64,000 nt of DNA from Agelaius tricolor (lineage: Eukaryota; Chordata; Aves; Passeriformes; Icteridae), in assembly GCA_023055355.1 (NCBI GenBank), contig JALJCS010000004.1, forward strand, positions 25,518,744 through 25,582,743, given 5' to 3'. The position numbers and the translations under genes are program-made. Shown piece by piece: positions 1 to 64,000 of the stretch. Under the pieces are notes generated by a model, which searched no databases, was not told where the DNA came from, and saw only the letters and a list, made by a program, of their open reading frames with translations. Each line of letters opens with the position of its first letter. Within the stretch, counting starts at the first letter, position 1.

Positions 1-740
1 CCTCTGCAGCTCAGAGGGCAATTCACACCATATATCATTTCACACAGTCAGTTATGACATTGCATTTCTCAAGAGAGAATGAAAGGGAAAAAGATTCCTG
101 CAGTGAGATTTTCATTTGAATCCCTTTCTGAATATGCAACCAACACACAGTAAATCCATCAGGTGAGTCAGATTTCTTTGTACAGACTGTATTCACAAAT
201 GTATATTTTTTCATATAAAGGAAAAAAAGACTCCAAGAAATATAATAACATTACACTTGAAAACAAAACCAGTATTAAATATTCTTTAAAGGACACTTGA
301 TACTAAATGGGATTTTCATTTTACGGCTTTGAAAGTCTGGGAAAAAAAAAATTAAACATTACCCCAGAATATTTTTCAAGCATAGGTCTGCAACCTTCCA
401 ACTTGCTCTTCCTTTAAATTCTTACAGTTAAAAATCTTTAATCTTTTTATGCATAGCACTTCTCTATAGAAATATGACTATTGATAAAGCTGTAGAGCAA
501 TGTCTTTTTGACAACAGAAATTGGTTTTTGAACTTGTGACATATTTTGTACATGGTGATAAAATCTATTGAACATTTCAGATTGAATTGACTGTTATTGT
601 TTAAGAGATTATGCACCAGCATTGATATTTCAATTGTGAAGGTTGCATTTATCCTTTTCCTTATAAAATCACCTTAAAAGTTATTGTAATAAAATGAGTG
701 AAACTGAAAATTGATTGTAATAAAGATTGTGAAAAACCTG
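1..740 (+). other. Possible 3' UTR end of a gene lying to the left
   Basis: This stretch has no coding signal but ends with two AATAAA polyadenylation hexamers on the plus strand, at 688-693 and 719-724. A PUF-like TGTACAT lies near 548. The spacing suits cleavage around 735-745, after which the character of the sequence does not change sharply. AATAAA is frequent by chance in DNA this AT-rich, so the call rests on the paired signals and the lack of any repeat here. No stop codon or coding exon is visible upstream because the window begins here. Confidence 0.25.
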
Positions 741-3014
741 AAACAGGTTCATTTTATTGACTCGTTTATCCTAAAAAATTACAAATATGGAAAACAACCC
801 CAGTTACTCAGAACTGGATCAACATAATATTGTAATATGACATTAGAGGTTGAAATGTCTTCTATATTTTTTGCTGCTTTCTTATTTCTTCTCCTTCAAT
901 TAAGTCAAATATTTCCACTGTAAGGAAAGAATTTTTGTACTGGACTGATATATAGTGTTGGTCTCTATTTTAGTCCTCATCACAGGACAAACCATCCATC
1001 AGACCTAGGACAGCCACTAGTTTAAGTTACACTCAAGTCAGAAGGCAGAAAGTTATGCATCTATTCCACAACATCCAGAAGTTTAAAATACATTTTAAAA
1101 AAAGCTTAGTGGGGTAGTCTTAGCAGATTACTTCTGCAAGATAAATGCAAAACATAACATAAGTAAGGTACCTAGTAATGTTCGTAACTATCAAAGCAAT
1201 GAGGCTTTGGAATAACCTTGCACTTAAAGCAGGAGAGCAAACAACGTAAATAGAATTTTGATGAGTACTGAGAGTTTTACAACATGAATAAAAGAATGAT
1301 GTCTTCTGCCATAGTAGTCATAGGTATGTTCCATTAGTTTATTTCTTTCTATTTTTTCCTCTTTGCCATCTTCATGCACTAAATTTGAAGATAGTTTGCT
1401 CAAAAGAAAATGGCATTTTGGCATGTATATACCTCATAGAAGATTGTACTCAAATGCGCTTAATTTTACTTGTGTCTTCTACAGAGTTTTCAGAGATGAA
1501 CTGTAGTATTGCATTTGGAAAATAAAATTTAGGACAGAAATAATTGAAAAAAAACCAGAAGTGGAAAATGGCAAGAATTGGTTAACACAGAACTCACAGA
1601 GTGAGAACTAGAACGTACAGAACTAGATGACCTCTTAATAAGGAAAAGAAAAGAAATAGCAGACAAAGAAAGTTCAAACATATCCAGATGAAAAAAAATG
1701 GATACAATATTTTGAAATTTTTTAAGAAGGATTTAAGAATTGTGGATAGGGAGAAGGAAAGAGGAAGAAGAAATGATTGCTAGAGAGGATATTTATAAAA
1801 TTTGGGGAGGGGGAGTGTATTTTTTATTACTTTCAACCAGGTTTTAACTGATATAAATGTAAATAAAATATAGAGAGAAAGAGAAATTACACATTTTTCT
1901 ATGTGTATTTACAATATTTTAGTAGTATTATTCATGTAATGATTATAAACAATAAGTTCACAATCATACATTTACATGGAACTTCCCAACTGAATAACAT
2001 AGCTTTTGTTTTCTGCAGAACTCGGGTAAAAGTCAAGGACAAATTTCTCTTCCTCAAACATGTCTCTTAAATGGAATGATGTCAGACTAATGGTGCTCTG
2101 TAACCACTATCAGACAACATACAGTGTATTATACTGTAGGTCTCAAGGCCACTGAGGACAGTCTCAAAAGCATTTCTTGTTATCATAAATGATGTTTTTT
2201 AGTTAAAATAATATCAAAGATCCACTTAACTAAGCCGATTAACTACATCTACTGAAACTACAACCACAGGAAAAAAAAATTCCATAACTATAATTGTTAA
2301 TGACAATCTCCTGATTTTTAGTTGCCTAATGAGGGAAAAAAATGGTTGTTCATTGTTCTGATGGTTGTTCTGATATGTGAGGTCATTTTCCATTGCAGGT
2401 AAATTAGTTCAAAATCACCGCTGGTGATTCCTTTGGCTCATATTGCAGCTGTCCTGAAGAACAAATACATTGAAGCCTTCAGTTTCTAGGTACTGGTGAA
2501 CACCTAGATATGACAGCCTGAAAGACCAACTAAATTCCTGATGCAATCTTGTGATTTTAAGCAATTTATAACCAGATCGCTAATTATCTCTCATGCCTGC
2601 CTGTACTTTCATTTTTGTTTTTGTTTGAACAGTTTTTGTTCCTACTGTACCTTCTGTAGACAGCAAAGTTTTCTTCCCATGACTATCTTGGACACTGTTA
2701 TTTACATTCAAAACAATTCTTGTTGAATAGTATTTATACTTGAGGGCATGACAGCTAACCAAAAGGACCATGACAGAAATTTGCCAACAGGAATGTCTTT
2801 CCCAGAAAGGCAGAGCCCTGTGGGGTGCAGGCTGGGGCTCTGGGGGATGGCCCCAGAGTGGCCAGCCATGCACATGGGCAGCAATGGGGCACAGCATTGT
2901 CTGGGCACATGGGCACAGCCCCAGAGCCTGAGAAGGGATTTGCCCCTCTCTACTGTGTACATCAGATCACATTGTGAATATCACCCTGCAAGCAGGGAAG
3001 ACATCTGTAGGCTG
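741..3014. other. AT-rich non-coding stretch with a GC-rich patch
   Basis: No gene is recognised. The stretch is AT-rich apart from about 2795-2945, where GC content rises sharply and GGGCACA/GGGCAG-like words recur. Open frames on both strands cross that patch, but they reflect loss of stop codons in GC-rich DNA. A minus-strand frame at 1224-1424 ends in a hydrophobic tail but lacks convincing splice or start context. Confidence 0.5.
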
Positions 3015-3085
3015 TCTGGAGCTGAGAAGAAGCACCAAGGTAGTGGGGATGGAGCCTTTGCCCTGTGAGGAGAGGCTGTGAGGCA
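3015..3085 (+). mobile_element. Short CR1-like LINE fragment
   Basis: The words GCTGAGAAGAAGC and CCCTGTGAGGAGAGGCTG follow the order and spacing of the CR1 3' region that normally precedes the phrase 'GGGAGCTGGGG' in bird CR1 copies. Only about 70 bp is recognisable and both edges fade into unrelated sequence, so it is probably an old, diverged, internally placed fragment. The GC-rich patch just upstream could belong to the same insertion, but I could not match it. Confidence 0.45.
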
Positions 3086-6000
3086 TGCTGAAGTGATTTT
3101 TCTTCCATTCTTATGCCAAGATTGATAAAAAGGATATAATAAAAACATAATTTGGCTATTATTTTGCAGTTTCTCATGGACACTTAAACACACAGCTACT
3201 GAAAGAAACTAAATTACTGAGCTACATCTGTATATAATAAAATTGAGAATTCTCAGCACTATGTCAAAATGTAGATGTGATGAAATACAGCTGCAAGTAC
3301 ATTTTTTAACACAATTAAAATAGGTGTGTTAAGTCACTGAAAATATAAGTAGCAATTTGAATTAAAATGCAGTTGTGTTTTCTGAAGTTCAAAAAAGCCT
3401 GTGATATGTACAAAATTTAGCAGACTACCATTTCTGAAACAAGAGAAAAGAACAAATATCTGCCCAATACACAGCGTCTTCCCATTCCAGTTCTTTTTCT
3501 TTCACGTCCTTGCTCCTTTTTAAGTAATTTCATTGAAGATAATTCATCTTGTTGGATTTTTAAACCTTTACACGGAAGTGATTTTTAATTAGCAATTGAA
3601 AAAATCACTCACTATTACTGACAATACTGTATCAGAGGTCTATTTTAGATATCAGGTTTCAAAAAAAATTCACCAGTTTAATACAAAGGAATAAAATAGA
3701 CTTATTTTTGATTGTTTGTTTGTTTCTTTTGTTTTTTTTCTTTTTTTTCTTTTTTTGGTGGGGGAGGGGAGTGGTGTGGGGAAGGGGACAGAATCAAGCA
3801 ATAAAAATGTCATTTTTATGGAAGGTCGTTTTGGTCTGGAAACTCACTGGTTCAGAATCAATCACTCCCATATTTTCTTTTCTGTATGGTAAAACCAAAG
3901 GAGAAAAAATCATGCACACATATTCCAAACACCATGAATTCCACTTAACTATACAGCAATCATGTGATTTCTAAATAAGAGTATATTGCCCAATATCTCT
4001 CAGAGGTCCTTAGGCACATTCCTTAATATATTTAAAAAACAATATATTTGATTGGTTTAGACTCATATATATAATTGAATCTGCAACCATTTTTTCACAA
4101 TTCCAGTTTAAATCATAGAGAATTGATGCAATGCATGCAGGAATAACAGTACACATTTCTTGCCATACAAAAATGCATCAGATTTTTTTTCCACAAGACA
4201 GTAAAGAAGTAAAAATTCTCATCATGTAGAAAACTGCATCTAGTAACAAGTGAAGGAACTGACTCTGAGTACACATTAAATCCATCTTTTGCTACCCATG
4301 AATTCTCAATAAAATTCTTAGCCCAGGTCCTAGCCCAGAAGCTGCACAGCGGGAACAGTATACAGCATCTGAAAACCCTGAAAGTCAGTGCATGGAGAAT
4401 GATCAGCAGATCCCTTTGTGTGATACATGACAGCACAGGGAAAACTCATCCCTGCACAAACCCCAAATTTTTAGGGGTAGATACTACACTGAAAAAATTT
4501 GATTCCTTGAAGGATAATACCTCACCCTTCATTTTTGTTCAAACCTCACTATCTTTTGATTCTAGTGCAGATCCATTCCTATCTTCATCATAAACAGGAA
4601 TAATAATTACTACCTATCACAGTACATTTACATTCAGAAAATAAAATTGTTTCAGAGCCCACACTAATCTATCAGAGGAAGAGGGAAGAAATGTTTCTAC
4701 TAAAGGAGGTCAGGAGAGGATGACACAGAGTGAAAACCTACATGGAACAGAAATAAACTTCCCATTCAAACAGAAATCTCTCTGTAGAATGATAAATTAA
4801 GAGGACTTTTTGGGTGTTGTAAGCATAAAAGATTGTACAAAGTTAGGAAAAAAGTTAATTCATTTATTCTGAAAGCACACTCCAGTAACAGCCTCTGTGT
4901 AGCAAAAAAAATGCCACATGGGATTATTATTTCAAGGTTGAATATTTTATGACCTATATCCTGTAACAGATTTTTTTCTGATCAAATTGCTGTTCAGACT
5001 CTACCAATGATCTTGCTTCTCTGAAAGTCTGCAAAAAATGTGGTATGATCAGACTGACAAACATCTTGTTATAAGTTCCAGTGGAGTACAGCCATTTGGA
5101 TTCAGGCCTGCACTGCTAATCTGAAAGTTACATGGAAGAGAAGCCATGGAAACCACAGAAGAACAAAAATGAAGCTGACTTCACTGTAGGTTTCAAATAA
5201 GAATTTAGTAAAAAAAATTATACAATATTAATTAAAAATACCAAGAAATTAAATGCATTCATTAAGATATAAAAATTGCAGCATGTGGCAATTTTTTATT
5301 GAAACCATGTTTTGCTTATTGATACTGCAACAGAGGAAAAGCAACTTGGGATTTATTCTGATTCTGTGGTTATTGATTCTTAGATATTCAAGTATTTAGA
5401 ATTCTAAATCTAGATACTAGAAGCAGAGTAAACATGACAATACAGTTCAGCAAGTAAGCACTTGATTCTGACCTGGGTTTATTCAGGTCTGCAAACCCAT
5501 TTACATAAGCATGGAAATATATGAGCTTTGCCTATAGGTATGCTTCTACAAAGCCATTTACAAAACTATATGTTCTTTAATATCACCACTGTAAGCTTTA
5601 TGGCAACCATGAGAGGAGAATCACAGAATTACATTAATATCCTCAATGAACAGTTAAGTAATTAAATAATAAAGCAAACAAAAAAAAATAAAGAAAAGGA
5701 AAGGAGACCTAGTGAAAGAGAAATATATTTTCTAACACTGGGCAATGAAAATGTTAGAATCTAAGCACCAAGCCTTCTGATTGTTGGTGTAAACTCTGTA
5801 ATCATCAGCGCATTTTGCTGACACTGTAATTACTGCACAGTTCAGAGCCAGAAGGTTCCAAAACCTTTTTTAAGTGTCCTAGACCAAAAGCAACTTAATA
5901 AATCAGATCAGACTCTGGCCTGCATGACAGCTAGGAAATACACAAGGATACAGACTTCCTTTTAGGTCCAAAAACTAAATTTAGACTCTGAAACCAGACA

Positions 6001-6584
6001 GTGATTTTTCAGTAGTAAACTTTTTCTAGGAATAATACTCTTGCATAATTTAGTGTGACCCAAAAAGGAAGAAGCTTAAGCATTTCTAACATTCTCTAAT
6101 CTGTTTGGTTTGTTAACTCCCTTAGACAGCTGGAGCTCCCTAGGCTGAATTGTCCACTCATCAGTCTCAGGAGGCAGCCTGGGCTCTAGTGAATGAGCAC
6201 TGTCCTTTCATTTATAGTGATGCTGAGAGGCATTAACCAGGGGTGGAGTTCAACAGGCAGCATCTCTAGAATTTCAAGATACAGCATTGTTCGCAAACTC
6301 TGTCTGTATTCAGGGCAGCTAAGAAAGCTCTGTACACCTTGAAAGCAAGAGAAGCACTCTTAAAAATCCTGTGATCCTAAAGATATCTCCGGCTGCAGTA
6401 CATAAGACTCTTTGTAACTACTGAAAAAGCAAAGCTGAAAGAATATCTGTAAGTTGTTCTTTAGTCTGTTTCAAACAATTGATTAGTGAGCACTTGCTAA
6501 GAAGTCTACATTAATTTGGACTGCTGAGACTTGTGCTGCAAACATGGCATGTAGATAGGCATGTTCACATGAAACATCTCCATT
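3086..6584. other. AT-rich non-coding stretch
   Basis: Nothing gene-like is seen. It holds a T-rich tract followed by a G-rich tract at about 3705-3788 and many short A or T runs. Small open frames at 4113-4593 lie on both strands and overlap each other, with no splice signals or recognisable domain. Confidence 0.55.
3705..3788. repeat. T-rich tract abutting a G-rich tract
   Basis: An almost pure run of T with scattered C and G switches at about 3758 to a G-rich run (GGTGGGGGAGGGGAG and similar). It is low-complexity DNA and explains the open frame beginning at 3708, whose product is mostly Phe and Gly/Trp. Confidence 0.7.
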
Positions 6585-6586
6585 TA

Positions 6587-6660
6587 TGTACATATACATA
6601 CATATACATATACACATACATATACATATACATATTCATATATTTATACATATACATATA
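6587..6660. repeat. TATACA/CATATA microsatellite
   Basis: An imperfect tandem array of the hexamer ACATAT and its TATACA phase runs for about 74 bp, with single-base interruptions toward the right end. The overlapping 76-codon frame is rich in Tyr and Ile only because of this repeat. Confidence 0.85.
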
Positions 6661-6667
6661 TTATGTA

Positions 6668-9600
6668 TTCACAAAGAAAGAAAACAAAAAGAACATTAAA
6701 GATATACCAGTCCTAATACAGAATTATGAAAATATGAGGAATGGTAAATTTGAAAATATCTAAAGCAATGCAATCACATTTTTTTAATAGCATGATCAGT
6801 TAATATTTACAATGCAGAAAATCACAAACATTTGCACAGCTGTAGAAAAAGGTATTCTTAGTAAAGGATGTAGTCTAAGTCCAACAAAAAGGAGTACTTT
6901 CCTACAAAACATTTAAACAAGCCACTCATATCATCATCATCAGTTTTTAAAAGATTATAGCTCTTTACACTTATGTTTTGCCTTCTGTAGAACAATTCAA
7001 GGTGAAATTTGTGAGAAATCTCAGGTAGAAGAGGAAGTTTGGAGTATCTCAGGTCAGTATCCTGTCTTTCTTGCTAGAGAGCTTTTGTATTACTCTTTCA
7101 TCTACTTGATGCTTACCCTTCACTTGTTTTTAATTAACAAATTTCATAGAATCTATTATATAAATTTTGCCAATGATGTAAAAAAAGAGGAATTGTTCAT
7201 TTTGATGAAGCAAAATTTTAGAAGACATTGAATGCTTGCTTTGAAAAGCAAGACCTATGCCCATTTTGGTTGTAGTAACTATCCTAAACTAATTTTCTTC
7301 TTGAACTATTTACACTATGTTTCAAAAGACTTCTATTAAAATGCACAGAAGTGAGATTTCCACACATAGAGAGCATCCACATATTTTACTAGTGCAAAAA
7401 CAGCTATTAGCTTTTTGAATTATGCTCCCATAGAGTGGAAACAGTGTAATGAAAAAAGAGCTTCAAGTATTTCAGTGAGGCAAATAGAAAAGCTACTTAA
7501 TCTGATAGATTCTAGGAAAAATTTCAGTCGTAGAAGAGAGTTATCAGGAACAGATATGCATAAATTTGACTCTGTTAATTATTGTGGTAGACTAAACAGT
7601 GTTCTATATCATTATGCAAACAATGGCTTAGTTTTATTACAAAATTTCTCATCTTCCTAAAGGGGGCAAGGCTTACTACTCTGTCTTTCTAAAAATGGCT
7701 TCCTTTTCTCCTGTCTCAACACCAGCACCCAATTCAGTCATGGGACAGTTTTAGCAGCTGTGGGGTATGGACTCCAAGCTTTGGAATGTAATTTTTTTTT
7801 TTCTTAATGAGTACTGCTGAATTGATTGGCTTTCTAAAAGAAAAATATAGGAACAGTTGCGAATCCAGAAACTCAATTGTCATGTTTCTATTTTTAAATG
7901 GATGTAAATATCATTATATTTACATTATATTATATAAGAGGTAGTCAGAAAGATGGTGAGCGTATTCAGATCTTTTGGTATCTGAGTACTTTGTAGACCT
8001 TTAGATACAAGGAAAGTGGCAAATGCCAGTGGTCCAATCTATCTTTGGTGTTAGGTCATCCATAGGTCTCTAAACATGATTAATACTTACGCTTTTAAAA
8101 GCAGGGGAACATTTCTTATTGATTTAGGTCAATATTATAGTTTTTCCAGGACAAAATAATGATTTTCAAGTAATTGGATCGGCAGTAGCATATATAAGTC
8201 TGTCATAACTTGCACCAGAGATCTCTTACCTACAAATAGCAAATACAAGGTAAGGCTAGTCAGAGGAGAACTCCTATCATCCAAGGATTTCTCTTGATCT
8301 GTCACGTCAGCAGCTGCAGGGGGAAGTGCCTGTAATTCCTGTGGTCTAGTGATTTCCCATCTGTGAAGAGCTCAAATCTGGATTTGGCAGCATCATATTT
8401 TATACCCATTTAGAGACATGTGATTTTTAGCTGAGAAGCTTGGAAATTCCGTAATCAACAGGCTGAGGATCTTCTACTATTACACATAATATATTTAGAG
8501 TACAATTCATTCTTACACATAAATAATTTGGAGTACAAAGAAAAAAAAATTATGGCTCAAAAATAGAATAAATAATATGTTCAAGATATTTATATTCTGA
8601 AAATTAACCCTTCCATCTAAAATGCACAAGCAATAAATTCTAAATATCAGGATCAATTGGGAAAGAAATTTAGATATACATCTAGATTTTATTCATGTTT
8701 TACAGGGCTTGCTTTTCTTCTTACTTCATAATGATGTAGAGAATTTCTACACTTTATCTCAGAATCAGACCTCAGCACAGAAAACTTTGGATTTAATCTG
8801 AGGTTTTAGATAATTGCTCAATAAATCAGAGCAATTATATATAATACTAATTATATATTACACAATTATATACCAATTATATATTATAAAATTCTAAATT
8901 TTACTTTCTATAGAGTTAATTCAGAATTCCTGGGTACCCAAAAGTATCATCGCTGAATTGCAGGAACACATAAATAGGAACTTTCCCAAAATTGTAGGAG
9001 TATTATCCTTGACAAATTCTTTAAACTAGGAATTTCCTGAACCTTAAGTTTTCTGTCTAAATCCATTATATTTTAAATTATTTTCCCCAGGTTCTTAAAC
9101 TATTTTCAGTATTTTTCCCAGAAGAAGCAGGAAAATGCTATAAGTTAGGAATTGTGAAATATACCTCAGAGGCTTCCTTTGAATAATTTTTTTAGTGTAA
9201 TCTCAGCTATTGACTGTGAACAAGACAAAAAATGATAAAAATATAAATCTTCTTCTCGCTTCTAGTAATTTTCTCCCTGAAAAATATGATGATGCTACAC
9301 TAATTAGATTAGATCCCTTTCCCTTTATATTGAAAGGGAAAGTAAGAAAATAAGGCTACATTTTCTCCAAGGCTGGAAATATAACTGAAAGATGAGGGAA
9401 GTATTTTTGTGAGTCATTTCAATGACCAAGATAAAGCCTTTATATAGGAAGCCTATTTTCCATTGGACTGAATATCATAATCCAAGATATTTTGGCTAAC
9501 CTGTACTTATTAACACAATCTTGCAAGTAATTGCCTAAAACTGTCTTGCAAGCAGTTAGTGTATCTCCTTGCTAAGCATCTTTACTTTAGTAACTGGTTA

Positions 9601-10735
9601 CTGGAAAACAGGAGCTTTTTTTGACCTCCCCAACTTTTGCTGAGAATTGTAAGGCTATTTCTATAGCAGCCCTGCCAACAGCTTTTAATGCATAGGCACA
9701 GAAAGCTATGTATGTGGCCATTCTGCCATACTATCAAAGACTTACCTGGTGCCTCTGGAAGTACATATTTTTGCCCAAAAAGTTGTGGAGTTACAGCGAT
9801 ATTACTTTTCAACATCAGAAGTGAATCAATCATTTTGGATGCTCTCAGCTACCCACAAAAATAGTGGTAACTTGGTCTTTTTTAGATGAGTGAAGATGTA
9901 TACTTGAGAAAATATCTTAAAAATATAGATCACCAGCCTGAATTTTCTCAGAAAGCATAAGTCAGTTCATGTCTTCATCAAGGGAAAATAAAAAGGTTAA
10001 AAACTTTTAAAATTATAATTATTTCACAATTCCTGTATCACTAGCTGTCCAGCACTCACCGTAGCCCTGTGTTCACACTGTAGCTCTGCGTGAACAGTTT
10101 TGAAAAGATGCAAATAGAAAACCCTATGTTATGTAAGTCACAGGACTTCTAAAAGGAACCAGAGTGGGAGATTTAGTGGGGTACTGTTATAGAAGAGGTA
10201 GTTTGTGTTTTATTTGTTAGGAAAATAGTTTTACATTGGTTTTCTCATTAGATACACCATTATCTCACTTGAAATTACAGGAAAGAAAGGATTGGTCCTA
10301 TGAACCGGGAATGATTGATCCTGAAATATAGTTTGTGCTTTCTTTTCTGGAAAATTATATCTGCTTCTATAACAATTTTTGTATCATTCCAGTTGAGTCA
10401 TTGTAGCATTTTGTTGGATACCTTAATCACGTACTTTGATTTGTACATGCTTTACCTCTAATCTTTAGCCTGACACATGAAGACGCTGAGCAGTCACAAT
10501 TGCATTTGAGGTTAATAGCTCCCCCATCACCCTAGTCCTGTGTCATGAGAGGTAAATTGAAAAAAAATGGATCATTGTGTCTCAGGCACTCAAGAAAAGT
10601 AGATACATTTGACCTTAATATCTATCTATGAACCTTTGAATCTACATCCATAAAATAGGAACAATACCCTATATATGCTACGGAAATTTTGGAAAACCAA
10701 TTCACTAGTATTTATGAAGCAGAATATTGGAATAA
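6668..10735. other. AT-rich non-coding stretch
   Basis: No gene, RNA or recognisable transposon is seen. A cluster of TATATAAT and ATTATATA words at about 8835-8890 makes a strongly self-complementary AT segment. The 81-codon plus-strand frame at 7415-7660 has no splice context and resembles no domain I know. Confidence 0.55.
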
Positions 10736-10740
10736 GCGCT
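10736..10740. repeat. Left target-site duplication of the ERVL-like LTR
   Basis: GCGCT sits directly before the LTR. The right partner at 12027-12031 reads GTGCT. The single difference is a C-to-T change at a CpG, as expected from methyl-cytosine decay after insertion. Confidence 0.65.
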
Positions 10741-11015
10741 TGTGGTGGTTTGACAGGAAATGTGTTTTTTGGAATGCTGTGTTTTGGGCCAATGGATATT
10801 CAGGCTTTAATATTGGCATTTAACCTGGCCATTGGGACATGGACACGCCTCTGAGAACACGGGGTTAAAAGCAGAGCTCTCCCCTGGGAGGGCCCTTTTG
10901 GGTTTCCGGCGGGAAAGAGTTCGGGTCTCTCCCCCAGCCCAGCTGCTGGCTGGGCAGGGGGAGGGGAAAGCCATGTGGCCAGGAGAGGTAGGCCTGAGCC
11001 CCGGGGTGGAAGGGT

Positions 11016-11017
<2 letters not shown>

Positions 11018-11046
<29 letters not shown>
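11018..11046. repeat. (GA)n microsatellite inside the LTR
   Basis: A pure GA dinucleotide run of about 14 units. It creates the Ser-Leu and Glu-Arg repeats in the overlapping open frames on both strands, which are therefore not genes. Confidence 0.9.
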
Positions 11047-11049
<3 letters not shown>

Positions 11050-11456
11050 CGCTGCCTGGGGCTGTAACCTTGAAGCTTGATAAACATGGGCCTGTGCCGG
11101 CAGCACGGCTGGGACGGAGAAGAAGGGGGGGTTCAGCCAGCCACTTGTAGGAGCTTTTAACCCCTTTTTGGAGAATGAGAACTTTACAGATCATTGACCT
11201 CTCCATGAAGATAGAGTGGAAGATGAGGAAAGAATGTGCGAGAGGTCTGGGCGAGTGAGAAATAGTGGAAGAATAGAGAAGAATCCTAGTGGGAAGAGAT
11301 GATGGAGTGGCTTTTGCTGGACTCTTTTTGTATAGCCATGGACAGAACCATGTTCCTTGTGACACAGAGACTGCATTCTAGGGGGAGGCAATGGCCTCAG
11401 AACCAAGAGGGTTCAGTGTTGGTGCCCCTCGGCCCCAGGGGGTGAAAAAATATGGG

Positions 11457-11514
11457 GGGGACAGGTGTCCCAAAGGAGAGATTGTGGGGACAGGTGTCCC
11501 AAAGGAGAGACTGT
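11457..11514. repeat. 29-bp direct duplication inside the LTR
   Basis: Two adjacent 29-bp copies, each starting GGGGACAGGTGTCCC, lie at 11457-11485 and 11486-11514 and differ at one base. The core is itself a small palindrome. Duplications of this kind are common in the U3 part of retroviral LTRs. Confidence 0.85.
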
Positions 11515-11893
11515 GCCTTTTTTGGATCGGGACAGAGCATCCTTTAAAAAGACAACCCTAGAAGCAGCTCTGGTCCATGTTCAGTGGTGAGAGCACTGGA
11601 CATGAAAGGAAGAGGTCACGACGGCAGATGTACTCCAGGCAGTGCCACGAGTGACACGGAAACACACGAGGCTTCAGCGGTGTTTCCAGGGGAAGCCCAA
11701 GGTACAAGAAGGACTCCTCTCCTCTTGATGAACTGAGGATTGATTGTCTAAAAGGTGGTGCTGGACTGAGAGTTGGTGATTTGAGGAATAGATGTATTGT
11801 GTTGGAAATTTGATGGGGGGAGGAGGAAATGTATTTGTAAGGTTTTCATTTTCCCTGTGTGTGTTCCTTTTTATTTGTAGTTGTAGTGTAGTT

Positions 11894-11899
11894 AATAAA
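11894..11899 (+). promoter_or_regulatory. LTR polyadenylation signal
   Basis: AATAAA followed by a T-rich stretch lies about 130 bp before the LTR's 3' end, the usual place for the R-region signal. Confidence 0.7.
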
Positions 11900-12026
11900 G
11901 TTTTGTTTTCTTTCTTCCCTAAGTAGGAGCCTGCTTTGCTTATTCCTGGTCACATCTCACAGCAGCTACCAGGGAGAGGGTATCTTCATGGGGGCACTGG
12001 CATTGTGCCAGTGTCAAACCATGACA

Positions 12027-12031
12027 GTGCT
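12027..12031. repeat. Right target-site duplication of the ERVL-like LTR
   Basis: GTGCT directly follows the terminal CA. It pairs with GCGCT at 10736-10740. Confidence 0.65.
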
Positions 12032-13159
12032 CAAGAAAAGCCCTGGTTGAAATTAGTGCCTCTCTTTGAAATAGACTACATAGCTTACAATGAACTAGTT
12101 GCATACATTCATAATATTTCAGGCAAAATACTGAAAACTTATTTCAAGTTCTTCCATGCTACCTTTTGCCAACCAAATCAGTCATGCAGAGAAAATGTTT
12201 ATGTGCTTCTGTAGTAGAAGATGGTATCACATAGGGATGAGGTTGGTAAAGTTCTTTAAGTTCATATGTAAGTGTAGATTGCAAAGTCATATTTTCTGGG
12301 CACTATTCAGTGTAGATGTGTTCTCAAGAACTCAAAACTGCACAGAAAGAAGATCACAGGAACCCTGAAAGTAATGAAAGAAAAACACTGCCTTGAAGTG
12401 AAATCTATGAATATTTTGCAGAGTACTTTCCTCTTCCGTGAACACGAAACACTTATAAACATGCATACAACTGCCACAACTCAGAAAAGCAATAAATAAC
12501 AAGCCACAAGTACTGGTACAACAGAATTGTAATAAAGTGCCATTTTCTTCTCTGGAGCACAGAAAAGAAAGTTTTAAAGAAGAACAATTACAGGTATTCC
12601 AGCAGCAATGCAGTTGCTTGATGAAATTCTGATCTGCTGTAAAATGACACAAAATGGTAGAATAAAAGGTTGACTTTGACCAATCTGAAATTTCTTTTAG
12701 CAGTAGTAAAGCACAAAGGACAACTTGTCTGAGAGCAGATGGGTTAGCAAAAACACAGTAGATTGTTTAATACCTTCACTACTTTTGTTAACTGGTTTCT
12801 TTGACCTGAGCAGTAAGACTTATCAAAAGACATCCACTCCGTTCTTCTGAAGTCCTAGCTCTACATACTCCCACTAGTGATAACTAGATAACATTTCCTC
12901 ATGCACAAAGAAAGATAACCTAAAATAGGTAAACCTTAATTAAAAAGGGGCTAAGCATGGCTGTGCCAACAGAAATTTCTAGACTCACTCTATCCTCCAC
13001 AGTAAATAAACACTTAATCCTATAAAGTATTTAATCCCTAAAATACATCACCAATTCCTGGTTACATCAGATGCTAATGCACCACTGCTTCTGTTAAACC
13101 ATAATCTGTCAGACATCAAGATGTATCAGCCCTTGAAAATATCAGACCAAAAAGTTTAC
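12032..13159. other. AT-rich non-coding stretch
   Basis: No gene or repeat family is recognised. The overlapping open frames near 12156-12652 on opposite strands are Cys- and Phe-rich and unsupported. Confidence 0.55.
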
Positions 13160-13582
13160 AAAATTACAGAAGAGATGAGACTGAAAGTCAAAGTGAGTTA
13201 TCTGCTCCAACCTCCCTGCTCAAGCAAGGTCATCCCAGAGCACATTGCACAAGATTGTTTCCAGATGGCTCTTGAATATCTCCAAGAAGGAAAACTCTGG
13301 AACCTCTCTGGGCAATCTCTTCCAGTGGTCGGTCACTGTGCAGTAAAGAAGTTCCTTGTCATGTTCAGGTGGAACTTTTTGTGCATCACCCTCTTGTGCT
13401 GTTGCTTGGCACCTCCAAGCAGAGCCTGAATCCATGCACTGACACCCTCCCTTCAGATACTTGTATGTATTAATGAGGTGCCCTCTCCATTGTCTCCTCA
13501 TAAGACTGAACAGACTCAGCTCCCTCAGCCTTTTCTTGTAAGACAGATAGTCTCTCTAGTCCCTAATCATCTTGGCAGAGAA
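13160..13582 (-). mobile_element. CR1 LINE 3' region, 5'-truncated copy
   Basis: Read on the plus strand, the order is CCAACCTCCCTGCTCAAGC, GGTCATCCCAGAGCACATTG, GAATATCTCCAAGAAGG, CCTCTCTGGGCAATC, AGTAAAGAAGTTCCT and AGCTCCCTCAGCCTTTTC. This is the standard antisense reading of the bird CR1 3' region, so the element runs on the minus strand with its 3' end near 13160. Its upstream edge, near 13582, is at TCTAGTCCCTAATCATCTTGG. Length and divergence indicate an old fragment. The open frames at 13121-13429 and 13220-13501 lie inside it and are not genes. Confidence 0.85.
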
Positions 13583-14232
13583 TATTTGCTGCAGTTTAAA
13601 ATCAGCTGGTTTGTTTCATTTTATGTTAAAGCCTGATCAAGCATGAATCCCAAGTTACTTACTTCTACATTCTTTTCTTCAAAAATATCAGCTGCTAGAC
13701 AACATGGAATCTTTCAGACCAGAAATAAATACCTTGCCAAACATATACAGAAGAGAGTGAAAAAATATTTTTCATAAAAGTGTTTTCCCTGTTTATTAGA
13801 TTTCTTGGTACATTTAATAAAATTATTCCTTTCAAAGCATTATATTTTTTATATAACCTATACATTTAACTTTACTCATTCATATTGAATAAAAAATAAT
13901 CTCCCTTTGCATGTACAAAGCAAACAATGGTAATAATTTAGAGTGACAAAATTTTGAATAAGAAAAACTACCATTAGAAAGCAAAAGATCAATCTGTGTG
14001 AAAAAGTTTGTCTTTGAATAATAAAAATTCATATGCATTGACACCCATGAACCTTTCCTATGAAGTCTTTACTTTAAATGGAATTTACAATATTTTTAGG
14101 CTAACATTTTTATGTTAAAAAATCTAATTTCATTACTTTCCATAGATTAATGAAGCAGAATGATAGACTTATCCACAGCAATTCCTACAACAATTTCTTA
14201 TAAAATGTTTTGGAATAATAGAAGATTCCTAC
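13583..14232. other. AT-rich non-coding stretch, likely intron
   Basis: Nothing but AT-rich sequence is seen. On the minus strand it begins directly at the donor of the exon at 14233-14352, so it is the start of that gene's next intron. Confidence 0.55.
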
Positions 14233-14352
14233 CGGGTCTTCTGTTTTGTGGTTATCCAGCAAATCAGATAGGAAATCATCATGAAGACTTTCTCTCCGAA
14301 TCAATGTAAATTCACGTAGAAAAACTGCTCCTTGATTTTGGTCTCCAAAAAC
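14233..14352 (-). CDS. Single internal coding exon (40 codons) of an unidentified protein-coding gene
   Basis: On the minus strand a good acceptor, with branch-like TGCTAAT and the pyrimidine run GTTTTCCTTCTAG, leads into 120 nt. The other two frames have stops; this one gives 40 uninterrupted codons in phase 0. The segment ends ...GACCCG and is followed by the donor GTAGGA. The peptide opens VFGDQNQGAVFLREF, has IRRES at about residues 18-22 (an RRxS motif of the protein kinase A type), then acidic SLHDDFLSDLLD, and closes NHKTEDP. It has no membrane segment or cysteine. Both boundaries are phase 0, so the exon could be skipped without a frameshift. The composition looks coding and unlike the flanks. 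I do not recognise the protein. No adjacent exon was identified, so the flanking introns are probably long. It could also be an exon of a pseudogene, but the intact frame and splice sites argue against that. Confidence 0.72.
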
Positions 14353-16506
14353 CTAGAAGGAAAACACAATATTAGCAAATGCAAAATTTTAATTCTTTCA
14401 TAGAAATGATCCTAATATCTAGAAAAATATGACTGGAAGATGAAAAAAGCCAGTTAATGGTCCTCTGTCTTCCAGTACTACACTTGTTCTAACCAGATGG
14501 CCTTGCCATTAATGAGAACACTGACATGCATTTAAAGAGTGTCATTACGGTTATAAATAATTTCCATTTACATGAAATTCTTCTGTGGAAGAAGTTTCTA
14601 TATCAATATTTACATCTATGGTTTGTAAGACAGTAATGTTTAAAAACTCTTTTGTTAAATGAGTTAATACTTAAATTATTTTTACTTTATGAAACAGATA
14701 ATGTTTGTCCAGAATTTTGATGGCTCTATCATAAGAAGATAGAGCTTAAAACTTTGAAGAGACAGAAAAAATTATTCATAAGTACTTTGACTAGCAAACT
14801 CCAAAATGCACATGCATTGAAAATAATTTAAACTAAGTTGTATCTATTCTTTTTAGAAATATATATATATATATAAGCTACTGAGAAAGAGGTTGTTTCA
14901 TCAGTGGTTGAACTAAGCAATTACTATCAAAATGTCCTACGTACAATCACAACATTTTTATATATTTTAGAAATAAATAATGAAACTAAATCCACATTCT
15001 TCAAGTTCTCACATCCATTTTTTCTTTGGTTGTTGAAGCCAAAGAACTTTTTTAGGTATAAATTTAAAGTTTTGGAAACCAGTGAAATATGAGGGACATT
15101 TTTGGAACCTGTCAAAACATTGTTGTTTCATTAGACTAACTCTAAAGAATTCCACTACAGGTGAAATATCCATAAAGGTTGTTAACAACCAGGAATAGGG
15201 ACTGTATTATCTCTGGAAATCTAGTAGATTTTTCCATTACCAGCATTTCACAACTTATTTGGGAGGCCATTCAGCTTGAGAGAACAGTATGCTTTATCAA
15301 AATGACTAAGTAAGGATACTTTATTATTTGACAACAGTGACCACACTAGTGTGAATTAGACAAATGCAACTACCATAAATAATTGATTTATATGAGATTC
15401 TGATTTCTGTTCCAGAAAAGTAAAAAGTATCTGTTTATGTTATACATCTGGATGGACACTATATAAGATACTATAATATACTATAATGAGGAGCAGAGGA
15501 TATAGTATTTCCTCACTAAGGCACAGTACTTCTAAATGGACTGTTATTACTCACAAGAGTTGCAATTACTACCTTTTACTAAGAAGAAAGTCCATGTTCT
15601 CCTGCTTTTATTATGACTTCTTCTATTCATCTTTCTGTACAGACAGGTGCCATTGTTCTGCTCTACTTACTCTAATTGAGAAGTTCAAAGGGCTAGTGAG
15701 TAACGTGACATTTAAGTGTCCAGGGGGAGAAAGAAGCACAGATTTGCCTTCCTTTCCCAACAAGTGAGTTGGTATTGCTTTTTTGGAGGAGGTAATACTC
15801 CCTGCCAGCTAGGAACTGAGATCAGAGCTTCTGTAAGGCTAGGGCAATTATAATAGGCTGACCAGAAGAAGATTATCTAATTAATTTACAGAGGGAAATA
15901 GGAATTTCTGTGATGTTGGGTAATGGTAAGAATTGAATCCCTGAATCCAAACCATATGCACCGGAACATAATAGATGTTTTCTTTGATATAAAATTCTTG
16001 CTTCTAGTAGTGAAATAGAGAGCACCTAAGTCTTCTGGTTGCTTTGAGATCCTCTGCTGTAAATTTTATTTTTTTTTTTAAGAATACAGGAAGAAAAAGA
16101 ACATCACATAAAAGGAATAGTTTTACAGGAGTAGGGTTTTAAAATTTATAGTTAGCTTCCCATATTGTGGATAACATTGAGAGATACACCCACTGATTTT
16201 ATTTTTATATTATTGAGTCATAACAATGAAGAATCCTCAGGGGTGTCTGAGGAAGAAACATGCATATGCCCCAAAGAAAAAGAAGCACTGTTACAGACGT
16301 ATTCTTTTTTGACAAATCATTATCTTACAAATAAAAATGTTCTTGGAATAGGTCATACTTCATAAAAATGCTTCACCTCAAGATTGGCAAAAACTGTCCA
16401 AAGAATTAAAGTAATTTCAAGAAAGGAAATCTGTTCTTTTATTTTACTTTGGAATAATAGCATCTACTTGTGATTTTAAACACTTGTGATCAGCAAATCT
16501 AATGAT
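14353..16506. other. AT-rich non-coding stretch, likely intron
   Basis: On the minus strand this is the intron entering the exon at 14233-14352. An (AT)n run lies at 14859-14875. The paired frames on opposite strands at 14904-15115 and the frames at 15486-15767 and 16165-16365 have no splice or domain support. Confidence 0.55.
14859..14875. repeat. (AT)n microsatellite
   Basis: About eight AT units in a row. Confidence 0.85.
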
Positions 16507-17275
16507 AAAAATTATAAAATTATAGAATTAAGTTAGAAAATATACATAAAATCACCTAGTCCAACTTTTAATCCAGCACTGCCAAGTCCACCACTAAACC
16601 AAATCCCTAAGTGCCTCATCCAGATGTCTTTTAAGTACCTCTAGGGATGGTGACTCAACCAGGTCCCTGGGCAGCTGGTTCCAATGCTTCCCAACTTTTT
16701 CTGTGATTAATTTTTCCTAATATCTAATCTAAATCTAGCCTGGCAAAATTCAAGGGCATCTCCTCTTATCCTATTGCTTGTTACCTGGAGAAGAGGTAAG
16801 ACTGAAACTCCTTTTCTCCAGAAAAATTACGCTCAGCTACCCCAACCCTTTCCTCATGAGACTTATGCTTCATACCCTTCGCCATCTCCACTGCCTGTCT
16901 CTGGATACGCTCCAGTATCTCAATGTCCTTCCTATCACAAAGGACCTAAAACTGAACACAAGATTGGAGGTGTGGCTTCACAAGTGCCAAGTACAGGAGG
17001 ACAATCACTGCCCTGGTCCTGCTGGCCACACTTTTGCTGGTTTGGACCAGGATGCTACTGGACTTCTTGGTCCCCTGGGCACAGCTGGCTCATGTCCAGC
17101 CACTGTCACCAGGTCCTTTACCTATTGGGCAGCTTTCCAGACACTCTGCCCCCAGCCTGTGGTGCTGCTTGGAGTTGTTGTGATCCAAATGCAGGACATG
17201 GCACCAGGTCTCATTGAACATCATACCACTGACCTTTTCCCATCAATCCAGCCTGTCCAGATCCCTGTGTTATTA
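16507..17275 (-). mobile_element. CR1 LINE 3' region, second subfamily
   Basis: The plus strand reads CACCTAGTCCAAC, then CAACCAGGTCCCTGGGCAGC, then GGAGGTGTGGCTTCACAAGTG, CACTGCCCTGGTCCTGCTGG, GGCTCATGTCCAGCCACTG and finally CCAGCCTGTCCAGATCCCTG. This is the antisense reading of the CR1 subfamily whose 3' UTR carries the 'lead into city/track' type words seen across birds. It is clearly distinct from the copy at 13160-13582. The element is on the minus strand and is about 770 bp. The open frames of 147 and 181 codons at 16774-17323 lie wholly in this antisense UTR and are artefacts. Confidence 0.85.
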
Positions 17276-20052
17276 ATTTTAGAAGTCAAATTACAATGTA
17301 AAGAGTCATTTCATCACCAATGATTCACCTTCCTATTTTGCTTATTTTGTTCCTATAAAAATATACCCATATTCTGAAAATTCTTTTCCGTATAAGAATC
17401 AGCTTCCTGTTATTAAAACTCCAATCTGTTTTTCAAAATAAATGAAATCTGTTGCTAAAGAATGCATATACATTAATAAATTATTACTAGCAATAAATTA
17501 TTGCTAATCCTTAAAACTTAAGTGTCTACCATATCAACATTAATGCTCTGACTACTTATAATTACATAGGTGGGAAATAGGCACTATTCCAAAGGAAGGG
17601 ACAGAGATAAGCAGTCAAAAGAAAAAAGACATTGGGATACTGAAAATGAAGGAAAAGATGAGAAATAAAAGACCCAAAAGTGAAGTAATGAAAGAATGAA
17701 AGTAAAGAAAGAAAGATTTTTTTTTTTTAATTTATCAAATATGAATGGTAAAGTCTTGAAAAAATGAAGAGGACTGAAAGTATGTGGCCATCTAAAGAAG
17801 GTTATTCTTTGCCTGATTCATATAATATACTTTCCTCCTTTGAGTAGTAGCTCACTCTGTGTTAGCTTTAACTTATACATCATCTGATACAACGTACTTA
17901 AAGTAGAGTATCTTCATCCTTACTGAGAGAGCTGGATTCAAAGATCCATCCATTAAAGATCATCCATTAATAATGAATGTCAATAAATTGGAATAATGTC
18001 CTGAAAGACTGTTTTTTTCATTTTTCAAGTTTTCCTTGAAGTCCTGATTACATATGCATCACCATTTCATTCTCTCAGGAAACCTATTTTCATCATAACA
18101 CAGCCATCATATTTCTCATCTACCTTCATTCAGTTTATGATCAGACAAGCTTAGGAAATATCTCCAAAAATACCCCAAAGCAGCCTTTTTTAAGCAGTGA
18201 GGAAATCATGCAAAGGAACAGTGGCCTGACAGAAATCTGACCTTTATCAGCAGCAGTCATAAGCATCAATAAGTAGCTTTTCACGAATTTGCAAACAACA
18301 TTGTAAATGAGGTTTCACTAGTGCACATGAAAATCAAAGGCATATAACTGAAGTTTCTCAGCATGAGGAAGATATCTGGGTATTCAGTTGCTCAAACAAC
18401 TTTGCAAAGGAGCCTTTTATGAAATTGTTATGTGATAAAATTCCAGCAAATACCTAAGCAATAATGTTTTTCTTATTTTTCAGTTTCTATCTCGCTTAAA
18501 TCAATGCAAAACATAAATTGTTCCATAAGATCCAGTGGTGTGAGTCCATAAGGAGGAAATTTTTGAGGAATCAGGCTGAAAAATACATAATTAGAAAATA
18601 AAAGACCCAACACAAAACAGCAGATGAAAGGATGTGTCCCATCCAACACAATCTAAGTTTTCTTGCATTTTATTACTGTCCCACTGTGGGACTAGCTCCA
18701 TTAATTTTGCTGTGACCAGCAATAAAGTAAGCTACTGGTAATTATTGTTAGCAAGATGTAATACTAATATTTTGCTGAATTCACAAGGCACAAGACTAAC
18801 AGCACAGGCTTGGAATCTGATGTAAATAATCCTACTACCTTGGATATCACCTTTCTCAGCACAGATGAGGAGTTTCCAAGTACCTCGCTCAGAAAGCAGA
18901 AATATCAAATGTGGCCTCAAATATTTATAATTAATCACTTAGGCACATTCCATGAGTAGTTTCAAGGTGACAGTTGCTCTGTTAAAGCTTTTTGTATTTT
19001 GAATTTTCAAATTCTAAAGCACACAGAAAATTATGTTTTGACTAACATCAAAACTAGTGGCAAAAAAACCTGTTTATTAAAAATACTTCTGATAAAATTG
19101 TTTAAAAAACAGATTCTTTCATTTTTCTTTTTTTTTACAAAGAGGCCTACAGTGTTTTGACAATGAGAAGAGGACTACTTTGCTAGCTGTTACTATGAAT
19201 CTCTTGACTTTCTTGACAGAAACAAACTGAAACAGGAAACATGACCAAATTCAGGATATTAAATATCAGAAAGGGTAGCAGTGACATTGATAGTGAGGGA
19301 TGAGGAATGCAGGCTTTTAACAAGCCAAGTTATTGTACATTGCCTTTTTTTAGACTAAACTGCACTCCAAACACCATAACAACTTGTGCATGTATTTCAA
19401 TTCTGAATTACTCTCCATAAAACCTAACAACAACGTTCTACTTTACTGCCCACACTTCCAAGAGAAAGAGTGCTGCACTTTTACATGGGTGACAAGGGCT
19501 TTACTGCGTCCTTCAGCCCTGTCAATCACGCAAGAAGGAAAGGCATCCCAGAAGGCTCAAAGGTGTGTATAAACAGCTGCAAGCTGTCAAATAAACTGAT
19601 TCCTACCACTGTTGCCTCAAGAAATTGTTTAACAAAATCTCATAGGGATTTCTGAAATAAGAAATTATTACTATTTGCTTTAATCTGCCACAGTTTTGTG
19701 CTGCAATGGAGATCCAAAATTTCTTTTCCATTATTTTCCAAACTAAAAGAGAGTAGGTAGAGGGGAGTACAAGTCCAATACCAAATTCAGAAGCAATTAT
19801 AGTCTGGCTCTAAATCTAAATTGTGAAAGCTGTTTGTTTTTATCAAAGTCCATGTAAAAATTTAAAATATGCAGAAACATTACTGCCCAATTCTGCCACC
19901 GTTAATCATTCTGAACACTTTTCATTTCTCCATGGAGACCCAGAAAGTATTGCACAATTTAAAATCTATTTTGCATGTCATCTTCTGGGAATTTTTTGCA
20001 TTTGAGCACACTATGTTTTTAAGGTAAATATATCCTAAAAGAGATACTACCC

Positions 20053-20094
20053 TATTTAATTAAGGATATTTAATTAAGGACATTTAATTAAGGA
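20053..20094. repeat. Three 14-bp tandem copies containing TTAATTAA
   Basis: Three consecutive units of TATTTAATTAAGGA, the last beginning with C instead of T. Each contains the 8-bp palindrome TTAATTAA. Confidence 0.9.
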
Positions 20095-20752
20095 CATCCA
20101 AGTGCTATGTTTCCTCATTATACTTTCAGAAATGTTTAAAATTTTCCCAATGAATTTTCTAAGTCCCCATAGGGAAATAGGCAGATTCAGGTGAACAGAG
20201 AGACTGTCAATGAATTTGTAAAAAGATTTAAAAATTTTAAGTGTTTGCTGTCATGCAGTCAACCCATGCTTTAAACCAACGACTAGAAGAATACATATGA
20301 GAGATAAGGTAGAATCCAAACTAAAAATTTAATATTTAGACAGAAGCAAGCAGCTCAATCTTAAATTTTTATTTCTCTTTCATCATTTCTGTCTTGCAGA
20401 TTGGACCCTAGAGCTGTGAAAAACGACTGTTCTCCCCATGGAAAATCCTGCCCCTTCCATGAAATTTAGGGGTTTTATTATTAGTTCAGTGAAATGGTTT
20501 TATTGCCAAAGCAACAACAAGGGAAAAAAACAATAAATCTTTGATTTTTCTTTCATTTTTATGAAGTTAGACAATATGATATGTTTCATTTCTAAGCCAC
20601 TGTTGTAAAGTTAAAGAAAATTTAGGGTTTTTTTAATAAATCATCCAGATGTGATGGCATTAAGCTCCCAGGGCCTAATGTCCTGTGACATTCCCAGTGC
20701 ATAGTCCTGTGACAAATGTGCTCATGTGAGTATAGTTACTTTTCATATGAGC

Positions 20753-20804
20753 CTCTCCATTACAGGTATGCTGGAAAGTCACTCTCCATTACTGGTATGC
20801 TGGA
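20753..20804. repeat. Imperfect tandem duplication, period 29 bp
   Basis: CTCTCCATTACAGGTATGCTGGA-like 23-mers lie at 20753-20775 and 20782-20804 and differ at one base. A shorter GTCCTGTGACA word also occurs twice just upstream. Confidence 0.85.
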
Positions 20805-22179
20805 GTGTTGTCAGTATACAGAAAATATTTATTACCATGTGGAAAGGCAGAAGAAAACTCAGGTGATTGTACACACAACTCTCATGCAGTCAACAGTGAA
20901 TAGAGAGGACATAAGGAAGTAGTCAGATTCTCAGCAGATAAACTGGGGTTAGTTCTTCACCTTCAATTCTTTATTACCCTTGGCAAAGATTCAGCACCTC
21001 TGCTTAAGGTGTAGAAGACTGTCCCACGCCTAAGCTAACTGCTGTCAGCATATTTTTTCTTTCTTTCTTTCCTGTAAGTAAAGTCTGAAGGGAAGTTCAC
21101 TTTGTTCATGCAGAATTTGTTTTCTTTAAGCTAGCATTTAGAGGTTAGTTTCACAGCTTTTCATAGCTGTGATAGATAATAGCTTGTTCTTGCCTTACAA
21201 CCCTTAGATTTTATGGCTTTGATTCTCAGCTTGCTGTCTTTCAAACGGAACAAAGGGTTGTCTCGATTTATGAACAAAATAAATTCTAAGCCAACATTCT
21301 TAACTACTGCAATATCTTCTTCTGATAGCTCAAAATAGCATGTCATGAGCAGGAAAAGTTATATAAGAGAAACAAGGAAACAAAAAGTCTTTACCCCCAT
21401 GGAAAAGAAACTTTTCCTGAGACCGGATTATCAAAAATACTGCTTTCTGATTCCAATCTTTCCAAACAGTGATAAAATTATAGTTTCTGAATTAACAGCC
21501 AGAAGTTGGCTTTATGAAGTTGGCTACTTTTTGTAGTGGGTTTGAAGGTTTAGAATTTTTTAAGAGAGAAGGATGTTCTTGTTTGGCTTCTCTGAAGGTA
21601 CTCACATGGTGCCTTAAAATACGAACACAAATAGCAATGTATTTCCCAAGGGAATCTTTTATTCAACAGTGAAATGTTCCCACCAGAAATCTTTTTTGCT
21701 GTTCTTGAAATATATTTAATCTTTTTTTCTTTCCTCCTTGCCTTTCCACACAGAACGAATTCATTATTATCTTAATGGTAATATCCTGACTTCTTTTAAA
21801 GCTCTGTGAAGGAAATGTGAATTTGTGCTAATTATTTTCAGTTCTTAAACAACCACAATAGCAGAGTCTGGTTAATGTTTTCATTGAAGGAATTATTTAA
21901 GCTCCATTTCAGTCTCTCATTATAAATGAACAAAAGAAATAAAAAGTGATTTGCACTCAAGAATTACAGCTTGAAGTGTCCCTCAGACAAAAGCACCAGC
22001 TACCAACATCTTGGACAGACATTAGCAATGATGGGGATAGATTTGTAAAGCATGCACACGCCTACACTTGACCCACAGTCTACCAACAAGAGAGAAAGCC
22101 AATATGGCCCCATTAAATGGAGAGGCAAAAATACAGAATGAACAAAAACACAGCAATTATCCTGCTGCCAAGCAACCAT

Positions 22180-22218
22180 AGGAAAAGAAAAAAAAAAAAG
22201 GAGAGGGGGAGGGGAAAG
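22180..22218. repeat. Pure purine tract
   Basis: An uninterrupted run of A and G of about 39 bases, A-rich then G-rich. A further A/G-rich segment continues to about 22260. Confidence 0.85.
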
Positions 22219-25200
22219 TGGAGAAACAACAAGAGAAAAAACAAGTAAAGAAAAAAAAAAGCAGACTGGGGATAAAAAAGGTGAAGTCCAATAGAAGCAA
22301 AAACCCCAAAGCTATAGAATTCCTTTAAAATCCTGTTGATTAGAACCTTCTTTCTGGGTATAGTTAACACAAAATACATCAAGGTTAAAAAGCTTCATGA
22401 ACTAGAACTGAAATTATACTTCAGAATTACCTAGTTTCTAATTTACTAGATAAACAGGGCATATTTAGATGGGTATGGCTTCTTATCTCCATGAAAATTA
22501 TTTAAAAAAGCCACCAAATTTCTACTGTGCTTAGAGCAAGACTGTGTCCCAGGCCTAAACAGATTTACTTTCTAAAATAAGCCAAATAAATACTGTTGTT
22601 CAAAATACTTGAAATCAGACACATTAATTTCTATGATATAAAATTAAACAAAACCAAAATATAAGGTCTGAAGAATTGATTTTCTGCTGTTTCTTTTGCT
22701 GCCTTGCTTTGTTCACCATGAACAAGTATTGCTCAAATGTAATTATTTAGAAGCTGCATCAGTTTTTAAATGGCCAAAATTAGTATGTGCCATGCAAGAA
22801 TATGGAGCAAGTAACAGATTTAGAAATCATTCTACAAGCTTCAGTATGTTCATTTAACAATGCACTTTGTCACTGATCTGCAATATTTTCCTAAAGGCCA
22901 GAAAAGACAGAAAACAATGTCAAATTGCATGAACAAATAATCATCTGAGATTAGCAAGACCAGTCATTCCCAAATGTCATCTAATCAGCAGTAAAGGATT
23001 TCAAATTATTATTGGCATGAAAGTAAGCATAAAATAAATATGTTTTTCAACATATATCACAATTAGCTGCACTTAAATTATCACCATATATTTATTGTGT
23101 TATTTTTTAGCATTTTAGAAAAAATCAGAGAAATGCAACTTTCCCAAAGTGAGAAGATAAGAAATTACAAATATGCATTCAGGAAAATAATGGATTTGAC
23201 AGTCTAATTTAATATGGAGACTGAATATTTTGAAGAAGTAATTCTTTTTCTTCCTCTTTGAATCCCATTGCTCAGAAGGTTTTTTTTTTATTTCATCTAT
23301 GGAATCCCCTCAGCTTCCTTGAATTTTCTGTTTTGGAAGAAGAAACTGGCAAGTTCTTCAGAATCACTTCATCAAACTTCCTGGGAACTCTGAGCATTGA
23401 ATATTTTCCTTATGAAAATAAAACTTTAAAATTATAATCTTCACATTTTCTTCAGTACTTGAATTTTGGGCTTTTGTGACCCCAGACTGATAAGCATCAC
23501 TTTTAAACAAAGGAATCAAACTACTCATTTGCCTTCTTCTTTTTATGTTAAATGTTTTTATGTTAGAGACTAAGGAGCTCTGTAGAAAATTCACTAAACT
23601 GACATTATAGACATTGTCTCAAATCCTACTGACATGGAGTTCAACTACTTACAATGGAAGGCCCTGGATATATTTTTTTTAATCTCAATCGTATTATTGC
23701 AAAAAAAAAAGGAATTTAATATAATTCTTCAGGTGGGATTATTTAAGAAAACAAAGTTTGTTTATTACTGTCATATGGTTGTGCCTCTGACCACCTCTAC
23801 TTTGTTAAGAGTTAGAATTTCAGGAGTGATCTACCAGATTGCTTGGTCATTACCTATACAGTATTTTCTGCTAATCAAATCTTACAGTATTCACAGCAAT
23901 ACTGCAGATATTTGAAATAGCTAACACAGTAGTAGAAAACAGTAGAAATTCTATCTTTATAACTTGTCATTCAATTAGATAGGTTTCAGTGATTTAATGT
24001 CTTTACAACAAAGGACTACATACTCCATTTATTCCAGATAAGTATGCTTTTTTGTGGCTGGGTGGCCAAACAACCACTGTTTCCATCCAATTGTTTCCAA
24101 TTAATGGTTTTGCTTGTACTTCATCACCAGATTCATAAGCTTTTGTGACAGATTGCAAAATACTGCAATAGAAGCCATGATTTTCTTATGCCTGTGAGAT
24201 ATTACGTCTTCAGTAGGAAAATTATGAGAATAAGTAGCTCCATGGAATGAGATTTTTTGTACATCTTTTAACTGTGATTGTTATTTTATTAGAAGACCTG
24301 ATTCATAGATTCTGAGGAATCTTTTTCTTCAAATTGTATTTTAGTTTAGAAATACTCTTCATGAAATTTGTGATGCTTTCTGCCAGTGGTAAAACAGGTT
24401 TTAATAACATTAGAGTCCTTTCCATTCTGAATAGTTTGTGAATATAGGAGAGTTTTTGTGGTTTTTTGTTTTCCTTTGGGGCTGAAATAAGACAAAGATG
24501 TGTCTTTGTAGGATTGGAGGTTTTTTTCTTTTATATCTTTATATTTAAGATATGACTATTGCATGTGTTATCAATGAAGTCAGTTGGGTTGGGCTTTTGC
24601 AAGCAGAATTTCTCTCAGTTCTTTACATGCTAAATAAGCATCTGAATAATTCTGGAGGTGACGATAGCAGGGCTGGGCATTTGAAAAAAATTAGCAAGCA
24701 ACAGACCAGATATCTAGCTGTAGTAAATTAGCACAATTTCATTTCAACTATTGATTTTTACCAGCTGAAGAAGTACACCTGCTTAACAAAGATCATTTTG
24801 GTTTTTTAATCACAGCAGGATTTTCCAATTGTTTATTCAGTGTTCCTATATACATTTTTTGGGCTACACCTCTGAGAAGGTTACTCTGTTTCTAATTTAC
24901 TTTTAAAGATATTTTGAGGCCTTTTTATCTGTGTGCAGTGGCCATTGACACAGCAGCTGCCCAACACTACAAGATGGTGCATCCAGCCAGCTAACATCTT
25001 CCTCACACTGTTTCCAGCTCATACTTAACTGTAGTGCCTTTTCAAAGCACAACCAACATCCCCTACACTCCTTGTGTTACAGGGTGTCTCCCTATCTCTG
25101 CATAAAACACAGCATCCCTTTTACACTGTGATGTTTTCATACAGTCAATAATGAAAGAATTTCCTAGAACATGAGTCATATGCCTTTTGTGACAGGCTTA

Positions 25201-28200
25201 CTTGAAACTTGTTTTGTGTTAGATGCTGTTCTTAATCTCACCAAGTGATTTTTCAGCATTTTCAGAGTTTCATAGAACTGAAGGCCAGAGGCCACATTCA
25301 TTATCAGGCTATATGTTTCAGATAAAATTCTTGCATTAAGCCATCAGTGCTCTCCACGTTACTCATAAATAACTTTTTGAAAAAAAAAAAACGTATTTTA
25401 GAAGAAGCACCCCATCTCAAAATGCATTTTATTACTTGATTAGGGAGCATGAAGTAACTAGTGTAAGTTTATTAGAGTAATTACACTGGAATTTCTCCAA
25501 AAATAATTTTCAGTGCTCTTTATCATATCTTTCTGTTTAAAACACTTAAATTAGTGGAGTTAAGACCAGCTTACCTTAAAAAGCAATTGTATAATTGCAT
25601 ATACAAGTGAAAGAAGTACCAGGAAATTGTAACATCCAGCAGCTGGTAGCAGCTGCTAGAAGATAACTACCTGTATTTAAGGCTGAGACATAGACAGAGA
25701 CAGAACACAGCAACCAAGAGAGTCTGCTCAGAGGGAGACAGAGCAGACAACCAAGCACACCCTCAGTATGCTCCCAAATGCCTGCTACGATGCGGCTCTG
25801 AGGGCCTGCTTGACTTCAAGGAATTTGAATTTGAGTCCCAGCATAAAGTTACCGGAAATGGCATGGCACCTAGATAAAACAGGAAAATTTGTGTCTGTCC
25901 AGGGTTTGATTTTTATTCCACAGATAAAAGACCTCAAAATAATAACACAATAACAGAAAGAGCAAAGCAGTAATATAATAACAAAAATCCCCAATCTAAC
26001 ATAAAAAAAATATTAAAGTGTAAAAAAAGATCAGAACATTGAGCAGATAAAACTTGGAGGGATTAATCTGTAATTTTACAGTTACATTAGCTAAACAAGG
26101 AAACAGAAACTAGACTGATCTTTTTCAGAAACAAATTTTTATAAACGCTATCATCTTTGAGGAATGCAATGATTAACTAAAATCAGGATCTTCATCATGA
26201 AGCTATGGAAGACTGCATCACTACCTGGAAGTGAATTTTTAAATTTTAGTTTTAACCAGGAAGAATGTGATCTATTATCAGATGGAGTCAATTTTTTTCC
26301 AAGTTTGCTTATTTACACTCAGTTTAGACCTCCCAAAAATAGCTATCAAAGCCCAAATGTTGTAGATGCATATCAACATTCAGTGCCAGTTTGTAGTAGA
26401 ATATCACACACAACTAACAGTATACAAGGCATGATATTTCTTCCTGTTCAGAAGACCAGATGCAGGCCATTGTAAGGATAGAAGGAAAGACTCTCTCCCT
26501 CAGATCTCCAGTTGAGTGCACTCAGTCACAGCATATTCAAAGAAAGGAAAATGACATGCTATTTTGACATGTGAAACAATCACCATGATAAAAAGAACAA
26601 AAATATCTTTGAATGTCACATGCTTTACACCACCAGATTTAACCACACAAAAGAATCATGATTCTGGAAGACAGTTTTGGTCCTTAAGAAGCAATATAAG
26701 AATATCTTTTTTGCTAAAAAAAAAATTAAATTATTTAAAATTAAATTCAGAGTCTGTTGGTATGATGTATCACCTGTCCTGATACCTTCAGTAGCAAAGC
26801 AAATACTGAGCTCAACTCACTTTTTTTACAGTTTCACATCTCAAGAATAAAAACAGAACTGTCTTTTCTGGCTCCCACAAGACAGTTTTTTTACACCTTC
26901 CTCATAATCTTCAGGTCTAAGGATAAAATAATTATTGGCATTTCCTGTGTCTACACAGGAGTACTTCCTGTCACAATTGCACTCACAGGCACATCTTGAT
27001 GAAGGACATTACATTTCACGTAAACAATTCCTGAGACAAAAAGTTTCATGCTTCTCCATCTACACTCTAGAAAACGACAGCTGATTTTATGAATGACAAT
27101 GAAAAATTTTGTAAGCACGAACATACTCCAAATCTTAGAGTAGCAAATCGAGAAACTACACATAGTAGCTGCCAAGGAGCTCTCACTACTTCCTTAGTCT
27201 AATGCCACCATCATTCATCTCCTTGGCACTCTGGTAATACACAGCAGCAAGGAAAGCAGGAAAAATGAACTCTCACACAATGAGAGGTGAAATGATGAAT
27301 GAAAACATAGATAAAAAATTCACACTGTAGTTGAGAGACTGACTAACTCTTTGTCTGGTCTCACAATCCAAACAAACCAAAAGTCAGAAAACACAAATCA
27401 AATTAAGTTACTAAAAAGAATTTATGAAATGACCAGTACAGTTCTAGAATTCTTTCAAACACAAGTACTCATAAACACTGTATTTTACTTGTGGCACAGA
27501 TTCCTCATATTGAGATAATAAGGAAACAGAAGAATAGGATGACAATAAGAGTAAGAAAATATATTATTTTTAGAGAATATTGTTACAATTAAGAGATTTG
27601 GAATGGAAAAAAATACAATACACGTCACATTTTTTATATATTACAATATATTCCCTACAATAAATTTTTTCCAGTTTGGATTTCCATCCTTACAATCCTG
27701 TTCAGCATTCACAGTGTTGCTTTATTGTTGTTTAAAGTTAATTAAGAAGATTCTTAGATTGGCCATGTATGAGCCTTTGCTTGCTTTTTCCAAGTAACTT
27801 CAACTAATTTTTAACCAGCTCTTAGCAATCTTCAACAAACTCTAAATACATATTGGGAAAATCTTGAATTAAGTCTTAATTAAGTTCCTCAACACCTTAA
27901 TAAATTAGTAAGCTGAGGGATAAAGTCACTGAGCGTGAGACTGTGGTGACACTTGGAACAACAAAAAAGCTGGATGACATTCTGTGAAAAGATGTGCTTT
28001 TGGATGACCTGCAAGCAAACAACTAAACAGATTTAGCATTTGCTGCCCAAAAACTGGCTAAGCAACGACAGATTCTAAAATATTATGAAGCAGCCTGTAG
28101 AAAATGAAGTATTTGTGTCAGTGCCATTTGTATAAAACCAGGGCTAGTAATCACAATAATTACTTTTATATTTGAGTCACTGGTGATTCAGACAGGGGCA

Positions 28201-28794
28201 GTGGGACCAGAGATAGAGCAGTACTACATGAGACAGCCCTTGTGTTTAAATAATTCTCTGAATCACAGATGAAGGAGATGTTTATTATTATTTTTCATTT
28301 ATAACTATTATAAAATAAAGCTAACTTTGCTTTTATTATTAGAATGTCAGATTATAAGGAGTTTGGCTTTCACACTAAAACTTCTACAACATTAATTTAG
28401 GTAGAAGTAAGTAGTAAATCATCATTCAGTAATAGCCACATCAGGCCAAGTAGGAAATCTAGACATGATATTGAAACTAACATGTACACTAGATTTCAAG
28501 TGCTGCCTTCTATGTTATTTCTATATATTTTTGCCTTCCATTACATACATTAGGTATGGGGATATTTTTTACTTCTCAAATTTGTCATATTTTGTCCAAG
28601 AAAATATATAACCTTTTGTTCTATGTTTCTGTATCATTTTAATATATGTTGTGTTAAAGATAGAAACTAATTTAATTCCAACATAAAATCAAGGAATTTA
28701 AAATATAAGTCTTGTCTTGATGCATGAAGTTATGTTTCACACTGCTATTTTAATATCAGATGGGGTTATAAAAATTGAAAATGAGGGTGTTGCA

Positions 28795-28860
28795 CAACAC
28801 TGGTAGTGGGACTAAATGGTCCTGGAAATTCCTCTTGAGTCTATCTGTTCTGGGGCACAT
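28795..28860 (+). mobile_element. Faint CR1 3'-end relic
   Basis: GGGACTAAATGGTCCTGGAAATTCCTC followed by CTATCTGTTCTGG resembles the terminal CR1 phrase in which 'GGACTAGATGGTC' is followed by the TTCTGTG repeats. The match is short and diverged. Confidence 0.3.
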
Positions 28861-29493
28861 ACCCTTCTGATAAATGTACCTCAGCATGCAATCTCACTTA
28901 TTTGTGAAAAAAAGGGCAAAACACTCTCTCTTTCACTAGACATGAGGCCTTGAAATTGCCTTGCTTCAGACAATACTTCTTCTTTTTCAGGTAATAGTTT
29001 CAATCAGATACAAATAGTCACAAATTTATTATGTACTACTTTCCTTTATTATTTATTTGAAGAACTAAGCTTAGAAAACATTTTGGCAAGGAATGGAAAA
29101 GGATTATTTAAGGATAATTACGAAAATTTTGGCACAGTGCAGACATCTTATCCAGCACAGGAATATTAACGGTACCTCCTTGTAATCCCTAAAATGTATT
29201 TCTATGAAGTATTTTTATCCAAATTATAGCAGGAATTTATAGGACATCACGAACCAGGGAAATCATCACTTGACTCATCTTAGGCAATTGTAAGTCCTCT
29301 CTACAGTTTGTATTTTCTCAGCTATTACACAATCTCAGACATCTGTGAGTGCTCTTCCAGGATTTAGCAGGGCTAAAGAGGGCTCCCTCACTACAACTTT
29401 AATTTTACAAAATGGGAAATGTGATCACTTATGTACATTCATATTATTGAAATAATGCAAGAAACAGGTGTTTTCCAATAAGAACTCAGTTCC

Positions 29494-29530
29494 CAGTTGC
29501 ACTGTTCCATTAAACAGTTGCACTGTTCCA
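29494..29530. repeat. 16-bp direct repeat, period 21 bp
   Basis: CAGTTGCACTGTTCCA occurs identically at 29494-29509 and 29515-29530. Confidence 0.9.
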
Positions 29531-31084
29531 AATTCTCTTGCCTGACAGTGACCCAGTTCCAGAGCTGCTATATTTACTCATGTGAAGTAGGAAAACTTCT
29601 AAAGGTTGTTCAACTATATAAAATTTATTTCTCAAGAAAATGGATCACTTCAGTTTTAATCAAATAATTTATATATATATTACAGTAGCAATTATATTAT
29701 CTAAACACAACTATCTGTGGCTAAGAAGGGAGCAACTAATGGTGATTGGTTTGATGCACTTTTTATGAGCTTGTAAATTGCTTCAGAAAAATAAATGTGT
29801 GACTCAATCCACAAAAAGCTTTACATTTCTAAAACCAAAACCACAAATGGTTTTGAAGTTGCTCAAATATTTGGTTTCTTGTTTTTCCCATCAGTTTCAT
29901 TTCTCCCAAGAGAGGAAAGTGCTAAAACTCCATTAAGACAGACCAACTTCAATTACAGTCATCCCAGATCAGGATATAGCAGGAAATACTAGCAGTCTTA
30001 CATTAAATTTTCAAGCAATTCCTCCTTAAATTTTGCAGATTCGTATGCACATTCTAAATCCTTAAGGGAATTAGGCAAACTAAATTGAGGATCCTTATCT
30101 TCCAGGATTTTCTCCTTACCTGAATAAACATGCCCAGACAGGGTTCATTGAGTGAGGACCACACTCAGCTCTTTGTAAAATTAACTTCCTAGACAAAATT
30201 CATATAGACACTGCATTACTTTCATCTTCAGTGCTACTTTAATTTTCTTTTAGAAATAGGCTGCTTTAGTTAGTTGCTGTCTAATCAACATACAGAAACT
30301 GCTTTGAATGAGGACAAAAATAAACTGAAACCAATGTAAATGAAAGGCACTTATTTCAAGCAATCACATTTCACATTTTGCTTCAGTTATAGCAGGTTTG
30401 AGTTTTGAAAAGATATCTTTACTGATCCCCAGATTTCCCCTTCCTATTTTATTTGGAAATATAATTCTAAAAAACAATAAGGAAAATGAATCCAGGAAGT
30501 AGTTACTATCAGCTAAAATCTTGACAATGTCCACTTTGGTAGCTATTTTCAAAAGTAAAGTAGGTGGATAAATCTTTGTTTACTATATTTCAAATGAAAA
30601 GACCACAGACTCTTATATAATTGCATAATTTTTTAAAGGCATAACATTGATGCAGCTATTCTCATCTCTCAAATAAGAACATGTCAGATTTGATACCTTA
30701 AAATTTGAATTTTCAAAGTCTCTCTTTTCTTTTCACAGCAATAATACCCCTGTGGAATAGCAAATTGAAAAGTTGGATTGAAATATTTAGTACAATTTTA
30801 CTGATGTGAAAAAGCATCCGTATAAAGTAATTTATACAAAACCAAGTAACTAGGATCAGGCTACTAATTATCTGTAATTATACTGCCTGTCCAACAACAT
30901 CTTTTTACCCTTCACTCTAGATAGTGCATTGATGCTGAATTTTGAGAGACCCTGCTACAGGTTGAAAAATCTTTTGCCCTGAAGAATTTCTTTGGTTCTG
31001 CATTAAGAGGTCATGACATGAGATTAACAGGATTGAGGATCAATGTCACTCACAACTGGCTTGACTTTTCAACAGTGTTTGTCT

Positions 31085-31108
31085 CTATATTGAGTACTAT
31101 ATTGAGTA
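31085..31108. repeat. Perfect 12-bp tandem duplication
   Basis: CTATATTGAGTA is present twice in succession without mismatch. Confidence 0.9.
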
Positions 31109-33398
31109 CTACCTTATTTTCAGAGAATTAACAAGTAGGGTTTGCTGGTCGGACATTGAACAGCAAGCCACTGTTTAGCTGCTTCTTGTTTGATCCATCA
31201 TTCAATTTTCTAATCAGAAAGAAAAACCACATTCTGAGGGCAGCTTGACAGATCACATCATAGGAGCAGATCTGAAATCAGCAAGAACACAATGAAGCAT
31301 TTGCTCACCACAATGCACATCACTCCTCTTAAGAGCTGAAATGTAAAACATGGATGATGAAAAACAGAGACATGCAGTCATCTTTTAATGAGAATCAAGA
31401 GGATGACATGTGAGAATAATGAGAATTCATCTTCAACACTTTCCCTCAAATATTGTGCATGAAGAACCTATCTCTCTAGGTAATATACTAGCCTAGTAGC
31501 AGAGAAGGAAAACCCACAACAAACAAAAAAAAAAAAAAAAATCACTGTTGCCAAAAGGACAACATATCCCAAAACAGCAAGGAGAGGCTTTTTGTAATCC
31601 ATCCTCTTTTCCCTGAATTTCTGCCACAGGGATCCCAAACACTGGGTCTCTGAGGAGGAAGAGATGCCAAGTGTCCTCCTCCTGAGCAGTCCCTAGCTGT
31701 TAATTCATGAAGTGTCAATGAAAGGCAGCCTGTTCTCTGTGTCTCTCAGGCTGGCTGTCTACAGCAATGGGTGGTGACTTAGTGGGATGATGTAACCCAA
31801 AGTGGCTGTCAGCAGTAGGTCATGGTTCATCTGCTTCCACTGAGGAATTGCAGCTGTGCAATCTACAGCCTTTACTCAGGAGAAGATTGGCCACATGCTT
31901 GAAAGCAATTCTGTAGCTGTGACTTCTATTTTTCCCAAAGAAAGAGGCAGGAAAGGAAGAGATTAGAGAGAACCACAGTGGGTCACTGGTATGGCTGACA
32001 TCCAGCCCCAATGAGACAAGGGCCATTAAACAAAGTAATCACAAAGTATTAAGATGTGCAGGTGAAGGCTTAAGAAATATAAGTGCTAAAACAAGCAAAA
32101 CGTTTGAAAATGCTGTTCAAAGTTTCCAGCTTCCCAGGTACCAATCCACCTTCTGAGCAGTGATACACTGTAAAATGAAGCATAAAGCCTGCAAAAGCAG
32201 GTAATATCACTGCTTCAGAAGAAAGGGCTCATAATTCAGAAAAACAAGCTAACCTAAAGTTAAATGGAAAGGAATGAAAACATAGTGTCAGAAAGCTGCT
32301 GATTAGATCCCTTCATTTCTTAGGAAAGCTAGTGGAGTTCTCATTTCCATGTGTGCCCTTTTTCTCTCCTTTTCCTGGTAGACATTCCAGTGAAAATCAA
32401 ACTGAGAAATTTTGCAAGAACAAAAAAAAAAAACCACTAAGAAAAATTCTACTAGATTTTAAAGGAAAAAGCCTCATATTTGTCCTATAGGTATAAATAT
32501 GGTCTAGCCTAGTATCAGTGATGTGCCTGTGTATGCACCCAGTGAATTTCTGTCATGAAATCCCTACACAATCCAGTATCTCCCCAGGCTGCCACCTGCA
32601 TTGGTGAGAAAATTGATTTATGTGGAACAGTGAGTTGACTACGACAGAGCGGACTTACTAAATTCTAGCTATTTTCAGAACAAAATCTCTGATTACTTCT
32701 TCCAGAAGTGTTCCGTGTGGAAATTTTGGATTATCTTGAAGAAGCTTCCTGAAAATCAGTAAAAGTGCATGTACCAGTTTGTATGTTTCAATATGGTGTT
32801 TAGCATCCTGCATGTAGCATCCCAATCTTCCTTCAGATATCCCCTAAAAAAGCCTGTGGAAGAACTGATTAAAAAGTGCAGAAACATAACAGTTATAAAT
32901 AGTCAGTAGGAACTCTGCAAGTGCAGATAGGGTCATCATGTACAATGGTCCTTTGTATATGGGTAATATGTTTAGAAGCTAGCTTCTCTGTAATCCAAGC
33001 CAACCATTAATGAAGGATTATGCATGTGAAGGAGTGGTCACACAGCACCATCCTTTACTCAAGTGTAAAAAGTGGTTCAGAGAGTTTCACCTGATCCTGG
33101 ATGAAGACAACAAGGAGTCTTGAGATCATGATTTGGACAATAGTTGATCATCCTGTCTGAAAGAATTAACAAGACTTCAATTCTATGCCATAGGCTTTTT
33201 ATTAAAAAGCCATGGGGTTTTTATTAAACAAACTTTCTGCCTATGAGCGTCTGTGCAATAGCCAGGCACTAGCTAAAGAAAGAGATAATTGACATTTGTA
33301 GCCACAATCAGATGCAATACAACAAGGAAACTTCTGGAGAACAGAGATACACTTCACAAACATATATATTTTATATGCAACACAATAATAAAAAAAAT

Positions 33399-33470
33399 CA
33401 GAACAAAACAGAATAGTTCAGTTGGAAGGGACCAACAATGATCCTCTAGTCCAAATAACTGATGGAAGAC
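33399..33470 (-). mobile_element. CR1 LINE 3'-terminal fragment
   Basis: AGAATAGTTCAGTTGGAAGG followed by GATCCTCTAGTCCAA is the antisense reading of the extreme 3' end of a CR1 copy. Only about 70 bp is recognisable, so this is a very short 5'-truncated insertion or a decayed one. Confidence 0.65.
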
Positions 33471-34715
33471 TGTCAATTTTCAACCTAAGACGTCCTTTTA
33501 AAAGCATATTTTCACATAAATTATAGATCTGTCATGTTCAGCAAGGAGTTTCACACAAATAGACATTCAGGTGACTTATAATCAAATTCTTTTGCTTATA
33601 AGAAGAACTGAATTGCATAAGGACAAAAATAAAGAACTGGTGCTGTAGACCACCTTTAGCTGTCAAAAGGAAGAAATGGAAACAGGCCTCTTCATCTGTG
33701 TAGGCCAAAAATGTAAAATAAAATCTTTAGTCAGAGCAAGTAGGAAGCTGAAGAGCATTAAACATAAAGAGTATAAAGGCTTATTTTCAGAACTCTGAAT
33801 CACAGAAGATAGAAAGTTAGGCAAAATACCATAGAATTTGAAATTCCACTGAAAAGTTGGCGAAATCACAGAAAACATCAATAAGTGGATAACAAAAATA
33901 AAGTAGGAATTACAGAAGGTGAAAAAGATACAAACATCGCTTAGAAAATTATAAAAGTCCATAAGAAATAAGCCATATTTTTTTAGAATTATGTAAGACT
34001 CATTAACACCCTGAACAGACTACAGTGACATGCAAAAGATGTAAATCTAATTATGAAACAAAACCCAAAAAACTTCTGAATGCAGGTAATGTGAGGAAAG
34101 AAGTGCTCAAGAAGAGTGAAGATAAAACTGTCAGGTATACTTTTATGTGTTTAAAAATTATCTGTGAGCAAAATTATTTTTTGTGAAATAATGGCTAAAA
34201 AGAAGACTCTAATGAGATTGTAGAATAAGTCTGCCAATCACTACCACAGTCCCAGCTGGATACAGGCAAAGAGCTCATTCTTATTATTGGAGAAGAAATA
34301 ACTGGCAAGGATTGTGGGCTTTGTATAGAAAACTAATATCCCAAACTTACTTTGTAAAATAAAAGACTGCTAACAATGGTAGGCTTAGTAATTTGTAGCT
34401 GTTGTAGCTACTAGAACATGAAAAATGCATGACAAGCATTTCATCAACAACAAAACCAGAAAAAATCGATCAAACAAACAAAAACAACAACAACAAAAAA
34501 ACCCAGCCTCAAAAAAACCCCAACAACTACCTGAGGTCTAGTTTTAGTAAGCAGGAATGAAATAATGGAAAATAAGTTCAGATGTTTATTCATTTAAAGA
34601 GAAAGATTAAAAGATAAAACAGTAAGTTGTTCACCAACAACTTTTCCTGCAAAGTTGTCGGTACTTGAATGTGAGGCACTCTAAGTACGTCAGTCCGGAA
34701 CCCTGCGGTGTGCGT
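33471..34715. other. AT-rich non-coding stretch
   Basis: No gene or repeat family is recognised. The 99-codon minus-strand frame at 33663-33962 is Phe/Ile/Leu-rich from AT composition. An A-rich CAA-type stretch lies at about 34450-34525. Confidence 0.55.
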
Positions 34716-34850
34716 GCAGGCAGGGCAAGGCAGGGCAGGGCAGGGCAGGGCAGAGCAGAGCAGGGCAGGGCAGGGCAGGGCAGGGCAAGGCAGGGCAGGG
34801 CAGGGCAAGGCAGGGCAGGGCAGGGCAGGGCAGGCAGGGCAGGCAGGGCC
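34716..34850. repeat. GGGCA pentamer minisatellite
   Basis: About 27 units of the pentamer GGGCA and close variants (AGGCA, GAGCA) run for 135 bp. One strand carries GGG runs separated by two bases, a pattern able to form G-quadruplexes. Because the unit is five bases, every frame is free of stops, which explains five overlapping open frames here of 65-140 codons. They are not genes. Confidence 0.9.
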
Positions 34851-35036
34851 CGGCCCTGCTGAGCGAGGCCCTGCCCTGCCCGCACAGCTCAGCCCCGGGG
34901 CTCTGTCCCGGCCCCGCGGTGCCGCCAGGCCCGGGCCCGCCGGGGGCCGTGCCCACACCCAGCCTGGAGCCCCGGGCTGGCCCTGCAGTGGCCGAGTGAC
35001 CGCAGGTCCCACCTGGGGGAAGGGCCCAGGACGGCC
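34851..35036. other. GC-rich, CpG-containing segment
   Basis: This segment is strikingly GC-rich against an AT-rich background and keeps CpGs, for example in GCCCCGCGGTGCCGCC and GGGCCCGCCGGGGGCC. It lies between the GGGCA array and the TATTTAAA repeats. It may be the promoter side of an unrecognised element or a small CpG island. No transcript is evident. Confidence 0.6.
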
Positions 35037-35099
35037 AAAGGGTATTTAAACAAAGGGTATTTAAACCAAAAGGTATTTAAACCAAAGGGTATTTAAACC
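35037..35099 (+). repeat. Four tandem copies of AAAGGGTATTTAAACC
   Basis: Units lie at 35037-35051, 35052-35067, 35068-35083 and 35084-35099. The period is 16 bp, with one base missing in the first unit and one G-to-A change in the third. Each contains TATTTAAA, a TATA-box-like word. The copies sit directly downstream of GC-rich DNA, as TATA boxes do in LTR and cellular promoters. Confidence 0.9.
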
Positions 35100-35234
35100 A
35101 GAGCCTGCGGCAAGCACATGCCTGACCCTACCTCCTCTCTGAATTTGTGTCAGATGAACAGTGTTGGAAGAAGTGGTAGTTATGTTTGTTGTTTTGTATA
35201 TTTTTTCTGTCTTTCTCTCCTTATCTTTTCATCT
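35100..35234. other. Unassigned segment between TATA-like repeats and CR1
   Basis: It starts AGAGCCTGCGGCAAGC and becomes T-rich toward the right. If the TATTTAAA boxes act as a promoter, transcription would start near 35125. I could not assign it to a repeat family. Confidence 0.4.
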
Positions 35235-35415
35235 CCTGGACATTGGAACAGGTTGCCCAGAGAAGCTGTGGATGCCCCATCCCTGGAACTGTTCAGGGTT
35301 GGATCAGCAATCTGGTCTATAGTGGAAGGTGTCCCTGCTCATGGCAGGGGGGCTGGAATGAGAGGATCCATAAGGTCCCTTCTGACCAAAACCATTCTAC
35401 GCTTCTCTGAGGGTA
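35235..35415 (+). mobile_element. CR1 LINE 3' end, 5'-truncated
   Basis: GGAACAGGTTGCCCAGAGAAG, then GTGGATGCCCCATCCCTGGA, GGTGTCCCTGCTCATGGCAG and a final CCATTCTACGCTTCTCTG follow the plus-sense order of the CR1 3' region, ending in a decayed form of the terminal octamer repeats. The copy is about 180 bp. Its preservation is better than that of the copy at 13160-13582. Confidence 0.85.
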
Positions 35416-35779
35416 AATAAAACAATCTGTCTTTTTAAAAAGACCTTTTTGAGTAAATCCTGTTAACATTTCCTTTTACAAAACTCTTTTGTGGTATTAA
35501 TAGAATAAAGTTATTAGTACATCAGTCACTACTATAAGTGTCCTTCTTTCATGGTACTTTCTGTACATGGTATGTACTATCCTGCAAAGTTAAAAAGAGA
35601 ATCACATGTGACAATGGGCTAAATTATACTCAGTGAAAATAAAACTAATGAGAATTTTGAATTTGCAAATACCAGAAAATGCCAATACCAATTTATTCTA
35701 TATTTTATAATGGTTTTCACTATTGTTAGGCCTAACTGGAAAATTGGAATTTCAGTATTACTTTTTGTCTCATGTTAAA

Positions 35780-35803
35780 AACACACACACACACACACAC
35801 ACA
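35780..35803. repeat. (CA)n microsatellite
   Basis: About twelve uninterrupted AC units. Confidence 0.9.
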
Positions 35804-38800
35804 AAAATCAAAGTAGCAGGAAAGAAACAAAAAGAAAAATTCTGATATGCTTTGATATTTTCAGTTACAAATATAATTGAAAGTATTTTTTTTTATTTTT
35901 ATATGTCTGAAAACAGGCTATACAATCTAAACAATTTATAGCTTCCATTCTTCTTCAGCAAGTCAGTCACCACCAGACTCAAATGTACACATTTACTTTT
36001 GTCTTCTCCTTGCTGCTTAGATAAAGACTTCATTATCCCTTCTTTAAGACAGATTTGTATCTGAGTTCATGGACAGTTCTACAATTTTCACTTACACGCT
36101 TTTGCCCCAAACAATGGAATAAATGTGCTGGAACAAATAACAGCAAATTTTGCTTTATCAAACTGTTCCTTTTTTTAGAATTAAATATTTAAATGTAACA
36201 TGTCTTTCTAAAGCCTGCATCTGTGTTAAATAAAAATTTCCAGAAAAACAGTCATTTTGCTGGAAATTTTGCTTATATTCTGTCAAAAGCACAATTTTCT
36301 GAGAAATTTGCCCACAGATATCTTACAGTTTCTTATACTTCTTAGTGTCAGAGCTGAGCGGCCTAATTTTTTCTCTTCCTTAATTGCTCTTATAACAACT
36401 TTTTTGCTGGTTCTACGTAAAGCATGCACAGCAAAATTGCACTGGTTTTGGAACAGTGAAAGCCAATGACAAATTTTGTTCTATAAGATTAAAATCCATG
36501 TAACAGTCTCTTTTTCTATTCCTTTTCCCTTTACTTTTTTGATAAATCATCTGATCATTTGTCTTTTCTGAAACTTTACAGTTTATCTTCTTGGAAAATG
36601 AAAAATTCTGTCCACCTCCATAATGCTACTTCTGTTATTAAAATAGATATATGATACCCAGAAATCAAGATTTAAAAAAAAACTTGTCTGGGTTAAGATT
36701 CACAGAAAATGTACAGACATTGATTCTCTCCTCAACTGTTCCTTTTCCTTTCATCCCTACAACCTGGAAGTCTGCTATAAAAAGAATATATTTAATACAG
36801 TACTGATACGTTCTGGTTTTGTTTTTTTTTTTTTTTAACTCTTATCTCACACAGATTTTCATTCACTTTTACAAACTAAATCATTTTTGTCAGAGTTCTT
36901 TCAAGGCTTTTTTTCTTTTTGTGCAATTATGATGCCAAGGAGGTTTCAAAAGTATCACCCATCACTGACCACCTCCCTTTCCTTCCTGTTTTCTCTAAAG
37001 CTGACCTATATTGGCAGCCCCACCACTTGGGAAATGCCTTTCACATACAACTATAGAGAGCTTCTCAAATTCTGGCTGGGAGGCAATATAAAATCCTTGT
37101 GGTCTGAGGAAACCATCAGAGCAAAATACAAATTTTGTATCCAGCATGGGCATTTTTGCTACCCAAACCCCTGCATGTTTCTGGTTGCTCTAGGAGCACT
37201 GAACAGGGCTCCAGAAACAGCACGTTTCCTCCTGGCTGCTTCCTGCTAATGATCTGAAGTCTGGCAAAGTAGCTTGAACCTCTCCCCTCTCCACACCCAA
37301 TCCCTTGGTCATTAACCTTCCTAGTGCTGACAACAACGACAAAATCTGAACCATCTTTACATACACAGGAAATGGCTTGCCAGGGATTTGATCTGGAGCA
37401 AAAATCAACCCTTCTGAGCCCACCATTATTTTTAAGAGCCTTTTGGTTATGAGGCATATTAACATTTTACACTCTGCAATGAGAGAAAAAAAGCCAAATC
37501 TAAATCTCCAGCAGTTTATTCAACTTGCCCTCAATTCCACTACTCCTTTCTCACCCCGCACACCCACACACATTTTATGTCTCTATTACATCAGAGAATG
37601 CTGTCTCAATTATGTAGTACAGTGTAGTACAGTACATCTGTGGCTTAGAAAATAAATCACAGGACTATTTTTCTAAGCATTTAAATAAAATTGTTTTATC
37701 ATTTGCTTCTTCCTACTAACAACACCATCAGTCCAAACAGCTTGCTTGGCTTTGTAAGCTTTCCCACTAGCTCACCAGACCTGGCACAAAAATTTCACAG
37801 CTGTGCCATATGTTTGACAGTGTTAACAATGAGTCCCTGGTTACACGATGAAATTTCATTTTGTGTTCCTCAAGCCTCCACTCCCCACATTCTACGAGGA
37901 TGACAGACAAGTTTGGGAAACCAACCTTCTCTCCCTTTCTAGCAAAAGAGGTATTAGTGAACAATAAAACCACCTTTTTATTTGGGAACTCCCAACATCT
38001 TTGCAAAACACAGCTGGAACAACCTCCAAAGCATTCAGGCTTCAGGTTCTCCCTCCCCATCCTACTCCTCCCCCACCCTAATCCAGACTTGTGAATTAAA
38101 AGCACAACACCCACTCATGTAGTTTTAACTACTCAGTTATTGAAATCAAGCAAATAAGACAATTATTTTTATACACACCATTTGCCTAGAGTTTAGACTA
38201 TTTCTTGCTAATTTAGTTCACTTGTACCAGTATGGTGTTAAAATAGGGGTGTTTAAGGTTTAAATTTTAAACCTCCATTCAAATTATTTTTGTCGTTTTT
38301 TCAGACCAGGATGTTATTGGATTAAAATCCTGTATGTACTACAGGCCAACTAAGGCAAAAGCTGAACAGAAACTTAGCTGAGCCACAGCATTATCAGCTG
38401 ACAGCTGTGTAGCCAGGACATCTGCCACTGTCAGTGTGGATGTGCTTCTAGACTAATGCATGCTCTGATTATCCTACAGAGGAGGTAATGGTCCAGATTT
38501 TACAGGAAAATCGCTTTTAAAAAACATATCTGAGTATGTATGAGTATGTACTTGGAAAGTGTCAGTATACTGAAGCTACATGTTCCCAGCTCAGAGTTTC
38601 AGTGTATGTTGTTCAGCACTCATGGTAGCATTCTGCAATAGCTGCACTATATTTTGTCAAGCTCCTTCTCTCATAGGTAAGTCTTACTAGTTCCATTGTT
38701 TAACAATAAAAAATCAGCTGCATGTTGGGTAAGTATTAAAGAAGGCCCAAACCTGATGATTTATGCACATGGCTTATTCCATATGAAAAACAATACAAAG

Positions 38801-39126
38801 AAAAAGCCCACTAGGTAAATGTAAATAGCAAACAGGAACTTACTATATTCACTTACTAGCCTTTTATAAAACCATCATTCCATTTTTCCTATAGTTATAT
38901 ATGCTTGCTTATTTATTTTAAGACCAGGACTGTCTCTGTCTTTGTCTTGTAATTCCTATGAGGATGGACAGAGAGACCAAAACATCCATTCGAAATCTGT
39001 GAGTCAAAGCTAAGAATCTCTTGTGTACTGATATAAAAGCGGGGATGAAAACCAGTACAAAATATAGCATTCCTCATCTTTCAAACTTAAATTTACAATA
39101 AATGAGAGTGGTAAAACTGTACCTGA

Positions 39127-39176
39127 GAATAACAGTTTATTCAAATACTATGAATAACAGTTTATTCAAATACTAT
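39127..39176. repeat. Perfect 25-bp tandem duplication
   Basis: The unit GAATAACAGTTTATTC followed by AAATACTAT occurs twice in succession without a mismatch, which implies a recent event. Confidence 0.92.
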
Positions 39177-39781
39177 TAATGGCAAGTGCAAGAAAAAAAA
39201 ATTACTTTCACATGAAACTGTCTTCATACACCCCTAGGGTTAAGGTTAGTTTAAGAATGGTGACACTCTCTTCACTATCTCAACTCAATACTTTAATGCC
39301 CTCAGCCCCAGCCTTAAGTTTTTAGTATACTGAAAACAATCATGTGGGAAACAACATTATATGGCAAAACACCACAGTACATAGGTTATCAGAGGAAATC
39401 AGGACAATTGCCAGGTTCCTAATGATGCTTCTTAAGGCTCCATGTACAAGCAATCAGACTTCCTAAACAGACTCCATATTCTGAAGTTTTCCTTCCAGCT
39501 AAGGAGACCTTAAATTTAAAGTTACGTCTTCAGACTATGCAAAACTACACATATTCCCCTGACCTTTCATGTTTGTATATGGTTAGAACCTACATCATCA
39601 GAAAAACAGTTCCACTTCCCAGTGGAAACTTTGCAAGTGCCTGGGCCAATCTCACTGCTACTGTGGTAGCACCTCAAACCATCTCATTTCAGTTTCAGGC
39701 TGGCTAGAAGTAGATGAATCAAAGAAAAGCAATTAAAGCTGTAACAACACAGCATATAAAATCGCCAAGGTTCAATGCTTT

Positions 39782-39890
39782 ACACATAAGAACAACTATA
39801 TTACATCAGGCCAAAGCTCTATCTGGCTCAGTTGATAATCTTAAACAGTGGTCATTAGCATCCACTTAGGGAAGAGTAGAAGTAAGATAA
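39782..39890. mobile_element. Old CR1-lineage interspersed repeat relic
   Basis: ACATAAGAACAACTATATTA, CATCAGGCCAAAGCTCTATC, TGGCTCAGT and CAGTGGTCATTAGCATCCAC match, in order, a phrase repeated widely in turtle, crocodile and bird genomes ('ataagaac... gggtcaggccaaaggtccatct... aacagtggccaatg'). I attribute that phrase to ancient CR1-type LINEs. Divergence is high and the orientation is not certain. Confidence 0.55.
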
Positions 39891-41944
39891 AAAAGTAAGA
39901 AAGGCATCCTTTTCTCTGCTTAAAACTGTTAATAGGAGAGCATAAATGTGTACCTATAGCCATGACAGATTTAATATTTTTAAAATTTATGGTGATTATA
40001 TCAGAAATTGAGATCTGTGTCTCTAATAATAGCTAAAAAATAATAATAGATATTAGTAATTCTTTTAATAACAGCAGGTATCAGTGTGCCAGGAACATTG
40101 CTTGTAATCACCTCACATTGGAATTATGAGCCATTCACCAACAGAAAAGACACTGGTAAAAAAAAACAAATTCTTTTAAAAATAACTCTCTCCAAATATG
40201 ACTGCGCTAGTGCTACCACAAAAAGAAGAGCAGAATGAGTTCAACTCTTTGGAAGGCATTTCATTTCTGTTTTCTGAAAACAGTAGCTAAGCAGCAGACA
40301 ATGACTATTTATTCCTCCTATCTTTGCAAGGCAGTGGAACATCTAGTGCTAAATCTATGCCATCTATCACTGTGCAGAGGATGCAGATTCTCTCCCAAAA
40401 ATACAGTAATGCCAACTTCTACAGCTCTCCCTGTTAGCATAGTTTGTGGTATAGTTAGAATGCAGCCCATGGTAATTTGCTGTTCAACTTTTTTATCTGA
40501 GTAATAAATACACATGAATGAGAGAAAGATATATGATTATTCAGTTCAAAGCAGTCCAGCTCATTTGAACCTGAAACTATTACACTTTGGAATACACTCA
40601 GTTTTCAGAAGCCCCATCTATTGCTAAGTGTTGAATGTAGCTGGATCAAATGATCATGTCCCCATTATGTGATTAAAACAGCCCCTGATCACGCTGTTTC
40701 TATGTTTGTCTTTGTTTTTAACTTCTGTGGCTCCAGAGTATTCCCCTTCACCCCCATTAAAGGCAATCACAGATTGAGAGTTGGCTGCTTTGCCTTTTTA
40801 TACATACCACTTGGATCATGAGTAATGAGGGGCATTTCACGTGGGGGTGTTCCTAACAACGGGACCCTGTCCAATTGCCATGTGTCTGTTAGCTGAATGT
40901 TAAAACAAGGTCGATTAATGTTAGGCAAGTCTCCTTGGAAAGTTATTAGCATGAGAGACTGTTTATTGCTAAAACATTCTTAAGCAAAAATAGAAATATA
41001 TTTAACACTGTGTCCTACATTTCCAACACACATCTCCAAAGAGTGTTTTAAGCATTTTGTACTGTCTTTATTCTTCTCAATAATGTTAACTGTTAACCCC
41101 TCTTACTCTTTCATTCCAGCTTCAACAAGAATAGCAAATAGAAGCATTACAACACCAAAAGAAACTTCCGGTACTTTTAAATTTATAAGATTCCTCAAAT
41201 TACTAGAAACAATAAGGCCATTAATTTAAAGATCAACTTAATCCTAGCACATTTAGAATTAATGAGTATTAAATTCTACTCAAAACACTCCTCAGAGGCA
41301 GGCAAGAAAGTTTCTCAAGGAATGAGTTAGTCAATATATGAAGCAAAATCAGACTGTAGTTTTATGCTAGTCTGACAAAAGGAGTTTTGAGGTGGAGGAT
41401 GGAGGGGGAGGAGAAAGGGAAAAAAACTACACATAAGGTCTATCAGGACAAAAATGACAGACAACTTGATTTTCTGAATTTTCACTTTTGACAGCTATAG
41501 CTCACAAGTTCACAAGCAGAATGGATGAAGCCAAGGTAAACACATTAAGCTAAACATAATGGGGTTTTTTTATAATCAACTTATCTTCACCTTTGATACT
41601 CTAACCTATATCCCTAAATCAGAAGCATTTAAGAAACCAATGCTATGGTGTCTTGAGCTCTCAGACATTAATATTTTGCATTCTTTACTTACAAGTCTTT
41701 CAAAAATCAGGAGAAATAACCTAGGAAAGCAGGTATATTTGGTGGAGAAGCGGTCACCAGAGTCAGAAGTCATCTACAAAACAGACAAACATGTCTTCTG
41801 TGTCCTCCTCTCAATTACTGAGAGAGATGTAAAAGAGAAGAGGTAACAGGGCAGACTCTATTTGCCTCCAGGCAGTGTACAACTATCTCAACATGACCAT
41901 CCAAAGTGTTTTATTCATTCATCAACCCAAGCTTCATTGTCCTA
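39891..41944. other. AT-rich non-coding stretch
   Basis: No gene, RNA gene or recognisable repeat is seen. A purine-rich patch (GGAGGATGGAGGGGGAGGAG) lies near 41392-41415. Confidence 0.5.
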
Positions 41945-42133
41945 AAAAAGATAAAAAAATATTGTAGCAGACAATATCAAAAGCTTTGCTATAGACAATG
42001 CAAATAATATCCAGTGTCCTCAAATTACTCATTAATCCAATCTTTTTATCCCTCATAGGAGGAAATCAGGTGGATCAGGCAGACCAGGTTGAAAAATACT
42101 GGAGCAAAGAAGGCACTGAGCACTGTGGATGTC
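41945..42133 (-). pseudogene. Relic of the CR1 reverse-transcriptase gene
   Basis: Read on the minus strand, 42081-42064 gives CLIHLI, corresponding to the CR1 motif SCLTNL. Then, in a shifted frame, 42011-41970 gives DIICIVYSKAFDIV, which matches the first catalytic block of CR1-type reverse transcriptases (the Y-L-D-F-S-K-A-F-D pattern). In the relic the catalytic aspartate of that block is replaced by Val. At least one frameshift and several stops lie between the two motifs, so it is dead. Its upstream side on the minus strand is cut by the LTR insertion that begins at 42140, so the CR1 copy is older. Confidence 0.7.
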
Positions 42134-42139
42134 CACTAG
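42134..42139. repeat. Left 6-bp target-site duplication
   Basis: CACTAG directly precedes the TG of the LTR. An identical CACTAG lies at 42822-42827, after the tRNA copy. Six base pairs is the size usual for class II (ERVK) integrases. Confidence 0.7.
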
Positions 42140-42460
42140 TGTATCATTGTGTCGTTTATATGGGTTTTATTGTAAAATTGGTTATTTTTTATAAGTTAAG
42201 ATTTGGTTTGACCCTCGGTTCCCCCCATGTTCTCCCTCATAATAGTTTGCTCCTCCTGCCAGTTACCTGTCCCTCATTGTAACCAATCCGCTTTCATTTC
42301 GAGAAATTTCTATATCAGTCTTCCCTTACCTAACATATGATTTGTCCCCTGAGCCTTTTCCCTCCCTTGGGCCATTCCTATTGTTTCAATTGTGTCCCTC
42401 ACTCCTCCCCTGGGCTTCGTTCATTGGTCCCTCGTGGCTCCTCACGAGGAGCCCTTCCCC

Positions 42461-42468
42461 TTTATAAG
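42461..42468 (+). promoter_or_regulatory. TATA box of the LTR
   Basis: TTTATAAG lies 51 bp before the AATAAA, consistent with a short R region. Confidence 0.6.
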
Positions 42469-42518
42469 TGCCTCCCGAATGGTTTTTCTCTGACACCATT
42501 ATTGGGCCTGCCTGGGTC

Positions 42519-42524
42519 AATAAA
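42519..42524 (+). promoter_or_regulatory. Polyadenylation signal of the LTR
   Basis: AATAAA in the context GGGTCAATAAAGCGCC, in the R-region position. Confidence 0.7.
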
Positions 42525-42741
42525 GCGCCTTGGCATCCAAGGCACATGTCCACTCCTTCCTTCCTTTGCCTCAGTGCTGCGCAGTCCTGCTCTCGCCTGT
42601 GTCACCAGGCCACAGATGGAGCCACTACTCAGGGTTCTCACAGGGGTCCTGGGAGTGGCAGGATTCGTGGTCCCCACTGGTGACTCCAGGAGCAGCTAGC
42701 TGGACCCGTCAGCTCCAGTGGCCGTGGGATGAGACTGCAGT

Positions 42742-42817
42742 TGGCACCCAACAGAGGGCTCAAACCCACGACCCTGAGATTAAGAGTCCCATGCTCCACT
42801 GACTGAGCTAGCCAGGC
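42742..42817 (-). pseudogene. Full-length tRNA-Lys(CUU) copy including CCA, joined to the LTR
   Basis: On the plus strand TGG (42742-42744, complement of the 3' CCA) is followed by 73 bases that align without gaps to the reverse complement of vertebrate tRNA-Lys(CUU). Read on the minus strand, the sequence begins GCCTGGCTAGCTCAGTCAG, has the anticodon loop CTCTTAA and a T arm of GGGTTTGAGCCC, and ends TTGGGTG then CCA. Against my recollection of the gene there are about nine differences, five at CpG sites. Nuclear tRNA genes do not encode CCA, so this derives from a mature tRNA by reverse transcription. Normally only about 18 nt (the primer-binding site) is copied. Here copying reaches the tRNA 5' end. 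It is unlikely to be functional, because T-loop C56 and other bases are altered. Confidence 0.85.
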
Positions 42818-42821
42818 ATCA
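42818..42821. other. Four extra bases between the tRNA copy and the target duplication
   Basis: ATCA separates the last tRNA-matching base from CACTAG. It ends in CA, the dinucleotide retroviral integrase requires at an LTR end. It may be untemplated addition or captured sequence. Confidence 0.5.
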
Positions 42822-42827
42822 CACTAG
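42822..42827. repeat. Right 6-bp target-site duplication
   Basis: CACTAG is identical to 42134-42139 and defines the LTR plus tRNA copy as one insertion of 682 bp. Confidence 0.7.
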
Positions 42828-45547
42828 CTGACAGCATCCACACACTAGAATCTCCTTCTAGGTTTATATTATTCTGAAAAGAAAAAAAAAAAAAAGGAAG
42901 ATTCACCAGAAGAAAAATTATTATTTCTCTTTTGCATAGAGAGAGGGTAAGCATGCCAGAAGTAATGCAATATTGAGAGATGGCATGGTGTCTCTGAGGT
43001 AGTAGGAAGAAGCATTTCCTTGGAACCAGAATGAGTTTGTTACCACTGAACTGGGTGCAAGAAATTAGCATCTGTAAGTACTGAAATAACTGAGAAAAAC
43101 TGCTAAAATAAATCAGTTTGTTTCTGCCAAAGTATTTTGTACTAAGTTGTAATTTTGTTCATTTATTAAGGTGAATTTATTTGGTATGCTTTTAATTGCA
43201 TTTTTAATTTTAAAAAGATTGTGGGGAATTCATCATCAGAGAAAATTTAGGCCCATCCATTTCAAAGCTCTCCCTGAATTCACATCTCATTGCTGCCATT
43301 TAATTGTTCCTCTGTCAGCTTTGTTCTCTCTCAGTTTTATTTAATTAATAGATTATTATTATTGTTATTTTTATTATTTTTATTATTGTTATTATTGTTA
43401 TTATTGTTATTATTATTCTATCAGGGAGAAAGCTTCAGTCACCTCAAAGAATACTTTCTCTACACTGAACTTAGACAATTAAATTTAATTCCAATTATCT
43501 ACCACAGACATCTGTCTTAAAAATCTTTAGGTATGTATTCTTGGGCCAACACAAAAACTTTGGGATCACCTAATGCTGCTAAGTTAATTTTCCATGCCTG
43601 AAATGAAAATGGTTTTCCAAAACAATATACACTTAAATTTTAAGAAGCACTTCTGAGCCTGAATTGCATTTTTGTTCTACACTTGAGTTTACAGCAAAGA
43701 ATGAGACTTAGTTATTAGGCTTCTTGTTTTGCTTTTTGTGTGCACATAAATATAATACTTCACCAACAATTATTATAAGGAATAATTTCTGGTGTTTTGT
43801 GAAACTGGAACAGCTTTCTGTACCTGCCTATTGCAGAGGAAAAGGTTAGTTTAGGCTTCTTGCCAACTTAATCCTTGGCATTTGTTCTTGAGCACACAGA
43901 AACATAAGTTTCAATTAATATTAGAACTAGGAAGGTTGTTTCCATAATAGATCCACCTGTTTGCTATGAAATGGGTTGAATCCAATAACCTGCTTTACAT
44001 ATGCTACATGATAATCCCATGTAACCAAAATTCCACTTTTCCATCACCCTTTACTGATGATATGCCTTAAAAAAAATTATTTGAAAATACATTGGGTTTC
44101 GTAAAATATGAGAAAAAATAATGTTCTCTGAGTTCATTCTATATTAATGTTATAGCAGTATAGTGTATTATTGCTTTGATGCCAAGAGACTGCCTAAAGG
44201 AAAATAGTTGGATTCTTTTCAGGACTCCAAAACATAGCCAAATGAGATTTAGTATATATTTCATCACCTTAACATCAGTTTAAAATACCACAGAAATAAT
44301 GCAAAAATCTGATATCAGATAAAAGTTCATGAATAACAAGAACATCAGTAAAATTAAAAAAAAAAAAAAAGACAAAAATATTTAATGCCTTTAAACTGAG
44401 CAAGATGTGTTCAGGAGTTCCAAGCAATTATTTTTTGGTGAACTATTTTTTGATGAATACAATAACCTATCTTTTCTTCACAGAATGACTGTAACTTAAA
44501 AATAAACTATAAAAGAAAACTGTTCACATTGACAGGACATTTGTCTTTTAAACCAGGTAACACCTACATGGTGAGTTTTTTTAAGAGAAGACCAATTTAT
44601 TCAGTACTCACTGTTTTTAATTTTCATATTAACAAAAATATTCATGGTGATATCACTATCACATCATTCTTCCTGGAGAGCTCAAGGATAGCTTTTGTCA
44701 TTTTGTCCAGGCTTATTTCACCAAATACAAAAGTCAGTAAAGAAATTTCTGTCTGGTCACTGATTTAGAATGATGTAAATATTTTAATTATCTCAAACTT
44801 TCATCAGCTTACAATTTATGTGATGATAATGTTTTCTGTCTTTGATGTGGCAGGCAAACTACAACAAAGAGATTGATCTTCTTCTAGGAAAATTATAAGC
44901 ATGTTAAAAAGAATTAAGATAATTGCATCCTGTGTGGCTGAATTTGAATAACTCTTTTTTTTAAATGCAGATTTCTCAAAAACGGAAGAAGAATTTTCTT
45001 GACAAATTTGCATTTCTCTGACTGATGCGTTAAATTCTTCTATCAGAATGATAGACTGCAGCTCATTACAGCAAAAACATAGCAAAGAAAGAACATAGAA
45101 TTATTAGCTTAAATTAACATAAAAATTGAACTAATTGAAGATCAGATATCTCCTTGAAGTTATTTTGTAGTGTATTGGAATGGCTAAAGCATAGTATTCT
45201 TGGTCAAAAATTACAGTTGTGAGTGCAAGAAATATTATTATACTTAAACTAAACAATAAAAAGATTCAGACCATAGTTTGGGAGGTTGGTTTCTGCACTA
45301 CATCCTTTATTTAGATGATGCTTTGTTGCTTTGGACAAGTCATAGTCTTCAGTATCACAGTGTAAGAACAGTCAAAAAAATTGTTCATTAACAGATCATC
45401 TTTACTTCTGGGTTTTTATTACCAAGTTCAGCAAAAGCAGGTCATAAGTACTGTCATTTTGAATTATTTTTAGAAGCCAGTGCTAAAACAGTGCTAAAAT
45501 GAAGTTAAATAAATGATACTAAATGATCTTGAAATTATCACTATTAG
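42828..45547. other. AT-rich non-coding stretch
   Basis: No gene is recognised. It contains a TTA/TTG trinucleotide microsatellite at 43351-43417 and homopolymer A runs near 42880 and 44358. A short segment near 45330-45365 is faintly like a MIR-type phrase but was not called. Confidence 0.5.
43351..43417. repeat. (ATT)n/(GTT) microsatellite
   Basis: About 22 trinucleotide units of ATT with periodic GTT interruptions. The poly-Leu frame across it is an artefact. Confidence 0.9.
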
Positions 45548-45953
45548 ATCTCTTTAAAAGAGTTGGGGCTGTTTAGCCTGGAGAAGAGAAGCATCCGGGG
45601 TGACCCCATTGTGCTTTCTGTACCTGGAGAGAGCCTACAAGACGACAAGAAGACACTTTTTACAAGGATATGTATATTTCATGGAGAAGAAGAAGGGGGA
45701 ATGGCTTCATACTCAAAGAGGAAGGGTTTAGATTAGATATTAGGAAAAAATTCTTTAGTATGAGGGTGATGAGACAATGGAATTGGCTGCCCAGAGAAGC
45801 TGTGGATGCTCCATCCCTGGCAGTGTTCAAGATCAGGCTGGATGGAGCTCTGAGTAACCTGGCTTGGTGTAACGTGTCCCTGCTCAAGGCAGGAGATTGG
45901 AACTAGATGATCTTAAAGGTTGCTTCCAACCCAAATCAATCCATGAGTCTATG
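45548..45953 (+). mobile_element. CR1 LINE 3' region, 5'-truncated
   Basis: GTTGGGGCTGTTTAGCCTGG, then AGAGGAAGGGTTTAGATTAG, AGAGAAGCTGTGGATGCTCC, GTGTCCCTGCTCAAGGCAGG and AACTAGATGATCTTAAAGG follow the CR1 plus-sense order, ending in a decayed terminal repeat (CATGAGTCTATG). About 400 bp is retained, the longest plus-sense CR1 copy of this subfamily in the window. The small open frames at 45660-45906 are inside it. Confidence 0.88.
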
Positions 45954-48900
45954 TTGAACAGCTGTAAGAGACTCCATTCTTCAAAGGTAATACAAGCCAT
46001 TCTGCAAAGTCCCCCAGTCTCATCCCTGCGTAATAACTAGAGCTAAAAATAGATATTGTTTTAAAATAGTGTGATACTGAAAAATTTGAAGTTTTAAAAC
46101 TTTGTTAAATCTGAAGTTGAAAAAAACAAAAATCAGTTCAGAAAAATTCTCAAGATTGACCTTTCCCCTAACCACATGTTTGGAAGAATGGAAAATAAAT
46201 TTCCCCCTCACATTTATATTTGCAAAAAGAAAAATACAGCAATAATGGAATATTTAAACTTACATACAAAGCATTTTGACAGATTTGTTACTATGTTTTG
46301 TAAAATTATTAAATTTTACCTCTCAGCAAAAATCAAAATCTTGCAAAACCAAAAGTACACTCAACTTTTTACGTGGCATTTATTTTTAGGAAAAATCTTC
46401 CTTTATGTAGCAAAAAATTAACACTTTTAAACTTGTGAGCCGTGAATCAAGATATCATTGTGAAGGTATTAAGGCTGTAAGAAGCAGAACTAAATTTGTA
46501 AAAATATTTTAGTTCTTAAAAGTTATATTTCACCTTGATAGCTCAACCTAGGACTATCAAAAAACTCCTAATAATCAGGAGTTTCCATTGTTATGTTACC
46601 ACTAGTGCTCAGTGTTTGAAGGAAAAGTTGACTATTACGTGGAGGTTTTCTTTAAATTCATTTCACCAAGCTCTAATTTTTTTTGATTAGAAAATCTAAT
46701 TAAAAACTTTTGCATCACAGGCTATGATTCAGGAGATTTGGGCAAGTGCTAAAGCAGTAAAATGGAGCAATAGATGTTAAGCAGTGAAGCTGTACATCTG
46801 TGCAAACTCAAGGTTCTACATTAAATATTAGTTTCTCCAGCTACCAAAAAAATTTTGAGGTGGTCCAGACCTTACAAAAACATAGCCTATTTTTTAAAAA
46901 GTATGGATGGTGCAAAATGTGACTGGCATTTCTTCTTTACACTACTATTACATTTGCTACACTTGAAATATTTTCTCCTCTTAGTGTTCATTATATGCAA
47001 ACCCTAACATTAATTTTGTTGATTTTTTTTATTGGTACTACATGTAGTGAGGCAAAATCCATTTTATTTTATTATCAGCATGGTACTACGTTTTCAGTTA
47101 GTAAAGTTTATTTTGTAGATTTATGTTATTTTTTATTATTTTATTTATTTGCTTGTTTATTTTTTAAATTTAAAACTTCATGAGAAAATTAAAATACACA
47201 GGTATCATATAATTTCTGTGAATTTGTATGAATGTGAATTTCACACACAAAAATGCAATTGATTTCTACCAACACTATCCTTTCTATCAAGGAAAGTCAT
47301 AGTCCTCATTACCCTGACAATGGTATCAAATTGTCATTATATTATAAATACTTGGATTTTAGGCCTAGCAATTGCTCAGTTACATTAGACAGTTTTTAAA
47401 TTCCCTATTTGCCAAAATTATGACACTCTATTCTCTCTATTTTTCACTGACTCAGTAAAATCTTTAGAATCTATATTAAATTTTAATATAAACAAAAATA
47501 TATTGTATTGGGTCAACATTTTTGTCCTGAATTGTAATCCAAAAGTCATGTGTGTTTTCCAGTTTACATCAGAGTGCAGACTCTAAGTTAATCACACTTC
47601 TGTGAAATATGTTAATATAAAACCATAATCCCTGCAGTGATTGGTATCATGTCCATAAATTGATCCCCAAGTTTCACTTTGCAGGTACTTGCATGGAATA
47701 TGCATTTTTTTCCCCATAAGTGATACTGTTAAAAGGCTAAACTATTGTTTCCACTACTGTAAAGAACATTGTTAAACTTGTAGTGCCTCTAAAGGGTAAT
47801 GGCTGCATTTACATGAAATTCAATGACTGCAAGTGCAATTAAAGTTTCAGAATTTTTAAGGTATTTTGCATCAGAAAAAAACATGGTCCTCTAACAGAAT
47901 TAAACCTAAATAAAACCATAAAATAAATCATATGCCATTGTAGTAATTTCTTACATAATATGAAGAATTACTTGGGTATTTGCAAGCTTTAGAACCAGCA
48001 AAAATGAGTCATCAACTCCTGATGAACTTGGGAATTTGAACAATAATAAAAAGCTGGAATTGCTGCATTGTGAGAAGAAAACAAATATAGGCTATAAAGA
48101 AAAGCATAAACAAAAAAAATAGGGGAACCTGAAGTTTTTATTTTGCTTTACTGGCAATAAGAAAAAGTTTTCTCACTCTGAGTAACTTATTAAAAGCCAA
48201 GCATTTTCTTTGTGCCATTCCTGTAGTGTGTACATCCAGAGGAGTTAAGGGCTAGCCAATTCTGTCAAAACCTGCTGTTCAAGTAACTATCTCCAGAACC
48301 ACAGTCACCACTGTGAGTATGTGCCGATTACCCATCTCACTCTTGAACTCTTAAAAACACTTGTGTGAACCCTATTGGTCACTTTTAAAAATGGCTTAGC
48401 AAACCTAGTATCAGTTATGATTCAGTCCTAATTTTGCCTGTCAACAGTCTTGTTCAACTTCCCAGATATTCCAGCTTGTTGCCAAGACCATTTTGTAAAT
48501 GAAATATCTCTTTTGAAAATCACTGTATGAATATGTCAACAGGTCATGAAATATTTTCATTACAAACCTCGAAGAAAATCTAAGCTCTAAAGCAACAGTT
48601 AGAAAAATGTCTATTTCATTAGACATGAGTGTGAAATCTTTATAGAAAACATTTATTTTGGCAACTCCCTATTCTGATGGTGGCCCAAAAGTATCCTGAC
48701 TAGACTATCCTGGTGGGAGGTAGCACCAGCTACAGCGATGGAAATGCAGCAGATGAACTAATGAACAAAAGGATCACCCTGAAGCATGAATTTGCAGTGT
48801 GAAACTACCTAAGCAGCTGCAAGGTCAGAAAGAATTTCCCATTACCTCAAAGTAAAAAGATTGAAAATTTGTACTTATTTATCCAAGGATGAATAAGTGT

Positions 48901-50070
48901 TAGAAAATCAACAAGAGAGATTATTTTTCCTCATACTATTAGTGGGAATAGATGCTAGCTGACACACTAGAGACAGGGAACTTTCAGCCTCTCCCTAATC
49001 TTTTGAATGTTTCATGGTCACCTAAGATCCTTTCTGTACTTGTAAGATCCAGTTAGGACTCTTCTTTATTCACACTGTCTCCTACAGTGCACAAAAATCT
49101 GTGATTTTAATGCTGAAGAGTATGTTCAAGGCTAAGCCACAGTCAGTTTACTTGATACACAAAGGGACTTTCCCAAGCAGGAAATGTGTTTAGGGTACAT
49201 CACACATGTCTGTATGCGTGTGAGGAAGGGGATGCATGGTGCACTCTAATTCTGTAAAAAAAAGGAAGAAAGGCACTAGAGCCCCACTGCAAACCCTGAA
49301 GCCTTTCCATTGGAGATTTTGTAACAGTCATCAACATCTTCTCCTCTTCCAAACTCCTATCCCAATATTTCCAGAGATTATTCCTACATCTCTGAAGGTT
49401 TCCAGGGCCACCTGCAATAACTCAGCTAAAAGGAGTCTGCTGTGCCAGAGCTGTACAAAAGGAAGGCATCGACAGTAGCTTGTCACAATTGTGTTCTTCC
49501 AAGGAGGAATTAACCTCCATGGAACTGAGAACATTTTATCCAAAAATTGAATTTTAAGATATGTGAATCTTAAAATTGAACTTCCTACATGGCTGTATTT
49601 CAAATAGAATTTTTTTTTGGACAAATGCAATAAATTCCAAAATCACTATTTATCCAAAGATGAAATCTTTAACAATACAGTGAAGAGTTCACCGTCAAGA
49701 CACTTGTTCTGCCAGGGATTTTTTGTGCACTTCATCCAAAATAAGAAATACTTATCTCATTTGTGAATTTCACACATCAAGTCGATGTATATAAAGTTTC
49801 CAAAATATTCAAATACATTATGAAACATAACAATCTGGTGAGTGTTACATGGAATAAAAATCAATAATCATAATAAAGTCCTCAGTTTAGATTCTTTATT
49901 TTTAATTTTTTTTACTTACAACCCTTCTTAAGTAGTTTTGCAAATCAAGTAAGTCCATATGCTCCCCTAAACATCTTTAAAAACTATGATTTGAAGGGGA
50001 TTTTTGGAAGAAAATGGGGAAAGATTACTTGACACACACACACGTAAGCACAGTTTGGTTGGGGAGTCAC
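45954..50070. other. AT-rich non-coding stretch
   Basis: Very AT-rich, for example at 47000-47200. No coding exon, RNA gene or repeat family is recognised. Confidence 0.5.
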
Positions 50071-50130
50071 CAGTGTGGGTTTTATAAGGAGAAATTCTGC
50101 TTTATTAACCTGTTGGAATTGCAGAAAATA
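50071..50130 (+). pseudogene. Relic of the CR1 reverse-transcriptase gene
   Basis: In frame from 50071 the sequence reads QCGFYKEKFCFINLLEL. It lines up with the conserved CR1 stretch Q-H-G-F-x-K-G-K-S-C-L-T-N-L-L-E-F. The recognisable part is about 17 codons, after which the frame meets no further convincing block. Diverged sequence to about 50290 may belong to the same copy. The element would be on the plus strand and inactive. Confidence 0.6.
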
Positions 50131-50231
50131 GCAATAACTATGTTAATTAATCCTGACTGGATTTTCAAATGACCATTCACCTGGGATGGCAAGGCCAGAA
50201 GAAAGCCCCCCAGAAAGCCAAGATAATTAGT

Positions 50232-50274
50232 AGCATGAGCCTGCTCCATGGGTTGGAGCAGGGAGTCCCATGCT
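50232..50274. other. Inverted repeat able to form a hairpin
   Basis: CCTGCTCCA (50240-50248) and TGGAGCAGG (50254-50262) are perfect complements around a 5-nt loop. AGCATG (50232-50237) and CATGCT (50269-50274) extend the stem after a small asymmetric bulge. Confidence 0.8.
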
Positions 50275-50290
50275 TAAGCCTGTCTGGAGC

Positions 50291-53200
50291 CTTGGTATAA
50301 TTAAAGACAGTTTTAAAATTCACACCCTCTTTCTTCTGCATCAGAATAGCTGTCCTGCTACTGTCAGCAAAATGAAAATCTATTCAGTACAAGTTTTACA
50401 AACACAATGTGGTGACCATCTACTGGAAAGGATCGGCATATTTGGAAAACCAGAAGGAAACATTTCGCACATACTAATAGCAGGTTAGCACTCTACAGAA
50501 ATAAAACAGGCCATCAGCTGGAAGGATTTGACAGTACTAGTGTCACAATCTGAAATAAACACTTGTTGCTTCTGCTTTGGAATTTTTCCTGAATAATGGA
50601 TTCATTTTTTTTGACAGCGCAGGGAGGTAAACACCTTAGTATTTCTATTCAGAAGGTGATCTGTGTATTTAAAAAATAAGGATTTGTTTTACAGGTTAGA
50701 TCTCTTTTCCTCAGTGAGAAGCATATGTAACAGTTTATTGTAGATTGCTGTGTTCTCTGTATAGGATTTAAAAAGCTGAATGAATAGAAAATGATTCAAA
50801 GACTGTTTATGTCTGAGGATACCCATATTGTCTTATCTTTAATAAAGATCAAAAAATTAGACAAGAAAAGACACACTCAAACTTCTTGCACCTTCTTCTT
50901 GGACATGGGATTTGCTGGAAGTCATCATGAAGGAACTGTGTGCAACACACCACAACATAAAATACGCTGTATTTTAAAGACCTTTCACTGTAATCCACCT
51001 GCATGCAATTTTTGTAAGACTTGTTAAATATTTAATAGGACTGTGGAGCACCATGATGTGTAAAGTCAGAGAGAGGCTTGTTAAATGCTTCTAAAGATTC
51101 TATAGCATTTTGTTAAGGGAGAGTAACCGAAAGCAAGTGGACACAATAAGAAGGACTTCCTGAAATATTACGCTCAGGTCAAACTCACTTTTTTCTCTCA
51201 AGCAAAGAAGAAAATGCTAAAAATGAACAACTCTGACCGTCATAATGGGATAAAGACTCTGACAGGTATTTATACCCTTGATATTTTTCCGGTCCTTGTG
51301 AAAACAGTTTTTAAACCAAAAAGCCATACTTCCCTATTTCTGAAGGTTACACAAAGTAATTTTAATTTTTGTGTGTAACAAATCCTCAGAGGGCCACAAG
51401 CATGCTGAAATTATTTTAAGCAGGTATTGACAAGATGGATCCAGTCCAGTGCCTAACTGTATGTATACACTGCTGTTAACATTCCAGCAGTGTTTTAAAC
51501 ATTCACTATAATTCTGTAATTAAAGCTTTAAAGGAAATATTCTATGAAGGACATAGGTACACAGATAGTTTGTGAACTAAACTGGCAACACCTAGAAAAT
51601 TCAGTCTGTGTATGGAATTTAGGATCAACAACTCATTGGACTACCAGTGAACAAGATGTTGATTTCTCCAAAGTTAATGTCTATAATGTTCAAGTTCAAC
51701 TAAGAACATTTGCAGAAATACTTTTTGGTTGTAAATCCAGTGACAAAATCTTGCCTGATCTGCTTAAATCCCTGAAAATTATTTTATATCCTCAGAGTTA
51801 CGATTAAGTTGTTTCTTCACAATATGTCCTTGAAACACTTGTTCATCTGTGTGATGCAGGAATGATCTTTTTGCCTGAAGACACAATATATGGGATAAAT
51901 CTACTTATGCTGTCCTACAAGTAGAACAGTTCAATGAAGTAAACTTAATGTGTGACAAGCTGTTAATTCCTGTATTGCATAAAAAGTTTGCCTTCATTCC
52001 AGACCTGTGCTCATTCAGCCTATATACAAGCATTTTTGAATCAACTTCTTTTTGCTTAGAAAAAAGAAAAGAAACAAAATCTGTTACCCAACACTCCACA
52101 TACTCTTTAAATCTTGTGATTCAAAATACATCAGACAGTAAAGGCTCTATATCAGTACTATTGCTGTTATTATCCTGAAATTTCAAGTAGATTCCAATTC
52201 TTCTTCACTAAAATATCTGAAGAATTCACAAAGGAGGTGATATATTCTCCCTGCACTCAACTCACAGGAATCCATTATCACTGAGGAACATATCTGTGTT
52301 TGCTTCCAGTGTTTCTGACTCTTTGTGGACTCTGAATGACTTTTTGAATTTATCAGGTTTCTTGTTTACTTTTAGTCACCCTAAGACCTCATAAGAACCT
52401 GCGGATTAGTGAGATATGGCCAAATTCAGTTTCAAACTGAGTGTGTTTGGGGGCAGGGCAAGTTTTGTTCCAGATTCTATAAATGCAAATATTTCCATCC
52501 AATATATGCCAGCTGAAAATAAATTTACTATGGAAACAGAATCTAAAGTAGATGGCAGATAACAGTGATGTTTGGGAAATACCATTTAACTTTAGTAATA
52601 CAAGAAACAAATAAGGAAGATGACAAGGTAAAGAAACGAAATATTTAAAATAAAGACAAAAAGTGAACTCCACCAAACACATAACCTGTATCTAGAATGC
52701 TATATATTTATGGTAATGAAATGTCAAAAAATATGGTAGGTGGGTTTTTTTTTTCCTGAGGATTATTAACTGTGCCTTGCTGATAAATAGCTGAACAGGT
52801 TTAGATGCCCCTTTCTATATTTGGAACATTAAAAAAAAAAAAAGAGAGACACCAGGTGCAGAACTAAAACCTTTTACCTTTCTTTTACAGCAGAGAAAAT
52901 TTTTAAAGCAGGGCTACTTTCTCTTTGATGTTTTTCTCATGCCTTTTTCAATGTTACCATTCCACTGATTATCACCATATGGTAGTATTGAGTGTTTTTT
53001 CTAACTGTACATTTTGAACAGAGTGGTTTGCTTTATAACAGGTGTATGCTATTTTTTCAATATCTTTTCCCATGCCTCACTCAATTCAGGCAGAAGGTGA
53101 TCAGTTCAAAGTCTTTCACCTACCTTTGCTATACTTCCTCTCACAGAATGAACTTCTTTTTCTCTTGGGGAGTCTTGAGGGAAAGAACATCAGCTGAATG

Positions 53201-56069
53201 CAGGCTCCACCTTGAACAGCAACCATCCACCTTTCTTTTTTCACAGGAAGTTGAAATTTTTATTTCCTTTCACGGAGGTCTACATTTGTCACCACTTGCA
53301 GCATTCTGTAACCTAGGGAAAGCTTTGCATTTGCTCTTCCACTAGTATTCTAGGAGCTAAAATCACTGCAAAATCCCACACAATAAATCAGAGGTTTGTG
53401 TCAAATAGGACTAATTTGTTCACCTTTTACAGAAGGACCAATTACACATAGTCAAAATAAGTAGGTTTTAACTCAATCTCTGTATAAAATGTGAACATTT
53501 GATACAGATTGCTCAAGCAATGGCTGAGAAAAGACTGTTTGTTTGGTGTTTTTTATTTTGAAATCCTATTTCTCGATATCTTTCCTAAGTCACTCCCCTG
53601 TTGTATAATAAGTATTTAAAATTGGTAAATTAACAGCAGGTAGGCCAAAATGGTCAGAGGGTGAGGTTTAGCACCTTGAACAGCTCCAGGGGGAAAAAAA
53701 CCTTTGAAATCCAGAGGATTAGTCAACACGAAGGAAATGCCTCAGTATTGTCTGTTTTCAAAAACATGTTGAAAGCTGACATCCCTAGATACTGACATTT
53801 TAAATCATGTAAACAAATGTCTAATTTAAGAGAATTTATCTGTGCAATTCAGAAATAGTAAAGGTGCTCAAAGAAGTGTCCAGCTTACTGTGTTTCCAGA
53901 GGGTTGGTCTAAAAGCATATGCCTTTAGTAGAGCACCAGGATGCGCAAAGCATCCTGGTTTCATTGTGAAAAAATCTGAGTTTTCACAGGTCTGTAATCT
54001 TCAAGTGCCAACAACTAGGTTCCAAGTACCACTTGAACTTGAAAAATGGTTTTCTCGTTATAAAATGAGTACTGGCATGCCTTTACGTGTGCCATATGCT
54101 TACACTTCCTATCACAAGCTGCATAGTTAAACATATTTCCTTAATAGACTTCAACCTGAAAAGCAAGAAAAGGTTTCTTAGCCGCTAAACATGACTTAGG
54201 AAATTCACGTTTGCGATCTAATATCCTTAGTGCAACTCCAGTGGTATATTTATACTCAGGGTGGTAACCAGGGCAGAACAGTGATCCAGACTAACGATTT
54301 ACAGTCTTAGTTATTTTAGACACCTTCAGTTCAAGTATCAGCTGCTTGTATGAATATACTTCAAGTAATGTAAGCAAGTTCAGAAATTATGCTATTGGTA
54401 GGGCTGACATAAACCGCTATGAGCCTTGACATGCGCAATCAAAACTATGAATGCACATGGAGCAGACTGACAGATCATGTTTTCAAATGTGCTGAAAAGC
54501 ATTTTAAAAGCCTTTGACTAAGTGAAATTAGCAAATAAGACTTAGACCAAAATCTCACAGTAGACATTGGGAACCATTTTAGAGCTTCAATAGGCTATGA
54601 GTCTGCTACAAAGCAACTATTAGCCAAGTAGAAAAAAATGTTATTTTTCTACTTTTAAACATCCAGCAAGATTAATAAAAAGGTGGGGAAAGCAACCATA
54701 AGGACTTAGCACTGTTTTCTGGAAGTAAATCAGTTTGTTTTATTGTTTAGTAACAGAACAAATTTACCAGCTTCTAGTTTGATGTACAGTTGATTATAAA
54801 ATTTTGCACAAAAAACCCCCCAAAAAACAAAACTCCCAAGAAAAACCCCACACATTCCCCAGATCCTGATTTTTTTCTTTACATTCACATTTAAGATTAT
54901 TAATGCCATAACAATTTGTAGCAAAGTAATCACAGAAGAAACTTACTCCTGATGCAGAGAGCTGATGCCAGGACATTAAAATTACTGTTGCAGTTCTATT
55001 GCCACTCTGAACTCTAGGCATTTTACTTTATTTATTTTTACTCTGCTGGTCCCAAACATTCCAGTGATCAACTCACAAAAGTAAATATGTAGTTTGCAGA
55101 AGTCCCTGGAGCTGTGACTATAGAGCTTCAGCAGCAGACGGTGTGGTCTTGCCCAAGTAAAGCAATGAAGACCAATTTTTCCACTGCTGTAGTTTGTCCT
55201 CAGCTGTGGATAAACTTCCTCTGTAAAACTCCTGCTGTTTAAACTGTCTTCTATGGAGACATCAGCTTAAAGCTAATTTCCTTGAAGCTCAAATACTGTG
55301 AGATATTAATTTTACCCAATAGTCCAGAGGAAAGGAATGAACAGATAACACTGTTACTTTGGCTTACCCAATATACCAAGGCAACAAAGTCTTAAGGGCA
55401 ATGGTACTCCATAAAGTCACACATCCATTGACCCCCTACACTGCATCCAACATTGCATGTCCCTAGAAGAATGAAAAACATGGGGTTTTGTGCTTTTTCT
55501 GATAATACTGTCACTGATTTCAACAATTTGTATTGAAAGAGCCTCCTTGTACAAAAATGACATTTAAAAAAAAATCTTTTTCAGATACCCTCTACTGGAC
55601 TTCTTTTTCCATGAGAATATCTAGTTATCTTACCATCTACACAAAATTTTAGTGTTCACAGCAGATTGCAATGAGGAACTACATTGTTCTGCTGCCCACT
55701 GAATGACAAACAGTCTTCTTTGGTTTGCTTTACATTTAAACCCATATTCAACTTCATTTGTCATTTTATTGTCCTGTCTTTCAGTTTAATACAGTGTTTT
55801 TATATAGTTCTTAATATCTGCTCCCACCTGAAACAAACCTTATAAGCCAACATACCTTCTTACATAATTTTGAGATCACTGGTAAATCTAAAAAGCTGCC
55901 TGCACCTGCACAGTTGCAGAGTCCCTGAAAAACTGGAGGGGTGGCCTTGCTATGCTGTGAAAACTGGCCATTTATTCTGGCATTGTTTTATTTATTTTTC
56001 AGCAAACCACCAGGCTCTTTCAGGATCTGTATTCTTAAACAGTCAAATAATGCTGAGGGATCTTGTCAA
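50291..56069. other. AT-rich non-coding stretch
   Basis: No gene is recognised. Frames such as 87 codons at 51544-51807 and 117 codons at 52992-53345 have no splice or domain support. A perfect hairpin at 53935-53959 is listed separately. Confidence 0.5.
53935..53959. other. Perfect 10-bp inverted repeat with 5-nt loop
   Basis: ACCAGGATGC and GCATCCTGGT are exact complements separated by GCAAA. There is no T tract or gene end beside it that would suggest a function. Confidence 0.85.
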
Positions 56070-56516
56070 GTGACCTCTGGAAATGAAAGAGGTTTATTTA
56101 TACTCAGCACTAGTAAGACCACGCCTGAAGTCCCATGTCTACATCTGGGTTCTCCAATACAAAAGGGAGCTGGGACTATTCAGCTTGAAGAAGATTTATG
56201 GGAAATCTTAGCAGTGTGTATGAACACCTGAAGGAAAGAGGATTGAGCCAGGCTTTTTTGGTGCCCAGTTATAGGTCAAAATGTAATAGGCACAAATTGA
56301 AATATCGGAGGATCTTCCTGAAAGTAAGGAGGCCTGTGAGGGTGACTGGGAACAGGAACAGACAGCCCAAAAAAGAGTTGGAGTCACTTGCCCTGGAGAT
56401 ATTCAAAAAACTATCTCAACATGTTCCTGACCATCCAGCTCTAGGTGGCAGGGGCATTGCAGGAGGTAATTTCTAGAGATCCCTTCAAACTTCAGCCATT
56501 ATGTGATTCTGTCATA
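56070..56516 (+). mobile_element. CR1 LINE 3' region, diverged 5'-truncated copy
   Basis: TGAGGGTGACTGGGAACAGG, then CTTGCCCTGGAGATATTCAA, AGATCCCTTCAAACTTCAGC and the end TATGTGATTCTGT correspond to CR1 plus-sense phrases, the last being the terminal octamer motif. Upstream parts (AGGAGGATCTTCCTGAAAG-like words) fit the same order. The copy is more diverged than the one at 45548-45953 and may belong to another subfamily. The 92-codon frame at 56198-56476 lies in it. Confidence 0.75.
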
Positions 56517-59500
56517 CCAACCAAACATTTCATATCCACATTCTTGGTTAGAAAGTGGAGTTCTTGCTAAAAACTCCAACAGATTTCAGATGCAGTAATA
56601 GCTCTTCATCTCAAGCTATTCTACAATGAAGAAAAGACTTGTTAAACTGATTTTTACACAACAATTTTTATCTTCCCCTTCACACCCCCCACCCCAAAAA
56701 TCCCCCACCCAAACCAGTATGCTCCTTTATTTTTAAATACACTAATAAAAATATTTTTGAAAACCAAACTCTTAAAACTCCTAAAACTACAGATTAGAAA
56801 GCAAACCACTTTTCATTTTGCCAACTGACTTCCCTCTTTCCTCTTTTTATTACACATTATGTGTACAAACTTGGGATGATTTAAAATGATCTAAGTTTCC
56901 CTTGCATCAGTTCCAGAGTACTAAGTGAACAATTCTCTAGAGGAGGTCTGAATCGAACATCTGGAAACAGTTGCAAAAATAGCCAACACTAGAAAGAGCT
57001 CTGAGAAAGTTAAGTTAAAAAAAGCTGGTAGTTTGCATGGGCTGGTATAACTCGAACAAATTCCAAATCAGTAGTGCAGTCAGAATTACAATGCTGCACA
57101 GAAATCTATTTTTGAAGTGAAGCATCTAGTAAAAAGTGGTTCTGAAGATTTAGTTTGCCTTATTTAGTCAGGCAAAACAGTTCTGTAAATGAGATTACTT
57201 TTGGAAATAAAAAGTGGACATGGATAAGGTGAAGGAGTTTTGCTGTTCTATTAGGAGGACTTTGTACTTCTTAGTTCTCCATTTCTGACTTTTGTATGGT
57301 TTAGTCAATCTGTGCCTCTTGAAAGCAAGTTGGAATAAGTCAGTCTCTGTAAGCAGAGATGCTGAATGAGTCTCAGTGACAACTTGCATTAGGTAATGCA
57401 AGATAGCTGTTTACAACACACTATCCTAGACAAATATTCAATTTCCAAATATCACCTAAATCTCCTTATCTTTTTTTTTTTTCATGCCACAACAATACAA
57501 TCCTTGATTTACTAAGTATTCAATTTTATCTCTCTAGTCTTTTTTTTTTTTGAGATATGGAAGTTCCTTCTTGCTGCTCCACTCCCTTCAATTACTTTTA
57601 TATGAGTTTCTATATTAGAACATTTTGCTATACAACACTGATCTACCTTCCCCTTCTAAACATTGATAAAACTATTTCAAACTCTGTAAATGTTGACTGG
57701 GAATGAAAGAAGATCTTTCAAGAGCAACCATTGCCACAAATTTGAAAAGGACAGTTGTTCTAAAATTAATTTTGAACCCTCTGAGAAAAAAATCATTACA
57801 CCTTCCCACTCTCCCCTACTGACATCCAGGTGAAACTAGTAATGAGCAAAGGTCATGTAAATTTGTGTCCAAAGACAATCTGCCTTGCCAAGACCCAATA
57901 GAATTATTACTCAGCTGGGGCTAACTTTCTATTCCTGAAAAGGGGGTTCACAGCAGAAAGACTTGGACTAATCCCAAGAGCACATAATGTTTAATGAGCT
58001 ATAATCAGACAGTTGTGCTACCTTCTCCACATTTGTGTTGGATACCCAAAACTCTTTTTTGTTAGTCCAGATGTGTGCTTTACATGTGCTTAGCCATCAA
58101 GAAATGGAAAGTATTCTAGGAATAAGCTAAGGAAAAGTTTTTCCTGCTATTCCAAAACATTAATAACTCCCAGCCATCCTTGCAGCATTTTTTTTCTAAA
58201 TTGTAATGGGATTAGGGGCATGCAGAGATATTTGAATTTCACAGTTCATTCCTAAGATGGTAAGAGGATATAAGGGGATGTTTCAACCACCTGGGTTAAA
58301 TTTCCAGTCTTGAAGTTCAAAACACAAAAGATTACACCAATCAGTCCTTAGAGTGCTTCAGCACTAGACTCTCTCCCCTTTGTTGTCTGTTGGTATCAAG
58401 AATAGTAAAACTGTGTTACAGTAAACTAACCTGTTCTTGTTTGTTCCAAGAGAACTTATCCTCAAAGGATTTACCTATCACATAACATTAACATGGGGGG
58501 ACTATTAACTTGTTCAACTATTGTTACAACCACACCTAGGAAATTACTTCTCTGCAGCATTCTGTTGAAGCTTCCATTTCACAGATAAAAATTAGCTTGG
58601 AGGATGCTGCCCCTCCCTTCAGACTGATGAGAGAAATAAGAGAAGAGGAAAATACACCCCTGGCTGCAATCTTCCAAGGCCTACTTGGCTAGTATTTAGC
58701 AGACAAGTCAAACTTTTCCTTCTACCTGCTCTTTTTTAAATGCACAACTCACAGAGGGTGGAATCTGATATGGACCTCCAAAACTTAAAGCGCCAGGCTT
58801 CAGCTGCTAAAAGATGATCCCATACACATGCAAATAACCAGAATCCTGGCTTTAGGTGTTTTCAATTACATCAAGTTCATGGATAAAGACCACTTTGTTG
58901 ATCATAGTGAGTATTACAAAAAACCAAGATGAGCTGAATGCATTTCATGCCACAGGTAATACCAAGGTGTATTTTCTACACAGCAGTATAATACTTCCAA
59001 AAACAACTGAAAGAAATCCTGGTCTATTTTGCAGAGAAAGTAATCTCAAAGAGAAAATGGATAGATGAGTAAAGTCTGCATGATTCAGCACCTTCTCTTT
59101 TGGGGCTTAAACTGGGAAGTCAGTTTTATGTGTAGTCGCTTTTCCAGCTGTTGAAAAGCACTCTTTTGAAATATTTTCCCTTCACCTCCAAAGTACTGAG
59201 CCACTCTAAACACATTAAATATTTCAATTTTTTTTTTCTCAAGCACGAATGCTTGCTGCAGAAATTATTTATAATTCACTCATGAAGCCAGGTGTGAAAG
59301 TCAAAGCCAGCTCAGCACAGCCAAATTATCCCCCCATTAACTGGCAGTAACCTTTATACCTCATAGAAGCTAATTTAAGCCAAAGGCCACAAGTCCTTAA
59401 CATACGTTTCCCTAGAGGAACATACAGCTTGTTCTAACTGCTAAAGAGAGAGAGGGGATAAAAGTACAGGAAATAATAAAGGCAAGTGGTAGAACTGTTC

Positions 59501-62500
59501 ACATGCACAAAAAGGACGGATAGAAGTAGACTGCACATGATAATTGTACTCAGCGGACAAATATTAGTGTCTTTGTACTGATCAGGAATCACTGAATTAA
59601 TTTACCTGATTTTCCTATGCTATGAATAAAAGCATTCATGAGGAAGTCTTCACCAGGGATGGATAAAGAACAATATTGCAAATCTTTCATTGAGATTTTT
59701 TAAATGGCACCAAAATTATATTCCCTGAGAAGAGGGTTGGATTGGGTTTTTTTCAAATAAAAATGGTAGAGTATGTGGTAGCATAAGAGAATCACCAAAC
59801 AAATTAGACCCAGACATCATCCAAAACCTCATCTGAAATTTCTTAGAAGTAACAAATTCACAAAGGACTTGTAAGGCCATGGAGACTATTGAAATTGACT
59901 TGTGGTGACTGAAGTTGTCTGCATTGAAATGAGGATCCACAGGTCTGCCTCTTGAAAAGAATGTTGCAGCCAGTTTATTTTATTCCTCATTTCTCTTTCC
60001 TTTTAAGAAAGCAAAGTTTTGTATCCAGCTGCACATTCCCAAGAAAATGGAGATCGATATAGTTATTTTCACTTTTTTCCCGATGGCTTGCCTAGCATAT
60101 AATGGAAGAGGGCATTTTTCCAGATGCTGACCATGAATGCATTGTTTGTACATAATATGTTCCTCATTTTACTTTTTTAAAAAGAAAAAAAATTGGAAAA
60201 TAATACCGGTTTTAAAATACGAACCAAAACAATCCCAAACTAGCAAAACCCAAACCACTTGGGATAATGAAAATGAGATGTATGTAAATAGTTTGGTCTT
60301 GCCTTTCAGAACCTGGATGGAAATTAGAGTAGAGCCTGGCTCATAATCAGAGCACCCACTTGACAAAAGAGGTTTACAACAGCCAAACAATCCACTTAAC
60401 AGCAAGAGGCATGTTGTAAACGAGGAGTTGGTGTTATGTGACAGCCAAACTTTTCAGCAAAGCATCTTTTAAACAAGAGAACATGCTGCAAAGCATTCCC
60501 ATATATCTTTTCTATGAGGCTAAACAACTTTTAAAGGTATTAACACAGTTCTAATTAAAAAAATTAACATGCATTTCCGAAATAAAAAAAATTACTCCAT
60601 TTTAGGTACATAAAAGATGAAAAAAATTACACTTGGTCACCATGTGAATTTGTTTATCAGAGTAAAAATATGTGCAGTGTAGGTATAATAACCAGGCAAG
60701 TACAGAGAGAAGGACACCATGTTAAGAGACACTGATAATTGCACACACAGTCTGCAGGGAGTTCTCTCTTTCTGTAAGTTACAACAAAAATTATTTGTAA
60801 AGCAGTACTCAGATACAATTGATACTGAAAGAAGACCTTAGAGCTAGTTAATACTGATGTGACATCCTGCTAGGCTCTTCAGTGGCATTAAAATGGTGGA
60901 AAAATAAGCAGTCTTCAACCTCCTACCTCAAATCAGACATGAGCCCTATATTTCAGTACCATAAAATAAAGTGTGTTATTTCTCTTTTCTGGGCAAATGT
61001 TATATTAACTTGCAGCTCATACTTCATATTGTCAGCTCTTCTGAGCTAACATAAAAATGTCTGCTTATTACCATTTATTCCAATTAGCTTTGCAAAGGTA
61101 GAAGGAAAATAGAGTCTTTCTTCTTTCATATCCTGACATTTGCTATTCTTTCCTTAGATGAAAAATAATTACATTCCTGGTAATGTCACTACACAAATGT
61201 TACCAAAGGCAATAACCAGACATACAAAACCATTATTACCAGCCATTAGCTATCATTGAGATTAACTTTGTAACTCAATAGCTTGTAGAGATGTAACAAA
61301 AAAAGGCAGTTTTTGTATTTTTCACCAGACCATTGAAGGTTATAAAGAAATTTGAATATTTCCCTATACAAAGGCACAGAAAAACTCCACATTTTTGCAC
61401 CAGAAGAGGAATTCCTGTTTAGTGAACTTTAACTATTTCGTGAACATTATCAACTATTTTCAACTTCAAGGAGAAGTCTACAGAGAAATTAGATAAAATG
61501 CCAGTGGTATGTCTCTCTACACTTCACTTACACACATATAAAATATCAGCTTTAACTGTTCCTCTCAATTTTACTTCCATAATAATCTTTCACTGTTCCT
61601 CTTTTACTCTGGCAGAGGTGTGGGAAGAGACATTTTCTCTACATTTATGTGGGGGTCTCCGGAAGCCAGAACAACTGAAGGAATACAGTGTTTCTGCTCA
61701 ACTCTTTTATGTATTCTGGAAACAATAGCAAACACATGCTATCTTCTTTAGTAGCAGTGAATAAAATTGCAAATTAATAGACAGCACTGAAACCGCATTT
61801 TAAGTGGGCTCAAACATCAGAGGTTTACAAGCAGGGCTGCAACCACTGTGCAACTCCTAATCTAGGTGCTTAGATACTATAGATTTCCCCAGTGGAATGC
61901 GCAAGCAGGATAGGAGAGAAATTTGGAACATCAAGACATTCAGCTGAGATTATTCTGGAGAGTAGCAAAATATCTTTTATCTTTCCCCTCCTCCTAATTT
62001 CTGTCAAGAATGCATAAGCTTCACTAACACTTGGTTTATTTAGACTTTAAGACTACTGTTTCCTTCAGGTTAATATTGTGTAGCACTTGCAAACCAAATC
62101 TTTTCAGGTAGGTTTCTTGATAAATTTAATTATTTTCGACAGTGATACAGAAATTTAAGAGTGAAACCTACTTCATATTTGGAGTAACAAAAGGCAAGAC
62201 CAAATCCATTTGAAGGAGCTATTTTCAACTGGGATCCTCAAATGAAAGGAAGAAACAAAGAAATACAAAATAAAAACTAAAGCCTTTTGATTCCAAAACA
62301 AGCAAATAATCCAAACAACTAAAACAGAGGCACCCCCATTAAATATTTGTGCAACAGAGATCTTCAATTACAAAGCTCACATGGGACTGGCAGAATAATT
62401 TGTTTGAAACTTAAACTGGCAGTCACGCCTCTGATTTTTTCTGATGGAGTTTTTAAGAGTTTTGGGTTTTTTTCCCCAAAACATTATGAAATACAAACAT

Positions 62501-64000
62501 TCTTCCTTCACTTATTCATAGAAACAAAATTCCACAAATACTATGGATATACAAACAAATTTCTTTGTGTTTACTTGGGTGGTGTTTTTTCATTTATTTG
62601 TGTATTTATAAATACCTGTCCACAATTTTTTTTACAAATAAAGATATAGTCAAGATATTGTAAGTAATGTCTCCATTAAATCAGTTTTATCCTTTGTGAT
62701 TACAGACTGTTTTAAAAAACAGATGCTATACTTAATCTAAGATAAGCATTTCAGAATATTCATATAAGACTCAGTCAGGCAAGACCAGTACTTCTATAAG
62801 AAATATTTTATGATTATGATTATGCTAATTTAAAATTGTTACATCAGGAGAGGAAATGTCTCCCTGTAGGGTTTCTATTTTAATTTTCTCCTCTCAGTAG
62901 AAATTACAATTTTTCTTTTTCAGATACAGAATTTACATTGACTTAAATGAAACTGTCTATCAGTGCCATCCCACCCCAGCCAAAGCAGTCACTTAAGAAA
63001 TAGTAAAAGAACAAGTCCAAGTATATAAGCCTGTTTTCATATACAAGTGCAAGTATAAGGCTATCTAATCTATGATTTCAGATCTTGGAATCTGCACCTT
63101 CCTGTGGCTTAATTATGCACATTTTGAAGAAATATGGACTTTTTTTTTCCCTTTTAATTCAACATCTGTTGCTGTAATTTGAAAATCTCCAGTTCTTGGA
63201 TTTAAAGAGATAATAACCAACTCTTCCTATTCATGTACTTTCAGACAAATGAGTACAGGTACAACTTACTGCTCACCAACTCCTCATCAAGAAAGATAAT
63301 AAAAAAATATTTTTTTTTTTTTTTTTTTAGTTCTCAAGCTGTAATTGATCATTTTGCTGTATCTGTATGCCTCTGTTTGACAGTTATGTTGCAGAACATT
63401 TACTTCTTCAAAAAATAAAACCAAAAGTTGTAACAACAAATTAAAAATCCCTCTTTCAGGCAGATGCAAGCATCACAAACCAATTCCTGTTCACAAAATA
63501 GTCACAAGGTATACTGTCTCAAAATCTTCCAAGAAAAGTGACTTAGACAACATGTTTGTCCCATTTTGCAGTTACAGGTGCAATTTCCCACCATCCAAGG
63601 TGCCCTTCTCCTCAAGCATTTTCCTATACAGATGTAATGTAAACCACAAAACCCCAGGGTTTGAAACGTTTCTACCCCTCATGTCTGGACTTCTTATCTC
63701 TTCCTTCCTCCCACTCTTTTTTTTTTCACTCATTCCACCTTACTCCTTGTGCTTGCTAGAAGCAAAGACAAATGGAGTTGAGCTATCCTGAGTTCCTCCA
63801 CTGTTTTTCTCTACATGTACTTGGCTGCATATCGTTTTTTCTCCTGACAACCATCAGAGAGAACACACAGGGAATGCCAGCCCCCCATGTGCCTGGGGAG
63901 CTTAGAAGTACTAGGATGGGTACACAGCTAAAACACAAGGAAATGAAAAATTGCTTAAGGATATTTTTATGCACATCACAGCTTCCAGATATGGATACAA
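56517..64000. other. AT-rich non-coding stretch
   Basis: No coding exon, RNA gene or recognisable transposon is seen to the end of the window. Homopolymer T or A runs occur near 57470, 57540, 59228 and 63310-63328. The T run at 63310 followed by AG imitates a splice acceptor, but the sequence after it is not clearly coding. Confidence 0.5.

Follow-up and report, generated by a model that had tools for sequence, protein, structure and literature searches.

A retroviral LTR and a complete tRNA-Lys copy enclosed by one target-site duplication in a bird genome

Results

The insertion at 42134-42827

In this work we analysed a 64-kb stretch of the Agelaius tricolor genome, here called the window (C4:25518744-25582743), and searched the host assembly that contains it (1.158 Gb in 214 contigs). 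The window carries, in this order, CACTAG, a 600-bp LTR, GT, TGG, the reverse complement of a 73-nt tRNA-Lys(CUU), ATCA and again CACTAG. A preliminary description had proposed this arrangement, and every part lies where it had been placed. The left target-site duplication (42134-42139, plus strand) is flush with the TG of the LTR and agrees at six of six positions with the right one (42822-42827, plus strand). The LTR itself (42140-42739, plus strand; TGTATC...ACTGCA) belongs to a family, F1, of which 39 other copies were scored in the host, and its borders match those of the family and the flush 6-bp duplications of solo copies. Motif scans located a TATA-like box in the putative U3 (42461-42468, plus strand) and an AATAAA polyadenylation signal, probably in R (42519-42524, plus strand).

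Between the CA of U5 and the primer site lies GT (42740-42741, plus strand), also present at the proviral junctions L006, L010, L024, L027 and L029 and different at L028. The following TGG (42742-42744, plus strand) is the complement of the post-transcriptional CCA and sits 2 nt past the CA of the LTR, as primer sites do. The complete but decayed 73-nt tRNA-Lys(CUU) copy (42745-42817, minus strand) was recognised by ARAGORN, Rfam and alignment, and positions 42742-42759 (plus strand) correspond to the 18-nt Lys1,2 primer-binding site, the sequence of which is printed in PMC8775094, with 4 of 18 nt different. The four extra bases ATCA (42818-42821, plus strand), the last two of which are CA, connect the tRNA copy to the right duplication; they occur in neither sense of the tRNA-Lys copy, and comparison by eye with the U5 end of the window LTR gave no match. 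The insertion thus extends 82 nt past the LTR, through the whole primer tRNA. The six bases right after the LTR alone, GTTGGC, mismatch CACTAG, and the tRNA copy lies inside the duplication.

On its plus strand alone the window contains CACTAG 21 times. On both strands together it occurs 40 times, compared with a shuffle mean of 25.4, and none of 100 shuffles reached 40. A third copy lies at 42843-42848, 21 bp farther on, so that the right flank is locally repetitive. This third copy and the over-representation of the motif would suit a coincidental repeat, with a deletion scar as the right end of the insertion. Against this, of 6-mers drawn at random from the window only 0.33% recur at one of the 11 starts that follow the tRNA (0.08% with CA directly before), and exact duplications are repeated at other loci; we consider a coincidence very unlikely.

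The remainder of the window contains CR1-like tails, which speak for the bird origin of the sequence, and a GC-rich pentamer array, (GGCAG)n, of 26.6 copies at 34719-34849 in AT-rich surroundings. A Pfam search with 10 window ORFs gave a single match, below threshold, and IMG/VR pattern scans with pieces of the LTR gave 0 matches.

The tRNA-Lys(CUU) copy

The only tRNA that ARAGORN predicted within the 64 kb is tRNA-Lys(ctt), placed at 42742-42817 on the minus strand, and the copy scores 36.4 bits with Rfam model RF00005 (gathering threshold 29). It differs from a vertebrate reference tRNA-Lys(CUU) at 9 of 76 nt, five of them of CpG type, and from a reference tRNA-Lys(UUU) at 19 of 76. Four of the nine differences fall inside the 18-nt primer site; three of them are adjacent (window positions 42752-42754, tRNA nt 63-65) and break the T-stem, and the primer-site part is therefore no clean copy of a working tRNA. 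CpG decay alone is no explanation for these adjacent changes. Folding of the copy as RNA gave no signal (z -0.27).

The stretch 42745-42817 is a decayed copy and not a working gene, as its T-stem is broken and CCA is present. A nuclear tRNA gene was rejected on the same two features, the stem being broken by the changes at nt 63-65, and the earlier argument that the encoded CCA speaks against a chance neighbouring tRNA gene was upheld. Among the genome matches listed there was no clean tRNA-Lys(CUU) gene without TGG, which may reflect the limit of the search.

Family F1 in the host genome

With the F1 LTR as query, the genome search yielded 171 first-look candidates. Scores were obtained for 40 of them (the window and 39 others), and 29 of the others were read as a sample. 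All 39 end at query base 597-606, or at 613-621 with a primer site after, and the right border of the window LTR at 42739 agrees with these family ends. In twelve of the 29 copies read, the last LTR base borders directly on an exact 6-bp duplication (6/6 and flush at L002, L003, L004, L007, L008, L012, L013, L018, L019, L020, L021 and L023), and slipped or 5-of-6 duplications are present at L009, L014 and L026. L006, L010, L024, L027, L028 and L029 run into a TGG primer site and leader; L028 and L029 are near the Lys1,2 site and the other four are more divergent. L017, L022, L025 and L030 look like 3' LTRs because a polypurine-like GGGAGA precedes them, and L005, L011, L015 and L016 have no clear border pattern. 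The LTRs of L006 and L017, which are 6.2 kb apart and were read as one provirus, are 5.3% different. The mean distance of the window LTR to 25 relatives is 12.5%, the largest mean among the 26 aligned.

F1 has the TG...CA ends, polyadenylation signal and dispersed copies of class II (ERVK-type) LTRs, together with the 6-bp duplication and, in proviral copies, the tRNA-Lys primer site. From its LTR, duplication length and primer site, F1 is putatively assigned to the class-II type.

The tRNA body is absent from all 29 other F1 copies read, six leaders included, so that, as far as sampled, the tract is private to the window copy. A provirus of the family carrying the same 76 bp in its leader, which the preliminary description had named as a refutation, was thus found at none of six proviral junctions among the 29 copies read. 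The same description had suggested looking for further LTR-tRNA junctions of the family of the window; none was found in F1 (0 of 29 other copies), whereas other families did contain them.

Other LTR-tRNA junctions

With the 80-nt tRNA copy as query, 25 genome matches were obtained, the window among them, and ARAGORN called a tRNA at 8 of these 25 loci. When a 33-nt pattern was searched and 3 mismatches at most were allowed, 35 matches were found, compared with 0 for a reversed-pattern control. These 35 were sorted into 12 tandem-array units, 15 copies at the 3' end of an LTR (two of them in one palindrome) and eight TGG-bearing tRNA-Lys copies without recognisable LTR (L034, L038, L045, L052, L060, L086, L087 and L088). 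L044, L050 and L053 are weaker matches of the 80-nt search, outside the 35, to which no LTR was assigned. The tandem arrays of tRNA-Lys-like units are L039-L041 (C31), L048 (C33) and L043 (C87); those of C31 and C87 have a CCCTAAACCAGGACAAATTT-like linker.

Family membership was taken from upstream alignment or start motifs, except that L084 was assigned by its last 100 nt and L076 by its last 100 nt and the start motif. F1 is represented by the window, F2 by L032, L049, L051, L084 and C4:7772025 (added from the F2 family search, outside the 35), F3 by L033, L036/L037 and L054, and F4 by L035, L042, L046, L047, L055 and L076. The U5 end, a short spacer, the CCA complement and an antisense tRNA follow each other in the same register at these other LTRs. 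When the F2 and F4 loci were aligned (without L076, L084 and C4:7772025), the loci of each family had the LTR in common and nothing after the tract, as expected if host flank follows.

A CCA-tailed tRNA retropseudogene beside which an LTR landed would give a similar picture in two events, and the genome does contain the eight TGG-bearing copies without recognisable LTR. We nevertheless consider it very unlikely: other LTRs show the same CA, short spacer, register of TGG and antisense direction of the tRNA, the LTR by itself has no flush repeat, and one duplication encloses LTR and tRNA. Two separate insertions were rejected on the shared duplication and the recurring junction register. The proposal that LTR and tRNA copy entered as one unit is supported by the shared duplication, by a tract that has no counterpart in the sampled F1 copies and by the recurrence in other families.

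Ordinary copies of F4 and F2

For F4, 40 of 349 first-look candidates were scored as a sample, with L035, L042, L055 and L076 outside the 40; among the 40, only L046, which was the query, and L047 extend well past the primer site. Canonical F4 copies end in CTTACA (five read), with flush duplications of 6/6 at C12 and C35, 5/6 at C20 and no clear one at C98; a polypurine tract precedes the canonical copy at C21. Three of four F4 primer-site pieces enter a leader without tRNA body. The fourth, L102 (C1:25357150-25357335, minus strand), has only TGGTGCC, 7 nt of the site, and then TCTTACA, like the canonical U5 end. This may be an abbreviated tract that leads into a second U5 end, but a left border and a duplication could not be located.

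For F2, the search yielded 1550 first-look candidates. In the 40 that were scored, the query and C4:7772025 alone extend well past the primer site. The terminal bases of canonical F2 LTRs are CAATA or CAATG; flush 6/6 duplications border the copies at C16, C37 and C3 but not the one at C13. Two of three F2 primer-site pieces enter a leader without tRNA body, and the one at C9 is cut after 9 nt of the site, where a 5-of-6 repeat is present.

These copies bear on the possibility that the tRNA stretch is an inherited leader or LTR part of the retrovirus, comparable to Helenus, from which the rest was deleted. Tandem tRNA-Lys-like arrays do exist at C31, C33 and C87, and the LTRs of Helenus contain tRNA-like sequence (PMC10886601). 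However, a tRNA body was present in 0 of 6 F1, 0 of 4 F4 and 0 of 3 F2 primer-site pieces, the LTRs of the families stop before the tRNA with flush duplications, the F2 and F4 loci are common in the LTR and different after the tract, and the duplications of animal Helenus elements are 4 bp long (PMC10886601). We find this reading scarcely credible; inheritance through the leader is largely refuted by the pieces of the three families, and a Helenus-type TRIM was rejected because F1 LTRs end at base 600 without tRNA and the duplication is 6 bp, not 4.

Tract ends and duplications

The tract reaches tRNA nt 1 at the window, L032, L033, L034, L035, L036/L037, L038, L042, L087 and L088; the local aligner halts at nt 6 for the window, L032 and L035, one mismatch preceding the last matching bases. 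Shorter tracts end at nt 7 (L045, L053, L055), 9 (L047), about 11 (L076), 15 (L086), 19 (L049), 21 (L051, L054), about 22 (C4:7772025), 24 (L084), about 28 (L046), 31 (L052) and 42 (L060).

The start of the LTR was located at 13 loci, which correspond to 12 elements, L036 and L037 being arms of one. At three of the 13 (the window, L046 with GAAGAT and L076 with CTGGGG), the left 6 bp are repeated exactly between -8 and +45 relative to the end of the tract. In a control with random 6-mers from the same loci 0.23 were expected and 28 of 20000 sets reached three, and for a repeat with CA before, seen at two loci (the window and L046), 4 of 20000 sets reached two; the span was set once the window and L046 were known, so that these figures are somewhat favourable. 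The true left 6-mers matched in 8 of 338 shifted windows. The duplication of L076 is weaker because CTGGGG occurs twice there. A fourth exact 6-bp duplication, CACAGC, was found at C4:7772025, which was read in short pieces and lies outside the 13-locus control. The exact duplications beyond the window (L046, L076 and C4:7772025) thus cover two other families, F4 and F2.

At L035 a 5-of-6 repeat, TGCCCG/TGCCCC, follows directly after the complete tRNA, and L051 has ATCTTC/ACCTTC. Both are weak by themselves, because L037 and L054 have 5-of-6 repeats close to their tracts as well, and there they are not believed. No 6/6 repeat was found near the tract at L032, L042, L047, L054 and L055, although LTR and tract are present. 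Integrase usually needs CA at the end, and the final bases of the L035, L076 and C4:7772025 insertions are not CA.

Tails and palindromes

At L046 the tract is followed by the tail TACTTACA; its last six bases are identical to the canonical F4 end and are found at a single place in the 3047-bp locus. The 19-nt tail of L051 agrees with the U5 end of L051 itself at 16 of 19 positions, whereas the best of 2886 other windows of that locus reaches 14. Both tails look like the product of a template switch from tRNA to U5, which would restore the attachment end. No tail after the tract is present at L035 and L076. At C4:7772025-7772683 (L103, L104), the tract finishes with AGTCGGT, which is the D-loop in opposite sense, directly before the duplication. 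About 1 kb downstream of L046, pieces at C33:3265714-3266313 match the middle of the L046 LTR (query 304-461) and form a local repeat.

Two F3 loci are palindromic. L036 and L037 (C9, about 3704187-3707607) together form a single insertion, of which each is one arm, and CACAGG borders it on both sides. Either arm consists of an LTR, a complete tRNA-Lys copy and then an opposite-sense frame, with U3 at both outer ends. The frame resembles Gag_p10 weakly, and the score (E 0.006) does not reach the curated cut-off. L033 (C78:793457 region) is a shorter palindrome with CTCTCT at both ends and one LTR-tRNA junction, and its inverted partial LTR is 99.6% identical to the first LTR over 242 bp. These palindromes could have arisen from a strong-stop product that was extended through the whole tRNA, continued on gag RNA as the new template, reached the leader and folded back, in which case both integrated ends would be U3 ends.

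Discussion

The insertion very probably arose when DNA synthesis read through the attached primer tRNA and the lengthened product was then integrated. In this mechanism a bird class-II-type endogenous retrovirus primed by tRNA-Lys(CUU) would undergo reverse transcription, and at the U5 end the reverse transcriptase would pass the usual 18-nt stop and copy the whole of the tRNA still attached. Four further bases, ATCA, would then be added to this end, and its concerted integration, in which we infer integrase to be the joining enzyme, would leave a 6-bp duplication and an LTR tailed by the copy of its own primer. The same accident would have happened several times, in different LTR families and with varied tract lengths, sometimes with a template switch to U5 or elsewhere. 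Read-through and integration together explain why the tract stands in register, carries CCA and is antisense, why it is private to the window copy within F1, and why such tracts recur and are enclosed by duplications. The shortness of the duplication and its repetitive flank, the bases ATCA, the ends other than CA at L035, L076 and C4:7772025, the five loci with LTR and tract but no 6/6 repeat, and the adjacent changes in the primer-site part speak against it.

The preliminary description had gone further and proposed that a read-through strong-stop intermediate was integrated. Its read-through part is supported; the choice of intermediate does not follow, since full-length DNA with a tRNA end, later reduced to a solo LTR, yields the same sequence. 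On that route a full-length DNA with a tRNA-extended right end would integrate as LTR-genes-LTR-tRNA, and recombination between the LTRs would leave the solo LTR. Retention of tRNA primer sequence on viral DNA ends is documented at 2-LTR circle junctions (PMC5618025 and PMC9198661), many ordinary F1 copies are solo LTRs, and no unusual left end is required. On the other side, a polypurine tract precedes none of the 13 tRNA-tailed elements with a located start (at C4:7772025, 17 upstream bases were seen), so that none of them resembles a 3' LTR whose provirus is still present; 4 of 23 ordinary F1 copies without primer site do have such a tract, a difference between numbers too small to be decisive. 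We give the full-length route a little less than an even chance.

Alternatively, a short plus-strand strong-stop DNA that was read through the tRNA and made double-stranded may have integrated directly, to which we attach a somewhat lower probability, clearly short of even. The lack of a polypurine tract before all 13 elements, small as these numbers are, agrees with it, and the F3 palindromes resemble strong-stop products (tRNA copied, switch to gag, fold-back) within 6-bp duplications. On the other hand, the minus strand runs on past U3 during synthesis, so that a proper left end would need a further step, and the F3 elements, with their two U3 ends, differ in structure from the window. The polypurine counts, too small to be decisive, and the palindromes lean towards the short route over the full-length one. 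A more general proposal, that several bird class-II lineages repeatedly copied their primer tRNA past the stop, often to its 5' end, and that LTR-tRNA DNA was integrated directly as a minor route without second strand transfer, is put forward tentatively, as more probably wrong than right.

What is known of the halt of strong-stop synthesis at a modified tRNA base comes mainly from laboratory systems. As a rule, the plus-strand strong-stop product stops 18 nt into the tRNA, and m1A58 is needed for this stop (PMC9317671). With an A58 mutant tRNA no extra tRNA sequence was reported in integrated HIV-1 (data not shown there) in PMC1785368, which also cites work in which copying proceeded up to A37 in some instances. 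Viral ends that bear tRNA are called unsuitable for integration in PMC9198661.

HIV-1 2-LTR circle junctions likewise carry tRNA-derived sequence on U5, which PMC5618025 and PMC9198661 ascribe to faulty primer removal. Those junctions are unintegrated, whereas the tract of the window is germ-line, lies inside a 6-bp duplication and reaches the 5' end of the tRNA. Solo LTRs of class II bird endogenous retroviruses have the same TG...CA ends, AATAAA and 6-bp duplication, and the Lys primer site in their proviral copies, but the window insertion runs on for 82 nt, whole primer tRNA included. CCA-tailed tRNA retropseudogenes are DNA copies of mature tRNA with CCA and, unlike the window, have no LTR inside the same duplication. 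Intermediates of the yeast retrotransposon Ty1 are reported to have untidy ends, with extra nucleotides on reverse transcription products (Mules 1998); their likeness to the window consists in these extra end nucleotides. The Helenus TRIM has tRNA-like and LTR sequence together, as the window does, and differs from it by the tRNA within its LTRs, which is inherited, and by the 4-bp duplications of its animal members (PMC10886601).

A germ-line LTR with a complete primer tRNA inside one duplication was not found in searches of the open-licence literature, which is no proof of absence. Duplication-flanked germ-line tRNA tails are unexpected in view of this literature, while their ingredients were already known.

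Conclusion

Our observations suggest that an accident expected to be blocked reached the germ line repeatedly. Integrated tRNA tails would show that integration of tRNA-bearing ends is possible, despite their description as unfit in PMC9198661. They would also explain some of the CCA-bearing tRNA-Lys copies that are annotated as tRNA genes. If this interpretation is true, the tails constitute a germ-line fossil record of enzyme reach, read-through stops and template switches.
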